Numbered from the stretch's first letter, positions 1 to 64,000 are shown. The stretch: 64,000 bases of DNA from Opitutaceae bacterium (GCA_014376585.1 JACMRG010000255.1:1-64000); one strand, 5' to 3'. Program-made: numbers and translations. Notes: generated by a model not told the origin, from the letters alone.

Positions 1-2
1 AC

Positions 3-215
3 CGCTTCATCTTCGTCCACACCCCAAAACACGGCTCTTGGCTCAATCTGGTCGAGACCCTCTTCGGAAAAATGGCCCGCACCTTCCTGCGCGGCATCCG
101 CGTCAAAAGCTGGGCGGAACTTCGCGCCCGCATCCTCCTGGGCATCGCTGAGATTAACGCCGCTCCCGTCGTCCATCGCTGGAGTAATTGCACGGTCCTC
201 GACCCCGTGCCTTAA
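3..215 (+). pseudogene. IS630-family transposase, C-terminal end (cut by window edge)
   Basis: An open frame runs from the window edge to a TAA at 213-215. It encodes about 70 residues containing HTPKHGSWLNLVE, the motif around the last catalytic glutamate of IS630-family DDE transposases. The tail IAEINAAPVVHRW fits the usual C-terminus. Only the C-terminal part is visible, so it cannot be said whether the element is complete upstream. A GntR remnant lies directly downstream, which suggests the element landed in or next to that regulator gene. Family assignment is by motif recognition. Confidence 0.8.
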
Positions 216-224
216 TTGTTCACC

Positions 225-311
225 TTTCAGTCGAACGATCTAATAGGAGCTGAAATCGGCGTGAACCGCACGCCGATTCGTGACGCCCTTCGAAACCTGG
301 AGGTCACCGGG
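225..311 (+). pseudogene. Remnant of a GntR-family regulator (winged-helix end)
   Basis: The stretch encodes NDLIGAEIGVNRTPIRDALR followed by NLEVTGLF. This is the recognition helix and following turn of a GntR DNA-binding domain (family pattern: LGVSRTPVREALRRLEAEGL). The first part of the domain is missing because the IS630 end lies immediately upstream. The frame then runs into a C-rich tract (about 316-335) and loses all resemblance to a regulator, so no effector domain is left. It is in frame with the TonB receptor downstream but is unlikely to belong to it, since a good signal peptide starts at 465. It is probably the former local regulator of this locus. Confidence 0.6.
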
Positions 312-402
312 CTCTTCCCCCCCCCCTCCCCCTCCGCCGTCGTGGCTTTCAGCAGAGTGTCATCGCGCGGACTAAGCCATAACTTTCGCCCAAAAGGAGT
401 CG

Positions 403-440
403 TTGACGAAAGCGTTAATTTGTTATCGTCATGTATACAT
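403..440 (+). promoter_or_regulatory. Candidate -35 hexamer and GntR-type operator palindrome
   Basis: A perfect 10-bp palindrome ATGTATACAT at 431-440 lies 25 bp before the TonB receptor start. GTATAC-centred palindromes are typical of several GntR-family operators. A TTGACG (403-408) that could serve as a -35 box lies upstream, but no good -10 box is spaced from it. The remnant GntR domain just upstream makes this a plausible orphan operator. Function is inferred. Confidence 0.4.
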
Positions 441-464
441 TATTTTGGCCATATCATAAACACT

Positions 465-2729
465 ATGAAATTTCACGCTTTGGTGGTCTGGCAAATCGCG
501 GCGGTGTTGGTTTTGCCTTCATTCCTCGCTGCGCAGTCCATTTACCCGGTGCCGACGTCCGCTCCCATTGCCAAGGTCACTGCCTTACCTACGGATGAGA
601 CCGTCATTCTCAAGGAATTCCTGGTCACCGACAGCGGAGATCTCGGCTACTCGACGGCCAACGCGATCGGCGTCACGCGCACAGCGGAGGCGCTGATCGA
701 CACCCCGCAGACGATCAACGTGATCAACCAACAGTTTCTCCAAGATTTCGCGCCGATCGAACTGGGCGACGTGCTTCAGTTTGTCGCGGGAGTGACCATT
801 GAGTCGAACGTCGGGGATAGCGCGATGATCCGCGGCTACACGGTGCGCGATCAGTTTACCGACGGGATGGTCGACAACCAAAACCAAAGCCAGATGGGCG
901 CGGAACCGTTTCAATACGAACGTATCGAAGTGCTGAAAGGACCGGCCGGACTTGTCTACGGATCGACCGCGATTGGCGGCCTTACCAATCGCGTGCGCAA
1001 GGCGCCGCAGTGGAAAACACGCGGGGAAATCGCATTCACCGTCGGCACGAACAACCAGACTAAAACCGAGTTCGACTATACTGCTCCGCTGAACAAGCGG
1101 GTGGCGTATCGCCTCGTTGCGACCTTCCTCAATCAGGACATGGTCAACGGTGTAAAGACGAAGTTCGCGTTTTCCAACCGCTGGAACGTTAACCCGAGTG
1201 TCACGTTCAAGCTCACACCGAAAAGTCAGCTGCGCGTCTTCGGTGAGTTTCTCACTGAGCGCGCCTACAAGCATTGGGGCGAGGTGGGGATGTTCACGAG
1301 CGTGACCGTGCCGACGCAGCGCACGGTCTCAGCGCCGGCTAATTTTCTCCGGCTCGGCGATCTGGAGACGACTTTTGGCGTGCCGCAGGCGCAGGGTGGA
1401 ATCACGACGTGGGGGCTGCTGCCGCGGAATTTTACCTTCGGTGAGAAACAGGGCACCGCGAAAAACATGAAGCAGGCCGCGGGCGTGTTCTACGAGGCGA
1501 AGCTGGGCGACGACTGGCTCGTGCGCGCTGGCGGCACTTACAGTTTCTGGGATCACTTCGTGCAAGACGTGATCCCCGTTGGCATGGCGGGCAACAACCA
1601 TGAAATGACGCGCCTGTGGCGCACGATCAAGAATGTCGATCAGTATGCGATCGTCGCGTTGGATTCGACGTATTCCTTTAAGCTTTTGGGCGGCCAGCAC
1701 CGGCTTTTTGCCGTGAACCAGTTTCAGTTCCGTCGTCTACGTCAAGAAATCTACCAGAACAACCCGGCGCGTCAGATCCAAAACCTCGACCTCTATAACC
1801 CAGTCTATCTTGGCTACGATCCGTTCGATATGGTGCGCACTAATCGGCAAATCGGCCGCGCGCCGAATTACGCGTTCGGGTTCAAGGATCACGTGAAGTT
1901 CCTCGACGATAAACTCCAGCTCGCGGGCGGCCCCCGCTTCGACTGGTTCCGCACGCGCACGGACAACCAGATCAGTGGCGTGGCGGGTCGGCAGGTGAAG
2001 GGCCAAAAGTGGACTTACAACTACGGTGCAATCTTCAAACCGACGAAGGCCTACTCGTTTTTTTACGGGCATTCCGAAACCTACACGCCGAACACGAATG
2101 TGAACCCCGACGGCCGGACCTTTCAGCCGCAAGTCGGTTCGGTGGACGAGGCTGGAATCAAGCTGGCGTTTCTCGAGGGCCGGTTGGCCGGCACGATTTC
2201 GGCCTATAACCTAAAGCTTGAGCACATCATTCTCAACGATCCTGATCCCCTGCGTGCGGCCGCGGGCTACCGCATCGACAGCGGCAAGCAGGAGACCAAA
2301 GGTTACGAGGCCGATGTGTTCGTGACGGTCACGCGCGGCTGGCAGTTCAACGTCGGCGGATCGAAGGTCGATGTGACCACGCTCAACGGTATCTTTCCGC
2401 GCGGCTCCGCAAAGGTGTCGGCCAATGTCGCCACGAGCTACCGCTTCTCCGACGGTGCGCTCAAGGGTCTGGGATTAGGCGGCGGATGGATTTACAAGGG
2501 CAAATTCAACGTCGAGACACCCGCGACCACTGACCGCGTCGCACGCTACTACCTGCCCGCATACGACTACGGTTCCCTCTGGGTGAGTTACCCGTGGAAA
2601 AAATACCGCTTCCAGGTAAACGTCGCCAACGTGACCGACGAGTGGTATCTCATCCGTAGCACTTCGAAGGATCAAATCTGGCAGGGCCCGGAGCGGCAGT
2701 ATCGCCTGCGCGTCAGCCGGATATTCTGA
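465..2729 (+). CDS. TonB-dependent outer-membrane receptor
   Basis: This 754-residue protein starts at ATG 465, where a signal peptide begins (MKFHALVVWQ followed by a hydrophobic run ending near FLAAQ). The plug domain follows at roughly residues 60-180, with DTPQTINVINQQFLQDF, an RGY motif and ERIEVLKGPAGLVYG, all typical of TonB-dependent receptors. The rest reads as a 22-strand beta-barrel and ends in an aromatic residue (RVSRIF). It should import a ligand, sugar or chelate, across the outer membrane using TonB energy. The neighbouring sialidase-like gene, 26 bp downstream in the same direction, points to a glycan ligand, but the substrate cannot be read from the sequence. The frame is open further upstream to 216, but that part encodes only the GntR remnant. 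Confidence 0.9.
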   Translation: MKFHALVVWQIAAVLVLPSFLAAQSIYPVPTSAPIAKVTALPTDETVILKEFLVTDSGDLGYSTANAIGVTRTAEALIDTPQTINVINQQFLQDFAPIELGDVLQFVAGVTIESNVGDSAMIRGYTVRDQFTDGMVDNQNQSQMGAEPFQYERIEVLKGPAGLVYGSTAIGGLTNRVRKAPQWKTRGEIAFTVGTNNQTKTEFDYTAPLNKRVAYRLVATFLNQDMVNGVKTKFAFSNRWNVNPSVTFKLTPKSQLRVFGEFLTERAYKHWGEVGMFTSVTVPTQRTVSAPANFLRLGDLETTFGVPQAQGGITTWGLLPRNFTFGEKQGTAKNMKQAAGVFYEAKLGDDWLVRAGGTYSFWDHFVQDVIPVGMAGNNHEMTRLWRTIKNVDQYAIVALDSTYSFKLLGGQHRLFAVNQFQFRRLRQEIYQNNPARQIQNLDLYNPVYLGYDPFDMVRTNRQIGRAPNYAFGFKDHVKFLDDKLQLAGGPRFDWFRTRTDNQISGVAGRQVKGQKWTYNYGAIFKPTKAYSFFYGHSETYTPNTNVNPDGRTFQPQVGSVDEAGIKLAFLEGRLAGTISAYNLKLEHIILNDPDPLRAAAGYRIDSGKQETKGYEADVFVTVTRGWQFNVGGSKVDVTTLNGIFPRGSAKVSANVATSYRFSDGALKGLGLGGGWIYKGKFNVETPATTDRVARYYLPAYDYGSLWVSYPWKKYRFQVNVANVTDEWYLIRSTSKDQIWQGPERQYRLRVSRIF

Positions 2730-2755
2730 ACGCGACCCCTCCTTTCAACCCCATC

Positions 2756-3784
2756 ATGAAACGACTCACCCTTTTCGCCGTCACCCTTGCGATCCTCCTG
2801 CCTCTTGCGTCGCACGCCGCCCCGACGGCCGAGGTGCTCGAAGTGCGCAAAATCTGGAGCGAAGGCGCCCACAACGCGTTCACCGATCTCATCCGCTGGG
2901 ACGGCCGGTGGTGGTGCACGTTTCGTGAGTCCGAGGCGCACGTCGGTGGCGACGGGGCGATCCGCATCCTCGTGTCGGCCGACGGTGCGAAATGGAAGTC
3001 GGTTGCGCGCCTCACCGAAAAAGGCATCGACTTGCGCGATCCGAAACTGACCGTGATGCCCTCGGGCAAGCTCATGCTCAACTGCGGCGGTTCCGTCTAT
3101 GAAGGCCGCACGCTCAGGGGCAAACAGTCGCGCGTGATGTTCTCCGACGACGGCCGCACATGGACCGCGCCGCAGCGCGTCCTCACCGAAGGCGAATGGC
3201 TTTGGCGCGTGACATGGCACGACGGCGTCGCTTACGGCGCGGCTTACAGTGCGAAGACCGCGAGTTCCGCCCCGTCCGGCCCCGAGTGGTCCCTCTCGAT
3301 TTATCGCAGCACCGACGGGGTGTCGTGGGAGTTGTTGAAGAAAATGGAAGTCACGGGCCGTCCCAATGAAACGACGCTGGGCTTCGAGCCCAACGGCGAA
3401 ATGCTCGCGCTCGTGCGCTGCGAGGGTGACGACCGCATGGGCCGTATCGGCCGGGCGCTCCCGCCCTACCAAAAGTGGGCGTGGCAGACGAGCAACTACC
3501 GTTTCGGCGGGCAGAACGCAGTTCGCCTTCCGAGCGGCGAGTGGCTCGTTGGCACCCGCGACTACACGCTCGCGAAACCCGGCTCTACCGCCGGCTGGCG
3601 CACGATCCTCGCACGACTGGAGAACGACGGGCGGCTCGCGACCCTTGCCACATTTCCGAGCGAAGGCGACACGAGTTATCCCGGCATGGTATGGCACGAC
3701 AGCGTGCTGTGGGTAAGCTACTATTCAAGCCACGAGGGCAAGTCGGCGATCTATCTCGCGCGGGTGAAAATTGTCGAACGATGA
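2756..3784 (+). CDS. Secreted sialidase-like (BNR/Asp-box) glycosidase
   Basis: This 342-residue protein has a signal peptide (residues 1-21, ending SHAA). It carries repeated Asp-box-like motifs: SADGAKW (74-80), SDDGRTW (130-136) and STDGVSW (185-191). Such motifs mark six-bladed beta-propeller sialidase-like enzymes. FRESEAHVGGDG near residue 57 resembles the arginine-containing first blade of this superfamily. It would act in the periplasm or outside the cell on glycans. Real sialidase activity is uncertain, since many verrucomicrobial Asp-box proteins have other or unknown substrates. It follows the TonB receptor closely (26 bp), so the two are probably co-transcribed: one cuts a glycan, the other takes up the product. 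Confidence 0.75.
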   Translation: MKRLTLFAVTLAILLPLASHAAPTAEVLEVRKIWSEGAHNAFTDLIRWDGRWWCTFRESEAHVGGDGAIRILVSADGAKWKSVARLTEKGIDLRDPKLTVMPSGKLMLNCGGSVYEGRTLRGKQSRVMFSDDGRTWTAPQRVLTEGEWLWRVTWHDGVAYGAAYSAKTASSAPSGPEWSLSIYRSTDGVSWELLKKMEVTGRPNETTLGFEPNGEMLALVRCEGDDRMGRIGRALPPYQKWAWQTSNYRFGGQNAVRLPSGEWLVGTRDYTLAKPGSTAGWRTILARLENDGRLATLATFPSEGDTSYPGMVWHDSVLWVSYYSSHEGKSAIYLARVKIVER

Positions 3785-3834
3785 AGCACTTCCTCGCTCC
3801 GAGACCGAGGCTAAGATTCCGCAGAAATTTATTT

Positions 3835-4130
3835 ATGAAAGCCAGGTTGTCTTTCTTGGTGATGATGTCCGCGGTTTGCGCGATAAGCGCTTCCGGCTCA
3901 ACGGAGGGGCCGGTGGTTCTGAAGAATCGGCGGGAACTGTTCGTCGATAATTTTCTGGTTTAGGAAAAAGCCCTGCCGGAATATCGGCAGGGCGTGCCCC
4001 TCCCCGCAGGCACGGCGCTGAAATTTGATGAGCCTTGGGAAGGCAGGGGGCGCCTACGTCACCATAATTTCCGACGGAAAAAAATTTCAGATGTATTATC
4101 GCGGCGGTTTTGGCGCGCAGGAAAACAAGA
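3835..4130 (+). pseudogene. Broken glycosidase-like gene (5' end only)
   Basis: ATG 3835 opens a signal peptide (MKARLSFLVMMSAVCAISAS) followed by RRELFVDNFLV and a TAG stop at 3961-3963. Reading through the stop, the same frame continues with LPAGTALKFDEPWEG. Near 4045 the homology moves to the next frame: GAYVTIISDGKKFQMYYRGG. Together these match the start of a large secreted family with a GH32-like fold, common in Planctomycetes and Verrucomicrobia (pattern RRELFVD.FLIE, W[ED]G, DG..Y.MYYRG). One nonsense mutation, one frameshift and loss of the 3' part to the ISL3 remnant show a dead gene. It was likely part of the same sugar locus as the two genes upstream. Confidence 0.6.
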
Positions 4131-4185
4131 ATGGTTCCTCGCAGTTTGCAGTGGGTGGAAGCAGGAAGCGTGGTAGGCGGGGGGA

Positions 4186-5319
4186 GTGAGTCCCGAGCAA
4201 TTATTTCAAGAACTTTTAGGGCTGGGCCGGCAGTGGCGGGTGACGCGTTGCGAGTATGCGCCGAAAGACGGCACCGCGCGCGGCGAGCTGGACGGCGTGG
4301 TGTGGCTGTGGATCGAGGAGACGGCCGAGCTGTGGACCTACGAGAGCAGCGCGGCCGGCGAGGCAGTCCGTGGTTACGACCATGTCGGCGAAGAGCTGGC
4401 CTGGCGGCACCTCGAAGGGTTCGAGCATCGTTACGAGATCCGGTGCCGCCTGCCGCGCGGGCAACGCACGGGCGAGGGCACGCGCACGTCGCGGCGGCGG
4501 GGCCCAAGGTGGATTGGAGCGGAGCGGTCTGCGTGGGCTGCGACGAGCTGAGCGTGCGCAAGGGGCCCCACCACGTGAGCGTGTTTTGCGATCTGATCGG
4601 CAAACGCGTGCGCTTCCCCACGCCGGGCAAGGACGCGGCCACTTGGGCGGGGTTTGTCGAGGCCCTGGGCGCGCACAACGGCCATCCCCGGGCGATCACG
4701 GAGGTCTCGATCGACATGAGCCCCGCCTACATCGCCGGCGTGCGCGGGAACCTCGGCGACCAGGCGGTCGGCGTGTTCGACAAGTTCCACGTTATCATGC
4801 ACGCCAACTTCGGGGTGGACGAAACCCGCCGGGCCGAGTGCGCGCAAGCGGAGGGCTCCGCCCGCGAACGGCTCAAACAGACGCGCTGGATCTTGTTCAA
4901 AAACCCCGCGAACCACACGGCCAAACAGGCCGAACGTTAGGCCGGGCTGTTGAAGAGCAATCTGGCGAGCGTGAAGGCGCACCCGATGCGGCTGATCCTG
5001 CAGGCCATCCACGCGATTCCGGACGCCACGCCGGCCCGGCGCAAACTGCGCGCCTGATGCCGCTGGAGGCGCTGGACCGCGGGCCAGCACGCGCCCGCGT
5101 TGTTCGCGGCGATGGTGAAAACCGCCAAGATGATCGAGCGACACCTCGAGGGCGTCATGGCGCACTGGCTCCGCCGCACGAGCAACGCCTTCCTCGAGGG
5201 CTTCGACTGCGTCTTCTCCGCCGTCAAGCGTGGGGTCCGCGGCTTCCCCTCAACCGGAAAACCTCAGCACCATGCTTTACTTCACCGCCGGGCACCTCGA
5301 ATTGCCCTCTACCCACTGA
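4186..5319 (+). pseudogene. Decayed ISL3-family transposase
   Basis: The gene starts at GTG 4186 (LFQELLGLGRQWRVTRCEY). It shifts frame near 4460-4500 and continues with VDWSGAVCVGCDELSVRKG and ITEVSIDMSPAYIAGV, then VGVFDKFHV. These are the DDE_Tnp_ISL3 signatures (DE.S.RKG, DMS.AY, FDKFHV). A TAG at 4938-4940 interrupts KQAER/AGLLKSNLASVKAHPMR, and further shifts separate EGFDCVFSAVKRGVRG from the end YFTAGHLELPSTH at 5319. At least one stop and several frame changes mean it cannot make an active transposase. No clear terminal inverted repeats are seen. Confidence 0.75.
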
Positions 5320-5620
5320 AAACAGCGAGGAACCGCAAAAGATTTTATGAAATATGCGCGTGAAGAACGAACCGCTTCTTTCGGCGAAATTTTCATGAGA
5401 AATGCGCGAAGAGCGAACACGACGAGCAGTCGGTTTTAAAGCCCGATCTCGTCAGGACCATACCAACACTGCCCCCGGCGATTAGGGTGCCCTTAAAATT
5501 TAAAATTACCTCTCCGGTTATTTTTAGGAGGGGTCAATTTTACCGGCCTATTTCCGAATATGCCGGCCTATTTCCGAAAAGTGCCGGAGTTATTATCGGT
5601 CAACACGCGCAGACGATGGC
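5320..5620. other. Gene-free spacer with a 16-bp direct repeat
   Basis: No gene is recognised between the ISL3 remnant and gnd. It holds an AT-rich tract near 5490-5510 and two exact copies of CCGGCCTATTTCCGAA at 5543-5558 and 5563-5578. They start 20 bp apart, about two helical turns. Confidence 0.6.
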
Positions 5621-7129
5621 TTACGCCTCCAACTGCGGGCGGTTCTTTTCGGGCCAGTCGATGTGGAAGAACTTGCCGCGAGGTTTGTCGGTGCGCTCGT
5701 AGGTGTGGGCGCCGAAGTAGTCGCGCTGGGCTTGGAGCAGGTTGGCCGGCAGGCGGGCCGAGCGGTAGCCGTCGTAGTAGCTGAGGGCCGAGGAGAACGT
5801 CGGGATGCTGATGCCGCTCTCGACCGCGAGGCTGATCACTTTGCGCCAGTTGGTCTGCGCCTTCTGGATCGTCTTGTTGAAGTAGCCGTCGAGGAGGAGG
5901 TTCGCGAGCTTCGGGTTACGGGCGTAGGCCTCGGTGATCTTTTGGAGGAACGCGGCGCGGATGATGCAACCGCCGCGGAAGATCTGCGCGATCTGGCCGA
6001 AATTGAGTTTCCAACCGTATTCGCCCTGCGCGGTGCGCATGAGCTGGAAGCCCTGCGCGTAGGAGCAGATCTTCGAGCAGTAGAGCGCGTCGTGGATGGC
6101 GGCGATGAGTTCCTTCTTCTTGGCGGGAGAGACTTTTTTGATCTTCGGGCCTTTGAGAACTTTGGAGGCGGCCACGCGCTCGTCCTTGATGGCGGAGAGG
6201 CAGCGGGCGAAGACGGATTCGGCGACGGTCGGAGCCGGCACGCCCATGTCGAGGGCGTTGACGGAGGTCCATTTGCCGGTGCCTTTTTGGCCGGCGGTAT
6301 CGAGGACGATGTCCACGAAGGGCTTCTTCGTCATCGGGTCCTTCTGCTTGAGGATGTCGGCGGTGATCTCGATCAGGAAGCTGTCGAGCGCGCCTTTGTT
6401 CCAAGTGGTGAAAATCTCGCCCATCTCTGCGGGCTTGAGGCCGAGGAGGCCCTGCATGAGGGAGTAGGCCTCACAGATCATCTGCATGTCGCCATACTCG
6501 ATGCCGTTGTGGACCATTTTCACGTAGTGGCCGGCGCCGTTTTCACCGATGTAAACGGTGCAGGGGACGCCGCCCTTTACGGGCTTGCCGGGGGTGGCGC
6601 CCATGATGGGCTTGCCGGTCTTCTTATCGACCTTCGCGGCGATGGCCTTCCAGATCGGCTCAAGGTGTTTGAACGCTTCCTTGTCGCCACCGGGCATGAG
6701 AGACGGGCCGAAGCGCGCACCTTCTTCGCCGCCGGACACGCCGGAGCCGATGAACAGGAAGCCCTTTTCCTTGAGGGCTTTTTCGCGGCGGATGGTGTCG
6801 GTCCAGAGGGCGTTGCCGCCATCGATGATGATGTCGCCGGGCTCAAACACGGCGGTGAGACCGTCGATCACGGCATCGGTGGCCTTGCCGGCCTGCACGA
6901 GGATGATGGCCTTGCGGGGCTTGGAGAGGGACTGGGCGAACTCCTCGAGGGTCTTGGAGCCGACAACGCCGCCGGGGGTGTTGGGGTTTTCCGCGACGAA
7001 CTTGTCGGTCTTCTCGGTCGTGCGGTTGTAAACCGAGATCTGGAATCCGTGGTCGGCGATATTGAGGGCGAGGTTCTGACCCATCACGGCTAGGCCGATG
7101 AGTCCGATGTCGGAGTGCGTTTTGGCCAT
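5621..7129 (-). CDS. gnd: 6-phosphogluconate dehydrogenase, decarboxylating
   Basis: Gnd oxidises 6-phosphogluconate to ribulose 5-phosphate and CO2 with NADP+, in the oxidative pentose phosphate pathway in the cytoplasm. The N-terminus has the Rossmann motif [12 protein letters not shown] and NRTTEK. It continues with [13 protein letters not shown], the active-site region [19 protein letters not shown] and the substrate-binding [10 protein letters not shown]. The C-terminus has RGGCIIRA and LSYYDGYRS. The start at 7129 ([19 protein letters not shown]) gives 502 residues, a little longer than usual owing to small insertions such as the lysine-rich [17 protein letters not shown]. The gene stands alone, and zwf and pgl are not in view. 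Confidence 0.95.
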
Positions 7130-7252
7130 AGAGAGGAGAATAGGATTATTTGGCTTCGGCGCTGAAACCAACCCGTTTTTGCAGGCATGACAGATTTTTT
7201 CCGCCCGGCCGATGGGAGCGCCCGTCCGACGGTTCGCCGCTGTCCGGTGCGA

Positions 7253-7555
7253 TCAGGACTTGGGGGCGGTCTGCTGCTTCGCGTTGTAGCCGGCCTTGGT
7301 GGGGAAGAAACCGGCCAATTTGTCCACGAAGGGCGTCAGAAATTTCGGCTCGTTGCGCTCGTAAACCCAGTTGAAACCGACCACGGAAATGATGAGCGCC
7401 GACACGACCGCGAGCACGACTTTGTTGGTGCCGGCCAGTTTGCGCAGCACGATAACCACGCCGACGATGATCAACACGGCGATGCCGACGTTGATCCAGA
7501 AGGCGGTGGGGATCTTCTGCAGCTTTTCAGCTGCGGTGACTGCGAACAGAAACAT
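7253..7555 (-). CDS. Small membrane protein of unknown function
   Basis: This 100-residue protein (MFLFAVTAAEKLQKIPTAFW) has two hydrophobic helices: roughly residues 20-40 (INVGIAVLIIVGVVIVLRKL) and 45-65 (VVLAVVSALIISVVGFNWVY). The hydrophilic tail ends in PKS. The start at 7555 was chosen because the hydrophobic N-terminus follows directly. An in-frame extension to 7588 is possible. It lies 64 bp downstream of moaE in the same direction and 123 bp before gnd. No family is recognised. Confidence 0.65.
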   Translation of the reverse strand: MFLFAVTAAEKLQKIPTAFWINVGIAVLIIVGVVIVLRKLAGTNKVVLAVVSALIISVVGFNWVYERNEPKFLTPFVDKLAGFFPTKAGYNAKQQTAPKS

Positions 7556-7619
7556 GTTGTGATGGAAAAGATGCCCGTCCGATGACACGAGGGTGAAAGC
7601 GGAGGGTGCGCAAATTTGC

Positions 7620-8063
7620 TTAAATTTTCACGGCTGCCGTGTGTTCGCCGCGGGTCGCGCAATTGATCCACGCCGTGGCGCCGTCGGCGTAATGCTCTTT
7701 TTTCCAGACCGGCACGCGGGCCTTGGTCTCGTCGATGAGGTAGCGGCAGGCGTCGAACGCCGCGCCGCGGTGCGTGGCGGTCACGCCCACCCACACCGCA
7801 AGATCGCCGATCTTCAGCGCGCCCGCGCGGTGCACGCAAATCGCGCCGCGAATGGCGAACTTCGCGCGCGCCTCTTCAAGGATGCGCCCGCCTTCCTTTT
7901 CCGCGAGCGGTGCGTAGGCTTCGTAGTCGAGCGCGAGCACGGGATGGCCGTCGTTGTGGTCGCGCACCCAGCCCTCGAAGGTGACGCAAGCGCCCGAGTG
8001 CGCATCGGCCAACGTGCGTTGGAGCGCGGCGGGATCGATGGGCTCGCAGGAGATGTGAAACAT
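7620..8063 (-). CDS. moaE: Molybdopterin synthase catalytic subunit
   Basis: MoaE pairs with MoaD to turn precursor Z (cPMP) into molybdopterin by transferring two sulfurs. The 147-residue protein carries TFEGWVRDHNDGHPVLALDYEAY near the start and HRAGALKIGDLAVWVGV mid-protein. It ends with VPVWKKEHYADGATAWINC. The KKE(H/L) lysines belong to the MoaE active site. It is the fourth gene of a leftward run moeA-moaC-moaD-moaE, 74 bp after moaD. Confidence 0.93.
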   Translation of the reverse strand: MFHISCEPIDPAALQRTLADAHSGACVTFEGWVRDHNDGHPVLALDYEAYAPLAEKEGGRILEEARAKFAIRGAICVHRAGALKIGDLAVWVGVTATHRGAAFDACRYLIDETKARVPVWKKEHYADGATAWINCATRGEHTAAVKI

Positions 8064-8137
8064 GCGGGGGAGGGGGGAGGGGCGAGAGAGGAGGGTAGCG
8101 AAGGGTCAGAGGGGTGGGAATTTCCAAAAACGTGCGT

Positions 8138-8380
8138 TCAACCCCCCGCGACCGGCGGGATAAACACCACGGTTTGTCCCTCGCGTAGCGGCGTTTCCCA
8201 CGCGACAAACTCTTCGTTGATCGCCGCCCTCACACGATCTGTCGGCAACGTGAAACCATGTCGTGCCCGCAGCTCTTCGTAAAGCGCGGCGGCGGTCTGC
8301 GCCGGCGTGGCAAGGGTCTCGCGGGCGAGGCCGCGTTGCTCGCGGAGGATGGCGAAATATTGGATGTTAACCGTGATCAT
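8138..8380 (-). CDS. moaD: Molybdopterin synthase sulfur-carrier subunit
   Basis: This is an 80-residue ubiquitin-like protein starting MITVNIQYFAILREQRG and ending in VVFIPPVAGG. The C-terminal Gly-Gly is where MoaD becomes a thiocarboxylate after MoeB-type activation. EEFVAWETPLREGQTVVFIPPVAGG is the typical last third of the fold. It sits 14 bp after moaC and before moaE, its partner in molybdopterin synthase. No moeB/thiF-type activating gene is in the window, so it must be elsewhere. Confidence 0.92.
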   Translation of the reverse strand: MITVNIQYFAILREQRGLARETLATPAQTAAALYEELRARHGFTLPTDRVRAAINEEFVAWETPLREGQTVVFIPPVAGG

Positions 8381-8394
8381 CGGTGCTTCCGTCC

Positions 8395-8889
8395 TTACGC
8401 GTGGGGCGTTGCGCGGATGTCGCTCTTGCCGCCGGTTTTTTCAAGCAGGCGCACGTCTTTGATGACGATGTCGTGGCTCACCGCCTTGCCCATGTCGTAG
8501 AGCGTGAGCGCGGCGACCGTTGCGCCGGTGAGCGCTTCCATCTCGACGCCGGTCTTCGCGTGCGTCTCTGCGCTGCACGTGATGACGACCTCGGTCGAGC
8601 CGTCGGCGGCGGGCGGGCGGCTCTCGATTTGGATTTTGCAATCGTCGAGCGGCAATGGGTGGCAGAGCGGGATGAGCTCGCTCGTCTTCTTTGCGCCCAT
8701 GATGCCGGCGAGGATCGCGGTCTGGAAGACCGGCCCTTTCTTTGTCGCGATGTCGCCGTCGCGCAGCAGCGTCGCGAGTGCGGGCGGCAGCACTACGATG
8801 GCGACGGCGCGCGCGACCCGATGGGTCGCGGCTTTGGCGCCGGCGTTGACCATCGCGGGCTGGCCTTTGGCGTCGAGGTGGGAGAGCAT
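8395..8889 (-). CDS. moaC: Cyclic pyranopterin monophosphate synthase
   Basis: MoaC acts after MoaA in making cPMP from GTP. The start at 8889 (MLSHLDAKGQPAMVNAG) gives 164 residues, the usual length, and matches the family N-terminus. A start at 8898 (MHAM) would also work. Visible motifs are GPVFQTAILAGIMGAKKTSELIPLCHPL, including the conserved LCHPL, then GVEMEALTGATVAALTLYDMGKA and the final KTGGKSD. The glycine-rich K.GGKSD end is part of the active site. It lies between moeA and moaD on the same strand. Confidence 0.93.
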   Translation of the reverse strand: MLSHLDAKGQPAMVNAGAKAATHRVARAVAIVVLPPALATLLRDGDIATKKGPVFQTAILAGIMGAKKTSELIPLCHPLPLDDCKIQIESRPPAADGSTEVVITCSAETHAKTGVEMEALTGATVAALTLYDMGKAVSHDIVIKDVRLLEKTGGKSDIRATPHA

Positions 8890-8957
8890 CGCGTGCATTT
8901 CATGCACGAACGCCGAACGCTCAACGTTCAACTTTCAACGTCTACCAGAAACCGATC

Positions 8958-10175
8958 TCACACCCATGGCGTAAACGGCACCACCGTGCCCGCCGGGAAC
9001 TCATCCTGCTCCGCGGGTAATTCGACAAAGCCATCCGTGCCGACGAGCCCCGCGAAATCTCCCGAGGTGTTCACCGTTTCCGGCGAGGCCAGCAGTTCCG
9101 CGCGCGGTCCACTACTCAGCGTCACGGGCATCAGGCTCGCGAGCTTCGGCTTGAAAATCACCGGCGCCGCCAGCGCCGCCATGCGCGTTGCGGTCAGGGT
9201 CGCACCGCTCGCATGTGCCAGCGCCGGCAGCACGTAACGATGCAGGCAGGTGTAACTCGAAACGGGATTGCCCGGCAGCGCGAAGATCGGCGTCGCGCGT
9301 GCGCTCAGCCCAAACCAAAACGGTTTGCCCGGTCGCTGCGCCACGCCGTGAAAGATTTTCTTCACGCCTTGGCGCGTGAGTTCCTCGGGTAAAAAATCGA
9401 ATTTCCCCTTCGAGATGCCGCCCGTGATCAGCAGCACGTCGTATTCGGCGAGCAGGTGCCACAACAGGTGCTCGACCTCGTGCCGCACATCGCGCACGTG
9501 AAATCGCTCCACGCGCGGATAACCCGCCAGCGTGAGCGCCGCGCGCAACGCCTGATCGTTGCTCCGCCGGATCTGGTGCGGTGCCACGGCCGCCTCGACC
9601 TCCACCAACTCATCGCCGGTCGTCACGATCGCGATCCTCGGCGAGTGCGCGACCGTGAGCGTCGCATAGCCGCACGCCGCGGCCACCGCGATTTCGCGGC
9701 CCGTCAATCGCGTGCCGGCGCGCACGATCACGGTGCCGGCGCGATGATCGCTGCCGCGTCGATGGAGGGCGTTGCCCGCCGGAAATTCGCCCGCCGAATC
9801 GCTGCTCACCTTCATCGCGCCACCGGCCGTTACCTTCGTGGTTTCCTCGTAAGGCACGACGCAATCCGCGCCTGTCGGCAACACCGCGCCTGTCATGATC
9901 TCCACGCACGCTTCTGCTGCCGCGCCGAGCGTCCGCGGCACCATGCCCGCCGCTTGCACGCCCTCGATACGAAACGTCCGCGTGCCCGCCGCCAGCGCCG
10001 CCGCGCGCAACGCGTAGCCGTCCATCGTCACGCGATCAAACGGCGGCAGGTCGCGGTCCGCGCGCAGGTCCGCGCGCAACACCCGCCCGGTCACCGTCGC
10101 GAGCGGGCAGTCCTCCCGGTGAAACAGGGGAATGTTCTCGCGGATCAGCCGTTCGGCTTCGCTGGGGGTGAGCAT
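8958..10175 (-). CDS. moeA: Molybdopterin molybdenumtransferase
   Basis: MoeA inserts molybdate into adenylated molybdopterin, giving the active cofactor. The 405-residue protein has the family layout. The N-terminal linker region carries DRDLPPFDRVTMDGYALR, and the MPT-binding domain has IMTGAVLPTGADCVVPYEET. TTGDELVE and LLITGGISKGKFDFLPEELTRQGV follow, with GLPGNPVSS-like FALPGNPVSSYTCLHR near the end. It is the first gene of the leftward moe/moa run and is divergent from moaA, with 112 bp between the two starts. This spacer probably holds promoters for both, but no clear boxes or Moco riboswitch were recognised in it. Confidence 0.94.
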   Translation of the reverse strand: MLTPSEAERLIRENIPLFHREDCPLATVTGRVLRADLRADRDLPPFDRVTMDGYALRAAALAAGTRTFRIEGVQAAGMVPRTLGAAAEACVEIMTGAVLPTGADCVVPYEETTKVTAGGAMKVSSDSAGEFPAGNALHRRGSDHRAGTVIVRAGTRLTGREIAVAAACGYATLTVAHSPRIAIVTTGDELVEVEAAVAPHQIRRSNDQALRAALTLAGYPRVERFHVRDVRHEVEHLLWHLLAEYDVLLITGGISKGKFDFLPEELTRQGVKKIFHGVAQRPGKPFWFGLSARATPIFALPGNPVSSYTCLHRYVLPALAHASGATLTATRMAALAAPVIFKPKLASLMPVTLSSGPRAELLASPETVNTSGDFAGLVGTDGFVELPAEQDEFPAGTVVPFTPWV

Positions 10176-10287
10176 GGGGTGGTGGCGATGTTCGCTTCAC
10201 CGTTTGTTTCCGAGCGCCCGCGTCGGGGCGAACGAAAATTCGTCGTTTCCTTTGCTTCCTCGTCTTCGTCACATTCGTTGCTCTCCC

Positions 10288-11304
10288 ATGCCCGGCCCCC
10301 GTGATCAATTTCAGCGTCCGCTCCGTGATCTCCGCATCTCGGTCACGGATCGCTGCAATTTCCGCTGCCCCTACTGCATGCCGAAAGAGGTCTTCGGCCC
10401 CGGCCACGCCTTCCTGCGCGATCCGCAACTGATGTCGCTCGGCGAACTCACCCGCACCGCGAAGGCGTTCACCACTCTTGGCGTCGAAAAAATCCGCCTT
10501 ACGGGCGGAGAACCGCTTCTGCGCCCCGACGTTCCCGATCTCGTCGCCGCGCTCAAACACGACCTCGGCCTGCGCGACGTCGCCCTCACCACCAACGGTT
10601 GGCTCCTCGAAAAACTCGCGCCCGCCCTCCGCGTCGCCGGCCTCGACCGCGTCAACGTCTCCGTCGATTCCCTCGACGACATCACCGCCGGCAAACTCAA
10701 CGGCCTCGGCTTTAGCGTCGCCCGCGTCCTCCGCGGCATCGATGCCGCCGCCGCGCTCGGCCTGCCCGTGAAAATCAACTGCGTGATCCAGCGCGGCGTG
10801 AACGACGGCGAACTCCTCGAACTCTGCGACTACTTCCGCGCCCGTGGCCACGCGCTCCGCTTCATCGAGTTCATGGATGTCGGCAACACCAACCGCTGGA
10901 GCGCCGAGCGCGTCGTGCCCGCCCGTGAACTCGTCGCCCGCATCGGCGAAAAATGGTCGCTCGAACCCGTCGGCCCCGCCTATCGCGGCGAGGTCGCCTC
11001 GCGCTACCGCTACACCGACGGTCGCGGCGAAATCGGTCTGATCAGCTCCGTCACCGAGCCATTCTGCCGCGACTGCCACCGCGCGCGTCTCTCCGCCGAC
11101 GGCAAACTCTTCACCTGCCTCTTTGCCTCGCTCGGTTGGGATGTGCTCGGCTGCCTCCGCGCCGGCGCCGACGACAGCGAACTCGCCGCCTACCTCGCCC
11201 GCATCTGGCGTGGCCGCGAAGACCGCTACAGCGACGAACGCGCCGGCCTCCTCGCCGCCGGCGAATTCCGCGCGAAGATCGTGATGAGCTATATCGGCGG
11301 TTGA
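10288..11304 (+). CDS. moaA: GTP 3',8-cyclase (radical SAM)
   Basis: MoaA makes the first molybdenum cofactor intermediate from GTP by radical chemistry. The start at ATG 10288 (MPGPRDQFQRPLRDLRISVT) gives 338 residues. The radical SAM cluster motif CNFRCPYC is near residue 23, KIRLTGGEPLLR supplies the SAM site, and the second cluster is formed by FCRDCHR with a later cysteine in KLFTC. The protein ends YIGG, matching the C-terminal double glycine needed by MoaA. It is divergent from moeA and followed by a VapBC pair. Confidence 0.94.
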   Translation: MPGPRDQFQRPLRDLRISVTDRCNFRCPYCMPKEVFGPGHAFLRDPQLMSLGELTRTAKAFTTLGVEKIRLTGGEPLLRPDVPDLVAALKHDLGLRDVALTTNGWLLEKLAPALRVAGLDRVNVSVDSLDDITAGKLNGLGFSVARVLRGIDAAAALGLPVKINCVIQRGVNDGELLELCDYFRARGHALRFIEFMDVGNTNRWSAERVVPARELVARIGEKWSLEPVGPAYRGEVASRYRYTDGRGEIGLISSVTEPFCRDCHRARLSADGKLFTCLFASLGWDVLGCLRAGADDSELAAYLARIWRGREDRYSDERAGLLAAGEFRAKIVMSYIGG

Positions 11305-11355
11305 GACCAAATCCGCGACTTGCCCACACCTCGGAGCCGCATTTTGTGTGTAGCC

Positions 11356-11559
11356 ATGAAACGCACCAACATTGTCCTCGACCAGACTCTCGTGCGCCAA
11401 GGCTTGAAACACACCGGCCTGAAAACCCGGCGCGCCTTGGTTCATCACGCACTGACCGAACTGGTGCGGCGTGAACAACAGCTCGGTTTTCTCGCGCTCA
11501 AAGGCAAAGTGGGGTGGTCCGGTGACCTCGGTCGGATGCGGGCCAAACGCTTCGCATGA
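11356..11559 (+). CDS. vapB: VapB-type antitoxin
   Basis: This 67-residue protein (MKRTNIVLDQTLVRQGLKHT, then GLKTRRALVHHALTELVRRE) has the ribbon-helix-helix layout of type II VapB antitoxins (DUF2191-like). The C-terminal tail (GDLGRMRAKRF) would wrap around the toxin. It overlaps the downstream PIN toxin by four bases (ATGA at 11556-11559), the usual coupling of such pairs. It should neutralise the toxin and repress its own promoter. Confidence 0.85.
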   Translation: MKRTNIVLDQTLVRQGLKHTGLKTRRALVHHALTELVRREQQLGFLALKGKVGWSGDLGRMRAKRFA

Positions 11560-11948
11560 AGGTGTTGGTCGATTCGACCGTCTGGATTGATTTCCTGCGC
11601 GGCCGCGCGACATCGCAGACGGCGAGACTGGAGCAATGCCTGCACAGCCGCGACGACCTCTGTTGCTGTGGCTTTGTCCTGGCGGAAGTCTTGCAGGGCG
11701 TCCGCACCGAATCCGAATACGTCGCCACCAAGCGCCAATTTGAAACCCTGGTTTATCTGGAGGCCGACCGCTCCACGTTTGAATTGGGCGCCACGATCTA
11801 TCGCGAACTACGTCGCAAGGGTGTCTCCATCCGAAACTCCATCGACTGCCTTATCGCCGCCGTCGTGATTCAGCATGGCGTTCACCTACTGGAAAACGAC
11901 CGCGACTATCGTTTCATCGACCAGCACTACCCGCTCGATCGACTTTAA
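11556..11948 (+). CDS. vapC: VapC-type PIN-domain toxin
   Basis: This 130-residue PIN-domain ribonuclease has acidic residues in the expected places: D in VLVDSTVWIDFLRG at the start, E in GFVLAEVLQGV, D in RNSIDCLIAAVVI and D in LLENDRDYRFI. Such toxins cut tRNA or rRNA when the antitoxin is degraded. The gene starts inside the last codons of vapB, and its stop overlaps the convergent gmk stop by four bases. It appears intact. Confidence 0.88.
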   Translation: MKVLVDSTVWIDFLRGRATSQTARLEQCLHSRDDLCCCGFVLAEVLQGVRTESEYVATKRQFETLVYLEADRSTFELGATIYRELRRKGVSIRNSIDCLIAAVVIQHGVHLLENDRDYRFIDQHYPLDRL

Positions 11949-12562
11949 GCCGCCCGCGCCCGCGCGATGGCCAAAATCTTCAGCAGCGCGGCGAAATCTT
12001 CGTTGCGCGAGGCGCTGTGGATCACGAACTCGAACTTCGGCGCTTCCAGCAGCTCGGCCTCGGCCGTGGCCATCCGACGCGCGATTTCCGCATCGTCGTC
12101 CTGACCTCGTCCGCGGATGCGCGCCACGAGTTGTTCGTGATCGAGGAGAATAAAAATCGCCGCCATCGCGCGTTTGAGGGCGGGGGACTGTTCCGCCGCG
12201 CGACGCAGGCTGTCCACGCCCTGCACGTCGAGATTGATTGCGAGACTCTGCCCGCGTGAAAGCGGCTCGATCACGCTGGCTTTCAGCGTGCCATAGCGCC
12301 GTTCGCCGTGGACCCACGCCCACTCGAGGAACTCACCCGCTGCGATCTTCGCATCAAACTGCGCCGGCGTGAGAAAATGATAATGCACGCCGTTCACCTC
12401 GCCCGGCCGCGGCGCGCGCGTAGTCGTCGTGATGACGCGCTCAAAACCCGGCACCTCGTGCACGACCCGGTCGCACAGCGTGCTCTTGCCCGAGCCCGCC
12501 GGGCCCGCGAGGACGAGGAGCGCCGGCGCGTTGTTGGTGGAAGTAGAAGAGGGGACCGACAT
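11945..12562 (-). CDS. gmk: Guanylate kinase
   Basis: Gmk phosphorylates GMP to GDP with ATP, in nucleotide metabolism. The start at 12562 (MSVPSSTSTNNAPALLVLAG) gives 205 residues. The P-loop GPAGSGKST is followed by FERVITTTTRAPRPGEVNGVHYHFL, the GMP-binding region, and then FLEWAWVHGERRYGT. The C-terminal helices read HSASRNEDFAALLKIL. An in-frame extension upstream to 12631 lacks family similarity. Its stop overlaps that of the convergent vapC by four bases. Confidence 0.93.
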   Translation of the reverse strand: MSVPSSTSTNNAPALLVLAGPAGSGKSTLCDRVVHEVPGFERVITTTTRAPRPGEVNGVHYHFLTPAQFDAKIAAGEFLEWAWVHGERRYGTLKASVIEPLSRGQSLAINLDVQGVDSLRRAAEQSPALKRAMAAIFILLDHEQLVARIRGRGQDDDAEIARRMATAEAELLEAPKFEFVIHSASRNEDFAALLKILAIARARAA

Positions 12563-12606
12563 GCGAAAATTAAAAGTCTGCGTTCCGAATCGCTCCGCGC
12601 CGTCGC

Positions 12607-13146
12607 TCAGTAGGTGAACGCCACGATGCACAATAGCAGTCCGTAGCCCGCCGCCACGCCGCCCGCGATCTTAGCTCGGCCCGGCACCACGAAGAGCCAG
12701 TTCAACCAGTCGCGCATGCGCCAGGGTTGCGCACCGAGCCAGATCGCCGCCGCGATCGCGACATAAACGAGGCTCACCATGAGCAGCCGCTGCGGCTTGG
12801 CCCACTCCATGTAGGCCGGTTCGAGGAGCGGCGTCGCGCCCAGCAAAATGATCGCACACAGCCCGCGCACCGATAGGAAATCCGGCACGCACTTAAATGC
12901 CAGCACCGCCACGATCAGAAAGCCCACGAAGAGCAGTTTCCGATACTCGCCCATGTCAGCCATCGAGAGATTCCAGATATTAAACAAAAACCAAGCCGCG
13001 CCCGTGCCGAAGAAAACGTAGGTCGCCGCCGTGGAGCGCGGCAACGATTTCAGCGCCGCACCGACCATCGAGTTGCCGAGCAGAAGCGGCACGCCCAGCA
13101 CGAGCAAGATGAGGCCGGGAATGAGAGTGGCGACAGTGAGTGACAT
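12607..13146 (-). CDS. Integral membrane protein of unknown function
   Basis: This 179-residue protein has about six hydrophobic segments: near residues 5-25 (LIPGLILLVLGVPLLLG), 40-60, 70-90, 95-110, 120-137 and 155-178. It lies between gmk and miaB on the same strand (39 bp after miaB, 44 bp before gmk), so the three are probably one transcription unit. No family was recognised and no catalytic motif stands out. Confidence 0.75.
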   Translation of the reverse strand: MSLTVATLIPGLILLVLGVPLLLGNSMVGAALKSLPRSTAATYVFFGTGAAWFLFNIWNLSMADMGEYRKLLFVGFLIVAVLAFKCVPDFLSVRGLCAIILLGATPLLEPAYMEWAKPQRLLMVSLVYVAIAAAIWLGAQPWRMRDWLNWLFVVPGRAKIAGGVAAGYGLLLCIVAFTY

Positions 13147-13185
13147 CGTGAAAATAGGGATTTGAGGGAGGATGGTGCGGTGCGC

Positions 13186-14607
13186 TTACGCTTCGACGCC
13201 GCACAAGACCAGCTCGCCGTAGAGCGTGCTGACGCTCGCACGCTCGATGAGCAGTGGCACGAGCTGGCCAATCAGGCGCGGATTCGCATCAAAGATGCAC
13301 ACCCGGTTGCCGCGCGTGCGGCCGGTGAATTTCTTGCCCGTCTTATCCGGCCCCTCGACGAGCACTTCCTCGACCTTGCCAACCAAGGTGGCGTTACGGC
13401 GCACAGAATTTTTTTGGAGCAGCCCGAGCAGGGTGGCGTTGCGCGCCTCCTTTACGTCGTCGGAAATCTGGTCGCCCATCACCGCCGCCGGCGTGCCGCT
13501 GCGAATCGAGTATTTGAAGACGTAGGCCATGTCGTAGTTGGCCCGTTCAAAAAGATCGCGCGTCTGCTCGAACTCCTCGTCCGTCTCACCCGGGAAACCC
13601 ACGATGATATCCGTCGAGAAATACATGTCCGGCCGCACGGCGCGCAACGCCTCGACAATCTCGAAATAACGCTCGCGCGTATACGGCCGGTTCATCGCGC
13701 GCAGGATGCGGTTGCTGCCCGACTGCATCGGCAGATGCACGTAGCCGCACAATTTCGGCATCCGCCCATAGGCCTCGACGAGATCCTGCTTAAACCCGCG
13801 CGGGTGAGGCGACGTGAACCGAATCCGCTCGATCCCCTCGATGGCATGCACGCGGTCGAGCAGCTGCACGAACGGCGAAATCCCCTCCGTGTGCACGTAG
13901 TCGCGCCGCCCGTAGCTCGTCACGATCTGCCCGAGCAACGTCACTTCGCGCACACCGCGGTCCGCCAGCGCCCGGCACTCGGCGACGATGTCGTTCATCG
14001 GCCGCGAGCGTTCATCGCCGCGGGTTTTCGGCACGATGCAGAACGCGCAATCCATGTTGCACCCCTGTTGAATGGAAACGAAAGCGCTGATCTGCGGCGG
14101 CACGTCCGCGTCCATGGCAACGTCTCCGTCCGCGCCCGCCGCCGCCGCGGCTGCATCCTGGGTCAGCACGTGGTCGCGAATCGTATTTTGTGAACCCACT
14201 TCTTCGGCGATATCCACAATGCTGCTCGCGATGGGCACTCCCGCCGCCCGCGCCGCGCGGATGTTGTCCAAGTAATCCGGCACCTGGTGAAATTTTTGCG
14301 TGCCCACGATCAGGTCCACGTCCGGCAACTTATCCAGCAGCTCGGCCCCGCGGTTCTGCGCCATGCAACCCAGGATCCCCAACACAAAGTCCGGCTGCTT
14401 GCGTTTGCGATGCGCAATGTTCGCCGCCTTGCCGATCGCCTTCTGCTCCGCTGCGTCACGCACGCTGCAGGTGTTGAGCAGCAACACGTCGCAATCGTCC
14501 TCGCTCGCCACGATCCGGTAGCCCCGCGCACGCAACATCGCCGCAACCGCCTCGCTGTCGCGCTCGTTCATCTGGCACCCGTAGGTTTTGATGTGGACCC
14601 GATTCAT
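13186..14607 (-). CDS. miaB: tRNA-2-methylthio-N6-dimethylallyladenosine synthase
   Basis: MiaB adds a methylthio group to i6A37 of tRNAs reading UNN codons, using two iron-sulfur clusters and SAM. The start at 14607 gives MNRVHIKTYGCQMNERDSE and 473 residues. The UPF0004 domain has cysteines in TYGCQMN, LNTCSVR and GILGCMAQ. The radical SAM motif is CNMDCAFC in SIQQGCNMDCAFCIVPKTRG. The TRAM domain is at the end (GRTRGNRVCIF). Oddly, between the two domains lies an alanine/aspartate-rich stretch (AAAAAAGADGDVAMDADVPP) not usual for the family. Confidence 0.93.
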   Translation of the reverse strand: MNRVHIKTYGCQMNERDSEAVAAMLRARGYRIVASEDDCDVLLLNTCSVRDAAEQKAIGKAANIAHRKRKQPDFVLGILGCMAQNRGAELLDKLPDVDLIVGTQKFHQVPDYLDNIRAARAAGVPIASSIVDIAEEVGSQNTIRDHVLTQDAAAAAAGADGDVAMDADVPPQISAFVSIQQGCNMDCAFCIVPKTRGDERSRPMNDIVAECRALADRGVREVTLLGQIVTSYGRRDYVHTEGISPFVQLLDRVHAIEGIERIRFTSPHPRGFKQDLVEAYGRMPKLCGYVHLPMQSGSNRILRAMNRPYTRERYFEIVEALRAVRPDMYFSTDIIVGFPGETDEEFEQTRDLFERANYDMAYVFKYSIRSGTPAAVMGDQISDDVKEARNATLLGLLQKNSVRRNATLVGKVEEVLVEGPDKTGKKFTGRTRGNRVCIFDANPRLIGQLVPLLIERASVSTLYGELVLCGVEA

Positions 14608-14831
14608 CCGTGGGAGGGCTTTAAGTAAACGCCCTTCCCCGAGGGTCAAACGGGAAACCGTCCGCACGGTCCCATCTCGGTGGCCGCGGCCATTTCGAAT
14701 ACGCCGCCAGCGAGCTGAGTTACCCTACGGAAACTCTAGGTTCCTCACTGGTCTCATCGCTAGACTCACGCTGGACTTATCTCTACGAAGTTCTTGACCT
14801 ATCACTGGACTCATACTTGCCTTACTCCGCC

Positions 14832-15842
14832 ATGGCCTTCGCTCCCCAGTTCACCGTCACCGCCCGCCTCCTGCGGGAGCTGGAGACCATTGCCGACCTC
14901 AGGGCCAAGATCGCCTCCGCCGCCATCCAGGTCACCTGGACGCCCCGCCTCCAACAGGACAGCCGCCAGCGCGGCGCCCACGCCTCCACCGCCATCGAGG
15001 GCAACCCCCTCACGCTGGCCGAAGTCCGCGCGCTGGAGGGCGGCGCCCCGCTGCCCGACCACACCGAGCGTGCCCAGCGCGAAGTCCTCAACTACTTCGC
15101 CAGCCTCCGTTGGGTCGAGAAACGCGCCAAGCAGCCCAAGCCCATCACTCACGAGGACATCTTCCGCCTGCACCAGTTACTCGCCGGCGGCGTCATGGAC
15201 CAGGGCGAGACCGGCCTCTACCGCACCATCGCCGTGCGCGTCGGCAAACACCTGCCGCCCGCGCCCGACATGGTCTCCGGCCTCATGCGCGAACTCCTCG
15301 CCTGGTGGAACGGCCCCAGCGCCGAGTGGTCGCCCGTGCTCACTTCCGCGATCCTTCACTATCAGTTCGAGGCCATCCACCCCTTCGCCGACGGCAACGG
15401 CCGCGCCGGCCGGATGCTCGCGCTCTGGGAACTCTACCGCCGCGGCTTCGACACCCACCACATCTTCTCCATCGACGAATTCTACGGCGAAGACCGCCCG
15501 CGCTACTACGCCGGCCTCGCCGCCGTGCCCGGCTCCGGCGGCGATCTCACCGCGTGGCTCGAATATACCACCGAGGGCGTGCGCACGACCCTCGAGCGCG
15601 TCTGGCTGCGCGTGCAACAGCTCGCCGCCAAATCCGGCCCGAAGAAAACCGTCCTTCGCCCCAGCCAGGAAAAGCTTCTCCGACTCCTCCGCGACCACCA
15701 CGCCGGCCTCGCCCCCGCGGAGATCTGGACGGCCCTCGCCGTCACCAAGCAAGGCGCCGCCCACATCCTCGCTCCACTGTTAAAAACCGAACTCATCAAA
15801 CGCGTCGGCACCCGCAAAAACGGCCGCTACCTCCTCGCGTAA
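14832..15842 (+). CDS. Fic-domain protein with N-terminal autoinhibitory motif
   Basis: This is a 336-residue Fic protein. Such enzymes usually transfer AMP from ATP to a target hydroxyl. The catalytic motif HPFADGNGRAGR is at residues 183-194. An inhibitory (S/T)xxxEGN motif, STAIEGN, is at residues 52-58, placing it in the class with the inhibition helix before the Fic core. ETGLYRTIAVRVG (127-139) is the flap region. The last 80 residues contain a likely winged helix (RPSQEKLLRLLRDHHAGLAP, then AEIWTALAVTKQGA), a common C-terminal addition. It stands alone without a separate antitoxin, consistent with built-in inhibition. The target is unknown. Confidence 0.88.
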   Translation: MAFAPQFTVTARLLRELETIADLRAKIASAAIQVTWTPRLQQDSRQRGAHASTAIEGNPLTLAEVRALEGGAPLPDHTERAQREVLNYFASLRWVEKRAKQPKPITHEDIFRLHQLLAGGVMDQGETGLYRTIAVRVGKHLPPAPDMVSGLMRELLAWWNGPSAEWSPVLTSAILHYQFEAIHPFADGNGRAGRMLALWELYRRGFDTHHIFSIDEFYGEDRPRYYAGLAAVPGSGGDLTAWLEYTTEGVRTTLERVWLRVQQLAAKSGPKKTVLRPSQEKLLRLLRDHHAGLAPAEIWTALAVTKQGAAHILAPLLKTELIKRVGTRKNGRYLLA

Positions 15843-15872
15843 AACGCCCCGCCCAACCACGTTTTCACCGCC

Positions 15873-17267
15873 ATGCGCCGCCTTTTCCGCACCCTCGCGC
15901 TCGTTCCGTTTCTCCTTGCCGGCATCCACGCCGCTGAACCCACCTCCACCCCCTCCGCGCCCGAAGCTCTCCTCCTCGTGGTCGGCGACCAACACTCCGC
16001 CTACGAACGCACCGCCCAACTCGTCGCCCACGTGGACCGCCTCCGCTCCGCCCACCCCGGCGTGCCGTTCGCCATTCTCATCAACGGCGACTCCCTCGAA
16101 TACGGCAACGTCGTCGCCCGCCGCAGCGCCGGCGCCATCGACTTCGCGATGTTTGCCGCGCTCGCCCGCCGCGTCCCCACCATCCTCAACCTCGGCAACC
16201 ACGAGCCCGAGTTCTACGCCGTGGACGACACCGTCGCCCGCATCCAGGCCACCGGCGTCACCGTCATCAGTAACCTCCTCAACCGCGCCACCCAAAAACC
16301 CTTCGCCCCCGCCTCGACCCGCCTCCGTCTCGGCGCCCGCGAAGCCACCGTCGTCGGCCTCGCCACCGACAAACTCTCCACCTACCGCGCCGCCATCCGC
16401 CCCTCGCTCGACCTCGCCGACCCCGTCGTGTGGGCCAAAGCCAACCTTCTCGCGCTTTTCGCTCCGCCCACTTCAGGTCCCACCCCGCTGCCGATCCTCC
16501 TCACCCACACCGGCATCACCGCCGACCGCGCCCTCCTCGAACTCATTCCAGACGGCACTCTCTTCGCCGGCGCGCACGACCACCTCCGCTTCGCCCACCA
16601 AGCCGGCCGCACCGTCTATTTCCACTCCGGCTCGTGGAACGACGGCTACTCCCTCGCCGCTCTTCGCATCGACCCCGCCGGCAAACCTCAGTGGACCGTC
16701 GAACAATTCCCCCTCGCCGCCGCCGATCCCGCCGACCCTGAACTCGCCGCCCTCATCACCAAAACCTCCGCGCAACACCTCACGCCCTCAGACCTCGCCG
16801 TCCTCGGCCGCAATCCCACTCCCGCCGCCCTTGCGCCCGCCGACGCCGCCCGCTTCGTCGTCGCTGCCCTCGGCCACGCCGCCCTCGCCGACGCCGCCGT
16901 GATCGGCGCCACCACCTTTGGCGCCGGCCTCCCCGGCGGCGACGTAACCCGCTTCGCCCTCGACGCCTGCGTGCGCTTCGACGGCACCATTTTCATCGCC
17001 GAAATCACCGGCACTGAACTCGCGGCGGTCCTCGACAAATCAAACCAAGACCCCGCCACCCCGCTCGCCGCCCGCCGCGGCGAAAACCTCGTCGCCGTCG
17101 GCCCCAGCGGGCCCTTCGACCCCGCCCGCCGCTACCGCCTCGCCACCACCGACTGGGCCGCCAAAAACGCCCGCACCTACTTCGGCTCCGACACCCTTGC
17201 GTTCACCGAGCACCCCACGCTCCACCTCAAAGCCCTCGTCACCGCCGCCCTCCGCCCCGGCCCCTAA
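15873..17267 (+). CDS. Secreted metallophosphatase, 5'-nucleotidase type
   Basis: This 464-residue protein begins with a signal peptide (MRRLFRTLALVPFLLAGIHA). The calcineurin-like domain shows the metal motifs in order: VVGDQHSAY, INGDSLEYG, NLGNHEPEF, LTHTG and GAHDHLRF. The C-terminal part (about residue 310 on) matches the 5'-nucleotidase C-domain layout, with VTRFALDACVRFDGTIFIAEITG and RYRLATTDW. It probably hydrolyses nucleotides or related phosphomonoesters in the periplasm. The first motif has GDQH rather than the common DxHG. Only 30 bp separate it from the Fic gene. Confidence 0.8.
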   Translation: MRRLFRTLALVPFLLAGIHAAEPTSTPSAPEALLLVVGDQHSAYERTAQLVAHVDRLRSAHPGVPFAILINGDSLEYGNVVARRSAGAIDFAMFAALARRVPTILNLGNHEPEFYAVDDTVARIQATGVTVISNLLNRATQKPFAPASTRLRLGAREATVVGLATDKLSTYRAAIRPSLDLADPVVWAKANLLALFAPPTSGPTPLPILLTHTGITADRALLELIPDGTLFAGAHDHLRFAHQAGRTVYFHSGSWNDGYSLAALRIDPAGKPQWTVEQFPLAAADPADPELAALITKTSAQHLTPSDLAVLGRNPTPAALAPADAARFVVAALGHAALADAAVIGATTFGAGLPGGDVTRFALDACVRFDGTIFIAEITGTELAAVLDKSNQDPATPLAARRGENLVAVGPSGPFDPARRYRLATTDWAAKNARTYFGSDTLAFTEHPTLHLKALVTAALRPGP

Positions 17268-17272
17268 AGTGG

Positions 17273-17291
17273 CTGCGGCATCCTGCCGCAG
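17273..17291. repeat. Short palindrome after the metallophosphatase gene
   Basis: CTGCGGCA-TCC-TGCCGCAG forms a perfect 8-bp stem starting 6 bases after the stop codon. There is no T-run, so it is not a standard terminator. It resembles the other stop-proximal palindromes in the window. Confidence 0.55.
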
Positions 17292-17564
17292 TTCCCCCGC
17301 CGATTCCCCCCATCGCAAAATGCGTCAGCGTTTCGTGCATTCTCCGCCCGCTCTAAACCCTCCGAAATTTTAGCCACCAAAAGCACAAAAATTCCCCCTC
17401 GGCTCCGTCCCGAATCCCCCTCGCGCCCATAGGCGCCACGCACCCTCCGCCGCAGCTAGCCCGCCCCGTGCGCCTTTTTGCGGCCGTGACTTCGTCTCCA
17501 GCCCGTGTGCCCTGCACAAATCCCCACCGCACTTTCCTCCGCCGCACCTGTCGCTCTCCCAGTC

Positions 17565-18617
17565 ATGCGCCCGCTCCCCCCACTCCTGCTCCTCACCCTC
17601 GCGCCCGCGTTCCTCGCCGCGCAGCCCGCCGCGACTCCGGCCACGCCTGCGACCCCACCTCCCGCCCAGCCCGCGCCCGCCGCCACCGACGATCTTTTTC
17701 AACTCGGCCAACAACTTTTCGACCAACTCGCCCCGCCCGAAATCAAGGCCCAGTATGACTTCCCTTCCAAACAACGATGGGACGAATTCGCCGCCCGCCT
17801 TCAAAAAGCCTTCGAGAGCGACGACCTCCGCGCCCTCGCCGAGTATGCCCCCCAAGCCCGCCTCGCGCTCCCTGCGCTCCAACTTTTTCCGGAATACAGC
17901 GACTACGCCGATTGGTTAAAGACCCGCCTCGACGAACTCGAAGCCGCCGAGCAGATCGTCGCTCCGAAACCCACGCCGCCCACGCCCAAACCTCCGTCCA
18001 CCCCCACCGCCCCATCCGCTCAAAAATCCTCCGTCCCAATCGAAAATCGAGTTACCGAGCGAAGCGACAGTTCAGCATCAAAAATCGAAAACTCCCTTCC
18101 TCACTACGATCTCTTCCTCGCCCGGGCCCGTGCCTCCGCCGCGCCCAGCCGGGCCGCGGCGCTGCTCCCGCTCCTCCGCGCCGCCTTCATCGCCGAGGGC
18201 ATCCCGCCCGAACTCGTCTGGCTCGCCGAAGCCGAATCTACCTTCAATCCCTCGGCCCGCAGTCCCGTCGGCGCCCGCGGCCTCTACCAACTCATGCCCG
18301 ACACCGCCAAGGAACTCGGCCTCAGCACCTTTCTCCCCGACGACCGCACCGATCCCGAAAAATCCGCCCGCGCCGCCGCCCGCCTGCTCCGCGCCAACTA
18401 CGAAAAGTTCGGCTCCTGGCCCCTCGCGCTCGCCGCCTACAACGCCGGTGCTGGCCGCGTCACCCGCCTCCTCGAAAAAACCTCCACGAAAACCTACGCC
18501 GGCATCGCCGCCGCGCTCCCCGCCGAGACCCGCCTCTACGTCCCGAAAGTCTGCGCCCTCGTCGCCGTCCGCGGCGGCATGACCCCGGAGAATATTCCCG
18601 CGCCGAACAGAAGTTAG
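17565..18617 (+). CDS. Lytic transglycosylase (SLT domain), secreted
   Basis: This 350-residue protein has a signal peptide (MRPLPPLLLLTLAPAFLAAQ) and a Pro/Ala-rich linker. A second low-complexity linker near residues 145-185 is rich in Pro, Thr and Ser. The C-terminal SLT domain holds the catalytic glutamate in LAEAESTFNPSARSPVGARG, followed by LYQLMPDTAKELGL and AAYNAGAGRV. It should cleave peptidoglycan between MurNAc and GlcNAc, leaving a 1,6-anhydro end. The start at 17565 was chosen for the signal peptide. The upstream in-frame extension is arginine/proline noise. Confidence 0.9.
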   Translation: MRPLPPLLLLTLAPAFLAAQPAATPATPATPPPAQPAPAATDDLFQLGQQLFDQLAPPEIKAQYDFPSKQRWDEFAARLQKAFESDDLRALAEYAPQARLALPALQLFPEYSDYADWLKTRLDELEAAEQIVAPKPTPPTPKPPSTPTAPSAQKSSVPIENRVTERSDSSASKIENSLPHYDLFLARARASAAPSRAAALLPLLRAAFIAEGIPPELVWLAEAESTFNPSARSPVGARGLYQLMPDTAKELGLSTFLPDDRTDPEKSARAAARLLRANYEKFGSWPLALAAYNAGAGRVTRLLEKTSTKTYAGIAAALPAETRLYVPKVCALVAVRGGMTPENIPAPNRS

Positions 18618-18814
18618 TTCCGAGGTGGGCCGCGCGGCCGAAGCAGTCTTTGGACTCGTCCGTAGCCGTAGCCACCCACGCTCACGCACGCACGCGCTTA
18701 CCGCCCCGTGTTTCGCCACCGGCCGCGCCCGGCCCACCCCAAACCACTCTGCCGTTTCGGCTATGCCCCGTCCGCAGCCTTGCCCTGCAATCGATCATCT
18801 CCACGCTTTTCGGC

Positions 18815-18934
18815 ATGAGCACCGTGAGCGAAATTAAGGCCGCTTTGGAAAAACTCACTCCTGAGCAGTTGCGAGAAGTTGCCGCATGGTTGAATGCGCG
18901 AGTTGCAAACATAGATTCCCAGAAAAAATCTTAG
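18815..18934 (+). CDS. Small helical protein, antitoxin-like, orphan
   Basis: A 39-residue peptide (MSTVSEIKAALEKLTPEQLR, EVAAWLNARVANIDSQKKS). The start resembles a family of short proteins beginning MSTVSEI..A...L, often encoded next to PIN or RelE toxins, but no toxin follows here. The stop codon overlaps the left edge of a large inverted repeat, which may have replaced or cut off whatever followed. Confidence 0.5.
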   Translation: MSTVSEIKAALEKLTPEQLREVAAWLNARVANIDSQKKS

Positions 18935-19066
18935 AGGGCGTCCAAAAGGTAGGGACGGCTCTCCGCAGCCGTCCGTTTTTAAAGCCTGTTGTCTGAGTGA
19001 TGCCCCTGAAAAACCCGGACGCCTCGGAGAGGGTCCCTACCCTTCGAACCCTTTTTAGACGCCCTC
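18933..19066. repeat. 134-bp imperfect palindromic element
   Basis: The left arm starts AGAGGGCGTCCAAAA and carries GTAGGGAC, CTCTCCGCAG and CCGTCCG. The right arm mirrors it with CGGACGCCTCGGAGAG, GTCCCTAC and TTTTTAGACGCCCTCT. The arms pair imperfectly over about 45 bp each, around a short loop. It looks like a miniature mobile or REP-type repeat. The stop codon TAG of the preceding small gene uses its first bases. Confidence 0.65.
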
Positions 19067-19387
19067 TCGGGGTTTTTCAGGAGAGAGGTCTTAGAAGTGG
19101 GTGAAATCACGAGATGTTAATAAAATTGAAACCCTATGCCCGGTTCATTTTCTGTTCGGATGAGCAGGAACTCAGTATATCGCCCTAAGCTTTTGATAAG
19201 TGCGACCGGAGAAGTGCTATTAAAAAGCGAAGTGAATGAACTCATGGGGTTAAGTGGTAAGACCAGATCACGTCGGCGGAATAAAAATATTCCGATAGCC
19301 GGGCCTCACAAATCGAGCGTAACGATTTCCAAGAAACCTCAATTACTTGCCGTTTCTGAGTTCGTGACCTCAAGGTAAGGTTCTAAT
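19067..19387. other. Low-similarity spacer with one doubtful open frame (19136-19378)
   Basis: This AT-richer stretch between the palindromic element and the IS holds one 80-codon frame (MPGSFSVRMSRNSVYRPKLL...), rich in Lys, Arg and Ser and ending at 19378. No family is recognised and its codon use is unlike the neighbours. It could be a small horizontally acquired gene or chance. Confidence 0.3.
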
Positions 19388-20912
19388 ACGCTACAGGGGC
19401 AGAGGCGGCGGACCCGACGGAGGGAGCCCAGCAGGGCGACCGAAGTCGGGTCCGCCGCCTCTGGCGGAAATTCCCCAGCGAAAGAACAAAATGAAGAGCA
19501 AGAAAGCAGCTTCGACCGGATCGGCCACGACCGACGAAAAGAAAAAGCGGCGGTATCTCAGCGCCGAGAAGAAATTCCAAATTTATCTGGAGACGCAGCG
19601 TCCCGACCAGCCGGTGGGAGAAGTCTTGCGGCGAGAAGGCATGTTCTCGACCGATCTGGCCCGCATTCGCCAGCAGGTCCGGGAAGGTGCCTTGGAGCGC
19701 TTGGGCGCCAAGCCGGGACGGAAAGCCGAAATGGTCAGCGCCGAAGTTCACGAGCAGCTGAAGGCGGACTTGCTGGAAAAGGAGCGGGCGCTCGCCGACC
19801 AGGCGGTCGAATTGACCATCCTGCGAAAAAAAACGAGTGGGGTTTCGTGGGACCGATAGCGGACCTCTGGCTGCCTGCGGAGACCAAACAAGCCATCCTG
19901 CTCGTGATTGCCACTGCCCAAGTCCAGGGCGTTTCCGCCCGGCGCAGCTGCACCATTTTGGCGATCTCGCATCGCCGGGTGATGCGCTGGCAGGCGCAGG
20001 AGCGCCAGGGCTTGGGTTTGGCCGATGGCACCCCCGGTCCCCAGGAAGCAATGCACCGGTTACTGCCGGTCGAAATTGAGTGCATCGTGGCGATGGCCAC
20101 GAGCGCGGCGTATGTGGATCTGTCCCACCGAATCTTGGCGGTGACCGCCGGGGAGAAGGGACTGTTCTTCGCATCCTTCTCCACCGTCTATCGGGTGTTG
20201 CTGGCCCAGGGCCTGATGACGGCCCGCGGCCCCGGCGGCCACCACAATGGCCATTCCTTGGTGCCGGTTCGCAAAGCGCTGACCGGACCCAATCAACGTT
20301 GGTGTTGGGATATCTCTTACCTGTCGACGATGGAGAAAGGCGTCTACCTTTACCTCTACCTGCTCCTCGATGAGTTTTCCCGCAAAGTCGTCGCTTGGCG
20401 GATTGCCTGGAACCAGACCGCAGCAGAGGCCGGCCTGCTGCTCGAGGACGGGTTGGAAAAGGAAAATATCCTCGACCTGCCGGAAGACCGGCGGCCCGAA
20501 CTGATCAACGACCGCGGCCGGCAAATGAAAGCCAAACCGATCCGCCAGCTCTGCGAAGATCACCATATGCCGCACCTGTTCGCCCGCCCGCGCACGCCCA
20601 ACGACAATCCCTTCATCGAGTCAGCCTTCTCCACCGTCAAGCGCACGCCGGACTACCCGGGCCAGTTCCTCGACGACGGCCAGGCCGTCGCTTACTTCGC
20701 CAAATACTTTGACTGGTATAACCACGAGCACTACCACTCCGGCATCGATTACGTCACTCCGGTCCAGGCTCATACCGCCCTCCGCGGAAAAATCGTCGCC
20801 CGCCGTCTCAGCCAACAGCGCGCGCAGCGCCTCCGGCGCCGGCTCGCCAATCAGAAATCCTCTCGTCAGAAAACTCGAAACCACAATCCCATCGCCGCCT
20901 CTCTTGTAGCGT
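19388..20912 (+). mobile_element. IS3-type insertion sequence with 3-bp target duplication
   Basis: Terminal inverted repeats start ACGCTACA at the left (19388) and match the reverse complement of TGTAGCGT at the right end (20905-20912). The similarity extends inward as GAGGCGGCG on both sides, with gaps. The element is flanked by AAT at 19385-19387 and 20913-20915, read as a target duplication. Just inside the left end is a second stem (AGAGGCGGCGGACCCGAC, mirrored at 19446-19463). It contains the orfA/orfB pair with a frameshift site between them. It looks complete and recently inserted. Exact ends are inferred from the matching flanks. Confidence 0.7.
19491..19859 (+). CDS. IS3-family transposase OrfA (DNA-binding part)
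   Basis: This 122-residue protein is rich in Lys at the start and has a helix-turn-helix region (RRYLSAEKKFQIYLETQ, then GEVLRREGMFSTDLARIRQQ). A C-terminal coiled helix (LLEKERALADQAVELTILRK) is typical of OrfA, including the leucine-zipper-like end used to pair with OrfAB. An A8 run at 19826-19833 lies at the end of this helix. In frame it reads cgA AAA AAA, a slippery site for -1 frameshifting that yields the OrfAB fusion. Confidence 0.82.
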   Translation: MKSKKAASTGSATTDEKKKRRYLSAEKKFQIYLETQRPDQPVGEVLRREGMFSTDLARIRQQVREGALERLGAKPGRKAEMVSAEVHEQLKADLLEKERALADQAVELTILRKKTSGVSWDR

Positions 20913-20914
20913 AA
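19847..20914 (+). CDS. IS3-family transposase OrfB (integrase core)
   Basis: The integrase-core part carries the DDE residues: D in WCWDISYLST, D in FSRKVVAWRI..ELINDRGRQMKAK and E in PNDNPFIESAFSTVKRTP. YFAKYFDWYNHEHYHSGIDY is the usual IS3 end motif. The frame overlaps orfA in -1 phase. Slippage on the A8 run would join ILRKK to NEWGFVGPIADLWLP. The independent start at 19847 is uncertain. The TAA stop (20912-20914) straddles the element's right end, so the last two bases come from the target DNA. Confidence 0.85.
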   Translation: MGPIADLWLPAETKQAILLVIATAQVQGVSARRSCTILAISHRRVMRWQAQERQGLGLADGTPGPQEAMHRLLPVEIECIVAMATSAAYVDLSHRILAVTAGEKGLFFASFSTVYRVLLAQGLMTARGPGGHHNGHSLVPVRKALTGPNQRWCWDISYLSTMEKGVYLYLYLLLDEFSRKVVAWRIAWNQTAAEAGLLLEDGLEKENILDLPEDRRPELINDRGRQMKAKPIRQLCEDHHMPHLFARPRTPNDNPFIESAFSTVKRTPDYPGQFLDDGQAVAYFAKYFDWYNHEHYHSGIDYVTPVQAHTALRGKIVARRLSQQRAQRLRRRLANQKSSRQKTRNHNPIAASLVA

Positions 20915-21400
20915 TTAACCGGCCTTTGAGGTCATTGACTGAAAAACGCGGCGATTACCAGCATCTACGCCGATTAAAAAATCTGTTACCCCTATCGCTG
21001 TCAGCCGAGCTGAGGTTGAGAAGCGACTTATGGCCCTCAGGAAAAAACCGATAAAGATGACCGCAGTGATCCCGAGTCTTTTTGGGAAGCCATCGAGATC
21101 GTATATCCTAACTAACGGAGGCACCGAAGTTGTGGCTAAAGTGATTGCTCCCAAGGAAGGCGGTCACCGTAGGAGAAAAAAGGCAAGCGTGGTGGACCCC
21201 AAAATTATCAGGGGGGATTTGTTCAGGAATCCGTGACACGAAGTTCTTCCATGCAGCATTTGGGCAAAAAAGATACTAACGACGCCGCTAAAGACTGGCC
21301 TACGAATTACCGAGAAACGGGAAAATTTGGATCATTTCCGATACATGATGCGCATGGGGATGAGAGTGCGCCCTGAGCGTGTTCGTCCGCCCAACGATTC
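20913..21400. other. Spacer right of the IS with one doubtful open frame (21030-21236)
   Basis: It holds a 68-codon frame on the plus strand (MALRKKPIKMTAVIPSLFGK, then a Lys/Arg-rich part and RGDLFRNP). It is AT-richer than its surroundings and no family is recognised. Otherwise nothing is seen. Like the spacer left of the IS, it may be foreign DNA split by the insertion. Confidence 0.3.
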
Positions 21401-22189
21401 TTACCCCGCCTTCCTCACCCGCACGTGCAGAAAATACGCGACCACCTGCGCGTCTTGTAAGCTCGGGTTCGCCAGCACCGTCGCATCGCTCGGTTTCGGC
21501 TCTTCCACGCGCTCGATCACAAAACCCGCCGCAATCAGCAGATTGATCCATTGCCCCAGCGGACGATGGAAGCGGGGCACTTTAAACATCGGTAACCGCT
21601 GACGCAGCGCCAGCGGCGCCGTCCCAAAAATCCACTCATCGATCTGCCCGCGCGTCTCCGAAAAATAATCCCCGACCTCCACCGCATACGTGAGCTTCCG
21701 CTCGTCGCGGCAGTTGCGCCGGTGCGGCGGATTGAAGCACGGATGCAAAATCGAAAACTGCAAAAATCCGCCCGGCCTGAGCACACGGAACGCTTCTTCC
21801 ACCACCTGCACCGTCTCCGGAATGTCCATCAGGCTCATGCAGCCCACCGCGAAATCGAAAGACGCCGCCTTATAAGGCAACTCCACCGCGCTCGCGTGGT
21901 GATAGGTGATTCCGAGCGGCGCGCGTTGCTCTTCCTCGCGTGCGTGACGGATAAAAATTTCCGCGATATCCATGCCCGTCATCTGCGCGCCGCGCTGCGC
22001 GATCAGCCGCGTGTTGTGCCCCTCGCCGCAGCCGATATCGAGCCCCGCCAATCCCTCCACCGGCGGCAACATCGCCAAGAACGCCGGCGTGTTCAGATGA
22101 TCGCGGTAGGTGTCGTAGCCCGCGCGCGCGAGTTTCGTCCAAGCCTCGGCATTGCCGTTCCAACAATCTCCGACCGTGAGGTGATCCAT
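21401..22189 (-). CDS. SAM-dependent methyltransferase, class I
   Basis: A 262-residue protein with a Methyltransf_11-type core: motif I LDIGCGEGHNTRLIA (near residue 49), motif II GMDIAEIFIRHA, the motif IV region FDFAVGCMSLMDIPE and post-motif VEEAFRVLRPGGFLQFSILHP. These features place it with small-molecule methyltransferases, but the substrate is not evident. It stands alone between the IS spacer and a divergent repeat element. Confidence 0.85.
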   Translation of the reverse strand: MDHLTVGDCWNGNAEAWTKLARAGYDTYRDHLNTPAFLAMLPPVEGLAGLDIGCGEGHNTRLIAQRGAQMTGMDIAEIFIRHAREEEQRAPLGITYHHASAVELPYKAASFDFAVGCMSLMDIPETVQVVEEAFRVLRPGGFLQFSILHPCFNPPHRRNCRDERKLTYAVEVGDYFSETRGQIDEWIFGTAPLALRQRLPMFKVPRFHRPLGQWINLLIAAGFVIERVEEPKPSDATVLANPSLQDAQVVAYFLHVRVRKAG

Positions 22190-22281
22190 GGTTTGATACC
22201 GACGACACGTAACCGTTGGCCGTCGCTAATCGACGCTAATGAAATGCGCCTCAGCCAATCAAACGGACGCGGCTTGGCGAA

Positions 22282-22340
22282 GTAGGGCGGACTTCAGTCC
22301 GCCTTTTCCCGCGCATCGAGCGGACTAAAGTCCGCCCTAC
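22282..22340. repeat. Twin palindrome, REP-like (GGCGGACT type)
   Basis: Two palindromes sit back to back: GGCGGACTT-CAGTCCGCC at 22286-22303 and GCGGACTAAAGTCCGC at 22320-22335. The outer ends GTAGGGCGGACT and AGTCCGCCCTAC also pair. A short T-run follows on the plus strand. It may act as a terminator, but the twin design is that of a paired REP/BIME-type repeat. Confidence 0.65.
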
Positions 22341-22487
22341 TTTTTTGGTCTCCCTCCGCCCGTCTCCACCGGCGCCTCATTCCCCGAAATTCCTCCCATC
22401 GACGGTGGAATCATTGTCCTCTCAACCGTTGCCCGCTTCGCCTTAATTCGCGTTGTCTCGCCGCCGCCTGCCCCGGACGCTCCGCCC

Positions 22488-23372
22488 ATGTCGCCCAACC
22501 CTTTCCGCCCCGTCATGCTGCTCTTAATCGGCCTCGCCGCGCTCCTCACCGGCGGTTGTTTCTCCATGGGGGGCCCGCGGAAGACCGAGCGCTCCAGCAG
22601 CGTCGTCGCCTACCTCTACCCCAACCAGACCAATCCGCTCCCGCCCACCTCGATCCCCGTCCTTCGCCTGCCCCTTCGCGTCGGCATCGCCTTCGTCCCC
22701 ACCGGCAACGCCAAATCCGGCGGCTACTACGCCGCCGATAAGGGCGTCTCCGAGCAGCAGAAGTCCGTCCTCCTTGAGCGCGTCGCCGCCGAATTCAAAA
22801 ACCGCGACTACATCCAGAGCATCGAGCTCGTCCCCTCGACCTATCTCCGCGCCGGCGGCGGCTTCGATAATCTCAACCAAGTCCGCTCGCTCATCGGCGT
22901 CGATGTCATCGCCCTCGTCGCTTACGACCAGGTCCAGTTTACCAACAATAACATCCTCTCGCTCTCCTACTGGACCATCGTCGGCGCCTACATTTTCCAC
23001 GGCAACCAGAACGACACCCAGACCCTCATGGAGTCCGCCGTTTACGACATCGCGAGCCGTCACCTGCTTTTCCGCGCGCCCGGCGCGAGCCGCGTCGAAG
23101 CCGGCGCCGCCGCCGTTTACGTCCAACAACGCCTCCGCGCCGACAGCGCCGCCGGCTTCGATGCCGCGACCACCGAACTCATCGCCAACCTGAAGCTCCA
23201 GCTTGAGTCCTTCCGCGAACGCGTGAAAAAATCTCCCGGCGAGGTGAAGATCGAGCACAAGCCCGGCTACACCGGGGGCGGCAGCTTCGACGCCATCTCC
23301 GCCGCCGTCCTAGGTCTTCTGCTCCTCGCCCGCGCCCTCATCCGCCGCTGTTCGTCGTCAAATCCGCTGTAG
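22488..23372 (+). CDS. Rhombotarget-type lipoprotein with GlyGly-CTERM tail
   Basis: This 294-residue lipoprotein has a signal with hydrophobic run LLLIGLAALLTGG and acceptor Cys24. The body contains RVGIAFVPTGNAKSGGYYAA, VSEQQKSVLLERVAAEFKNR and SIELVPSTYLRAGGGF. The C-terminus has a glycine-rich GGGSFD, then one hydrophobic helix (AISAAVLGLLLLARALI) and RR, the GlyGly-CTERM sorting signal cut by rhombosortase. The rhombosortase gene follows 85 bp downstream, strongly supporting the pairing. It would be anchored by lipid at its N-terminus and processed at its C-terminus. Its biochemical role is unknown. The TAG stop is supplied by a REP repeat. Confidence 0.8.
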   Translation: MSPNPFRPVMLLLIGLAALLTGGCFSMGGPRKTERSSSVVAYLYPNQTNPLPPTSIPVLRLPLRVGIAFVPTGNAKSGGYYAADKGVSEQQKSVLLERVAAEFKNRDYIQSIELVPSTYLRAGGGFDNLNQVRSLIGVDVIALVAYDQVQFTNNNILSLSYWTIVGAYIFHGNQNDTQTLMESAVYDIASRHLLFRAPGASRVEAGAAAVYVQQRLRADSAAGFDAATTELIANLKLQLESFRERVKKSPGEVKIEHKPGYTGGGSFDAISAAVLGLLLLARALIRRCSSSNPL

Positions 23373-23425
23373 AACCGACCGTTGGCCGGTTTCCTCAAAA
23401 AGGCCGACCACCGGTCGGGACTACA
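23368..23425. repeat. REP-type repeat pair (GACCG..CGGTC) overlapping a stop codon
   Basis: The element runs TGTAGAACCGACCG-TTGGCCGG to GGCCGACCACCGGTCGG-GACTACA. Two inverted palindromes are bounded by TGTAG and CTACA. The same sequence type occurs at 30838-30933, 31461-31486 and 63584-63606. The TAG of the left boundary is the stop codon of the lipoprotein gene. Confidence 0.75.
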
Positions 23426-23457
23426 ATTCATCCGTCTCTCATCCGCCCTCGTCTCCC

Positions 23458-24129
23458 TTGTCCCGCTCCTCCCCATCTCGCACCGATCAGTCGGCCCGAT
23501 CCGCGGTCACTCCCGCTCCGCCACCCCGCGCGCCCCTGCCCGTAGCTAGTGGGATCGTGCTCGCGCTCGCCCTCATCGTCGCCTCCCAACCCGCGCTCGC
23601 CCCCGCGCTCCTCTACGAACGCACCGGCATCCTCCGCGGCGAATACTGGCGCCTCTGGACCGGCCACCTCGTCCACTTCGGCCCGAGCCACCTCGTTTGG
23701 AATCTCCTCATTTTCGCACTTGCGGCCGTCTGGGCCGAGCGCCTCGCACCCGTGCGCACCCGCATCCTTCTCGCGGTCGCCCCCGGTGTGATCGGCCTCG
23801 CGCTTCTCGCCCTCGATCCCGCCCTCCAAACCTATGCCGGACTCTCCGGTGTCGTCGCCGCTGCGCTCGCGTTCCTCGCCTTCACCCAGCTCACGCCTCC
23901 CGCCCTCGCCGGCCCCCCTGTCACCATCCCCGCCCGCCCGTCCGACCGCTGGTTCTGGCGTGGCGTGCTCGCCCTCATTCTCCTGAAAATCGCCGCCGAG
24001 TTCGCCGCCGAACAACCGCTCTTCGCCCGCTTCTCCGTATCCGGCATCCGCACCGTTCCGCTCGCCCACCTCGCGGGTTTCCTGGTGGCGAGCACCGTCC
24101 ACCGCGCGCGTCGCCGGCCCCCGGCCTGA
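23458..24129 (+). CDS. rrtA: Rhombosortase (rhomboid-type GlyGly-CTERM protease)
   Basis: This intramembrane serine protease of about 223 residues removes GlyGly-CTERM tails. It shows RTGILRGEYWRLWTGHLVHF and GPSHLVWNLL, the conserved entry of rhombosortases. The nucleophile region is TYAGLSGVVAA (Ser130) and the base lies in VPLAHLAGFL (His204). Six hydrophobic segments are visible. The start is uncertain. TTG 23458 gives a charged 28-residue lead, and a later GTG near 23556 would begin right at the first membrane helix. The gene directly follows its likely substrate, the GlyGly-CTERM lipoprotein, separated only by a REP repeat. Confidence 0.82.
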   Translation: MSRSSPSRTDQSARSAVTPAPPPRAPLPVASGIVLALALIVASQPALAPALLYERTGILRGEYWRLWTGHLVHFGPSHLVWNLLIFALAAVWAERLAPVRTRILLAVAPGVIGLALLALDPALQTYAGLSGVVAAALAFLAFTQLTPPALAGPPVTIPARPSDRWFWRGVLALILLKIAAEFAAEQPLFARFSVSGIRTVPLAHLAGFLVASTVHRARRRPPA

Positions 24130-24219
24130 TTTTTCCCGCTTATCGCGCAAAGGCCCTGCGTCGTCGCCCCGGAGGCGCGACTTGGGGCTTCGGGGAATAT
24201 CCTGGTGGCAACCGGGAAA

Positions 24220-24253
24220 TCTTCCCGGGTTTATTTCAATTCTTCCCGGGTTT
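24220..24253. promoter_or_regulatory. Two direct repeats of TCTTCCCGGGTTT, 21 bp apart
   Basis: TCTTCCCGGGTTT occurs at 24220-24232 and 24241-24253, a spacing of two helical turns, ending 31 bp before the receiver-like gene. The core TCTTCCCGGG recurs at 25434-25443 between the response-regulator and PhoD-like genes. This fits binding sites of one dimeric regulator. Confidence 0.45.
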
Positions 24254-24284
24254 CCGGTCCCGCCATGGGCTACGATACGGCTCT

Positions 24285-24689
24285 ATGGAAACCACCGGCG
24301 TCCACCGCGTGCTTAGTGCTCACCGGCACCCCCCGATGACCGATCTCATCGGCGAATGGCTCGGCCCGAAACCCGGTCTTTTCATCTGCGGCGTCGCTTA
24401 CTCCGCCGAGAATTTGCGTATTATGGTCGGCGCGCTCCGACCGGATATCCTCATTCTCGATGCCAACTTCGAGACCCACGGCCTCGGCCCGCTCTGCCGG
24501 CATTTCTATCTCACGCATTCCCAGCTGCGCATCATCGTGCTCACCACCGGCACGAGCGTTGAAGATCTCCGTCACATTTTTGCCGGGATCACGACCGTGC
24601 CCGCGACCGGCCTTAGGCAGCTCCTGCCCGCCCTGCGCCGGATCACCGTCTGCCCACCGCCCGCCCATTCGGCCCCGGCCGCACGCTGA
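24285..24689 (+). CDS. Receiver-like protein, degenerate
   Basis: A 134-residue protein starting METTGVHRVLSAHRHPP. The middle has the alternating strand/helix look of a response-regulator receiver: LFICGVAYSAENLRIMVGAL, RPDILILDANFETHG with a possible phospho-acceptor Asp, and LRIIVLTTGTSVEDLRHIFA. The acidic pair of a normal receiver (DD near the N-terminus) and the conserved Lys are missing, so it may not be phosphorylated. No output domain follows. It lies among other broken two-component genes. Confidence 0.5.
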   Translation: METTGVHRVLSAHRHPPMTDLIGEWLGPKPGLFICGVAYSAENLRIMVGALRPDILILDANFETHGLGPLCRHFYLTHSQLRIIVLTTGTSVEDLRHIFAGITTVPATGLRQLLPALRRITVCPPPAHSAPAAR

Positions 24690-24725
24690 TCCGGACGCCC
24701 CCGTCGGCGTTCAGGGCGACTCGAT

Positions 24726-25351
24726 TTAGCCGTGCTTGATCGCGGAGCGCACGAGATCCGCCGGCTCGTGGGCGCCCAGTTTTTCGCGCAGCATCGCGAG
24801 ATGGTTGAGCACCGTCTTGGGACTCACGCCGATCCGCTCCGCCAACGCCTTCGGATTCTCCCCCGGGCGAAGCCCCGCAACACCTCGCGTTCGCGCATGG
24901 AATGATTCACGCCCACCGCCGGGCTCTCGTCCGCTAACCGGTCGACCAGCAGCCGCGAGCTTTCCGCACAGTAGTATTTTTCCCCCGCCAGCACCCGCGC
25001 GATCGCCGTGCGAAACGATCCAAAGTCCGCCCGCTTCATCACGAAGCCGGGCGCGCCTAGCGACACCGCCTGGCGCACGAGATGCCCCTGCTCGTTCGAC
25101 GACATAAACATCCATCGCGTGCGCGGCGGTTGCGCCGCGGTCGCGCGCAGCACGTCGAAGCCCCGCCCGTCCGGCAACATCGAGTCCGCGACCACGAGAT
25201 CCGGGTTTTCCCGTGGCACGGCCACCGTGCCGTCGGCGCAGTCCGCGACGAGGTTCAGCCGGAGTTCGTCGCGCACCAGATGCACGAGCAGTTGCCGCAC
25301 CATGGTGTGGTCTTCGATGAGCACGACGCGCGCGGGAGGTTTTTCGGACAT
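24726..25351 (-). pseudogene. Frameshifted NarL/LuxR-type response regulator
   Basis: The receiver domain (MSEKPPARVVLIEDHTMVRQ, VVADSMLPDGRGFDVL, GAPGFVMKRADFGSF) has the acidic pocket, the Asp (in VVADSMLPDG) and the Lys of a working receiver. After REREVLRG the frame is lost near 24880. The next frame continues with LRPGENPKALAERIGVSPKT and VLNHLAMLREKLGA, a LuxR-type HTH. Adding one base to the G-run restores the full 208-residue protein. It is divergent from the PhoD-like gene and close to a broken hybrid kinase. It is either a recent single-base lesion or a sequencing slip. Confidence 0.75.
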
Positions 25352-25521
25352 GGTGAAATTTACCGCAGACGGCTCGCAGCACGCCCGGGACGAATGGAAA
25401 GGAAATCGGAAAATTTCCCGCCCCGCTTCGCCATCTTCCCGGGCGCCGCGCCCGCGTCCCGTGCTAACCTTCGGCGGTCCACCTTTTCACTCTCCCGCGT
25501 CCCCGCCTTTTTCGCCCGCCC

Positions 25522-26450
25522 ATGTCCAGTTCCTTCCTCCTCGGCTACGAACACGGCGACTGCTACACCGTGTGCCTCCTCGCCGATGTGGGCCTCATCG
25601 CCGCCCCGGTCCTCGAACTCTCCTCCGGCACCCTCGTCTCGTTTACCGCCGTGGACGAGACCCCTTCCGGCCGCTTCTGGCGGGCCGAGGCCATCCTCCC
25701 GCCCGGCCCCGCCGCCCAGATGGTCACCTACCGCATCACCCTCGGAGCCGTGCCGCTCGCCGACCGCGCCGGCCGCTTCAAATGGTCGTTCCACCTCCCC
25801 GCCGCCGGCGAATCCGCCCGCCTCGCCTACGCCGCCTGCACAGGCTTTTCTTCCCAAGCCGTCGCCGCCGCCACCGCGGACCCCTACGCTCTCTGGCGGA
25901 AACTCGCCGCCGAGCACGCCGCCGCGCCGTTTGCTCTCCTGCGCATGGGCGGCGACCAACTCTACGCCGATGCCGTTCTCGGCCTCCCCGGCGTGCGCGA
26001 GTGGACCGAGAAATCCCACGCCGCGATGCTGGCCTGTAAGCCTTCCGCGCAACTCATCGCCCGCCTCGACTGCTTCTACGACGAACTTTACCGCGAACGC
26101 TGGTCCCAGCCCGACACCGCCCTCATGCTCGCCTCCATCCCCAGCGTGATAATGTGGGACGACCACGACATCGTGGACGGCTGGGGCTCTCACGACGACG
26201 TCCCGCAAAACACCCCGCTCTACCGCGCGATATCCCGCACCGCCGCCAACCGCTCCCTCCTCGACTCTGCGCAACTCACGCTCGGGCCCCACGAGGGCCA
26301 CTTCGCCCTCGGTTTCGACTTCGCCGATTTCCGTTCCTCGTCATGGACCACCGCTCCGGGCGCACGCTCGCCCGGGTGATGTCCGACGCGCAGCACCGCA
26401 CGGTTAAAGCCTGGCTCGCCGCCGTCCCCGCGCCCGCCGCCGGCGACCAC
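25522..26450 (+). pseudogene. Broken PhoD-like metallophosphatase
   Basis: The first 270 codons (MSSSFLLGYEHGDCYTVCLL) include RLAYAACTGFSSQA, LLRMGGDQLYADAVL and PSVIMWDDHDIVDGWGSH, the metal-binding motifs of PhoD-type alkaline phosphatases (GDQ.YAD and WDDHD). Near 26334 the frame is lost. The adjacent frame continues with FLVMDHRSGRTLARVMSDAQ, as expected for this family. The match then ends near 26450, so the C-terminal third is gone. It has no signal peptide, so it may have been a cytoplasmic relative of PhoD. Confidence 0.7.
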
Positions 26451-26712
26451 CCTGGATTTTCATTTCAGCCCGGCCGGAGTCTTGAGCTGGAGTCACCTTG
26501 GCTTCTCTTCCTCGTTCAACCTCTCGGCTGGCGGGGTAGGCCAGCCGAAAAGCGAGACCGTGCTCCTCGTAGTGCTCACGCGCAACGGCGACACCGGGAC
26601 CCTCGCCGCGCCCGCGTTTGGCCAAAATACCGTTTTGCAGCTCGGCTCAACCGGTGCGTCGACCTGAGCCTGCATGCAGCTCCAATTCATCCCGGCCGGC
26701 TCGATTGGCTGA
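26451..26712 (+). other. Gene debris between PhoD-like and kinase remnants
   Basis: Only short frames are seen. One (26482-26667) encodes LGFSSSFNLSAGG..KSETVLLVVLTRNGDTG and ends at a TGA. It does not join to either neighbour. The stretch probably marks a deletion or rearrangement junction. Confidence 0.4.
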
Positions 26713-29404
26713 CCGCGCGTCAGGGACTATCCGTGGTTTCTGGTCGCGTCGGGCTGGGTGGTTTTGCTGCTGCTGGCGCGGGGAGCGGGCCTGCGCGGGC
26801 TCATGGGGTTGGGTCTGGCCACGATCCTGCACTCGGCCTGCGAGATCGTCGGCATTCTCGTGCTGACCGACTCCGATGGCGAACCGGCCTGGATGGCCGA
26901 GGCTTTTTTGAACACGGTCGCCAGTGCGGCCCCGCTGGCATTGCTGCCCTCGGGCGCCGGAAAACAGTTCGGTCCGTTGCGGGGCGGCGGCATTTTCGTC
27001 GTCACGGCCGGGGTGGTTTTATGGGTTATGACTTTGCGGCCGGACTATCCCTTGGGTGCTGTCGTCGGTCTTGACGCCCTTGCCGCTCTGGCCGGCCTGA
27101 TCGGCGCCCGGTGGCTTTGGTGTGAGGGTTCTGGCCGATCCAAGTGGCTCGCGGTTGGGGTCGCCGTCGCGTTCTCCCCGGTGTTTGCGAGCAGTGGACT
27201 GCTTGCGGAAACGTTGGGTTGGTCGCGACGCTGGCTGAGCGCCTCGCCGGTCGGCACCTTGGCGGCGCTCTGGCAATTGGGCGTTCTCGGCCTGCCTGCG
27301 CCGCATGGCGTGCCCGGCCGGCGGAGAGTGTGGATCGGGCGCCGGTTTCCGCTGAAGCCGCAGGGTGATTTGGCTTTTGGCGGGATGGCTGGTCTTGGGG
27401 GAGCTTCTGGTGGAAATCGCAGGTCGGGGCGCTCAATGCCAATTTATCGCGGCGCTCGCTGCGCGCAACCGCTCCTTCCTCCGCACGCTGGACCGCGCCG
27501 GGTTGGCCGCCCGCCTTAGTCCGGATTTTCGCCTTACGCGCGTCCGGCCGGCGAAAATTGCACCTTGGAAAGCGCTGGTGGTGGAAGCCCCGGCCACCCT
27601 CACGCCGAAGTTTTTGCCGGTCCAAGCCCGCCTCGAACAGTTTCTTGGCGATAACCCCGACCTTAAATGGATCATCATCCGAGCCGTTCGCCAGGGTTGG
27701 GTCGTCAACGGGGTGTTGCCCTTCACCGATCCTCGGCGTCGCAACGGCGTGATCAGTATCGAGCGCGAAGCCACCCGTGCCGATCTTGAGCATTGGGCGG
27801 ACAAGGCGGGTTTTGTCGAGGGTCCCCAATGGTCGCCGCGCGGCACTTTTCTCACGGTCGCCGAGCCCGTCCTCAGCCCGCCGGGCCGGATGCTCGGTTG
27901 GCTCGTGCTGAAGGTGGGCAGTTACCAGATCAGGAGGGTAGGGGCCCCGGCCCGCCTTCTGATGTGCCTGACCGTCGCCATGGGCAGCATCGTCGCGGTC
28001 GGCTTTTTGCTCGTGCGCGCCCGTGATCAGGCCCATGGCGAAACCGAGTCCCAGACCGCCGCCGCGCTCGCCGCCGACAAGTTAAAACCCGCCCTCCTCG
28101 CGCACGTGAGCCACGAGCTGCGGACGCCGGCAGGGCGAACTCCTCCAACGCCTCGTCAACGATCTCATCGACCTCGGCGCGCTCCGAAGCGGCGCCTTCA
28201 CGTTCGCCGCCTGTCCCGCCCAGCTCACGTCCCTCGTCGGGGAAACCGTCCTCTCCCTGCGCCCCCGCGCCCACATTCGCCAGCTCACCCTCGATCTCGA
28301 CTCCGATCCGGCGTTGCCCGCTTGGCTCGTCTTTGACCCCGACCGCCTGCGGCAGGTCCTCCTCAATCTCGTGGGCAACGCCATCAAGCTCACCCTCGAG
28401 GGCGGCGTGGTCGTCAACCTCCGCCTCGTTACCGCTGATGCCAACGAGGCCCTCGTGGAAATCGCCGTCGTCGACACCGGCCCCGGCATAGCCCCCGCCG
28501 ATCAGGCCCGTCTCTTTCGCCCCTTCACCCGTATCGAAGCCACCCTCCACCATGAGGGCGCGGGCCTCGATCTTGCCATCGCCCATGGCCTCTGCGTCGG
28601 CGTGGGTGGCCCGCTCACCGTCGAGAGCGACGGCCGGACCGGCACCACGTTTCGTGCCCGCCTCACCTTGCCGCTCGGCGCACCTCCGCCCGCCGTCGGT
28701 GATCCTGTCGTCACTCCGGTGAAAGCGCACGCCGGCGTCACCATCGTCGTGGCCGACGATAACACGCTCGTGCGCGAACTCTACCTCGCGCACTTCATAA
28801 GCGAGGGAGCCACCGGCCTCGCCGCCGCCGATGGCGCCGCCGCGGTGACCACGGTCCTCGCCGCGCAACCGCCCCCGATGTGCTCATGCTCGACCTGGCC
28901 ATGCCGCAGCTCGACGGCTTCGCCGTCGCCCGCCGCCTCCGGGCCGAGGGCCCGCCCGGACTGCGCATCATCGGCGCGAGCGCCCATGGCAATCCCGAGC
29001 ACCGTCAGCGCGCCCTCGCCGCCGGTAGGGATGATTTCCTCGTGAAGCCCGTGAAGCTCAGCGAACTCAGCCGTTGTGTCCGACGCCAGGTCGGCCGCGC
29101 GGCGCCGCCCGCCACCGGCTCGCAACTCCCGGAGGCCCTGCGGCAAAAATCCCGCGAGATCTTCGACTACGAGACCCCCATCGTGCTCACCGCCCTCGAC
29201 ACCGCGCTCGCCGGAGCCGATTGGGTCGCCCTCGAAGCCCGCGCGCACTGCTTCAAAAATAGTGCGCACGCCCTCGGTGAGCCGGAACTCGCCGCCCTCT
29301 GTGAAACCCTCTGCGTCGCGGCCCGTGCGCCCACCGCCTTCTTCGCCGCCACGCAGCTCGCCATGTTCCGCGTTCGTCTGCGTGCACTGAACATCGCCCG
29401 ATAA
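26713..29404 (+). pseudogene. Broken hybrid histidine kinase (membrane sensor, kinase, receiver, Hpt)
   Basis: Pieces in three frames form one protein. 26713 to about 27365: multi-helix membrane sensor (ASGWVVLLLLARGAGLRGLM). About 27365 to 28130: another helix, an extracytoplasmic part, a helix (LLMCLTVAMGSIVAVGFLLV) and the H-box AHVSHELRTP. 28130 to about 28875: a jump straight to GELLQRLVNDLID, then FDPDRLRQVLLNLVGNAIKL and DTGPGIAPADQARLF of the ATPase domain, and receiver start IVVADDNTLVREL. About 28875 to 29404: LMLDLAMPQLDGFAVARRL, LVKPVKL and an Hpt domain with AHCFKNSAHALG. Three frame changes, loss of about 35 residues after the H-box and a missing start make it non-functional. 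It probably worked with the response regulator upstream. Confidence 0.75.
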
Positions 29405-29450
29405 ATGGATTTCTCGTCGCCTCCCGTCGCGGGGCCGCTTTGCTCGCTCC

Positions 29451-30842
29451 ATGGGATTTTTCGACCGCCTCGCCGGCAAAAAAACGTCATCCAGTAACCC
29501 CGCGCCGTCGCCTGCCGGGGCTCCGCAGGCCGGCGATCCCGGCGTCGCTACCGGCAACATCCTCCCGCGCCTCGCCGCCGCGCGCGCCTGCCTCGACACC
29601 AAAGACCTTCCCGGCGCCCTCGCCATCTACGAGGAAGTTCTCGCCGCCGCCGGCGACCGCGCCGATGTGCTCGTCTCCATCTCCGGCGACCTCGGCTCCA
29701 CCGGCCACATCGCGAGTATCATCGAACTCATCGCGCCCCGCTACGACGCGGAAAAACACGGTCCCGCCACCGGTCTCAACATCCTCCAGGCCTACCTCGC
29801 CGTGCGCCACACCGATGCCGCGCGGCACGTCCTCGACATTCTCTTCGAGCTGAACCGCCCCGAACTTGAAGACCGCCTCCACGGGTTTTCCAACGCCCTC
29901 GCGGAAATGATCGCCTCCGGCGCGTCGCCGATTCCGTTGCACGGCGCCGGCGACGCGTCCGATCCCGCCGCCGCACCGCCCGCCGTGGCCAAGGTGGACC
30001 TCGTCAGCATCAGCAAACCCATTTGGTTCTACGGCCTCGAGCCGCTCGCCGAAAAAATTCTTCCGCCCAAGGCCCCCCGCATCCGTCGCATCGCCTTCGC
30101 CCAGCTCGCGCTCCCCGGCGCCTACCCCGATGTCCTCGCCGCCCAAGCGCGACCAGAGGACGAACTCGGCCGCCTCTCGCGCGCGCTGCCGCTTTGGTTC
30201 GCCGAGACGTTTTATTTTTCGCCCCACTACGCGCCCATCGCCGCGGTCGGCATCCTCCACCCTCCCGGCGATGGCCCGAAGCGGCCCTTTATCTTTGGCG
30301 CCGAATGGACCACGGAAAATCTCCGCCAGCTCTGCGACTCCTCGAGCGGCGAAGGCCTCGATTATATTTTCACCGGCGCCCTCCGCCAACTATCCGGCGA
30401 CCACGAACTCATCCTCCGCGTCTGGGAGGTGAAGAAATTCCGCGAGCGGAAACAATTCCTCGTGCGCTGGAACCCCTCCACCGCCGACGCCGAGCTGGGC
30501 AAACTCCACGAGCAGATCCGTCTCTTTATGGAATGGACGCCGGAAAAATCCGGCCTGCCCTACGCCGCCCCCGCGTCGCCCCGCGTCTGGCTCGACACGC
30601 TCGGCGCCTCCCTCGGTCTTTTTCTCGCGGAGAAAACCCTGCTACCGAAGGAAATTCTCCCGTCGCTCGCGCCCACGTTCAACGAACTCGCGCCGCACGC
30701 GATGAGCACCGCCAGCGCCTCGCTCGCCTGGCTGACCACGCTCCATCGCGCCCGCGCGCTCGGCCTCGCGCCGTCGCTCGCCGAAGTGGTGCTCTCGCCC
30801 AATCCGGTCGTCGCCGAGGCGCGCAGCACGCTCGCGCTGTAG
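29451..30842 (+). CDS. Uncharacterised protein with TPR-like N-terminus
   Basis: A 463-residue cytoplasmic protein (MGFFDRLAGKKTSSSNPAPS). A flexible Pro/Ala-rich lead is followed by helical repeats (LAAARACLDTKDLPGALAIY, NILQAYLAVRHTDAARHVLD) resembling tetratricopeptide units at residues 40-160. A globular second half contains RIRRIAFAQLALPGAYPDVL, FIFGAEWTTENLRQLC and YIFTGALRQLSGDHELILRV. The second half resembles parts of proteins that compute or display component measurements, but no family is certain. The stop codon is supplied by the REP repeat that starts at 30838. It shares the direction of the next genes without an obvious operon. Confidence 0.75.
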   Translation: MGFFDRLAGKKTSSSNPAPSPAGAPQAGDPGVATGNILPRLAAARACLDTKDLPGALAIYEEVLAAAGDRADVLVSISGDLGSTGHIASIIELIAPRYDAEKHGPATGLNILQAYLAVRHTDAARHVLDILFELNRPELEDRLHGFSNALAEMIASGASPIPLHGAGDASDPAAAPPAVAKVDLVSISKPIWFYGLEPLAEKILPPKAPRIRRIAFAQLALPGAYPDVLAAQARPEDELGRLSRALPLWFAETFYFSPHYAPIAAVGILHPPGDGPKRPFIFGAEWTTENLRQLCDSSSGEGLDYIFTGALRQLSGDHELILRVWEVKKFRERKQFLVRWNPSTADAELGKLHEQIRLFMEWTPEKSGLPYAAPASPRVWLDTLGASLGLFLAEKTLLPKEILPSLAPTFNELAPHAMSTASASLAWLTTLHRARALGLAPSLAEVVLSPNPVVAEARSTLAL

Positions 30843-30933
30843 AACCGACCGCTGGTCGGTTTCCGAAACAAAAACAGCAACCCATCGGGCCGAAATTCTT
30901 TCCCCGGATAACCGACCACCGGTCGGTTCTACA
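30838..30933. repeat. REP repeat pair flanking the RAYT gene (left)
   Basis: TGTAGAACCGACCGCTGGTCGG at the left and CCGACCACCGGTCGGTTCTACA at the right form two inverted REP palindromes about 50 bp apart. The outer ends TGTAG and CTACA match the element at 23368-23425. The TAG in the left end is the stop codon of the preceding gene. The RAYT gene starts 25 bp after the right end. Confidence 0.8.
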
Positions 30934-30957
30934 AAAATCCGATCTCCGTTTCTCCCC

Positions 30958-31452
30958 ATGCCGCCGTCCGCGCCCGATCCGTTACAGTCGCGCGATCCCC
31001 ACCTACAACGCCTCGCCCAGGTCTGGCTGAAGAACCCGGTCTATTTCATCACGACCTGCACGCACTCGCGCCGACGCGTGCTCGCTACCGATCACGTGCA
31101 TCAACTCCTGCGCGCCGAGTGGCTCGACGCCGGGGCACGCCACGGCTGGCAGATCGGTCGTTACGTCATCATGCCTGATCACGTGCATTTTTTCTGTAGC
31201 GCCGGGGTAACGGCCAAACCGTTGTCCGTATTTCTTCAGCGCTGGAAAGAATGGAGCGCCAAAGCCGTCCTGCCCGCCCTCGCGGTCCCGCCGCCGCTGT
31301 GGCAGCACCGGTTTTTAGACCACCTCCTGCGCACGAGCGAAAGCCACGCCGAGAAATGGCTCTATGTGCGTGAAAACCCGGTGCGTGCCGGTTTGGTTTC
31401 GCGCGCCGAAGACTGGCCCTACGCCGGCCATGTCCATTTCGACGAGCCCTGA
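30958..31452 (+). CDS. REP-associated tyrosine transposase (RAYT)
   Basis: A 164-residue Y1-type HUH protein. It has YFITTCTHSRRRVL near residue 29, the HUH metal motif in MPDHVHFF (His75, His77) and the nucleophile Tyr136 in WLYVRENPVRAGLVSRAEDW, the signature end of RAYT proteins (N P V x A G L V). These enzymes nick single-stranded REP DNA and are thought to spread REP palindromes. That the gene stands between two sets of REP-type palindromes (30838-30933 and 31461-31486) is the usual RAYT arrangement. The gene seems intact. Confidence 0.88.
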   Translation: MPPSAPDPLQSRDPHLQRLAQVWLKNPVYFITTCTHSRRRVLATDHVHQLLRAEWLDAGARHGWQIGRYVIMPDHVHFFCSAGVTAKPLSVFLQRWKEWSAKAVLPALAVPPPLWQHRFLDHLLRTSESHAEKWLYVRENPVRAGLVSRAEDWPYAGHVHFDEP

Positions 31453-31460
31453 CGTTTGCA

Positions 31461-31486
31461 CTGTAGGCCCGACCGTTGGTCGGGCT
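31461..31486. repeat. REP palindrome flanking the RAYT gene (right)
   Basis: TGTAGGCCCGACCG-TTGG-TCGGGCTT, a single palindrome of the same GACCG..CGGTC family, begins 9 bp after the RAYT stop codon. Confidence 0.75.
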
Positions 31487-31544
31487 TTCCGCTCGCCACT
31501 CCTCACTCGCCACTCTTCGCCGATCACTCTTGGCTCCCCCTCCC

Positions 31545-32597
31545 ATGACTTCGCCGACCGCCGACCTTCGCATCCGTGCGACCAAGCCGCTGCTCGCGCC
31601 GGCCATTCTCGAGGAGGAGATTCCCCTCGACGCCACCGGTGCCGCGCTCGTCGCGCGCACGCGTCGCGAGGTCGCCGCCATCGTTACCGGCGCGGATGAC
31701 CGCCTGTTGGTCGTCGTCGGCCCGTGTTCCATTCACGATCCCATCGCCGCGCTCGACTACGCGGATCGCCTCGCCGCGCTCGCGCCCACCTACGCCGCCG
31801 ATCTCTTGCTCGTGATGCGCGTGTATTTCGAGAAACCGCGCACCGTCGTCGGCTGGAAGGGCCTGATTAACGACCCCGACCGCGATGCCTCCTACCAGAT
31901 CAACAAAGGCCTGCGTCTTGCCCGCCGGCTCCTCGCCGATGTCACCGGCCGCGGCCTGCCCGTTGCGACCGAATTCCTCGATACCACCCTCGGCCAATAC
32001 TACGCCGACCTCGTCTCGTGGGGCGCCATCGGCGCGCGCACCGTCGAAAGTCAGATCCACCGCGAACTCGCCTCCGGCCTCTCGATGCCCGTCGGCTTCA
32101 AGAACCGCACCGACGGCGATGTCCAGGTCGCCATCGACGCCATTCGTTCCGCACGTCACCCGCACTGGTTCCCCTCGCTCACGCGCGAAGGCGCGCCGGC
32201 CGTCATGGGCACCACGGGTAACGACCACACCCACCTCGTCCTGCGCGGCGGCACCCGCGGGCCCAATTGTTCCGCCGCCGATATCCGCGCCGCGGCCGCG
32301 CTCCTCGCCAAAAACCAGCTCCCGCCCTACGTGATGGTGGACTGCTCGCACGCCAACAGCGGCAAAGACCCCGCGCGCCAGCCGTTCGTCGCCGCCGACC
32401 TCGCCGCGCAGATTTCCGCCGGCGAACGCGCCATTTCCTCCGTGATGATTGAGAGCAATCTCCTCGGCGGCGCGCAGGATCACCGAGCCACGCCCCTCGT
32501 ATATGGGCGCAGCATCACCGACGCCTGTCTCGCGTGGGGAGAAACCCGGCCCCTCTTCGACACCCTCGCCGCCGCCGTGCAGGCGCGTCGCAAGTAA
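31545..32597 (+). CDS. aroG: 3-deoxy-7-phosphoheptulonate synthase (DAHP synthase, class I)
   Basis: This enzyme joins phosphoenolpyruvate and erythrose 4-phosphate, the first step of aromatic amino-acid synthesis. The start at 31545 (MTSPTADLRIRATKPLLAPA) gives 350 residues, the usual size of the AroG/F/H type. Seen motifs are VVVGPCSIHDP with the metal-binding Cys, EKPRTVVGWKGLINDPD, GARTVESQIHRELASGLSMP, VGFKNRTDGDVQ, MVDCSHANSGKDP and VMIESNLLGGAQD. Which feedback-inhibited isoenzyme it corresponds to cannot be told, so the symbol is a family-level choice. It stands alone, 95 bp after the RAYT gene. Confidence 0.92.
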   Translation: MTSPTADLRIRATKPLLAPAILEEEIPLDATGAALVARTRREVAAIVTGADDRLLVVVGPCSIHDPIAALDYADRLAALAPTYAADLLLVMRVYFEKPRTVVGWKGLINDPDRDASYQINKGLRLARRLLADVTGRGLPVATEFLDTTLGQYYADLVSWGAIGARTVESQIHRELASGLSMPVGFKNRTDGDVQVAIDAIRSARHPHWFPSLTREGAPAVMGTTGNDHTHLVLRGGTRGPNCSAADIRAAAALLAKNQLPPYVMVDCSHANSGKDPARQPFVAADLAAQISAGERAISSVMIESNLLGGAQDHRATPLVYGRSITDACLAWGETRPLFDTLAAAVQARRK

Positions 32598-32716
32598 CCC
32601 TCCCTCCGGATCGTCGGCCGCGCTATTTAGGCCCTCTGCCGACATTCCAGACTCCGCAGTTTCACGCTCTTGCTTGCGGACGCTTATTCCCGATGCTTTC
32701 GACTCATTCGCCCGCC

Positions 32717-33367
32717 ATGTCCGCCAACGCCCTCATTTCCCAACTCCGCTCGCTCCGCAACGAGGCCAACATTGCGAGCCAGCTGCGCTTCGGCATCACC
32801 CCGCGCACGGAGCAGCTCGGCATCCCCGTCCCCGCGCTCCGCGAACTCGCCCGCGAGCATCGTCGCGACCACTCCCTCGCGCTCGATCTCTGGGCGTCCG
32901 ACATCAACGAGGCCCGCATCCTCGCCACCTTCGTCGCCGATCCCGCGCGTCTCACCCGCGACCAGTCCGAGCGCTGGGTGCGCGAGTGCGACAACTGGGC
33001 GCTCACCGATGCCTTCGCGTTCCTCGTGGACCGCACGCCCTTCGCCGCCACCAAGGCGCTCCTCTGGAGCACGCGCCAGGGCGAATTCATGAAACGCGCC
33101 GCCTTTTCCACGATGGCCGGCCTGGCCGTGCATCAAAAAGATCTCCCCGACGATGTCTTCCTCACTTTCTTCCCCGCGATCACGCGCGAGTCGATCGACG
33201 ACCGTAATTTCGTAAAAAAATCCGTCAACTGGGCTCTCCGCCAGATCGGCAAACGCAATCCCCGTCTCCGCAAGGCTGCCATCGCCGAGGCCAAGGCCAT
33301 TGCTAAGATCGACTCGCCTGCCGCCCGTTGGATCGCCAAAGACGCGCTCCGCGAGCTGAAGAAGTAA
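32717..33367 (+). CDS. AlkD-like DNA alkylation repair protein
   Basis: A 216-residue all-helical protein of the DNA alkylation repair (HEAT-like, AlkD) family. It should recognise alkylated bases such as 3- and 7-methylpurines and release them by glycosylase action. Visible family features are GITPRTEQLGIPVPALRELAR at the start, LWASDINEARILATFVADPA, RWVRECDNWALTDAFAFLVD (conserved W/D region) and SVNWALRQIGKRNPRLRKAA near the end, the typical K.VNWALR.IGK.N. Start at ATG 32717. A start at 32693 (MLSTHSPAMSANAL) is possible. Confidence 0.88.
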   Translation: MSANALISQLRSLRNEANIASQLRFGITPRTEQLGIPVPALRELAREHRRDHSLALDLWASDINEARILATFVADPARLTRDQSERWVRECDNWALTDAFAFLVDRTPFAATKALLWSTRQGEFMKRAAFSTMAGLAVHQKDLPDDVFLTFFPAITRESIDDRNFVKKSVNWALRQIGKRNPRLRKAAIAEAKAIAKIDSPAARWIAKDALRELKK

Positions 33368-33727
33368 TACTGATCGAGACTTCGGGCCGGAAGCGGATTT
33401 TTAAACTCAGCGCGAGCCCAGGTAGAGCCTGGCCCTCCGGGGCCGGCTGCAGGCAGACACCCTTGAAAACCGTCGGGCCCAGAGATCCCGACGCCGCCCG
33501 AAAACGTCTAGCTTACACCCGCCGCCGGTTGGGAAGGCGACGGGCACGCCCGCTTAGCCGGAAAAATTCAGTTGCTCGCGCGTAACGCCAATGGCGGCGA
33601 ATGAAAACAGAGAGAAACAAACTCCCGCCGAACAGTGGACTTTATGAATGGCGAACGAATCGGGTTTTACCTCTGAAATTTACGTCCGTTCGCGTGATTC
33701 GCGGGAAGTCTTCTGCATCGTTCCGGC
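33368..33727. other. Spacer without recognisable gene
   Basis: This is 360 bp between the AlkD-like gene and the end of rlmN. It includes a small hairpin, GTCGGG-CCCAGAGAT-CCCGAC, at about 33471-33491. Short open frames on the plus strand are arginine-rich and unconvincing. No RNA gene could be established. Confidence 0.5.
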
Positions 33728-34822
33728 TCAGCCCGCCCTCGCCTCGACCACGGCGAGCTGGCCGCAGCCGGCGGCGATATCGATGCCGCGGCGTTGGCGC
33801 ACCGTGCTCGGGAGATCGAATTCGTCGGCGAGGATTTTTTGGAAACGTTTCGCCGCCTCGCTACGCGTGGGCACCCCGGCGTAGCCCTCGGTGGGGTTGA
33901 GCGGGATGAGATTCACCTGCGCGGAGAGGCCGCGGAGCAGTTCGCCCACGGAGCGGGCGTGGGCCTCGGAATCGTTTTTTCCCTCGATGAGGGTCCACTC
34001 GTAAAAGATGCGGCGGCCGGTCGTCTCGCTGTAGGTGCGACACGCGGCCATAAGTTCATCGAGCGGCCACTTTTTTGCGGCGGGCACGAGGGCTGCACGC
34101 TCGGCTTGGGTCGCCGCATGGAGCGAGACCGCGAGATGGAGTGGGCGCATTTCCTGCGCGAGACGAAGAATACCCGGCACGACGCCGACGGTGCTGAGCG
34201 TGATCCGCTCAGCGCCGAGCGCGAGGCCGTTGGGATCGCGCAGGATGTCGATCGCGGTCATGACCGCATCGTAATTGTGCAGCGGCTCGCCCATGCCCAT
34301 CAGCACGATGTTGCGGAGACGGGCGGCCGGATGACCGCCCGGAGCTGAGGGCTGAAAGCTAAGAGCCGAGCGCTTCAACGCCCGCGCCACGTGCACGGCC
34401 TGGGCGACGATTTCACCGGGCGTGAGGTGGCGCGTGTAACCCATCTGGCCCGTGGCGCAGAACACGCAGCCCATTGCACAGCCGACCTGCGAACTCACGC
34501 ACGCCGTCACCCGCCCCGTGTAACGCATGAGCACGGTCTCAATTTTTTCGGCATCGTTGAGCGTGAGGAGATATTTATGGGTGAAGCCGTCGCTCGAAGC
34601 CGTCTCCAGCGCCGTGGGCAACACGCCGAGCTGGGTCTCAGCCGCGAGGCGCGCGCGGAGTTTCGGCGGCAGCTCGGGCATCGCGTCGAGCGACGCGACG
34701 AGTTCGATGTAGAGGTAGTTCCACAGCCGCGCGACATGCACCGGATTCAACTCCCAGCGCACCAGCTGCACGCGCAGCTGCTCGCGGGTGAGGTCGTAGA
34801 GGTTGAGGCGAGGGGCGGACAT
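33728..34822 (-). CDS. rlmN: Dual-specificity 23S rRNA/tRNA adenine-C2 methyltransferase
   Basis: RlmN methylates C2 of A2503 in 23S rRNA and A37 in some tRNAs by radical SAM chemistry. The 364-residue protein has the cluster motif CAMGCVFCATG, preceded by VSSQVG. It continues with NIVLMGMGEPLHNYDAV, ITLSTVGVVPGI and LAVSLHA, and the catalytic C-terminal cysteine lies in RRGIDIAAGCGQL. The length is normal, except for a small insertion (SALSFQPSAPGGHPAA) before RNIVLMG. It ends close to an empty spacer. Confidence 0.94.
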   Translation of the reverse strand: MSAPRLNLYDLTREQLRVQLVRWELNPVHVARLWNYLYIELVASLDAMPELPPKLRARLAAETQLGVLPTALETASSDGFTHKYLLTLNDAEKIETVLMRYTGRVTACVSSQVGCAMGCVFCATGQMGYTRHLTPGEIVAQAVHVARALKRSALSFQPSAPGGHPAARLRNIVLMGMGEPLHNYDAVMTAIDILRDPNGLALGAERITLSTVGVVPGILRLAQEMRPLHLAVSLHAATQAERAALVPAAKKWPLDELMAACRTYSETTGRRIFYEWTLIEGKNDSEAHARSVGELLRGLSAQVNLIPLNPTEGYAGVPTRSEAAKRFQKILADEFDLPSTVRQRRGIDIAAGCGQLAVVEARAG

Positions 34823-34871
34823 GGACGCGACAAGGCAAGGCCGTCGCTACCGCAGCGCAAGCTCGGCGAGG

Positions 34872-34909
34872 TTGACGCGGGACGCATGTCTGCCAATTTG
34901 TCAGACATG
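34872..34909 (+). promoter_or_regulatory. Promoter with palindromic operator of a toxin-antitoxin pair
   Basis: A 25-bp palindrome with one mismatched pair runs from 34885 to 34909: arms CATGTCTG and CAGACATG around CCAATTTGT. It covers a possible -10 (AATTTG, 34895-34900), exactly 17 bp after TTGACG (34872-34877). The right arm contains the ATG at 34907, the likely antitoxin start, so the mRNA may be nearly leaderless. This is a textbook layout for antitoxin autorepression. Confidence 0.6.
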
Positions 34910-35122
34910 AAGACCACGATGCGGACCTTTCAACGCGAGTTTGGCCGGATGCGGCAGTTGGCCTCGAAGGGAGTGGCGATCCGGGTGCAGACCAAGCGGG
35001 AGACGTTTGTCTTCGCGAAAGAGGGGGGGCCGCGCGGGTTGCTGGGCTGCTGCGAGCGGTTGATGGACGCCTCGGCGCTGACAACGGAGCCGGTGGGCGA
35101 GAGCTGGGAGACGCAGCGGTGA
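34907..35122 (+). CDS. Antitoxin of a VapC-type pair
   Basis: A 71-residue protein (MKTTMRTFQREFGRMRQLAS) with a basic start and a Phd/AbrB-like middle (KGVAIRVQTKRETFVFAKE). The acidic tail SALTTEPVGESWE would bind the toxin. The start at 34907 follows the operator/promoter overlap. An in-frame ATG at 34886 would put the operator inside the gene and is less likely. The last bases overlap the toxin start (GTGA, 35119-35122). Confidence 0.72.
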   Translation: MKTTMRTFQREFGRMRQLASKGVAIRVQTKRETFVFAKEGGPRGLLGCCERLMDASALTTEPVGESWETQR

Positions 35123-35505
35123 ACTATCTGTGGGACACCCACGCGTGGATCTGGGCGGCCAACAACGATCCGCAGCTCTCGCGCCGCGCCCGGCAGCTCC
35201 TGCTGACGACCGAGCCGGAGAGTCACGCCGTCGCGGATATTTCGCTGTGGGAAACGGCGATGCTGGCGACGCGCGGGCGGATCACGCTCAACGGTTCGCT
35301 GGAGCGGTGGTTCGAGCGGGCGATCGCCACGGTGACCGTGCTGCCGATCACCAAGGGCATCGCGATCCACTCGGTCGCCACGACCTGGGCGCATCAAGAC
35401 CCGGCGGACCGGTTGATCGCGGCGACGGCGTTGGAGCACGGGCTGACGCTCGTGAGCAAAGATGCGGTCATCACCAAGTGGAGCGGAGTGAAAGTGCTGT
35501 GGTAG
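35119..35505 (+). CDS. VapC-type PIN-domain toxin
   Basis: This 128-residue PIN protein starts at GTG 35119 (MNYLWDTHAWIWAANNDPQL). Acidic residues are where expected: D in LWDTHAWIW, E in ADISLWETAMLATRG, and D in DPADRLIAATALEHGLTLVSKD. The WDTHAWIW start and WE.AML. motif resemble the Phd-linked VapC subfamily. It is predicted to be an RNase inhibited by the overlapping antitoxin. Confidence 0.87.
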   Translation: MNYLWDTHAWIWAANNDPQLSRRARQLLLTTEPESHAVADISLWETAMLATRGRITLNGSLERWFERAIATVTVLPITKGIAIHSVATTWAHQDPADRLIAATALEHGLTLVSKDAVITKWSGVKVLW

Positions 35506-35552
35506 GCCAGGAATGGCGGCAGGCGATGGGCCTGATCGGTCCATTCGGGCCG

Positions 35553-36374
35553 TTATTTCAATGAGGCGAGCGCGTCGGTGATGGCGACGGTCTGGCGCTG
35601 ACGCTCGAGGAAGAAGCTCACTTCGGTGTAGCCGGCGGCTTGGAGGTGCTTGAGGGCAGCGGGATAGTTGTCACCGACGCGGGTGGGGCGGTGGGCGTCG
35701 GCGCCGATCACGACCGGGATGGCGCGCGCGCGCATGAGGGCGAGCATCGCGGGGCCGGGATTCATCTCGGGGAGGGTTTTGTTGAGGCCGCTCGTGTTGA
35801 TTTCCATGGCGACGCCGGTGGCGGCGATGCGATCGAGGGCGCGTTCGATGTCGGGCTGGATGCGTGCGAAATCCCAGTCGGCGGGCGATTCGTTTTTCAC
35901 GAGATCGGGATGCGCGACGGTATCAAAGAGGCCGGTCTCGGCGGACTCGGCAACGTGGTCGAAATACGTGCTTTGGTAGGCGTGGGGATCGCCGGTGAAG
36001 TAGCGCGCTTTGTAAGGGATCATCTGCATGTGCACGGAGCCGAGCACGTGGTGCAGCGGCACGCGGGCGTGGAGTTCGCGCAGCCAGGTTTCGAGGCCGA
36101 AACCAGGCAGGTAATCGCTCTCCAGGCCGAGGCGCACATCAACGCGGCCGGCGAATTCCTCGCGCGTGCGCGCGATGAGATCGACGTAGGCGGGAAACTC
36201 CTCGGGCGACATCCGGTATTGGAGACTGAGGCCGTCGGGCAGCGGACAATGACAGGTGAAGATGATGCCCTTGAGGCCGCGCGCCTCGGCTTGCGCGGCA
36301 TACTCGGAGGGCGTGCCGTGCGCGTGTTTGCAGAGGGTGGTGTGGGCGTGGGATTCGTAGAGGAACGGTGGCAT
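35553..36374 (-). CDS. PHP-family histidinol-phosphatase-like enzyme
   Basis: A 273-residue PHP-domain protein (MPPFLYESHAHTTLCKHAHG). Metal ligands are visible in order: ESHAHTTLC.HA, ITFTCHCPLPDG-like FTCHCPLPDG, GLESDYLPG, LGSVHM, DTVAHPDLVK, MEINTSG and GADAHRPTRVG. The layout matches HisJ-type histidinol phosphatases, which remove phosphate from histidinol phosphate in histidine synthesis. No other his gene is nearby, so a different phosphoester substrate is possible. Confidence 0.82.
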   Translation of the reverse strand: MPPFLYESHAHTTLCKHAHGTPSEYAAQAEARGLKGIIFTCHCPLPDGLSLQYRMSPEEFPAYVDLIARTREEFAGRVDVRLGLESDYLPGFGLETWLRELHARVPLHHVLGSVHMQMIPYKARYFTGDPHAYQSTYFDHVAESAETGLFDTVAHPDLVKNESPADWDFARIQPDIERALDRIAATGVAMEINTSGLNKTLPEMNPGPAMLALMRARAIPVVIGADAHRPTRVGDNYPAALKHLQAAGYTEVSFFLERQRQTVAITDALASLK

Positions 36375-36584
36375 GGAGGCGGCCGGTCCGCACGCGGGCG
36401 CGCGGGACCGAGGGAAGAGCGTGCGCCGAAGCGTCGGCGCGGCAAGGGCGGCGTTGGGGGCGGTGCTCGGAAGGGTGGCGCCCGCTCTCCGCGCGGGCTG
36501 TCTCGGGTAATACCAAGCCCGCTCGGACCGATAGGACGCACGGCGTGAAGAGCCGGCGACTCGCGTGGTAAAAGGCCCGGGAAA

Positions 36585-38801
36585 TCAGACCGCGATGTTT
36601 TGATTTGAAGTATAGATCCGGTGGGGACGGGCCACGAGGGTCTCGGCGACAGAGGCCATTCCGAGGGCGATAAGAGGCAGCAGTGTCAGTGCGACGATAG
36701 CAGCGGCGACCGGATTGATCGGTCCGCTCAACTGCTGCGGAGGTCCCCACCAGGTGCAGGCGGTGTAAGCGACGATCACGATCGCAAACGGGGGAAAGGT
36801 GTAGCGGTGAAACCGCGCCAGCCCGAGGCTGCAAGCGATGAAGATGCCGGTGACGGCCGCGTAGGAGCCCTGATGAATCACCGCGCCGTCGAACATGAGC
36901 AGGCACCAGAGGATGACGGTCGATGCCGTCCAGAGCAGGAGCCCCCAAAGCATCCGCGACGAAATTTCACCCGGCAGAAAGCAGGTGAAAATGGCCGGCG
37001 CCAATCCCACGATCCACCAGGTCAGCGCCCGGAACAGGTAGAAGAATTCCTCGTGTCGGCGATCCGTCGTCGAGCGCTCCGAAAGATTCCAAAGCAAACT
37101 GAATCGCCCGACGACCTGCATTTTAAAATTATTTATTTTGGCCGCGACGATTTCATCCGTCGAAAGCCGGGAATAGGCCGAGTGAATGGTTTCCCGAGCG
37201 CTCCGAAGGTCCACGGCCACCTGTCCCCCGAGGTGCCATTTGAACAGGCGATTCGCGGGCGGCGCGTAGAATTTTTGGAACGCGGTCCAGGGGAGTGCCA
37301 GCAGGAGAAAAACCGCGGCGGCCGTGCCCCACCCGCGCCATTCGCGCCGCCGTAGCAGCCGCCAGAAAGCCCAGACGCCAAGCGTAAGAAACGAGAAGGC
37401 GATTCCGCCATGCGACAGCCAGGCGAGGCTCGCGAACAGTCCTCCCGCCAAGAAATGTTTGGTGGGTATTTTGTCGCGGCCGGCCCCGATCCACAGGCCG
37501 AAGACTCCCATGCCCAGCGCCGACGCCGACAGTTTGGGCCAGACAAAAACCGTATTCAGCAAAAAGAATCCCGAGAAGGCGAGAAGCGAGGTCCACGCGC
37601 AGGCGCGCAGCACGGAAAGACGCGCTTCCCTAAGCAGGCCGTAGGCCGCGGAAACCCAGGCGATTTGCAGCCAGAACCCCGACCACCCGCCGACGTCAGC
37701 GACCGGGAACCCCAGCATTTTCCCGGCACCGTAGCAAAGCAGCGTCCACCCGGTTTGCAGCGGAGGTCGATCGCTGGTCAGCCAATCCGTCCCGATGTTT
37801 TTCGCCGCCTGGCCGTTGAAAAGCATCCCGGCGAAATCACCGGACAACGAGTTGTCCGACGGGAGCACATACCGGAAGCGAGCCTGGGCGATGTAGTCGA
37901 GCGGCTCGTCGAGGGCTACGAAGTGGGTGATTCCAAGATACAGAAAGGCGATCAGGATCGTCATCACAACCGGGGCGTAGTCGATAGGCGGAGCGGGTCT
38001 TTTTCGGTAATGAAAAAACGCCAGGATCGCCACGACGGCGACCATGCAAACCGCGACATGACCGCTTCCCGGGTCGAAAAAATAGAGCCAGAAAACCAAG
38101 TAGGTGACCAGTGAGGTAACGGCGAATCCTCCGAGGGCCTGCCAATGAAGGGGCAGCAGATCGTGATCGCCGATCCCGTGCATGGCCATGACCACGAGGA
38201 AGAGATAGCAGGCGCCAAAGACTAAAAAAACGACCACGGAGCGCGTAAAAACGCGCGGAACGTTTTCGGCAAAAACAGGCTCAGAAATGCCGACCCAGCC
38301 TCGCCATTCCCCCGTGGTGTCGATCGCGACAAGCCTCGTCGTCCGCCCGCGCCACGACTCGGGCAGTTGGGTCGCATAGAGTCTCCAGTCCTGGCCCATA
38401 TCGGGAATCTTGAGGACGAGGGATTCGTGGTTTTCCCCGTTTATCGCGGTTACGGAAATGCCGGTTTGGGATGGGTAGCCACTGACGTAAAACGCCAACT
38501 TTACCGGTGCGGCAAAGGGTCCGATGGTCAATTTTCCGGTGAAACCGTCGGCTCCTCCCCAAGAGCCCCATTTTCTCAAATTGGGTTGGGCAACCAGCGG
38601 TGGCACCGAAGGGTGTTGGCCTTCCAAGGGGAAGCATCCTTCGATGATTACGGGTTGGCGAGCAGACGATGACCTCGATTGATCTCCGATAATTCCGGCT
38701 GCGACGGCCAAGAGTAGCGCGAACCCCGCTCCGATCGCCGGCAGTAGGATGAGTCCCTTTGCGGAAAGTAAGTAGTCAGCAACCGGAATCAGTTTTTTCA
38801 T
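36585..38801 (-). CDS. Large multi-pass membrane protein, GT-C-like, unknown
   Basis: A 738-residue protein. One N-terminal helix (GLILLPAIGAGFALLLAVAA) is followed by an extracytoplasmic beta-rich domain (about residues 50-180, with KLAFYVSGYPSQTGISVTAI and WRLYATQLPESWRGRTTRLV) and then ten or more helices. A long loop with LDYIAQARFRYVLPSDNSLS and WLTSDRPPLQTGW resembles the substrate side of lipid-linked glycosyltransferases of the GT-C fold (acidic residue in a first periplasmic loop, RPP motif). No name can be assigned. An AT-rich stretch upstream (38880-38950) may hold its promoter. Confidence 0.75.
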   Translation of the reverse strand: MKKLIPVADYLLSAKGLILLPAIGAGFALLLAVAAGIIGDQSRSSSARQPVIIEGCFPLEGQHPSVPPLVAQPNLRKWGSWGGADGFTGKLTIGPFAAPVKLAFYVSGYPSQTGISVTAINGENHESLVLKIPDMGQDWRLYATQLPESWRGRTTRLVAIDTTGEWRGWVGISEPVFAENVPRVFTRSVVVFLVFGACYLFLVVMAMHGIGDHDLLPLHWQALGGFAVTSLVTYLVFWLYFFDPGSGHVAVCMVAVVAILAFFHYRKRPAPPIDYAPVVMTILIAFLYLGITHFVALDEPLDYIAQARFRYVLPSDNSLSGDFAGMLFNGQAAKNIGTDWLTSDRPPLQTGWTLLCYGAGKMLGFPVADVGGWSGFWLQIAWVSAAYGLLREARLSVLRACAWTSLLAFSGFFLLNTVFVWPKLSASALGMGVFGLWIGAGRDKIPTKHFLAGGLFASLAWLSHGGIAFSFLTLGVWAFWRLLRRREWRGWGTAAAVFLLLALPWTAFQKFYAPPANRLFKWHLGGQVAVDLRSARETIHSAYSRLSTDEIVAAKINNFKMQVVGRFSLLWNLSERSTTDRRHEEFFYLFRALTWWIVGLAPAIFTCFLPGEISSRMLWGLLLWTASTVILWCLLMFDGAVIHQGSYAAVTGIFIACSLGLARFHRYTFPPFAIVIVAYTACTWWGPPQQLSGPINPVAAAIVALTLLPLIALGMASVAETLVARPHRIYTSNQNIAV

Positions 38802-39087
38802 ATGATTGGGATATTCCTCGGCTCAGGACAGGTGCCGGAGCTGGGGTCAATAACTGAGACAATCGCAGTCTCCCAATCCACGATTAGCTTATAGTAAAAA
38901 TTTATATTGTAATGATTATTAACGAATAAAATTAAAATAAGTCGCGCTAACCGGGGGATGATCGATGAAAGGGGATGCGGGGCCGCGGCATGGAAACAAC
39001 TTCGGCCCTTCGTAAAAATATACGCGTAGCTTTCAAGGCGGTGGACGTGGGTGAGGCGGGTTAACGGTGGCGGTAGCCTCACTGACT
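38802..39087. other. AT-rich spacer, probable promoter region
   Basis: This 286-bp gap upstream of the membrane-protein gene contains an unusually AT-rich block (about 38880-38945) in an otherwise GC-rich window. It probably carries the leftward promoter. No convincing hexamer pair was found and a small leftward frame here looks spurious. Confidence 0.4.
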
Positions 39088-39840
39088 TCATGGCTTGGGT
39101 GTCGGAAGGTCGCGAAGTGGGATTCCCGGCAAATCAGGTTTGGTAGGGACTGTGTCCGCGGGAAGATCGGGCTTGGGGGTAATTTTCGGCGCTGCGGGAG
39201 CCGGCGGCGGAGCCGAAGTGGACGACGGCAGCAGATCAATGGGTTTGGCGGCGAGTTCGCGCTCGATGGCGGGGGCGCGGTTTTCAGCGGCGGTGATCCA
39301 CTCGGGGTGGCGGAGTTTCTGGATGCGGGCGCGCACGGTTTGCTCGGTGTCGCCGCCGGTGCCGCGTTTCGTGGCGAGGATGAGCCAAGCGAGGCCCTCG
39401 GTGTAGTCGCGCTTCACCCCGTGGGCGCCGACGTAGGCAGCGCCGACGTTAAAGAAGGCCTCCTTTTCGCCGGCGGCGGCGGCGGCGCGAAAGTAGGCGA
39501 GGGCGCGGCTGCGGTCTGGGGAGACGCCGTCGCCTTCGTCGTAAACCATGCCGAGGCGGAACGCGGCGGAGCCGATGCCGCCGCGGGCGGCCTTTTCCAG
39601 GAGAGTGAGTGCGCGGGGAATATTTTGCGCGACGCCATCGCCGCGCAGGAGCTGCTCGCCGAGCTGGGCGCAGGCCTTGAGGTTGCCGGTGGCGGCGTAG
39701 CGTTCGAGGTCGGCGAGGTTGGACCACGGCACACGGTCGCCGGCTGACATCATAACCGGCGCGGAAGCGGCCGTGCCTGACGCTGCCGCAAACGTGGCGG
39801 CGGTCGAAGTAAGGCAGACGAAAGCGAAACGGAGCTTCAT
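39088..39840 (-). CDS. Secreted Sel1-repeat protein
   Basis: A 250-residue protein with signal peptide (MKLRFAFVCLTSTAATFAAA). It then has three to four Sel1-like repeats: KACAQLGEQLLRGDGVAQNI, AAFRLGMVYDEGDGVSPDRS and AFFNVGAAYVGAHGVKRDYT. A Pro-rich tail (APPPAPAAPKITPKPDLPAD) may sit in the cell wall or periplasm. Sel1 repeats mediate protein contacts. No partner is evident. The start at 39840 is preferred, since an upstream in-frame ATG at 39894 lies in the recA terminator. Confidence 0.83.
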   Translation of the reverse strand: MKLRFAFVCLTSTAATFAAASGTAASAPVMMSAGDRVPWSNLADLERYAATGNLKACAQLGEQLLRGDGVAQNIPRALTLLEKAARGGIGSAAFRLGMVYDEGDGVSPDRSRALAYFRAAAAAGEKEAFFNVGAAYVGAHGVKRDYTEGLAWLILATKRGTGGDTEQTVRARIQKLRHPEWITAAENRAPAIERELAAKPIDLLPSSTSAPPPAPAAPKITPKPDLPADTVPTKPDLPGIPLRDLPTPKP

Positions 39841-39894
39841 GATGGGGCGACGGACCTTGAGTGGGGCGGCAGGTTTCACGCGAGCGTCGGCCAT

Positions 39895-39933
39895 AAAAAA
39901 TCAGGTCGCCAACGGAGTTGGTGCGACCTGATT
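39895..39933 (-). terminator. Rho-independent terminator of recA
   Basis: Read on the minus strand, AATCAGGTCGC and GCGACCTGATT form an 11-bp stem with an 11-12-base loop, followed by a T-run (TTTTTTAT). It lies 42 bp after the recA stop codon. Confidence 0.85.
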
Positions 39934-39974
39934 GGCGGAGGACAGCGGGCGGGGCTCGATATTTTTAAAAAAGT

Positions 39975-41045
39975 TTAGACGTCGTCGTCGGCTTTCGGGC
40001 CGGAGGCGGTGATGACGACTTTTTCCATGATCGCCTTGGAGATCTTCTCGGCGAGTTCGGGCTTTTCCTTGAGCGCGGCTTTGGCGGCGTCGCGGCCCTG
40101 GCCGACGAGGTTGCCTTCGTAGGCGATCCACGCGCCCTTCTTTTCGAGAATCTTGTGCTCGATACCGAGATCGATGAGCGAGCCCATCTTGGAAATGCCC
40201 TCGTCATACATGATGTCGAATTCGACCTCGGTGAAGGGCGGGGCGACTTTATTTTTGACGATTTTGATCTTGGTGCGATTGCCGATGACCTTGCCCTCGG
40301 GGGTCTTGATCTGGTCCTTGCGGCGGATGTCGATGCGGACGGAGGAGAAGAACTTCAGGGCGCGACCGCCGGAGGTCGTCTCCGGGCTGCCGAACATGAC
40401 GCCGATCTTTTCGCGAATCTGGTTGGTGAAGATGCAGACGCAGTTGGTCTTGCTGACGACGGCGGTGAGGCGGCGCATGGCCTGGGACATGAGACGGGCC
40501 TGGCTTCCCATGGTCATGTCGCCCATCTGGCCGTCGAGTTCGGCCTTGGTGATGAGGGCGGCAACGGAGTCGAGGACGATAACGTCGATGGAATTGGAGC
40601 GGATCAGCGTCTCCATGATGTTGAGGGCGTCTTCACCGGAGTCGGGCTGGGAGACGAGGAGATCGTCGAGATTCACGCCGACAACGCGGGCGTATTTCGG
40701 GTCGAGGGCGTGCTCGACGTCGATGAAGGCGGCGAGACCGCCCTTTTTCTGGGCCTCGGCGATGACGCTCAAACAAAAGGTGGTCTTGCCGGAAGATTCC
40801 GGTCCGTAAATCTCTATGATGCGGCCTTTTGGGAGACCACCGACGCCGAGGGCGAGGTCCACGGCAAGGGAGCCGGTGGAGAGGGTTTCGACCTTCATCT
40901 TGGCGTTGGAGCCGAGACGCATGATGGAGCCGTCGCCGAACTGTTTGGTGATGGAGGAGAGCGCGAGCTCGATGTTTTTCTCGCGGGCGTGGGTGACGGG
41001 GCCGACGGCGGCGGCGGCGGTTTTGGCGGGAGCGGCTTTGGACAT
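39975..41045 (-). CDS. recA: Recombinase A
   Basis: RecA binds single-stranded DNA, drives strand exchange and triggers LexA self-cleavage. The 356-residue protein has the P-loop GPESSGKT (residues 81-88), [28 protein letters not shown], the L2-region [18 protein letters not shown] and [18 protein letters not shown]. The C-terminal tail is acidic (GPKADDDV). It has a proper terminator and a palindrome upstream. The gene is divergent from dndC. Confidence 0.97.
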
Positions 41046-41098
41046 GGGAGGGAGGATTGGGCTGAGGGCTAAGGTTGCGCTAAAAGCGGTTTGATGGG

Positions 41099-41117
41099 TA
41101 AGACATAGTGTGTCTTA
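41099..41117. promoter_or_regulatory. 19-bp palindrome between recA and dndC
   Basis: TAAGACA-TAGTG-TGTCTTA is a perfect inverted repeat with 7-bp arms. It lies 53 bp upstream of the recA start and 151 bp upstream of dndC, the only strong palindrome in the shared regulatory region. It could be an SOS-type or other repressor site. It does not match the TGTTC-N4-GAACA motif I associate with verrucomicrobial LexA. Confidence 0.45.
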
Positions 41118-41268
41118 GCCATGTCCGTCAAGATCTATTACGAAAAGAAATTGAATTGTTGCGAGATCGAATCGGGACACTGAAGGCAAAGTCCCGGTTC
41201 GGAACGCGGATTTTCCCAGCTCTTGCTTTCGTCCGCCGGCCTTACGACGTTTGCCGACCTTCGCCCGC

Positions 41269-42564
41269 ATGTTTCCAGAAATCACCCGCTCTCTCCGCGA
41301 TCTCTACCTCAATGACCCGCGCCCCTGGATGATCGGATTTAGCGGCGGCAAAGACAGTTCGCTGGTTGCCCACCTGATATTTGACGCGGTGCTGAGCATC
41401 CCCGCCGACCAGCGCACCAAGGAGATTCACCTGCTTTGCACGGACACGCGCGTGGAAATTCCCGCAGTCGTGGAAACCATCGAGGGCACCTTGGCCAAGA
41501 TGCAGCGGGCGTCGGACGACCAAGGCTTGGGCATCAGCACCCATCTCCTGCGGCCACCGCCTGAACAGAGCTTCTGGGTTAATATTATCGGTCGTGGTTA
41601 CCCGCCACCAAACCGCGTTTTTCGCTGGTGCACCCAGCGGATGAAAATCGACCCGGTAAACGTCTTCGTCGAGCGCTGGCTGGGCCGCGATGGTGAGGCG
41701 ATTCTCCACCTCGGCGCTCGCCGTTCGGAAAGCGCCTCCCGCGCCCAAACTCTCGCCGATTACGAGGTGCGCAACGGCCTCCGCAAACACCCCGACCTTC
41801 CCCGCGTCGCCGTCTCCAACCCCATCGAAAATCTCATGACTGAGGAGGTCTGGGCTTACCTCCTCCAAAACCCGGCACCATGGGGCGGCACGCACAAGGA
41901 GCTTTACCGGCTCTACAACAATGCCGGCGGCGGCGAATGCCCCATCCATATCGACACCAGCACGCCCAGTTGCGGTTCGTCCCGCTTTGGCTGCTGGACC
42001 TGCACGGTAGTCGAGCGCGACAAAGCCAGCGAGGGCCTTTTGGCCAGCGGCGACGACCGCATGGAGCCGCTCATCGCTTTCCGTGCCCGCCTTCAATATT
42101 ACCAAGACCCGGAGAATAAGCAGCGCGACCGCGTGCGCATGAACGGCACGCAGACCGACACCAGTTGGGGGCCGCTCCTCATGTCGGCCCGCAAAGAATT
42201 GTTGAAAGAGCTACTTGCGCTTCAGCAAGAGACCGAACTTCGTCTTATCACTGATGAAGAATTGCTGCTCATCCAGCAGATGTGGAAAGGGGCGCGTGAC
42301 CCCGACGACGGGCGGGGCGTCGCCCGTATTCTCAATGCTCAAAGCGGTCTCCCCATGAATGACGTGCGGAAAACCTCTCGCCTGCGTCGCTTGGAAGCCG
42401 AAATCGCGGAGGAACAGAATCTGAATGCGGACACCCTGCTGCGCTTGGTGAGCAAGGTGGACGAATATAGTGAATCCCAACGCGCCCATGGTTTGCAGGC
42501 CGCGCTACGAAGCATATTGGAAGACGATTTGCGGGAGTCGGGTGCGAGCCAAAGCAAAGACTGA
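41269..42564 (+). CDS. dndC: DNA phosphorothioation protein DndC (PAPS-reductase-like)
   Basis: DndC is an ATP-pyrophosphatase with an iron-sulfur cluster, thought to activate the DNA backbone and help insert sulfur. The start at ATG 41269 (MFPEITRSLRDLYLNDPRPW) gives 431 residues. The PP-loop SGGKDSS is at residues 25-31. RWCTQRMKIDPVNVF (Cys121) and CGSSRFGCWTC (Cys235, Cys242, Cys245) supply the likely four cluster ligands. SILHLGARRSES-like ILHLGARRSESASRA is also present. It is followed by dndD after only 6 bp. The family is usually somewhat longer, but all core motifs are here. It opens the island next to recA. Confidence 0.9.
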   Translation: MFPEITRSLRDLYLNDPRPWMIGFSGGKDSSLVAHLIFDAVLSIPADQRTKEIHLLCTDTRVEIPAVVETIEGTLAKMQRASDDQGLGISTHLLRPPPEQSFWVNIIGRGYPPPNRVFRWCTQRMKIDPVNVFVERWLGRDGEAILHLGARRSESASRAQTLADYEVRNGLRKHPDLPRVAVSNPIENLMTEEVWAYLLQNPAPWGGTHKELYRLYNNAGGGECPIHIDTSTPSCGSSRFGCWTCTVVERDKASEGLLASGDDRMEPLIAFRARLQYYQDPENKQRDRVRMNGTQTDTSWGPLLMSARKELLKELLALQQETELRLITDEELLLIQQMWKGARDPDDGRGVARILNAQSGLPMNDVRKTSRLRRLEAEIAEEQNLNADTLLRLVSKVDEYSESQRAHGLQAALRSILEDDLRESGASQSKD

Positions 42565-42570
42565 TTTTCG

Positions 42571-44658
42571 ATGGCAAATCAGATTTCAATCGAGTCGCTT
42601 GAGCTGACGAATTTTGGTCCGTTTTATGACCATAACGTCATCGATTTTAAGGTCGATAAACGCCGTCCTCCCCACGTCCTGATTGGCGGCCAAAATGGTG
42701 CGGGCAAAACGCACCTACTGCGCGCATTGTATCTGGGGGTTGCCGGCCGAGTTGGCATGGGTGATCTCAAAGACGTTGAAGCCAACGCTTCGGGAGCCAC
42801 GAAATTCAACCTCGATCACTTGCTCAATCGCCGGGCCCGACGCGAGGGTGCCGATACCTGCTCGGTCCGGGTGAAGATTTTGCAGCGGGATGCCGATTCG
42901 GGCAAAGAGCGCACGCTGACTCTACATCGTGATATTCACTTCCGGCCCAATTCAGCGCCCAATTGGATTTCATGGGCGGAAAGTTCGGACAATAAAACCA
43001 AGATTGAAGACGGAGACATGATCGAGCGACTGCGTGATGTCTTTATGCCGCGGGTTCTTGCGCGGTTCTTCTTTTTCGATGCCGAAAAGAGCCAGAATTT
43101 TCAGCTGGGCGAAAAGGATATTCTTGAAGGTATCAGCCGCATTTTGGGTCTGTGGTCCTACGAGCAACTGGAGGAGCATCTCCGAACGGTTTACGCCAAA
43201 GCCAATAGCGAGCTGACAAAAGATGGGGCGAGTAATGCGACCGCGAAACTGGCAACTGCGAGCGGCGAGGTAACGCGACTCAAAGGAGAAATCCAAGGCG
43301 AGACGTTGGAGATCAAACGCATCACGACCGAACTGCTGGAGACCGAGGCAGAGCTGCTAAATATCGAGGACCGGCTGAAGACCATCGGGGCCATCGACCC
43401 GAAAAAACTGTCCGATAATCAAAGCAGCCGCGAGGCTGCTGCTACGGCGAAAGCCAAGCTGGTAGGTAAGCTTCAACATGCGTGGGAACTTGCGCTCCCC
43501 GTCGAACTCCTCGGCGACTTGCGCGCGAAGCTGGCCGTGCAACTTGATAACGAGCAGCGCCGCCGCAATTGGGAAGACCGCCGCGATGCAGTCGCTCCGC
43601 AGCTCCCGATTATCCAAGGTAAAGTTTTTAGTGACGCCCCGGCCGAATTTGCGCTGCCAGACGATACGCTCAGTTTCTACGCCGCGCGCCTTGAGAAGGC
43701 GCTGAAGGGGTTGTTCGAGCCGCCGCCCGAGGGTGTTGATACCGTCAATATTCACCTGACCGCTACTGCCGAAGCCGGCTTGGCCGTGCGCCAGTTGCTT
43801 TCGCGTGGAGCCGACGGTTTGGCCGACATCGCCGAAGCCAGTCAGCAACTCGAACTCATCGAGGCCGACGTTGCGCGCCTCGACTTGGAAATTCGCCAGC
43901 AGATGCACAACACCGAGGCCATCGGAGCCGGCCGCGCGCTGCACGAACAACGCGGCGCATTGCAGGCGAAGGCGGCACAACTCAAGCGCGACATCGGTGA
44001 CCGCGAGGCCAAGCTGACTCGGCTGGAGCAGGCGCTCACCGAGCAGATTGGCCTGGAAACCCAGTATGCCGGCGCGGTCGCTCTCGCCGAAAAGGGCCGC
44101 AGCCTCGCGACTCGCGCGAGTGCTTACCGCGTCGCGGCGGGTGAGCTGCGGAAACGCGCCTCCGACCGGATGCGCTCCAAGATAAACGAAAAGGTGGGCG
44201 ATCTTTGGCTCGATATCATGGGCCGCCGGCGTGAATTCAGCGGCATGATGTTCGATGCACACTGGGGTTGCCATCTCGTGCGCAAGAACGGCGAAAAAGT
44301 GCCGTGGGATGACCTCAACACCTCGGCCGGCCAACGTCAGGTGCGCCTCCTGGCCTTTTACGAGGCGCTGCGGCGTCTCGCCCAGTCGGTGCCGCCGCTC
44401 GTGGTGGATACGCCGCTCGGCCGACTCGACAAAGAGGTGCGCGACGCCGTGCTCAGCAAACTCTACCTGAGCGACGACGGTCACCAGTCCATCGTGCTTT
44501 CTACCAACGCCGAGATCGACCCAGAGGGAGAACTCTTCGCCAAGATGCGCTACCGCTTTGGCAAAGCCTACACTCTCATCCCTCACGGCAAGCCGGACAG
44601 CGAAGACTACGAAGTGGAAATTCAGCCGCACTACTTCGACCGCAAGGTCACGCTATGA
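42571..44658 (+). CDS. dndD: DNA phosphorothioation protein DndD (SMC-like ATPase)
   Basis: DndD is an SMC/Rad50-like ATPase required for phosphorothioation, probably altering DNA structure for the modification complex. The 695-residue protein has Walker A GGQNGAGKT (residues 39-47) after the typical LTNFGPFYDHNVIDF. It then has long coiled-coil stretches (about 210-290 and 430-540). The C-terminal head has the signature-like NTSAGQRQVRLLAFYEAL and Walker B PLVVDTPLGRLD. The next gene starts inside its stop codon (ATGA, 44655-44658), so translation is coupled. Confidence 0.92.
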   Translation: MANQISIESLELTNFGPFYDHNVIDFKVDKRRPPHVLIGGQNGAGKTHLLRALYLGVAGRVGMGDLKDVEANASGATKFNLDHLLNRRARREGADTCSVRVKILQRDADSGKERTLTLHRDIHFRPNSAPNWISWAESSDNKTKIEDGDMIERLRDVFMPRVLARFFFFDAEKSQNFQLGEKDILEGISRILGLWSYEQLEEHLRTVYAKANSELTKDGASNATAKLATASGEVTRLKGEIQGETLEIKRITTELLETEAELLNIEDRLKTIGAIDPKKLSDNQSSREAAATAKAKLVGKLQHAWELALPVELLGDLRAKLAVQLDNEQRRRNWEDRRDAVAPQLPIIQGKVFSDAPAEFALPDDTLSFYAARLEKALKGLFEPPPEGVDTVNIHLTATAEAGLAVRQLLSRGADGLADIAEASQQLELIEADVARLDLEIRQQMHNTEAIGAGRALHEQRGALQAKAAQLKRDIGDREAKLTRLEQALTEQIGLETQYAGAVALAEKGRSLATRASAYRVAAGELRKRASDRMRSKINEKVGDLWLDIMGRRREFSGMMFDAHWGCHLVRKNGEKVPWDDLNTSAGQRQVRLLAFYEALRRLAQSVPPLVVDTPLGRLDKEVRDAVLSKLYLSDDGHQSIVLSTNAEIDPEGELFAKMRYRFGKAYTLIPHGKPDSEDYEVEIQPHYFDRKVTL

Positions 44659-45089
44659 GGCCCTACGATCCTCCCGTTTGCGATGAGCCGGTGGGTGGCG
44701 TCGCCGAGTGCCCGGAATTGCAGGAGGCGCTGGAAGCGGGCGATTTTCGCCCGGGTGGTGACACGTTTGTTGTCCCCGTCGATACCAGAGGCTGGGTGTT
44801 TGAAAAAGCCGAGGACATCGGGCGCTACCGGCTGCCGGGAAAACTCGAGTCGTATATGTATCGCGTGCAGCGCGTCACTCACCCGACTGATGCGAGCCGA
44901 CGTGAGCTGTGGCACGCGTTTGGCGAATATTGCTGGCGTGGGCGCACCGCGAGCGATGCGGATTATATCTTTCTCGACGGCGGCGGCTATTTCTCCAATC
45001 GCGCCGCAGCTTTATGGGCGATCCACCTATGGGTAGCCTACCTCTACAAGAAAGAGGCCACCGTCGGGAAAATCGCACATGGCGCTTAA
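44655..45089 (+). CDS. Unknown small protein inside the dnd operon
   Basis: A 144-residue protein (MRPYDPPVCDEPVGGVAECP) that overlaps dndD by 4 bases and the next gene by 11. The first half is acidic and contains TFVVPVDTRGWVFEKAEDIG. The second half has RELWHAFGEYCWRGR, SDADYIFLDGGGYFSNRAAA and an aromatic, partly hydrophobic end (LWAIHLWVAYLYKKE). It does not resemble DndE, DndB or any Dnd protein I know. Its tight coupling means it is probably made in step with DndD and DndE and may be a subunit or regulator. Confidence 0.85.
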   Translation: MRPYDPPVCDEPVGGVAECPELQEALEAGDFRPGGDTFVVPVDTRGWVFEKAEDIGRYRLPGKLESYMYRVQRVTHPTDASRRELWHAFGEYCWRGRTASDADYIFLDGGGYFSNRAAALWAIHLWVAYLYKKEATVGKIAHGA

Positions 45090-46572
45090 CACCAGCAAAG
45101 AAGCGGACGAGACCATCGAGAGCATCCACCCGAGAGTGGGCGCCGAGACCAAGGCCGTGCTGGGTCGCTCCGCTATCTGCCTCGCACTCGCCGAGGGTGT
45201 GCCAAGCGATTTCAAAGCGCCGGCCGCGCTGGGTAAAAGTCTGAGTTCCGACGCGCTCTTCGGCGAATTGGAGCCCGTCATCCGGGCTGCCCTCAATTTC
45301 CGAGCGGGCAAAACTCTCAGCGAGGCGCAACAGACCCACGAACTCCGCCGCCATTTCGAGTGGGGCTGCCAGCTCATGCGCCGCATCTGGGAAGATGAAG
45401 TCGGCCGCGATCAAGGTAAGTTCATTGTCGAACTCTTGCGCCGCTCGAAGATTTCCGGCGAAGCGCGCTCACCCGGCGCTGCGCCCACCTCGGCCGTTAA
45501 GTCCAAAGCCGTGGTGGAGACGGAGGTGAAGCTCAAGCTGCTCACCGATGCCGAGCCTTGGAGTCTCAACGGTCCCGGCACTAACAATGGGCTGCTGGTG
45601 GTGTCCGGCGCGCCGGGCTCGGGCAAAAGTCAGCTCGCGTTGGACATTCTCGCCCAGCTTTCCGGCCAGGGAGTGCGCTTCGTGTTCTTCGATCTCAAAG
45701 GAGAGCTGGAGGATGAGCCCAACAACGAGCGGCAACAGGCGACACGGAAAAAATTCCTGTCGCAGACCAACGCGAGCTACGTGCGTCTCATCCGCGACGA
45801 GTTGCCGATCAACCCGCTCTGGCGCGACAGCAGCGAGACGATCAACAACCAGTCGGCCTACGAAATCGCATCGTTGTTCAGCGCCTTCGTTCCGCAGTTG
45901 GGGGCAAAGCAGGTCGGCCAGTTGGTGGAGGCTTATCAGGCGATGGAGCGCCCCGATTTCACGAACTGGCTGGTGGAGTTGGAAAAACTGGGCGGCACCG
46001 GCGTGCATCGCGAGACGCTGAAACGCATCTGCGACGTGAATCTTTTCGCCACCGCCGAGACAGCCGTGCCGTTGGAGCAATGGTTGGCGCGCTCACTCGT
46101 CATCGACTTCAAGCAATTCGGCAACGACGACGTGACCAAGAGCCTCGCCGTCGCGCTGATCCTGAATCTGCTGATGAAACGCCTCAACACGCAGCTTTCT
46201 CCCAAAGACGGCGTGCAGCCACTGAAGATGGTGCTCTTCGTGGACGAGGCCCACCTCCTGCTCCCGAAAGAAGGCAAGATCGGCCTCCTGGGTTCGCTCG
46301 CGCGGCAGGGCCGGTCGTGGGGCTTTCCGGTGTGGCTCGCGTCGCAAGACGCCGACGCCTTCGAGACGAGTGGCGACAAGGCCGTGGATTTTGCCGAGCT
46401 GGCCGAGTGCGGCATCCACCTCACCCCGCAGACGCTCTCGCCTGCCGGCCAGAAACGCGTGCTGGGCGAAACGCTCCCGCGAGCCCTGAAAAAAGGCGAA
46501 GCCGCGGTGAAGATCGCGGGCACACTGAGTCTAGGGAAAGCGCGTCAGTATCACCGGGACGGAGGGATCTAA
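45079..46572 (+). CDS. dndE: DndE fused to a HerA-like ATPase (DndEi type)
   Basis: This 497-residue protein begins with a DndE-like region (residues 1-125: LNTSKEADETIESIHPRVGA, AVLGRSAICLALAEGVP, RRHFEWGCQLMRRIWEDE). DndE binds DNA in phosphorothioation. A linker leads to a P-loop ATPase with Walker A GAPGSGKS (177-184) and FFDLKGEL, then Walker B MVLFVDEAHLLL (384-395) and WLASQDADAFE, as in HerA/FtsK-type translocases. DndE joined to a helicase-like domain has been described as DndEi in Riemerella (from memory). It overlaps the preceding gene by 11 bases and ends the dnd operon proper. Confidence 0.85.
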   Translation: MALNTSKEADETIESIHPRVGAETKAVLGRSAICLALAEGVPSDFKAPAALGKSLSSDALFGELEPVIRAALNFRAGKTLSEAQQTHELRRHFEWGCQLMRRIWEDEVGRDQGKFIVELLRRSKISGEARSPGAAPTSAVKSKAVVETEVKLKLLTDAEPWSLNGPGTNNGLLVVSGAPGSGKSQLALDILAQLSGQGVRFVFFDLKGELEDEPNNERQQATRKKFLSQTNASYVRLIRDELPINPLWRDSSETINNQSAYEIASLFSAFVPQLGAKQVGQLVEAYQAMERPDFTNWLVELEKLGGTGVHRETLKRICDVNLFATAETAVPLEQWLARSLVIDFKQFGNDDVTKSLAVALILNLLMKRLNTQLSPKDGVQPLKMVLFVDEAHLLLPKEGKIGLLGSLARQGRSWGFPVWLASQDADAFETSGDKAVDFAELAECGIHLTPQTLSPAGQKRVLGETLPRALKKGEAAVKIAGTLSLGKARQYHRDGGI

Positions 46573-46590
46573 CGCCATCGTAATCACCCT

Positions 46591-47925
46591 ATGAGTGAAA
46601 CAACCATCAACGCCTCCCCTACAAAGGAGTTTTTTATCCATATGCTGACGCGTGATGTGCTCCTCACTCGCGCAATTATTGACTTGGTGGATAACTCGGT
46701 AGACGGCGCGAAGCGCCTGCGTCCGGATGGAAATTTCGGCGGCCTGAAGATTCTCATTCGAGTTTCGCCAGAAGAATTTAGAATCGAAGACAATTGTGGA
46801 GGTATTCCTGTTGGAATCGCCCGGGATTACGCATTCCGATTTGGAAGACCGAAAGATGCGCCAAATACGACTAGTTCGGTGGGCCAGTTTGGCGTAGGCA
46901 TGAAGCGCACATTTTTTAAGTTGGGGCGCTTTTTTCAGGTAGATTCCGCGACCGCAATAAGTCGGTTTGAGATGGATGTGAACGTTGACGATTGGCTCAA
47001 CCAAGGAGGGGAGACAGATTCTTGGCATTTTGAATTCAAGACTCTCGTGGAAAATACAGCGATGAATCCCGAAATTGTGGGCACGCGAATTGTGGTGAAT
47101 CAGCTTCTTGAAGAACCCCGAAATGCTTTTTCTAGAAACAGTTTCTTAAAAGAACTCGAAGATGGATTGTCTGAAGGACATGCGCTTGTTCTCGCCGCGG
47201 GTTTGGAGATTTCGCTAAATAGTGTTCATCTATCCAATCATCCGCTCGAGCTGCTCAGTTCGACCGAGATAGTGCCTGCTTATCTTGAGAAAAACTTTTA
47301 TGAGACAGACCCGTATCCTGCAAAAGTTCGGATATACGCCGGAATATCACGGCGTCAGAAAATGGACGGTGGTTGGTATGTGTTCTGCAATGGGAGAATG
47401 GTAGTGCGTGCAGACCAAACGCTCCTGACGGGGTGGGGTGAAGGTGAGGGTAAGACGATGCCAAAATACCATCCGGATTTCGCGTTTTTCCGGGGCTATG
47501 TTTTCTTTGATTGTGAAGACGCGTCAAAATTGCCTTGGACGACGACCAAAACGGGTGTCGATGCGGATTCATGGCTTTACCGAGCGGTTCGTGAAGATGT
47601 AATCCAGATTTCGAAGCCGGTGTTAAAATTCCTGAGAGACCTAGCTGCTGAACGTGCCGAAGTAGCCTCTGGTGATCGTAGCACATCGTCGCTCGAAAAA
47701 GCGGTGGAGCGTAGCGCAGACTGCGCAATCACGAAGATTGCGCCCGCCCTCACATTCGTTGGCCCACGCCCTCCTCAAATCACCGGGCCAAAAATGCAAA
47801 AGATTCAATACTCTAAGCCGGCCGATGAAGTGGATGAGGTAAAGGCAAGTTTGGGGGTGCGGAACTTTACGGAAGTAGGTCTCCGCACGTTCGAATACTA
47901 TCGGGACTACGAAATGGGACGCTGA
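46591..47925 (+). CDS. GHKL-type ATPase, probable defence component
   Basis: A 444-residue protein with a GHKL (Hsp90/MutL-type) fold at the N-terminus: IIDLVDNSVDGA (29-40), RIEDNCGGIP (64-73) and SVGQFGVGMKRTFFKLG (96-112) for the lid. The usual catalytic Glu of the first motif is Asp31 here. A second domain follows, with YPAKVRIYAGISRRQKMDGG and WYVFCNGRMVVRADQT, the layout of the S5-like domain of MutL-like proteins. The base composition is clearly AT-richer than the dnd genes, 18 bp upstream. The next gene starts inside its stop region (shared base at 47925). The function is not known to me. Confidence 0.78.
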   Translation: MSETTINASPTKEFFIHMLTRDVLLTRAIIDLVDNSVDGAKRLRPDGNFGGLKILIRVSPEEFRIEDNCGGIPVGIARDYAFRFGRPKDAPNTTSSVGQFGVGMKRTFFKLGRFFQVDSATAISRFEMDVNVDDWLNQGGETDSWHFEFKTLVENTAMNPEIVGTRIVVNQLLEEPRNAFSRNSFLKELEDGLSEGHALVLAAGLEISLNSVHLSNHPLELLSSTEIVPAYLEKNFYETDPYPAKVRIYAGISRRQKMDGGWYVFCNGRMVVRADQTLLTGWGEGEGKTMPKYHPDFAFFRGYVFFDCEDASKLPWTTTKTGVDADSWLYRAVREDVIQISKPVLKFLRDLAAERAEVASGDRSTSSLEKAVERSADCAITKIAPALTFVGPRPPQITGPKMQKIQYSKPADEVDEVKASLGVRNFTEVGLRTFEYYRDYEMGR

Positions 47926-48914
47926 TGGCTAGTTTTCGAGAAATTGACTACTCGGTCCGTCCGGCAAAATCGGTGGAACGAAAGATGATGGCCGAAGCAT
48001 TCCGGCGTTTGGAGTTGGGCTGGCCACTATCTTCTTATCGTTACGTCGGGATGGGATCTGTTTATTTCGCCGATTTTCAGCTCTTTCATCAGTCGCTCGG
48101 TATACATGAGATGGTGAGTATCGAACGGGAGAAACAGTATGAAACGCGCTTTGAATTTAACCGTCCCTTCCGCTGCGTGCAGATTGAATTTGGTGAGTCG
48201 TCGGATGTTCTCAACGCTATCACTTGGGACAAGCGTTCTATTGTTTGGCTGGATTACGACGGGCAACTCGATGCATCCGTGATCGCGGATCTTCAGACTG
48301 TGGTTCAGAAAGCCGCTTCAGGCAGCATGATTGTCGTCTCAGTCAACGCGGAATCTGACCGCCCTCCAGCAGACGTGACTGATCCTGAAATTAAGGACAA
48401 GTGGAGGCTCGCAGAGTTTGAGGCGAGAGTGGGCGCCATGTCCGTGCCTGCGGGTTTAAAAGGCGATGAGTTGCGGGGAAAGTTACTTGCCGGCGTTTGT
48501 TGGCGGGTTCTCACAGCCAAGGTATCTGAGCAATTGGCCAAACGGAATGGCCGTCCAGATGTGCGATCAGACACTGCGTTCGCGGATCAAGTTTTCCATT
48601 TTCGCTATGCGGATGGAGCGTCGATGCTAACGGTGGGTTGGTTGATTTACTCCCACGAAGATCAACACCTCGCTCAGCGTTGTAATATGAAAGGATCTGT
48701 CTTCAGAGACGGAAATACATCGCTCTCGATCGAGGCGCCGAAACTAACGCCGAAAGAAATCCGGCATCTCAACGCTGAGTTACCGGATGGACCGCCAGTC
48801 GCAGCGGATACGCTTGTTCGCGTCAGAGAAAAGACAGGTATTATGGAGGCAGATCTTAACAAGTTTGCTTCAGTCTACCGCTATTACCCGCAATACGGCG
48901 AAATAGTTTTGTAA
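47925..48914 (+). CDS. Methyltransferase-fold protein, partner of the GHKL ATPase
   Basis: A 329-residue protein (MASFREIDYSVRPAKSVERK). It has a Rossmann-like core: RYVGMGSVYFADF (39-51) like a SAM motif I, MVSIEREKQYETRF (63-76) for the second strand and acidic residue, and SIVWLDYDGQLD (105-116) in the motif IV position. The N-terminal YS.RPAK..ERKMM.EAF helix and the C-terminal NKFASVYRYYPQYGEI look family-specific. Whether it methylates anything is not clear. It shares low GC and a one-base junction with the GHKL gene, so the two form one module. It lies at the end of the island. Confidence 0.72.
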   Translation: MASFREIDYSVRPAKSVERKMMAEAFRRLELGWPLSSYRYVGMGSVYFADFQLFHQSLGIHEMVSIEREKQYETRFEFNRPFRCVQIEFGESSDVLNAITWDKRSIVWLDYDGQLDASVIADLQTVVQKAASGSMIVVSVNAESDRPPADVTDPEIKDKWRLAEFEARVGAMSVPAGLKGDELRGKLLAGVCWRVLTAKVSEQLAKRNGRPDVRSDTAFADQVFHFRYADGASMLTVGWLIYSHEDQHLAQRCNMKGSVFRDGNTSLSIEAPKLTPKEIRHLNAELPDGPPVAADTLVRVREKTGIMEADLNKFASVYRYYPQYGEIVL

Positions 48915-48926
48915 CTTTGAACCCGA

Positions 48927-49130
48927 TCACGCCGCGTGCGAAGCCAGACTCCGCACGCTTAAAATCTCATCCCGGCGGAGCGATTCCAGATGCGACTCGG
49001 GCAATGTGAGCACGGCGAGGGTTTCGCCGATGGCGTTAAATACTTCGACCGAATAGCCGGGTTCGATGGTTGGAGCCGGAGCGGCGTGATGCTCGCCCTT
49101 GGTGGCCACGGCACCCCGACGGATACTCAC
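48927..49130 (-). pseudogene. Probable DUF4926-like small protein, 5'-truncated
   Basis: The frame encodes IEPGYSVEVFNAIGETLAVL, TLPESHLESLRRDEILSVRS, which matches the second half of short DUF4926-type proteins (EVEF...G.T.A..TLP...L). The usual first 20 residues are missing and the available start is unconvincing, so it is probably a fragment left at the island edge. Confidence 0.45.
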
Positions 49131-49148
49131 CGGGCAACGATCGCCCGC

Positions 49149-49183
49149 TTGACGCAGCGGACTAAGCGGACTAACTCCGGGCG
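49149..49183 (+). promoter_or_regulatory. Candidate promoter of the Phd/VapC pair with tandem repeat
   Basis: TTGACG (49149-49154), a 17-bp spacer and TAACTC (49172-49177) precede the ATG by 6 bp. The spacer contains two tandem copies of GCGGACTAA (49157-49174), possibly the repressor site. The spacing to the start equals that of the pair at 34907. Confidence 0.4.
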
Positions 49184-49417
49184 ATGAAATCGGTCAACGT
49201 CCACGAGGCCAAGACGCAGTTTTCCGGTATGCTCGCGGAGATCGAGGCCACGCGCACCAGTTTCGTGATCTGCCGGAACGGCGAGCCGGTCGCCGACCTC
49301 GTGCCACACCGTCGCAAAGTTTCCATGTCGCCCGACCCCAAGCTCGGGGCCTTCAAAATCGGCTACGATGCGACCGAGGAACTCGGCGAGAGCGAGTGGC
49401 CCGCCGACGCGCGATGA
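49184..49417 (+). CDS. Phd/YefM-type antitoxin
   Basis: A 77-residue protein (MKSVNVHEAKTQFSGMLAEI) with the Phd N-terminal fold: NVHEAKTQFS.ML, then VICRNGEPVADLVPHRR. The tail (ATEELGESEWPADAR) would wrap the toxin. It overlaps the PIN toxin by four bases (49414-49417). It should repress its own promoter and neutralise the toxin. Confidence 0.88.
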   Translation: MKSVNVHEAKTQFSGMLAEIEATRTSFVICRNGEPVADLVPHRRKVSMSPDPKLGAFKIGYDATEELGESEWPADAR

Positions 49418-49791
49418 TCCTCGATACCTGCGCGCTGCTGTTTCTCGCCAATGGCGACCGGAGACTCACGGCGACTACGCGCGCGCGGCTGGGCACGCTG
49501 CCGGTGCGCTGGTTCTGCGCCATCAGCACCTTTGAAATCGCGCTCAAACAGGCCGATGGAAAATTGCCGCTGCCGTCTGCCGCCCAGACGTGGATGGAGG
49601 AAGTGGCGGAGCGGTATGCCTTGACCGAAGTGGTCGTTGATTCGGCGCTGTGCGCCGCCGCCGTCGCCCTGCCGATGCATCACCGAGACCCGTGCGACCG
49701 CTTCATCATCGCGGCGGCCCTGCGCCTCGCCGTGCCGGTCGTGACCATCGATCAAAAGTTTGCCGCCTACGGGGTGACGGTTGTGGCCTGA
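49414..49791 (+). CDS. VapC-type PIN-domain toxin
   Basis: A 125-residue PIN protein (MILDTCALLFLANGDRRLTA). Asp in LDTCALLF, Glu in FCAISTFEIALKQADG, and Asp in HHRDPCDRFIIAAALRL and TIDQKF form the usual acidic site. It is translationally coupled to the Phd antitoxin. Its last codons run up to a second, decayed pair on the opposite strand. Confidence 0.88.
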   Translation: MILDTCALLFLANGDRRLTATTRARLGTLPVRWFCAISTFEIALKQADGKLPLPSAAQTWMEEVAERYALTEVVVDSALCAAAVALPMHHRDPCDRFIIAAALRLAVPVVTIDQKFAAYGVTVVA

Positions 49792-50173
49792 GTAAGGCGA
49801 AGGGTGCCGGTCTGGTCGGCCGCAACATTTCCGCCGTAGCCCAAAGATTGTGGGCGTCCAGCCGATCAACGGCGGCGGCGAGTGGCCCGGCATCAAGTAT
49901 TATGATCGGCGAGGATGCGGGCACGGATGATTTCGCGTGGCGTGCGCGGGTCGCGGGGCAGGGCGATCGAACCAAAGACGTGTTCTAGCCCGGCGAACGG
50001 ATTGCCCGGGACCGCCTTGATGCCGTGCGTGAACGTTTTCTTCGTCACGCGGCGGCGAACGACTTTCTGGGGCCTGACTGATGTCACGGTTGGCGTGGAG
50101 TGAACAGTGCTGGTGCCGGTTGTTGTGACAAGCCGACAAGCACGGAAGTTTGGCCGCACTGCGCCGACGTATT
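49792..50173 (-). pseudogene. Remnant of a second toxin-antitoxin pair
   Basis: On the minus strand, 49915 down to about 49800 encodes IIILDAGPLAAAVDRLDAHN and LWATAEML, the start of a PIN toxin (LDAGPL..A..D..D.HH.WA). It then breaks off, and no ATG is present where the start should be. Upstream on the same strand (about 50130 to 49893), a frame ends NPFAGLEHVFGSIALPRDPR, TPREIIRARILADHNT, like an antitoxin tail overlapping the toxin start. The remaining space to nifS shows nothing else. Confidence 0.5.
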
Positions 50174-51304
50174 TTAGCGATGCAAGCGCCCGACGGCAGC
50201 AACTACAGAGCACACAGCGGCTGTGACGTCGGCCGCCGTGTTTTCTCGTCCGAGCGAAAACCGCACCATCTGGCGCGAGGCGGTGCCATCGGGCTTCATC
50301 GCGCGGACGACGTGGGAGGGTTCGTCGGAATCCGCGAGACACGCTGAGCCGGCGGAGGCACAGATGCCGGCTTGGTCGAGTAGCAGGAGCAACGCTTCGG
50401 ATTCGATGCCGGGGAAGGTGAGGTTGGTCGTGTTGGGCAGGCGCTGCGTGGCGTGGCCGTTGCGCTCGGCGTGGGGGATGCGGGCGAGAAGTTCGGTTTC
50501 GAGGCGGTCTCGGAGCGGTTGGACGGTCGTGGCGTAGCCGGGCAGTTCGGCGCGGGCGAGCGCGGCGGCGTGGCCGAGGCCGGCGATACCGGCGACGTTT
50601 TCGGTGCCGCCGCGACGTCCGCGTTCCTGATGACCACCGTGGAGATAGGCCGTGAACGGCGCGGTCTTGCGCACGAAGAGCGCGCCCACGCCTTTCGGGC
50701 CGCCCAGCTTGTGCGCGCTCAACGACAGGTAGTCGATGGGCAGGGTTTTCAGGTTGATAGGGAGTTTGCCGACGGCCTGCACGGCGTCGCAGTGAAACCG
50801 CACGCCGCGCTGCTGGCAGAGCGCGGCGATGGCTGCGACCGGGAAGAGCACGCCCGTCTCGTTATTTGCCCACATGAGCGAGACGACGGCGGTGTCAGGA
50901 GTGAGGGCGGCTTCGAGGGCGGCGATGTCGAGCAGGCCCTCGCGATCCACGGGCAGGCGCGTGACGCGGTAGCCGTGTTTTTCGAGGAAGATGGTGTGAG
51001 TGAGCACAGCCGAGTGCTCGACGGCGGAGGTGATGATGTGACGCTTGGCGGGGTCGGCGGAGAGCGCGGCGTAAAGGGCCGTGTTGTTGCTCTCGGTCGC
51101 GCTGCCGGTGAAGACGACTTCACGGCCGGAAGCACCGATCAGCGCGGCGACGTGGCCGCGGGCCTCCTCGATCACGCCCTTGAGCTGCGAACCAAACGCG
51201 TAGCTGCTGCTAGGGTTGCCCCAGCGCTCCGTGAGAAATGGGCGCATGACCTCGAACACTTCCGGGCGAAGCGGCGTGGTGGCATTGTGGTCGAGGTAGA
51301 TCAT
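50174..51304 (-). CDS. Cysteine desulfurase, NifS/DndA-like
   Basis: This 376-residue PLP enzyme takes sulfur from cysteine as a persulfide. MIYLDHNATTPLRPEVFEVM opens the protein. TGSATESNNTALYAA binds PLP and LSAHKLGGPKGVGA holds the PLP lysine (Lys199). The persulfide cysteine is Cys322 in GICASAGSACLADSDEPSH. The short, non-extended active-site loop fits the NifS/IscS group, which also includes DndA. It may serve iron-sulfur assembly in general. Since it lies 1.3 kb from the dnd island, which lacks its own dndA, it could also supply sulfur to DndC. No iscU or other isc gene is next to it. Confidence 0.9.
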   Translation of the reverse strand: MIYLDHNATTPLRPEVFEVMRPFLTERWGNPSSSYAFGSQLKGVIEEARGHVAALIGASGREVVFTGSATESNNTALYAALSADPAKRHIITSAVEHSAVLTHTIFLEKHGYRVTRLPVDREGLLDIAALEAALTPDTAVVSLMWANNETGVLFPVAAIAALCQQRGVRFHCDAVQAVGKLPINLKTLPIDYLSLSAHKLGGPKGVGALFVRKTAPFTAYLHGGHQERGRRGGTENVAGIAGLGHAAALARAELPGYATTVQPLRDRLETELLARIPHAERNGHATQRLPNTTNLTFPGIESEALLLLLDQAGICASAGSACLADSDEPSHVVRAMKPDGTASRQMVRFSLGRENTAADVTAAVCSVVAAVGRLHR

Positions 51305-51317
51305 GCGTGGTGACGGA

Positions 51318-51690
51318 TCAGTGCCCCGCCGGTGGCGTGCCGCCGGGTTTGAAGGCGGTGGCGAACCACACGGCGAGCAAGCTCACGCCGAAGCTCACGC
51401 CGTAGTTCCAAGTGAGTTTTTCCTTCAGCACGAGCCACGCGAAGAGCGCGAAGACGGCGAGGGTGATGGCTTCTTGGATGATTTTTAACCGATAACCGGT
51501 GAACTGGCCGGTCATGTAACCGCGGCGGTTGGCCGGGACCATCAGGCAATACTCGAAAAATGCGATCGCGCACGACACGAGGATCACGGAGGAGACGGAT
51601 TTGCCCGCGAAGAACTTGAGCTTCAGGTGCCCCTACCACGCGAGCGGGCATGAAAATGTTGGAGTAGACGAGCGGGAGGATGGTCTTCAT
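51318..51690 (-). pseudogene. Broken DUF486 (DMT-family) membrane protein
   Basis: The frame starts MKTILPLVYSNIFMPAR at 51690, as this family does. It then loses frame near 51640, and the neighbouring frame reads W-stop-GHLKLKFFAGKSVSSVIL, where the stop replaces the expected Tyr of WYGHLKF. It then continues correctly with FFEYCLMVPANRRGY, YRLKIIQEAITLAVFALFAW and WNYGVSFGVSLLAVWF to the end. One frameshift and one nonsense change are present. The family are small four-helix membrane proteins of unknown transport role. Confidence 0.7.
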
Positions 51691-51724
51691 GGACGGAAGA
51701 AAAGCGGGGAGAGGTTCAGATGAG

Positions 51725-51747
51725 TTTGTCACTTAATAGGTGACAAA
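51725..51747. promoter_or_regulatory. Inverted repeat TTTGTCAC-N7-GTGACAAA
   Basis: A perfect 8-bp inverted repeat with a 7-base centre (TTAATAG) lies between the epimerase end and the broken DUF486 gene start. No T-run follows in the leftward direction. It looks more like a repressor operator than a terminator, and would sit upstream of the leftward DUF486 gene. Confidence 0.5.
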
Positions 51748-51771
51748 TTCTTCGACGCGTATGGGCGGGAA

Positions 51772-52746
51772 TCAGAGTTTATAGTAGCTCTTGAACCAAT
51801 CGACGAAGCGGCGCAGGCCCTCTTCGAGCGGGACCCTTGGCGTGTAGCCAAGGGCGGCCTGCACGCGGGTCAGGTCGGCGCAGGTTTCCAACATGTCACC
51901 GGTTTGCGGCGGGAGGAGTTCGATCTGCGCGGGACGGCCGATGAGTTGCTCCAACATCTTCACGAAGAGCAGCGTCTCAACGGGGCGGTTGTGGCCTAGG
52001 TTGAAAATCCGCGCGGGAGGCACGGGCGCTTTGGCGGGCGGGTAGAGTAGGGCGCGCACGATGCCGTCCACGATATCGTCCACGTAGGTAAAATCGCGGA
52101 GGTTTTTACCGTCGTTGAAGAGTTTCAGCGGCTTCCCCTCGCGGAGCGCGCGGGCGAAGAGTGTCGGGGCCATGTCGGGCCGGCCCCAAGGGCCATAGAC
52201 GGTGAAGAAGCGCAGGCCGGTGACATTGAGGCCATGCGTGCGCGCGTAGCTATGCGCGAGGAGTTCGTTGGCCTTTTTTGTGGCACCGTAGAACGACGTG
52301 GGTTGATCGGTATCGGCATCTTCGCGAAACGGCGACGTCGCGCCGGCGCCGTAAACGCTGCTGCTAGAAGCGTAAACGAGGTGCTTGGGGCGCGTGCGGC
52401 GGCAGGCTTCGAGCACGCTGGCGAAGCCCACGAGGTTGCTGTGGGTGTAGGCGCCGGGATTTTCGAGGCTGTAGCGCACCCCCGGCTGCGCGCCGAGATG
52501 GACGACGTAGTCGGGCTTAAAGTGCGCGACGAGCGCGGCAAATTTGTCGGCTTCGGCAAAGTCGGCCTGGATAAAACGAAATTTATCGAGCGGTGCGAGT
52601 TGCTCGAGCCGGGCGCGCTTGAGATCGACGTCGTAGTAGTCGGAGAGGTTGTCCACGCCGAGCACTTCGCAGCGTTTCGTCCCCGCGAGCCGTCGCGCGA
52701 CATGGTAACCGATGAAGCCGGCGGCGCCGGTCACGAGGACTTTCAT
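51772..52746 (-). CDS. UDP-glucuronate 4-epimerase-type SDR enzyme
   Basis: A 324-residue extended SDR protein. The NAD-binding MKVLVTGAAGFIGYHVARRL is followed by VDNLSDYYDVDLKRARLEQL, VHLGAQPGVRYSLENP and YASSSSVYGA, with catalytic YGATKKANE. LRFFTVYGPWGRPDMAP and FTYVDDIVDGIVRAL complete it. The SDYYD..LK.ARL and GVRYS..NP.AY motifs match UDP-glucuronate 4-epimerases, giving UDP-galacturonate for surface polysaccharide. A UDP-sugar epimerase with another specificity cannot be excluded. It stands alone here. Confidence 0.88.
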   Translation of the reverse strand: MKVLVTGAAGFIGYHVARRLAGTKRCEVLGVDNLSDYYDVDLKRARLEQLAPLDKFRFIQADFAEADKFAALVAHFKPDYVVHLGAQPGVRYSLENPGAYTHSNLVGFASVLEACRRTRPKHLVYASSSSVYGAGATSPFREDADTDQPTSFYGATKKANELLAHSYARTHGLNVTGLRFFTVYGPWGRPDMAPTLFARALREGKPLKLFNDGKNLRDFTYVDDIVDGIVRALLYPPAKAPVPPARIFNLGHNRPVETLLFVKMLEQLIGRPAQIELLPPQTGDMLETCADLTRVQAALGYTPRVPLEEGLRRFVDWFKSYYKL

Positions 52747-52847
52747 TCGGTGCGTGATAGGCGAGCGTCTCGGACGCGGCTAGCGGAAAGTTTTTGCGTG
52801 GCGAACCCGGGACCGCACGCTTGCGCCGTCCTTCCGTTCCCTTCGCC

Positions 52848-54548
52848 ATGAAAACTTTCCCGGTTCGTCTTCTCGCGTGCGCCTCGTTGGCGCTTTTTCC
52901 CGCATCGTTCTCGCGCGTCGCCGCCGCCGAAACGAAAACGGCCGCGCTCGATCCCGCGATCATCAGGCAAATCGACGCCGTCTTCGCCGGGTGGGACAAT
53001 ACCCGCTCACCTGGCGCCACCATCGCGGTGAGCCGCCACGGTCAGGTCGTGTTTGCGCGCGGCTACGGCATGTCGAATCTCGAGCACGATGTGCCGTTGA
53101 CGCCCGGCTCGATTTTCCACGTCGCCTCGATCTCGAAGCAGTTCACCGCCGCGGCCGTGCAGCTCCTCGCCGCCGACGGAAAACTGTCTTGGTCGGACGA
53201 CATTCGCCGTTACGTGCCGGAGCTGCCGGACTACGGCCACACGATCACGCTCGCGCACCTCGCGCATCACACGAGCGGGCTGCGCGACCAATGGACGCTG
53301 CTGGACTGGGCCGGCTGGCGGGACGACGATCTCATCACCGAGGGCGACGTGCTGAAAATCGCCGCTCGGCAAAAGGTTCTAAATTTCGCGCCGGGCGAGG
53401 AATACGCCTACTGCAACACGGGCTACACGCTGCTAGCCGTCGTGTGAAACGCGTCTCAGGCCAGTCGCTGCGCGAGTTTGCCGACGCGCGGATCTTCCGG
53501 CCGCTCGGCATGAATGCGACGCATTTTCACAGCGATCACACCGAGATCGTGCGCGGCCGCACCTCGGCTTACAAGCCGCGCGCCGGTGGCGGCTACGAAA
53601 TCAGCATACCCGTCTTCGACCCCTACGGCGCGACGAGCCTCTTCACTACCGTCGGCGATCTGTTGAAGTGGGAGCAGAACTTCATCGAGCCGCGCGTCGG
53701 CGGCCGCGCCTTCGTCGAGGCCATGCTCGCGTCCGGCAAACTCAACCGCGGCGCCGCCACCGGCTACGGCCTCGGCCTCATCTCGGGCCGGCCACGCGGC
53801 GTGCTTGATGTCGGCCATGCCGGCTCCGATGCCGGCTACCGCACCGACGTCGTGCAGTTTCCCGAGCACGGCCTCGCTATCGCGGTGTTCTGCAACCTCA
53901 GCTCGATGCGCCCCGCGCTGCTCAGCCGCAAAGTCGCCGAGATCATCCTCGGCGACGCCTTCACGCCGCTGCCTTCGGCGGTCGCGCTACCCGAGGCCGA
54001 ACTGCAGCGTCTCGCTGGCTCCTATTATAATGAGCGCATCGACGACGTGCGTCGCCTAAGCGTCCTCGACGGCAAGCTCACGCAGACCGGCAGCGTCGAT
54101 CTGTGGGTGCCGATCGGCGGCGGACGCTTCCGCTCCGGCGAAACGAGCAACCAGATCGCGTTTCCACGCTTGTCGCCGGTGACGCCAGCCCGGCAGAGAC
54201 CACCTCGCTCGCGCGATTTACCGACGCCTCGCGCCGCACGATCCCTCACGCGATGAACTCGCAGGACTGACGGGCGATTTTTTCTCCAGTGAGCTGCTCG
54301 ATGCCACGTTCCGCGTCTCGGTCAGCGAGAGCGGCAAACTGGAGTGTGGCCCACCGCGCGGTGAGCCTGCGGTGCTCACGCCGATCGCACGCGATCTGTT
54401 CACGGGACGCGTGGGGCTCGTGCGTTTTATCCGCAGCGCCAACGGCGAGGTCACCGGCCTCACGCTCAGCTCCACCCGCGTGCGTCGCTTGCCGCTGCAA
54501 AAAATCGCCGCCCCGCCGGCCCAGGCCGCGCCTTCGCGCGAGGAATGA
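52848..54548 (+). pseudogene. Frameshifted beta-lactamase-family serine hydrolase
   Basis: ATG 52848 opens a signal peptide (MKTFPVRLLACASLALFPAS). The first part carries the SxxK motif in HVASISKQFTAAA and YCNTGY for the YxN motif. Near 53443 one base is missing (LLAVV is followed by a stop). The next frame continues with VKRVSGQSLREFADARIFRP, HSDHTEIVRGRTSAYKPR and YGLGLISGRPRGVLDVGHAG. A second frame change between about 54170 and 54250 leads into ELAGLTGDFFSSELLDATFR and the end at 54548. The protein would have been a secreted class-C-like hydrolase of about 565 residues. Confidence 0.75.
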
Positions 54549-54608
54549 CGACACCGTGGCCCGCGCCTCGATGAAAAGATTGTGATTAATTTTTCAAAGA
54601 CGGTGCTT

Positions 54609-54627
54609 GATCGGGAAAAACCCGATC
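54609..54627. other. Hairpin GATCGGG-AAAAA-CCCGATC
   Basis: A perfect 7-bp stem with a five-A loop lies between the serine hydrolase remnant and the glutaredoxin-like gene. There is no real T-run, so it is at most a weak terminator or an mRNA leader structure. Confidence 0.4.
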
Positions 54628-54669
54628 CTTTACCTTGCGCCGTTTCCGTCCACGCCCACGTTCACCGTC

Positions 54670-55005
54670 ATGAAGATCAAAGCCTACCTTAAGCCCTCCT
54701 GCGGCTGGTCCAATGGTGTCCGCGCCGTGATGAGCAAACACGGCCTCGCCTTCGAGGACATCGACATCATCAACAACCGCGCCAACTACGCCGAGATGGT
54801 CGCCAAGTCCGGCCAGCCCCTTTCGCCCTGCGTCGAGGTCGACGGCGTGATGCTCGCGGATATTTCCGGCGAGGAAGTTGAAAATTATCTGCTCAGCAAC
54901 GACCTCGTTAAAAACAGCGCCGCCTCGGCCGACGTCCCGCTCAACGCGGGCTGCTCCGACGAGGAACATGCCAAAATGGCCACTAAAACTGTCCGGTTTT
55001 TCTGA
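54670..55005 (+). CDS. Glutaredoxin-like protein
   Basis: A 111-residue protein with a thioredoxin fold: MKIKAYLKPSCGWSNGVRAV, YAEMVAKSGQPLSPCVEVDG and VMLADISGEEVENYL. The active site CGWS has a single cysteine followed by serine, like monothiol glutaredoxins. The LSPCVEVDG segment replaces the usual TVP.VFI.G, with an added cysteine. The C-terminal tail (about residues 80-111) has one more cysteine (NAGCSDEEH) and is not standard. It probably acts in thiol redox control. It lies upstream of gltB but is separated by a terminator. Confidence 0.8.
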   Translation: MKIKAYLKPSCGWSNGVRAVMSKHGLAFEDIDIINNRANYAEMVAKSGQPLSPCVEVDGVMLADISGEEVENYLLSNDLVKNSAASADVPLNAGCSDEEHAKMATKTVRFF

Positions 55006-55032
55006 CGCTGAGAGCTCACCGCGCATAACTTC

Positions 55033-55070
55033 CGGGCCGCTCTCGCATCAGCGAGGCCGGCCCTTTTTTT
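55033..55070 (+). terminator. Rho-independent terminator after the glutaredoxin gene
   Basis: GGGCCG-CTCTCGC pairs with GCGAG-GCCGGCCC over an ATCA loop, and TTTTTTT follows. It separates glutaredoxin from gltB transcription. Confidence 0.8.
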
Positions 55071-55128
55071 GCGCTTTCGCCGCCTACGCCCGACCTCGAC
55101 TCCGATCTCCCTTATTCTTTCCCATCCC

Positions 55129-59772
<4,644 letters not shown>

Positions 59773-59775
<3 letters not shown>

Positions 59776-59909
59776 GAGGAGTAAGGGTTAAGAGGAGTAA
59801 GCGATAAGTTTTAAGCCACTAAGCCCGATCTCCGAATCTTCCTCCTTACACCCCTTACTCCTCTCGCCTTTCTCACACCTCTTACAACTTACACCTCTTA
59901 CTCCTCTTA
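59773..59909. repeat. Large imperfect inverted repeat between gltB and gltD
   Basis: TAAGAGGAGTAA occurs at the left edge, starting with the gltB stop codon, and again at 59789-59800. Its complement TTACTCCTCTTA ends the repeat at 59898-59909, with further TTACTCCTCTC and ACACCTCTTAC units in the right half. The two halves can fold into a long stem 4 bp before the gltD start. Confidence 0.65.
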
Positions 59910-59913
59910 AAAC

Positions 59914-61398
59914 ATGGGCAAACCAACCGGCTTCATCGACTACCTCCGCGAACTCCCCGTTGACCGGACCCCGACCGAGCGCATCCGCGACTGGAAGGAG
60001 TTTCACCACCACATGGAGGAGAAAAAACTCCGCCATCAGGGCGCGCGCTGCATGGATTGTGGCGTCCCGTTTTGCCACACCGGCAAGCTCATCGGCGGCA
60101 TGGCCTCCGGTTGCCCGGTCAACAACCTCATCCCCGAGTGGAACGACCTCGTTTATCGCGGCCTCTGGCACGAGGCGCTCGATCGTCTGCACAAGACGAA
60201 TAATTTCCCGGAGTTTACCGGCCGCGTCTGCCCCGCTCCGTGCGAGGGCTCCTGCGTGCTCGGTATGAACAACCCGCCGGTCACGATCAAAAACATCGAG
60301 GCCGCGATCACTGACCGCGGTTGGGAAGAGGGTTGGGTTTTCCCTCAGCCGCCGAAGGTGCGCACCGGCAAGAAAGTCGCCGTCATCGGCTCCGGTCCCG
60401 CCGGTCTCTCCGCCGCCGAGCAACTCAACAGAGCGGGTCACACGGTCACCGTCTTCGAGCGCGCGGATCGCCCCGGCGGTCTCCTCATGTATGGCATCCC
60501 CAACATGAAACTCGATAAGCAGGAAGTCGTCCTCCGCCGCATCAAGTTGATGGAGCAGGAAGGCATCAAATTCATCTGTAACGCCCACGTCGGCGAAAAC
60601 GTCGAGGCGCAGATTTTCCTCAAAGAATATGACGCCACCGTCATCTGCACCGGCGCGACCAAGCCGCGCGATCTGCCGATTGAGGGCCGGGACCTGAAGG
60701 GCGTTCACTTCGCGATGGAGTTCCTCACCGCCAACACCAAGGCCGTGCTCAATGGCGGCGCCGACCACGCGGCGATCCACGCGCTCGGCAAGGACGTGAT
60801 CGTCATCGGCGGCGGCGACACCGGCACCGACTGCGTCGGCACCTCGATGCGCCACGCCTGCAAGAGCATCACGCAGATCGAAATCCTCCCGAAACCCCCG
60901 CTCGAACGCACGGCCGACAACCCCTGGCCCGAGTGGCCCAAGACCTACAAGCTGGACTACGGCCAGGAAGAAGCCGCCGCGAAGTTCGGCGCCGATCCGC
61001 GCGTCTATCTCACCACGGTTAAAAAATTCATCGGCGATGTCGCGGGTAACCTGCAGTCTCTCGTGACGGTCGAAATCAAGTGGGAGAAGAACGACAAGGG
61101 TCAGTTCATCCCCAAGGAACAGCCCGGGACCGAGCAGACGCGCCCCGCGCAACTCGTCCTCCTCGCGATGGGGTTCCTCGGGCCCGAGCAGTCGATCCTG
61201 AAAGACATCGGCGTCGAAGTGGACGCCCGCACCAACATCAAAGCAGAGCACGAACGCTACACGACCAACATCCCGCGCATCTTCGCCGCCGGCGACTGCC
61301 GCCGTGGCCAGAGCCTTGTGGTCTGGGCCATCAACGAAGGCCGCGGCGCCGCGCGCGAATGCGACCGCTTCCTAATGGGTTCGACGGATCTGCCGTAA
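59914..61398 (+). CDS. gltD: Glutamate synthase, small (beta) subunit
   Basis: GltD passes electrons from NADPH to GltB. The 494-residue protein has the N-terminal cluster cysteines ([40 protein letters not shown]). The FAD site follows ([17 protein letters not shown]) and the NADPH site is [18 protein letters not shown]. The C-terminus has [20 protein letters not shown]. The length is usual. It lies 138 bp after gltB, with an inverted repeat in the gap that may set the ratio of the two subunits. Confidence 0.95.
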
Positions 61399-61414
61399 GG
61401 CCCCTCAGCTGCGG

Positions 61415-61468
61415 TAGCGGCTTTACGCCGCTAGTTTCAGGCGCTCCCTAACCGGAGCGCCTTTTTTC
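61415..61468 (+). terminator. gltD terminator preceded by a second palindrome
   Basis: AGGCGCTCC-CTAACC-GGAGCGCCT with a following T-run (61439-61468) is a clear rho-independent terminator. Just before it lies TAGCGGC-TTTAC-GCCGCTA (61415-61433), a perfect 7-bp stem, possibly a REP-like unit. Together they end the gltBD transcript. Confidence 0.85.
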
Positions 61469-61685
61469 CGTAGACTGCAAACGCGCTCGCGCACCCTTCA
61501 GGTCTTAAACTCTGCGATTGCCGGAGACTGCGGAGAACGAATCGCCCATTAAACGACATGGGTTTTTGGAGCACGAAAGCCGCCGCAAAAGCGACTGCGA
61601 CGACCATACCCCGGGCCGGCGTGCATCCTCCGATTTTCTGTAAGGATTCAGCCCGTCCGGTGCCTGATTGAGACAAGCCCTCCTC

Positions 61686-61832
61686 ATGAAAACGATCAAC
61701 CCCCGCCATTACACCCTGCTCAACCGTCGCATCAGCCCGAGACTCTTCATCTGGCTTTGGTTCGCTTGCCCGGACCTCGCTCTCGTTACGCTCCTTTCCA
61801 GCCGTTCGCGCGAAAAGGAGGCCTCGTCATGA
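61686..61832 (+). CDS. Short peptide leading the CPBP/sigma operon
   Basis: A 48-codon frame (MKTINPRHYTLLNRRISPRL, FIWLWFACPDLALVTLLSSR) with one hydrophobic helix. It contains the downstream gene's ribosome site (AAGGAGG at 61815-61821) and overlaps it by four bases (ATGA, 61829-61832). It may be a real micropeptide or a leader for translational coupling. The region between the gltD terminator and this start (61469-61685) shows nothing recognisable. Confidence 0.5.
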   Translation: MKTINPRHYTLLNRRISPRLFIWLWFACPDLALVTLLSSRSREKEASS

Positions 61833-62451
61833 CCCCGCCGGTCTATCGCTCCTTTCCGTGTCAACCGATCAGCTTTCGCACGGCCTATTGGCTTTTTCTC
61901 ATCAGTCTCACGGCGGTCGTCTGGGCCTCGCTGTCAAACCGGCTCGGCTTGAACGCAGAGTCCCGCGCCGCGGCTGATGAGGCGAACTGGCATCACTGGA
62001 TAGACGACCGCTTCGATCTCAAAGCGCTGCTGTTTCGGCCGGCCGCCTGGGTGTGCGAGGAAATATCTTCCGGGGCTTTCCCCTGCAATGGTTTCGCCGG
62101 CATATGCCCCTCTCGGTCGCGCTGCTCCTATCGTCCTTCGTGTTCGCCATCGAGAACTGGATCAAGGGACTGCAGACGATGAGCGTGGCCTTCGTGCTGG
62201 GCGGTTATCTCGGCTGGTTGCTCGTCCGGAGCAACTCGCTCTACGCAGCGATCATCGCCCATGTCTCCATCAACGCGGCCGCTCTTTACGTCGTCTGGCC
62301 GCTTCTGGCGGTCACGGGACGGTTCAGCGGCGGGTTGCCGGATTATCCAATCTGGTGCTGGACCCTGTCGGCCATAGTCATAGTCGCGGGAGTGTTCATC
62401 CTGCGGCGGGAATTCCGTCTCGCGCCGCCGGTCACCGTTTTTCAGAACTAA
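61829..62451 (+). pseudogene. Frameshifted CPBP-family membrane protease
   Basis: The gene starts at 61829 behind a good ribosome site (MTPPVYRSFPCQPISFRTAY) with a membrane helix WLFLISLTAVVWASL. At WVCEEI (about 62065) one base is missing. The neighbouring frame continues as FRGFPLQWFRRHMPLSVALL and YLGWLLVRSNSLYAAIIAHV. The lesion lies inside the CPBP motif (EExxFRG), whose second half and the later H of IIAHV.IN remain. Intact members are intramembrane proteases, often used in export or regulated proteolysis. Confidence 0.72.
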
Positions 62452-62453
62452 GC

Positions 62454-62950
62454 ATGTCCGGCCACGCTGAACGGCTCTTCGAGGAAGTCTGCCGTGAACA
62501 TACCGGGCTCGTCGCGAAGACCGCCCGCGCTTTCACGGGAACGCGGCCGACCGTGACGATCTTTATCAGGAGATCATGCTCGCGATCTGAAAGGCGCTGC
62601 CGCGCTTCCAAGCGCAGGCGAAGCTCTCCACTTACGTTTACCGCGTGGCCCACAGTTGCGCGCTGAACTGGAAACGCTCGCGCCGGCGTTACCGGTTCAA
62701 GCTCGACCGTTATGCCGTCGAGGCCCCCGATCTCAACGCCTCGGCGGAGGAGCGGGACCGCGTTGCCTGGCTCTATGCGCGCATCCACCGGCTCGAGCCC
62801 GCGGACCGCACGCTCATTTTGCTCCACCTCGACCGCGTCGGTTACGCCGACATGGCGGAGATCACGGGCCTGACAGAATCCAATATCGGCGTGCGCCTGC
62901 ACCGCATCCGACAGCAGCTCACGACCCTATCGGAGGAATTGAACCAATGA
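62454..62950 (+). pseudogene. Broken ECF-type RNA polymerase sigma factor
   Basis: The gene starts MSGHAERLFEEVCREHTGLV at 62454. Near 62538 the frame is lost. In the next frame the protein continues ADRDDLYQEIMLAI, then a TGA (62588-62590) sits where Trp of the region-2 motif is expected, then KALPRFQAQAKLSTYVYRVA and, in region 4, ADMAEITGLTESNIGVRLHR. This is the region 2/4 pattern of ECF sigma factors. A frameshift and a nonsense codon mean it is inactive as read. It lies 3 bp after the CPBP gene and overlaps the next gene. Confidence 0.75.
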
Positions 62951-63546
62951 ACTTTGAAGAACTCGAATCCACCTGGAGCCTGCAGCAGCCCGCGCCGCCG
63001 CAGGACGCTGCCCTCCTAAAGCTCGCCATGCGCCAGCAACTCGCCCGCCGCCGGCGCGTCCTCGGACTCACCGCCTTGGGCACCGCCGCCGGCCTGCTCC
63101 TCCTGCCCGTGCTGTTCTACCTCAATCTGCACCGCGCGCCTGTCGTGGACCCGGCCGTCTCGCTCCTGCGGCTGCTGCTCAATCTCGGTGCGGGAACCAT
63201 CGTGATGACTTATCTCCTGCGGCAGCTTGGCCGGCAAAGGACGATTGAGCGGAGCAGTGGAGAGTCGGTGCGCGCCATGCTGACCTTGGCCGTGGCTAGC
63301 GTGGAAGCCGAGATGGCCGACTACCGCCGCGCGCGCTGGCTCGGCCCGTTGGTGGTGATTTCCGCCCTGTTCTCGGCGTTTATCAATCAGCCTGTCAGCC
63401 ACGTTGATTGGTCCCAATTTGCCGTGCGCGCTGCCCTGATTCTCGCCCTCGTCATTCCCATGGCCCTCATCATGTGGCGCCACTACCGCCGTCATCTTGC
63501 CGGCGAACACGCCCGCCTGCTGACGACGCTCCGGCAGTTTGACTGA
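62947..63546 (+). CDS. Membrane protein, possible anti-sigma partner
   Basis: A 199-residue protein (MNFEELESTWSLQQPAPPQD) with a soluble N-terminus of about 40 residues and four likely helices (LGLTALGTAAGLLLLPVLFY, LLLNLGAGTIVMTYLL, LGPLVVISALFSAFI, ALILALVIPMALIMW). It is coupled to the sigma factor by a 4-base ATGA overlap, the usual place of an anti-sigma factor. No ZAS-type zinc motif is present, so the role is inferred from position only. Unlike its two neighbours it is intact. Confidence 0.65.
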   Translation: MNFEELESTWSLQQPAPPQDAALLKLAMRQQLARRRRVLGLTALGTAAGLLLLPVLFYLNLHRAPVVDPAVSLLRLLLNLGAGTIVMTYLLRQLGRQRTIERSSGESVRAMLTLAVASVEAEMADYRRARWLGPLVVISALFSAFINQPVSHVDWSQFAVRAALILALVIPMALIMWRHYRRHLAGEHARLLTTLRQFD

Positions 63547-63583
63547 ACCTTCCCGTCCAGAGAGGGCGGGAAATCCTGAGGGA

Positions 63584-63606
63584 GTCGACCGCCGGTCGGT
63601 TCTACA
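63584..63606. repeat. REP palindrome of the GACCG..CGGTC family
   Basis: GTCGACCGCCGGTCGG-TTCTACA is the right-hand half of the elements at 30838-30933 and 23368-23425. It lies 37 bp after the preceding stop codon. Confidence 0.75.
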
Positions 63607-63718
63607 ACTCTGCATCCATCACGGTGTTTCTCTCGGTCATGTCCCCGTGCCCGGCACGCTTTGTGCAGGCTATTGACCTGCCCGTTTCCGACCTGTTTTT
63701 CTGAACTACTTTTGTCCT

Positions 63719-64000
63719 ATGGCTACCATCATTCCCTCGCCGCTCTACCATCCCGATCAAGAGCATGACGCATGCGGCGTGGGGCTCATCGCCCGCGTGA
63801 CCGGCGAGCGCAGTCATGACGTAGTTGAAAAAGCGATCGCCGCCCTCAAAGCCCTCGCGCATCGCGGCGCCATCGACGCCGATGCGGTCACGGGCGACGG
63901 CGCGGGCATTCTCACGCAGATTCCCGTCGCGCTTTTCCGCGAGCACCTCGAACAGCTCAAAAAACCCCTTTTCCGCGATGAAGACCTGGGCGTCGGCATG
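63719..64000 (+). CDS. Second glutamate synthase large subunit, N-terminus (runs off window)
   Basis: ATG 63719 gives MATIIPSPLYHPDQEHDACG, then VGLIARVTGERSHDVVEKAI and ALAHRGAIDADAVTGDGAGI. The cysteine of HDACGVG is the class II amidotransferase nucleophile, as in GltB. The protein is distinct from the GltB at 55129: shorter lead, different residues throughout. It is open to the window end (94 codons). It may be a paralogue with its own role or an NADH/ferredoxin-type enzyme. Confidence 0.88.
   Translation, partial: MATIIPSPLYHPDQEHDACGVGLIARVTGERSHDVVEKAIAALKALAHRGAIDADAVTGDGAGILTQIPVALFREHLEQLKKPLFRDEDLGVGM

Follow-up and report, generated by a model that had tools for sequence, protein, structure and literature searches.

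Phosphorothioation loci in which DndE is fused to an ATPase, giving the form called DndEi, have been described before (Zheng 2016, as cited in PMC7464106), and a DndE-HerA fusion is also reported in PMC10853773. Dnd modification loci without DndFGH are common and in fact form the majority, and what attacks unmarked DNA in these loci is an open question (PMC10853773). Here, we analyze one such locus, which lies in a stretch of 64,000 nucleotides from the genome of an Opitutaceae bacterium (GCA_014376585.1, JACMRG010000255.1:1–64000), referred to in its full length as the window. The locus comprises a six-gene operon and a DndA-type cysteine desulfurase, and we consider it rather probable that these together constitute a phosphorothioate-based defense, in which a GHKL ATPase and a Methyltransf_35 protein (MT35) act against DNA that lacks the mark. 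This pair of proteins provides a concrete and testable effector candidate for one class of DndFGH-less Dnd loci.

Organization of the Operon

The features of the locus are listed in Table 1. A sequence-only reading of the same DNA had proposed a compact cluster of dndC, dndD, an unassigned gene (U) and dndEi. All four genes are real and lie at the coordinates given by this reading, and its claim of tight packing, with genes that overlap or lie at most 6 bp apart, is borne out by the 6 bp between dndC and dndD, the 4-bp overlap of dndD and U, and the 11-bp overlap of U and dndEi. The end of the cluster at position 46572 is, however, wrong, as the genes for the GHKL protein and MT35 continue at 46591–48914, with a gap of 18 bp after dndEi and a 1-bp overlap between the two. 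The operon consists of six genes in the order dndC-dndD-U-dndEi-GHKL-MT35, at 41269–48914. The open reading frame of dndC opens at a TTG at position 41251, and the ATG at 41269 lines up with the start of a relative. We found no convincing repeats, tRNAs or Rfam families around the operon that would mark a mobile island.

Table 1. Features of the Predicted Phosphorothioation Locus in the Window
Feature	Position	Strand	Basis or location
dndC (sulfurtransferase/PP-loop ATPase)	41269..42564	+	TIGR03183 over cut-off; alignment with relatives
dndD (ABC/SMC-like ATPase)	42571..44658	+	TIGR03185 2e-51, under equivalog cut-off; PADLOC DndD/PbeC ~1e-57
U (144 aa, family unassigned)	44655..45089	+	same-slot counterpart in G066
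dndEi (DndE domain fused to HerA/FtsK-type ATPase)	45079..46572	+	PF08870 + AAA_10/HerA_C
GHKL (MORC-like) ATPase, 444 aa, HATPase_c_3, candidate effector subunit 1	46591..47925	+	PF13589 1e-7
Methyltransf_35 protein (MT35), 329 aa, candidate effector subunit 2	47925..48914	+	PF20553 7e-98
Phd/VapC-like toxin-antitoxin (VapBC) pair	49184-49791		between MT35 and desulfurase
DndA/IscS-type cysteine desulfurase, convergent	50174..51304	-	Aminotran_5 3e-80

The Predicted Phosphorothioation Genes

Profile searches support the assignments made in the sequence-only reading for DndC, which scores 388 bits against TIGR03183 (NCBIfam cut-off 290), and for the DndE domain of the fusion, which scores 32.8 bits against PF08870 (Pfam cut-off 25). 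This domain is followed by AAA_10/HerA_C with Walker A (GAPGSGKS) and Walker B (LFVDEAH) motifs, and the identification of the protein as the DndEi form stands. DndC has the PP-loop SGGKDS and six cysteines, each of which is invariant across two relatives. For DndD, TIGR03185 is the top NCBIfam match, but the score of 175 bits lies under the cut-off of 246 bits, and PADLOC scores the protein equally well as DndD and as PbeC. It is devoid of CxC and CxxC motifs, and from its sequence it appears to be a clear but divergent member of the DndD family. In light of the known biochemistry of the Dnd family, the operon probably marks the host DNA with sulfur.

The adjoining desulfurase is best read as the DndA of this system, because a homologue lies beside 10 of 21 DndCDEi loci (the window counted), including all 6 that carry GHKL/MT35, and is rare in those members of the same family that lack dnd genes (1/11, as compared to 3/3 genomes with dnd). 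The desulfurases beside related loci are ~60–67% identical to that of the window, and in three loci (L012, L017 and L018) the gene is located 11–21 bases from MT35. It is unlikely to be a mere housekeeping neighbor, as it is kept beside DndCDEi across phyla, although the dnd-less relative G010 has a 58% identical desulfurase with no dnd genes nearby.

DndB, DndF, DndG and DndH are absent from the locus, in agreement with the sequence-only reading, and no DndB was found either in the window or in the source genome (91.5% complete, 435 contigs). The same genome yielded no SspE (DUF262-HNH): its sole GmrSD_N protein is a combination of GmrSD_N and AlbA_2, encoded on the unlinked contig C365, with HEC-05 as its best PADLOC match, and this DUF262-type protein was rejected as an SspE because HEC-05 scores far above SspE. 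A genome search for DndH gave no match, although this search also missed the HerA domain of the window itself (3e-12 by hmmscan), and the genome search for dnd_assoc_3 had no positive control by which to gauge its sensitivity; the absence of DndFGH elsewhere in the genome is, for these reasons, likely rather than proved. The broader proposal of the earlier reading, namely, a variant Dnd system with DndEi and an effector other than DndFGH, fits all our findings, but overlooked the GHKL protein, MT35 and the adjoining desulfurase.

Searches of Pfam, NCBIfam, PADLOC and PHROGs, as well as of plasmids and viral contigs, returned nothing for the product of U. We nevertheless treat U as a real gene because a 40% identical protein fills the same slot between dndD and dndEi in G066, these two genomes being the only ones with a copy among 376 sampled from the phylum. 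The contents of this slot vary between loci, and can be U, a helical ORF of ~90 aa, or an Mrr-type restriction nuclease (with a HARE-HTH match in one of the two nucleases), while in L009 an HNH protein follows dndC. Both HARE-HTH-REase and HNH proteins have been put forward as Dnd-linked restriction candidates (PMC10853773). U was rejected as a general effector, being present in only 2 of the 21 loci.

The GHKL ATPase and MT35

The ATP-binding motifs DNxxDG, DNCGG, GxxGxGxKR and TTK of the GHKL protein are conserved across 14 aligned homologues and are combined with an S5-type middle domain carrying a conserved Lys, which is the architecture of the broad MORC/paraMORC group. While the general base of MutL-type enzymes is a Glu, the corresponding position is an Asp in every aligned homologue, and with this replacement ATP hydrolysis by the GHKL protein could differ, which counts against the defense model. 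Its AlphaFold (AF2) model (pLDDT 84) was matched by Foldseek to Hsp90-family and MORC2 ATPases, with the MORC2-DNA structure being best by TM-score among the matches listed (TMq 0.51–0.53, with most of the length aligned), and hmmsearch of solved structures returned MORC4 only (E 0.01). Comparison by hhalign indicates that the GHKL protein and DndD are unrelated.

MT35 scores 328 bits against PF20553 (cut-off 27), and its AF2 model (pLDDT 80) has the fold of a SAM-methyltransferase, with Trm1, a tRNA guanine methyltransferase, as the top PDB match. With its glycine motif, Glu67 and WLDY motif all retained, the protein is predicted to have an intact SAM-methyltransferase fold; this fold led us to reject the idea of a disguised nuclease. 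Neither protein contains a recognizable nuclease domain, and PADLOC-DB 2.0.0 holds no model for either of them in any version tested. In the main text of open-license publications, we found no mention of Methyltransf_35, nor of GHKL ATPases together with Dnd, and the cassette may be drawn unnamed in some publication.

GHKL/MT35 Alternates with DndB in DndCDEi Loci

DndEi is present in 3 of 388 genomes of the phylum. A scan for DndEi over one genome per species, using an alignment of three sequences as the query (a single-sequence query matched nothing), returned 19 loci with relatives at 45–63% identity; together with the window and G066, and with one scan locus being the same as G235, this gives 21 distinct DndCDEi loci. 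All contain dndC and dndEi, and dndD was recovered from every locus other than L009 and L025. Downstream of dndEi, the GHKL/MT35 pair is found in six loci (the window, L008, L010, L012, L017 and L018), DndB in nine, both in none and neither in six, and the exclusion between DndB and the pair has a one-sided Fisher value of 0.017 across the 21 loci when phylogeny is ignored. We note that the six loci with neither DndB nor the pair count against the defense model proposed here.

The order dndC-D-Ei-GHKL-MT35 with a convergent desulfurase recurs in five further loci, which are placed in Acidobacteriota, Nitrospirota, Verrucomicrobiota and two "Deltaproteobacteria" MAGs, the relatives being mostly metagenome-assembled genomes. 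In five genomes, the GHKL gene is single-copy and confined to the dnd locus. The GC content of the pair is 2–11 points below that of dndCDE in all six loci, with the largest gap in the window (0.49–0.51 compared to 0.60), in keeping with a separate history of the pair; the trees and the low GC together would fit a module of separate descent that became specialized on Dnd. In the GHKL tree, the Dnd-type proteins form one group (88/89 support) that adjoins the Sinorhizobium copy, and these seven rows also cluster in the MT35 tree (100/99), with the Sinorhizobium (S. meliloti) copy falling inside. The Dnd rows of the MT35 tree are not a group on their own, a further point against the model.

The Pair outside Dnd Loci

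Searches with the GHKL protein across three phylum samples (376, 297 and 376 genomes), plasmids and phages gave twelve loci without dnd genes, which were read individually. A DNA methyltransferase is located nearby in all twelve, mostly within one or two genes. The GHKL gene stands beside a C5 methyltransferase in L033, L034, L035, L060 and PfAC20, beside an N4/N6 methyltransferase in L053, L054 and L061, beside a type III-like system accompanied by an N4/N6 enzyme in L032, and beside a DUF499/DUF1156-methylase/PLD-helicase system in L055. A plasmid of Microvirga terrae carries GHKL/MT35 within a DISARM locus, and Sinorhizobium has a broken copy in which an IS66-like element splits GHKL from MT35, with a C5 methyltransferase ~3 kb off on the opposite strand. 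MT35 accompanies the GHKL gene in 11 of the 12 loci, the exception being L035.

The association with DNA methyltransferases was not built into our scan of IMG/VR, because only the conserved GHKL motifs were used to find the 80 loci obtained (70 with a short and 10 with a longer GHKL protein). Among those of the short form, MT35 lies immediately downstream in 69/70 and a DNA methyltransferase is present in 68/70, and the 370 kb of these contigs that lie beyond 3 kb of GHKL yielded no C5 methyltransferase. When grouped at 50% identity into 28 clusters, 27 have a methyltransferase and 21 have both a methyltransferase and MT35. The loci of the longer form all have a C5 methyltransferase (10/10) and lack MT35 (0/10).

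In E. coli, the cassette is found in 47 of 5,426 complete genomes, with 45 matching records at 99% identity or above, and its products are named only ATP-binding protein, O-methyltransferase and DNA cytosine methyltransferase in RefSeq. One example is NZ_CP023820.1, with the proteins WP_029401227.1, WP_029401228.1 and WP_029401229.1. Both P2-like markers, portal gpQ and replication protein gpA, were found in 21 contigs, and in each of these the cassette is located between the two, a site that is a hotspot for anti-phage systems in P2-like prophages (PMC9122126). The same two genes that follow dndEi in the window are, in this way, companions of methyltransferases in prophage defense hotspots, and since dozens of P2-like prophages of E. 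coli carry a near-identical cassette, the idea is testable in ordinary laboratory strains.

The Pseudomonas Pf prophage PfAC20 also carries the pair and a C5 methyltransferase, the latter having been assigned to an incomplete system (PMC11878078). If our proposal is correct, some "orphan" prophage cytosine methyltransferases, such as that of PfAC20, would be parts of complete three-gene systems. The GHKL region of the PfAC20 protein matches the BbrUII/HgiDII family of restriction enzymes (NF050001) at 2.6e-7 and 29.6 bits, compared to a cut-off of 550, which speaks for the defense model; the window GHKL protein gave no match to this family, and that the match concerns a relative rather than the window protein counts against the model.

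Proposed Mechanism and Alternative Explanations

We propose that the desulfurase, DndC, DndD and DndEi would put sulfur into the backbone of the host DNA at specific sites, as inferred from what is known of the family. The GHKL ATPase would load on DNA as a MORC/MutL-like clamp and, together with MT35, would tell marked from unmarked DNA, as suggested by the gene context. On unmarked incoming DNA, the pair would block the invader. This attack is the weakest step of the model, as the lack of a recognizable nuclease domain in either protein counts against it; it could proceed through recruitment of a host nuclease, through MT35 acting on DNA, RNA or protein, or through a DNA clamp. From their gene context, the GHKL protein and MT35 are good candidates for the missing attacker of untagged DNA, because their neighbors elsewhere are nearly always DNA-methylating enzymes, as is the case in an E. 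coli prophage hotspot. Furthermore, since other organisms use this pair with DNA methyltransferases, it is, judging by these comparisons, best read as a portable, R-like restriction/effector module that would swap between marking systems, and that would here read phosphorothioates rather than methylation. The strongest argument is this exchange itself, in that the same two genes stand beside chemically different markers, and the smallest systems hold nothing else.

A more specific version, which we put forward as a tentative and somewhat doubtful idea, is that the pair performs a mark-agnostic and nuclease-free restriction, in which the MORC-like clamp would bring in a methyltransferase to silence or disable the invader (or to modify nucleic acid or protein, stopping the infected cell), and which would have been adapted to C5, N4/N6 and phosphorothioate marks alike. 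If nuclease-free, this would be an unusual mode of DNA restriction, with a link to the eukaryotic MORC silencing ATPases.

The pair could instead act on the marking side, with MT35 adding a second mark, a methyl group, to DNA or to a DNA-bound protein, the GHKL protein remodeling DNA, and restriction taking place elsewhere. The SAM fold of MT35, with its intact motifs and Trm1 as the nearest solved fold, agrees with such a role, as does the presence of the pair nearly always beside marking enzymes; however, this would leave the three-gene cassettes in prophage cargo sites without an attack function, and known restriction and defense proteins contain GHKL domains (PMC2292703), including the GHKL-nuclease fusion VcSduA, which guards against phages (PMC12137116). 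We therefore regard a marking role as unlikely. The alternation of the pair with DndB at the same position could also mean that it is a regulator or safety device that replaces DndB, governing expression or stopping marking. This appears improbable to us, as the pair also occurs with methyltransferase systems that have no DndB, a domain search found no repressor-type DNA-binding domain in the pair, and an effector role has been considered possible for DndB itself (PMC10853773).

There is similarly little likelihood that the effector is another gene, be it U, the VapBC pair or the GmrSD_N/AlbA protein of contig C365, even though Mrr-type nucleases can occupy the dndD–dndEi slot in related loci, one of these loci has an HNH protein after dndC, and PIN toxins at the borders of Dnd loci are listed among suicide effectors (PMC10853773). 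Three of the Dnd loci with GHKL/MT35 (L010, L012 and L018) have neither U nor VapBC nor nucleases, and the protein on C365 is unlinked and far closer to HEC-05 than to SspE. A GHKL/MT35 pair acting on unmarked DNA remains our preferred reading.

Comparison with Known Systems

The closest described arrangement is that of the DndABCDE systems with DndEi from Riemerella and Bacteroidales (PMC7464106; PMC10853773), which share with the window dndC, dndD, a DndE joined to a P-loop ATPase/helicase domain and a DndA-type desulfurase nearby. The window differs from this account in lacking DndB, in carrying the GHKL protein and MT35 in the position of DndB, and in the additional gene U. The IscS-DndBCDE-DndI and DndFGH defenses (PMC11662687) share the proposed logic of a sulfur mark and a reader that attacks unmarked DNA, but the window has neither the DUF262-HNH protein DndI nor DndFGH, and the effectors are unrelated. 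PbeABCD (PMC10853773) combines a CxC-type ABC ATPase with an HKD-SF2 helicase, while the DndD of the window has no CxC motif and its operon no helicase gene. A DISARM locus contains the pair in Microvirga terrae, whereas the operon of the window is without Drm genes. For BbrUII/HgiDII (NF050001), the relative from PfAC20 matches across the GHKL region, but this family is described by a profile of 659 positions, and the 444-aa protein of the window lacks the large C-terminal domain. Finally, the MORC/paraMORC proteins of restriction-modification (PMC2292703) and HEF_HK with Response_reg_2 (PMC8011034) resemble the window protein in joining a GHKL to an S5-type ATPase domain and are found beside DNA methyltransferases; in the window, the partner is MT35 rather than a helicase, nuclease or response regulator, and the predicted setting is phosphorothioation.

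The GHKL/Methyltransf_35 Pair in Prophages and Plasmids

In P2-like prophages, the cassette encoding a GHKL ATPase, a Methyltransf_35 protein (MT35) and a C5 cytosine methyltransferase sits between gpQ and gpA; among complete genomes of E. coli, 47 of 5,426 carry it. This P2-prophage cassette is a candidate laboratory-ready anti-phage system. The same three genes are cargo of the filamentous Pf prophage PfAC20, for which the describing paper lists only the methyltransferase (PMC11878078). On the Microvirga plasmid, the pair is flanked by an MmeI-like methyltransferase and DrmA of DISARM, and further genes upstream encode a C5 methyltransferase as well as a Vsr nuclease. An IS66-like element splits GHKL from MT35 in the Sinorhizobium copy, which is apparently broken.

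At loci L126, L127, L132, L133, L137-L140, L143, L144 and L035, the GHKL protein encoded directly beside a C5 methyltransferase gene is longer, at about 560-630 aa, and its C-terminal extension looks helical; MT35 is missing there. This is possibly a two-gene form, in which the extension takes the place of MT35.

Coordinates of features discussed in this section
Feature	Locus	Positions	Strand	Context
GHKL/MT35/C5 methyltransferase cassette	L145	5001-8516		E. coli strain 7/2, NZ_CP023820.1
GHKL/MT35/C5 methyltransferase cassette	L092	5992-9513
GHKL/MT35/C5 methyltransferase genes	L056	280-3711		Pseudomonas phage PfAC20
GHKL + MT35 pair	L052	7971-10385		Microvirga terrae pR24_2, within DISARM locus
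GHKL + MT35 pair, interrupted	L051	8205-13350		Sinorhizobium meliloti KH46 psymA
Phd-like antitoxin	window	49184-49417	+	between MT35 and desulfurase
VapC-like PIN toxin	window	49396-49791	+	between MT35 and desulfurase
GmrSD_N + AlbA_2 protein, HEC-05-like	L062	5733-8000		contig C365, window's own genome
DndEi fused ATPase domain	window	45586-46368

Surroundings of the dnd Operon and Comparison with Known Systems

One type of Dnd system is known to use the motif GAAC/GTTC, which has 449 occurrences across the whole window vs 596 (sd 21) in dinucleotide shuffles, an apparent shortfall that does not take codon use into account. PIN proteins, as encoded beside the operon, are listed as suicide effectors at the borders of Dnd loci (PMC10853773), and the related DndCDEi locus L014 also gives a weak match to PIN. 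Elsewhere in the genome, the GmrSD_N + AlbA_2 gene is followed by an apparent IS3-type transposase gene.

Between dndD and dndEi, relatives' loci L008, L014 and L017 carry a helical-looking ORF of ~90 aa, in the slot held by U in the window. The HerA-like domain of DndEi itself finds its top PADLOC match in mad8 of the MADS system (5e-19), with a weaker match to DndH (3e-12).
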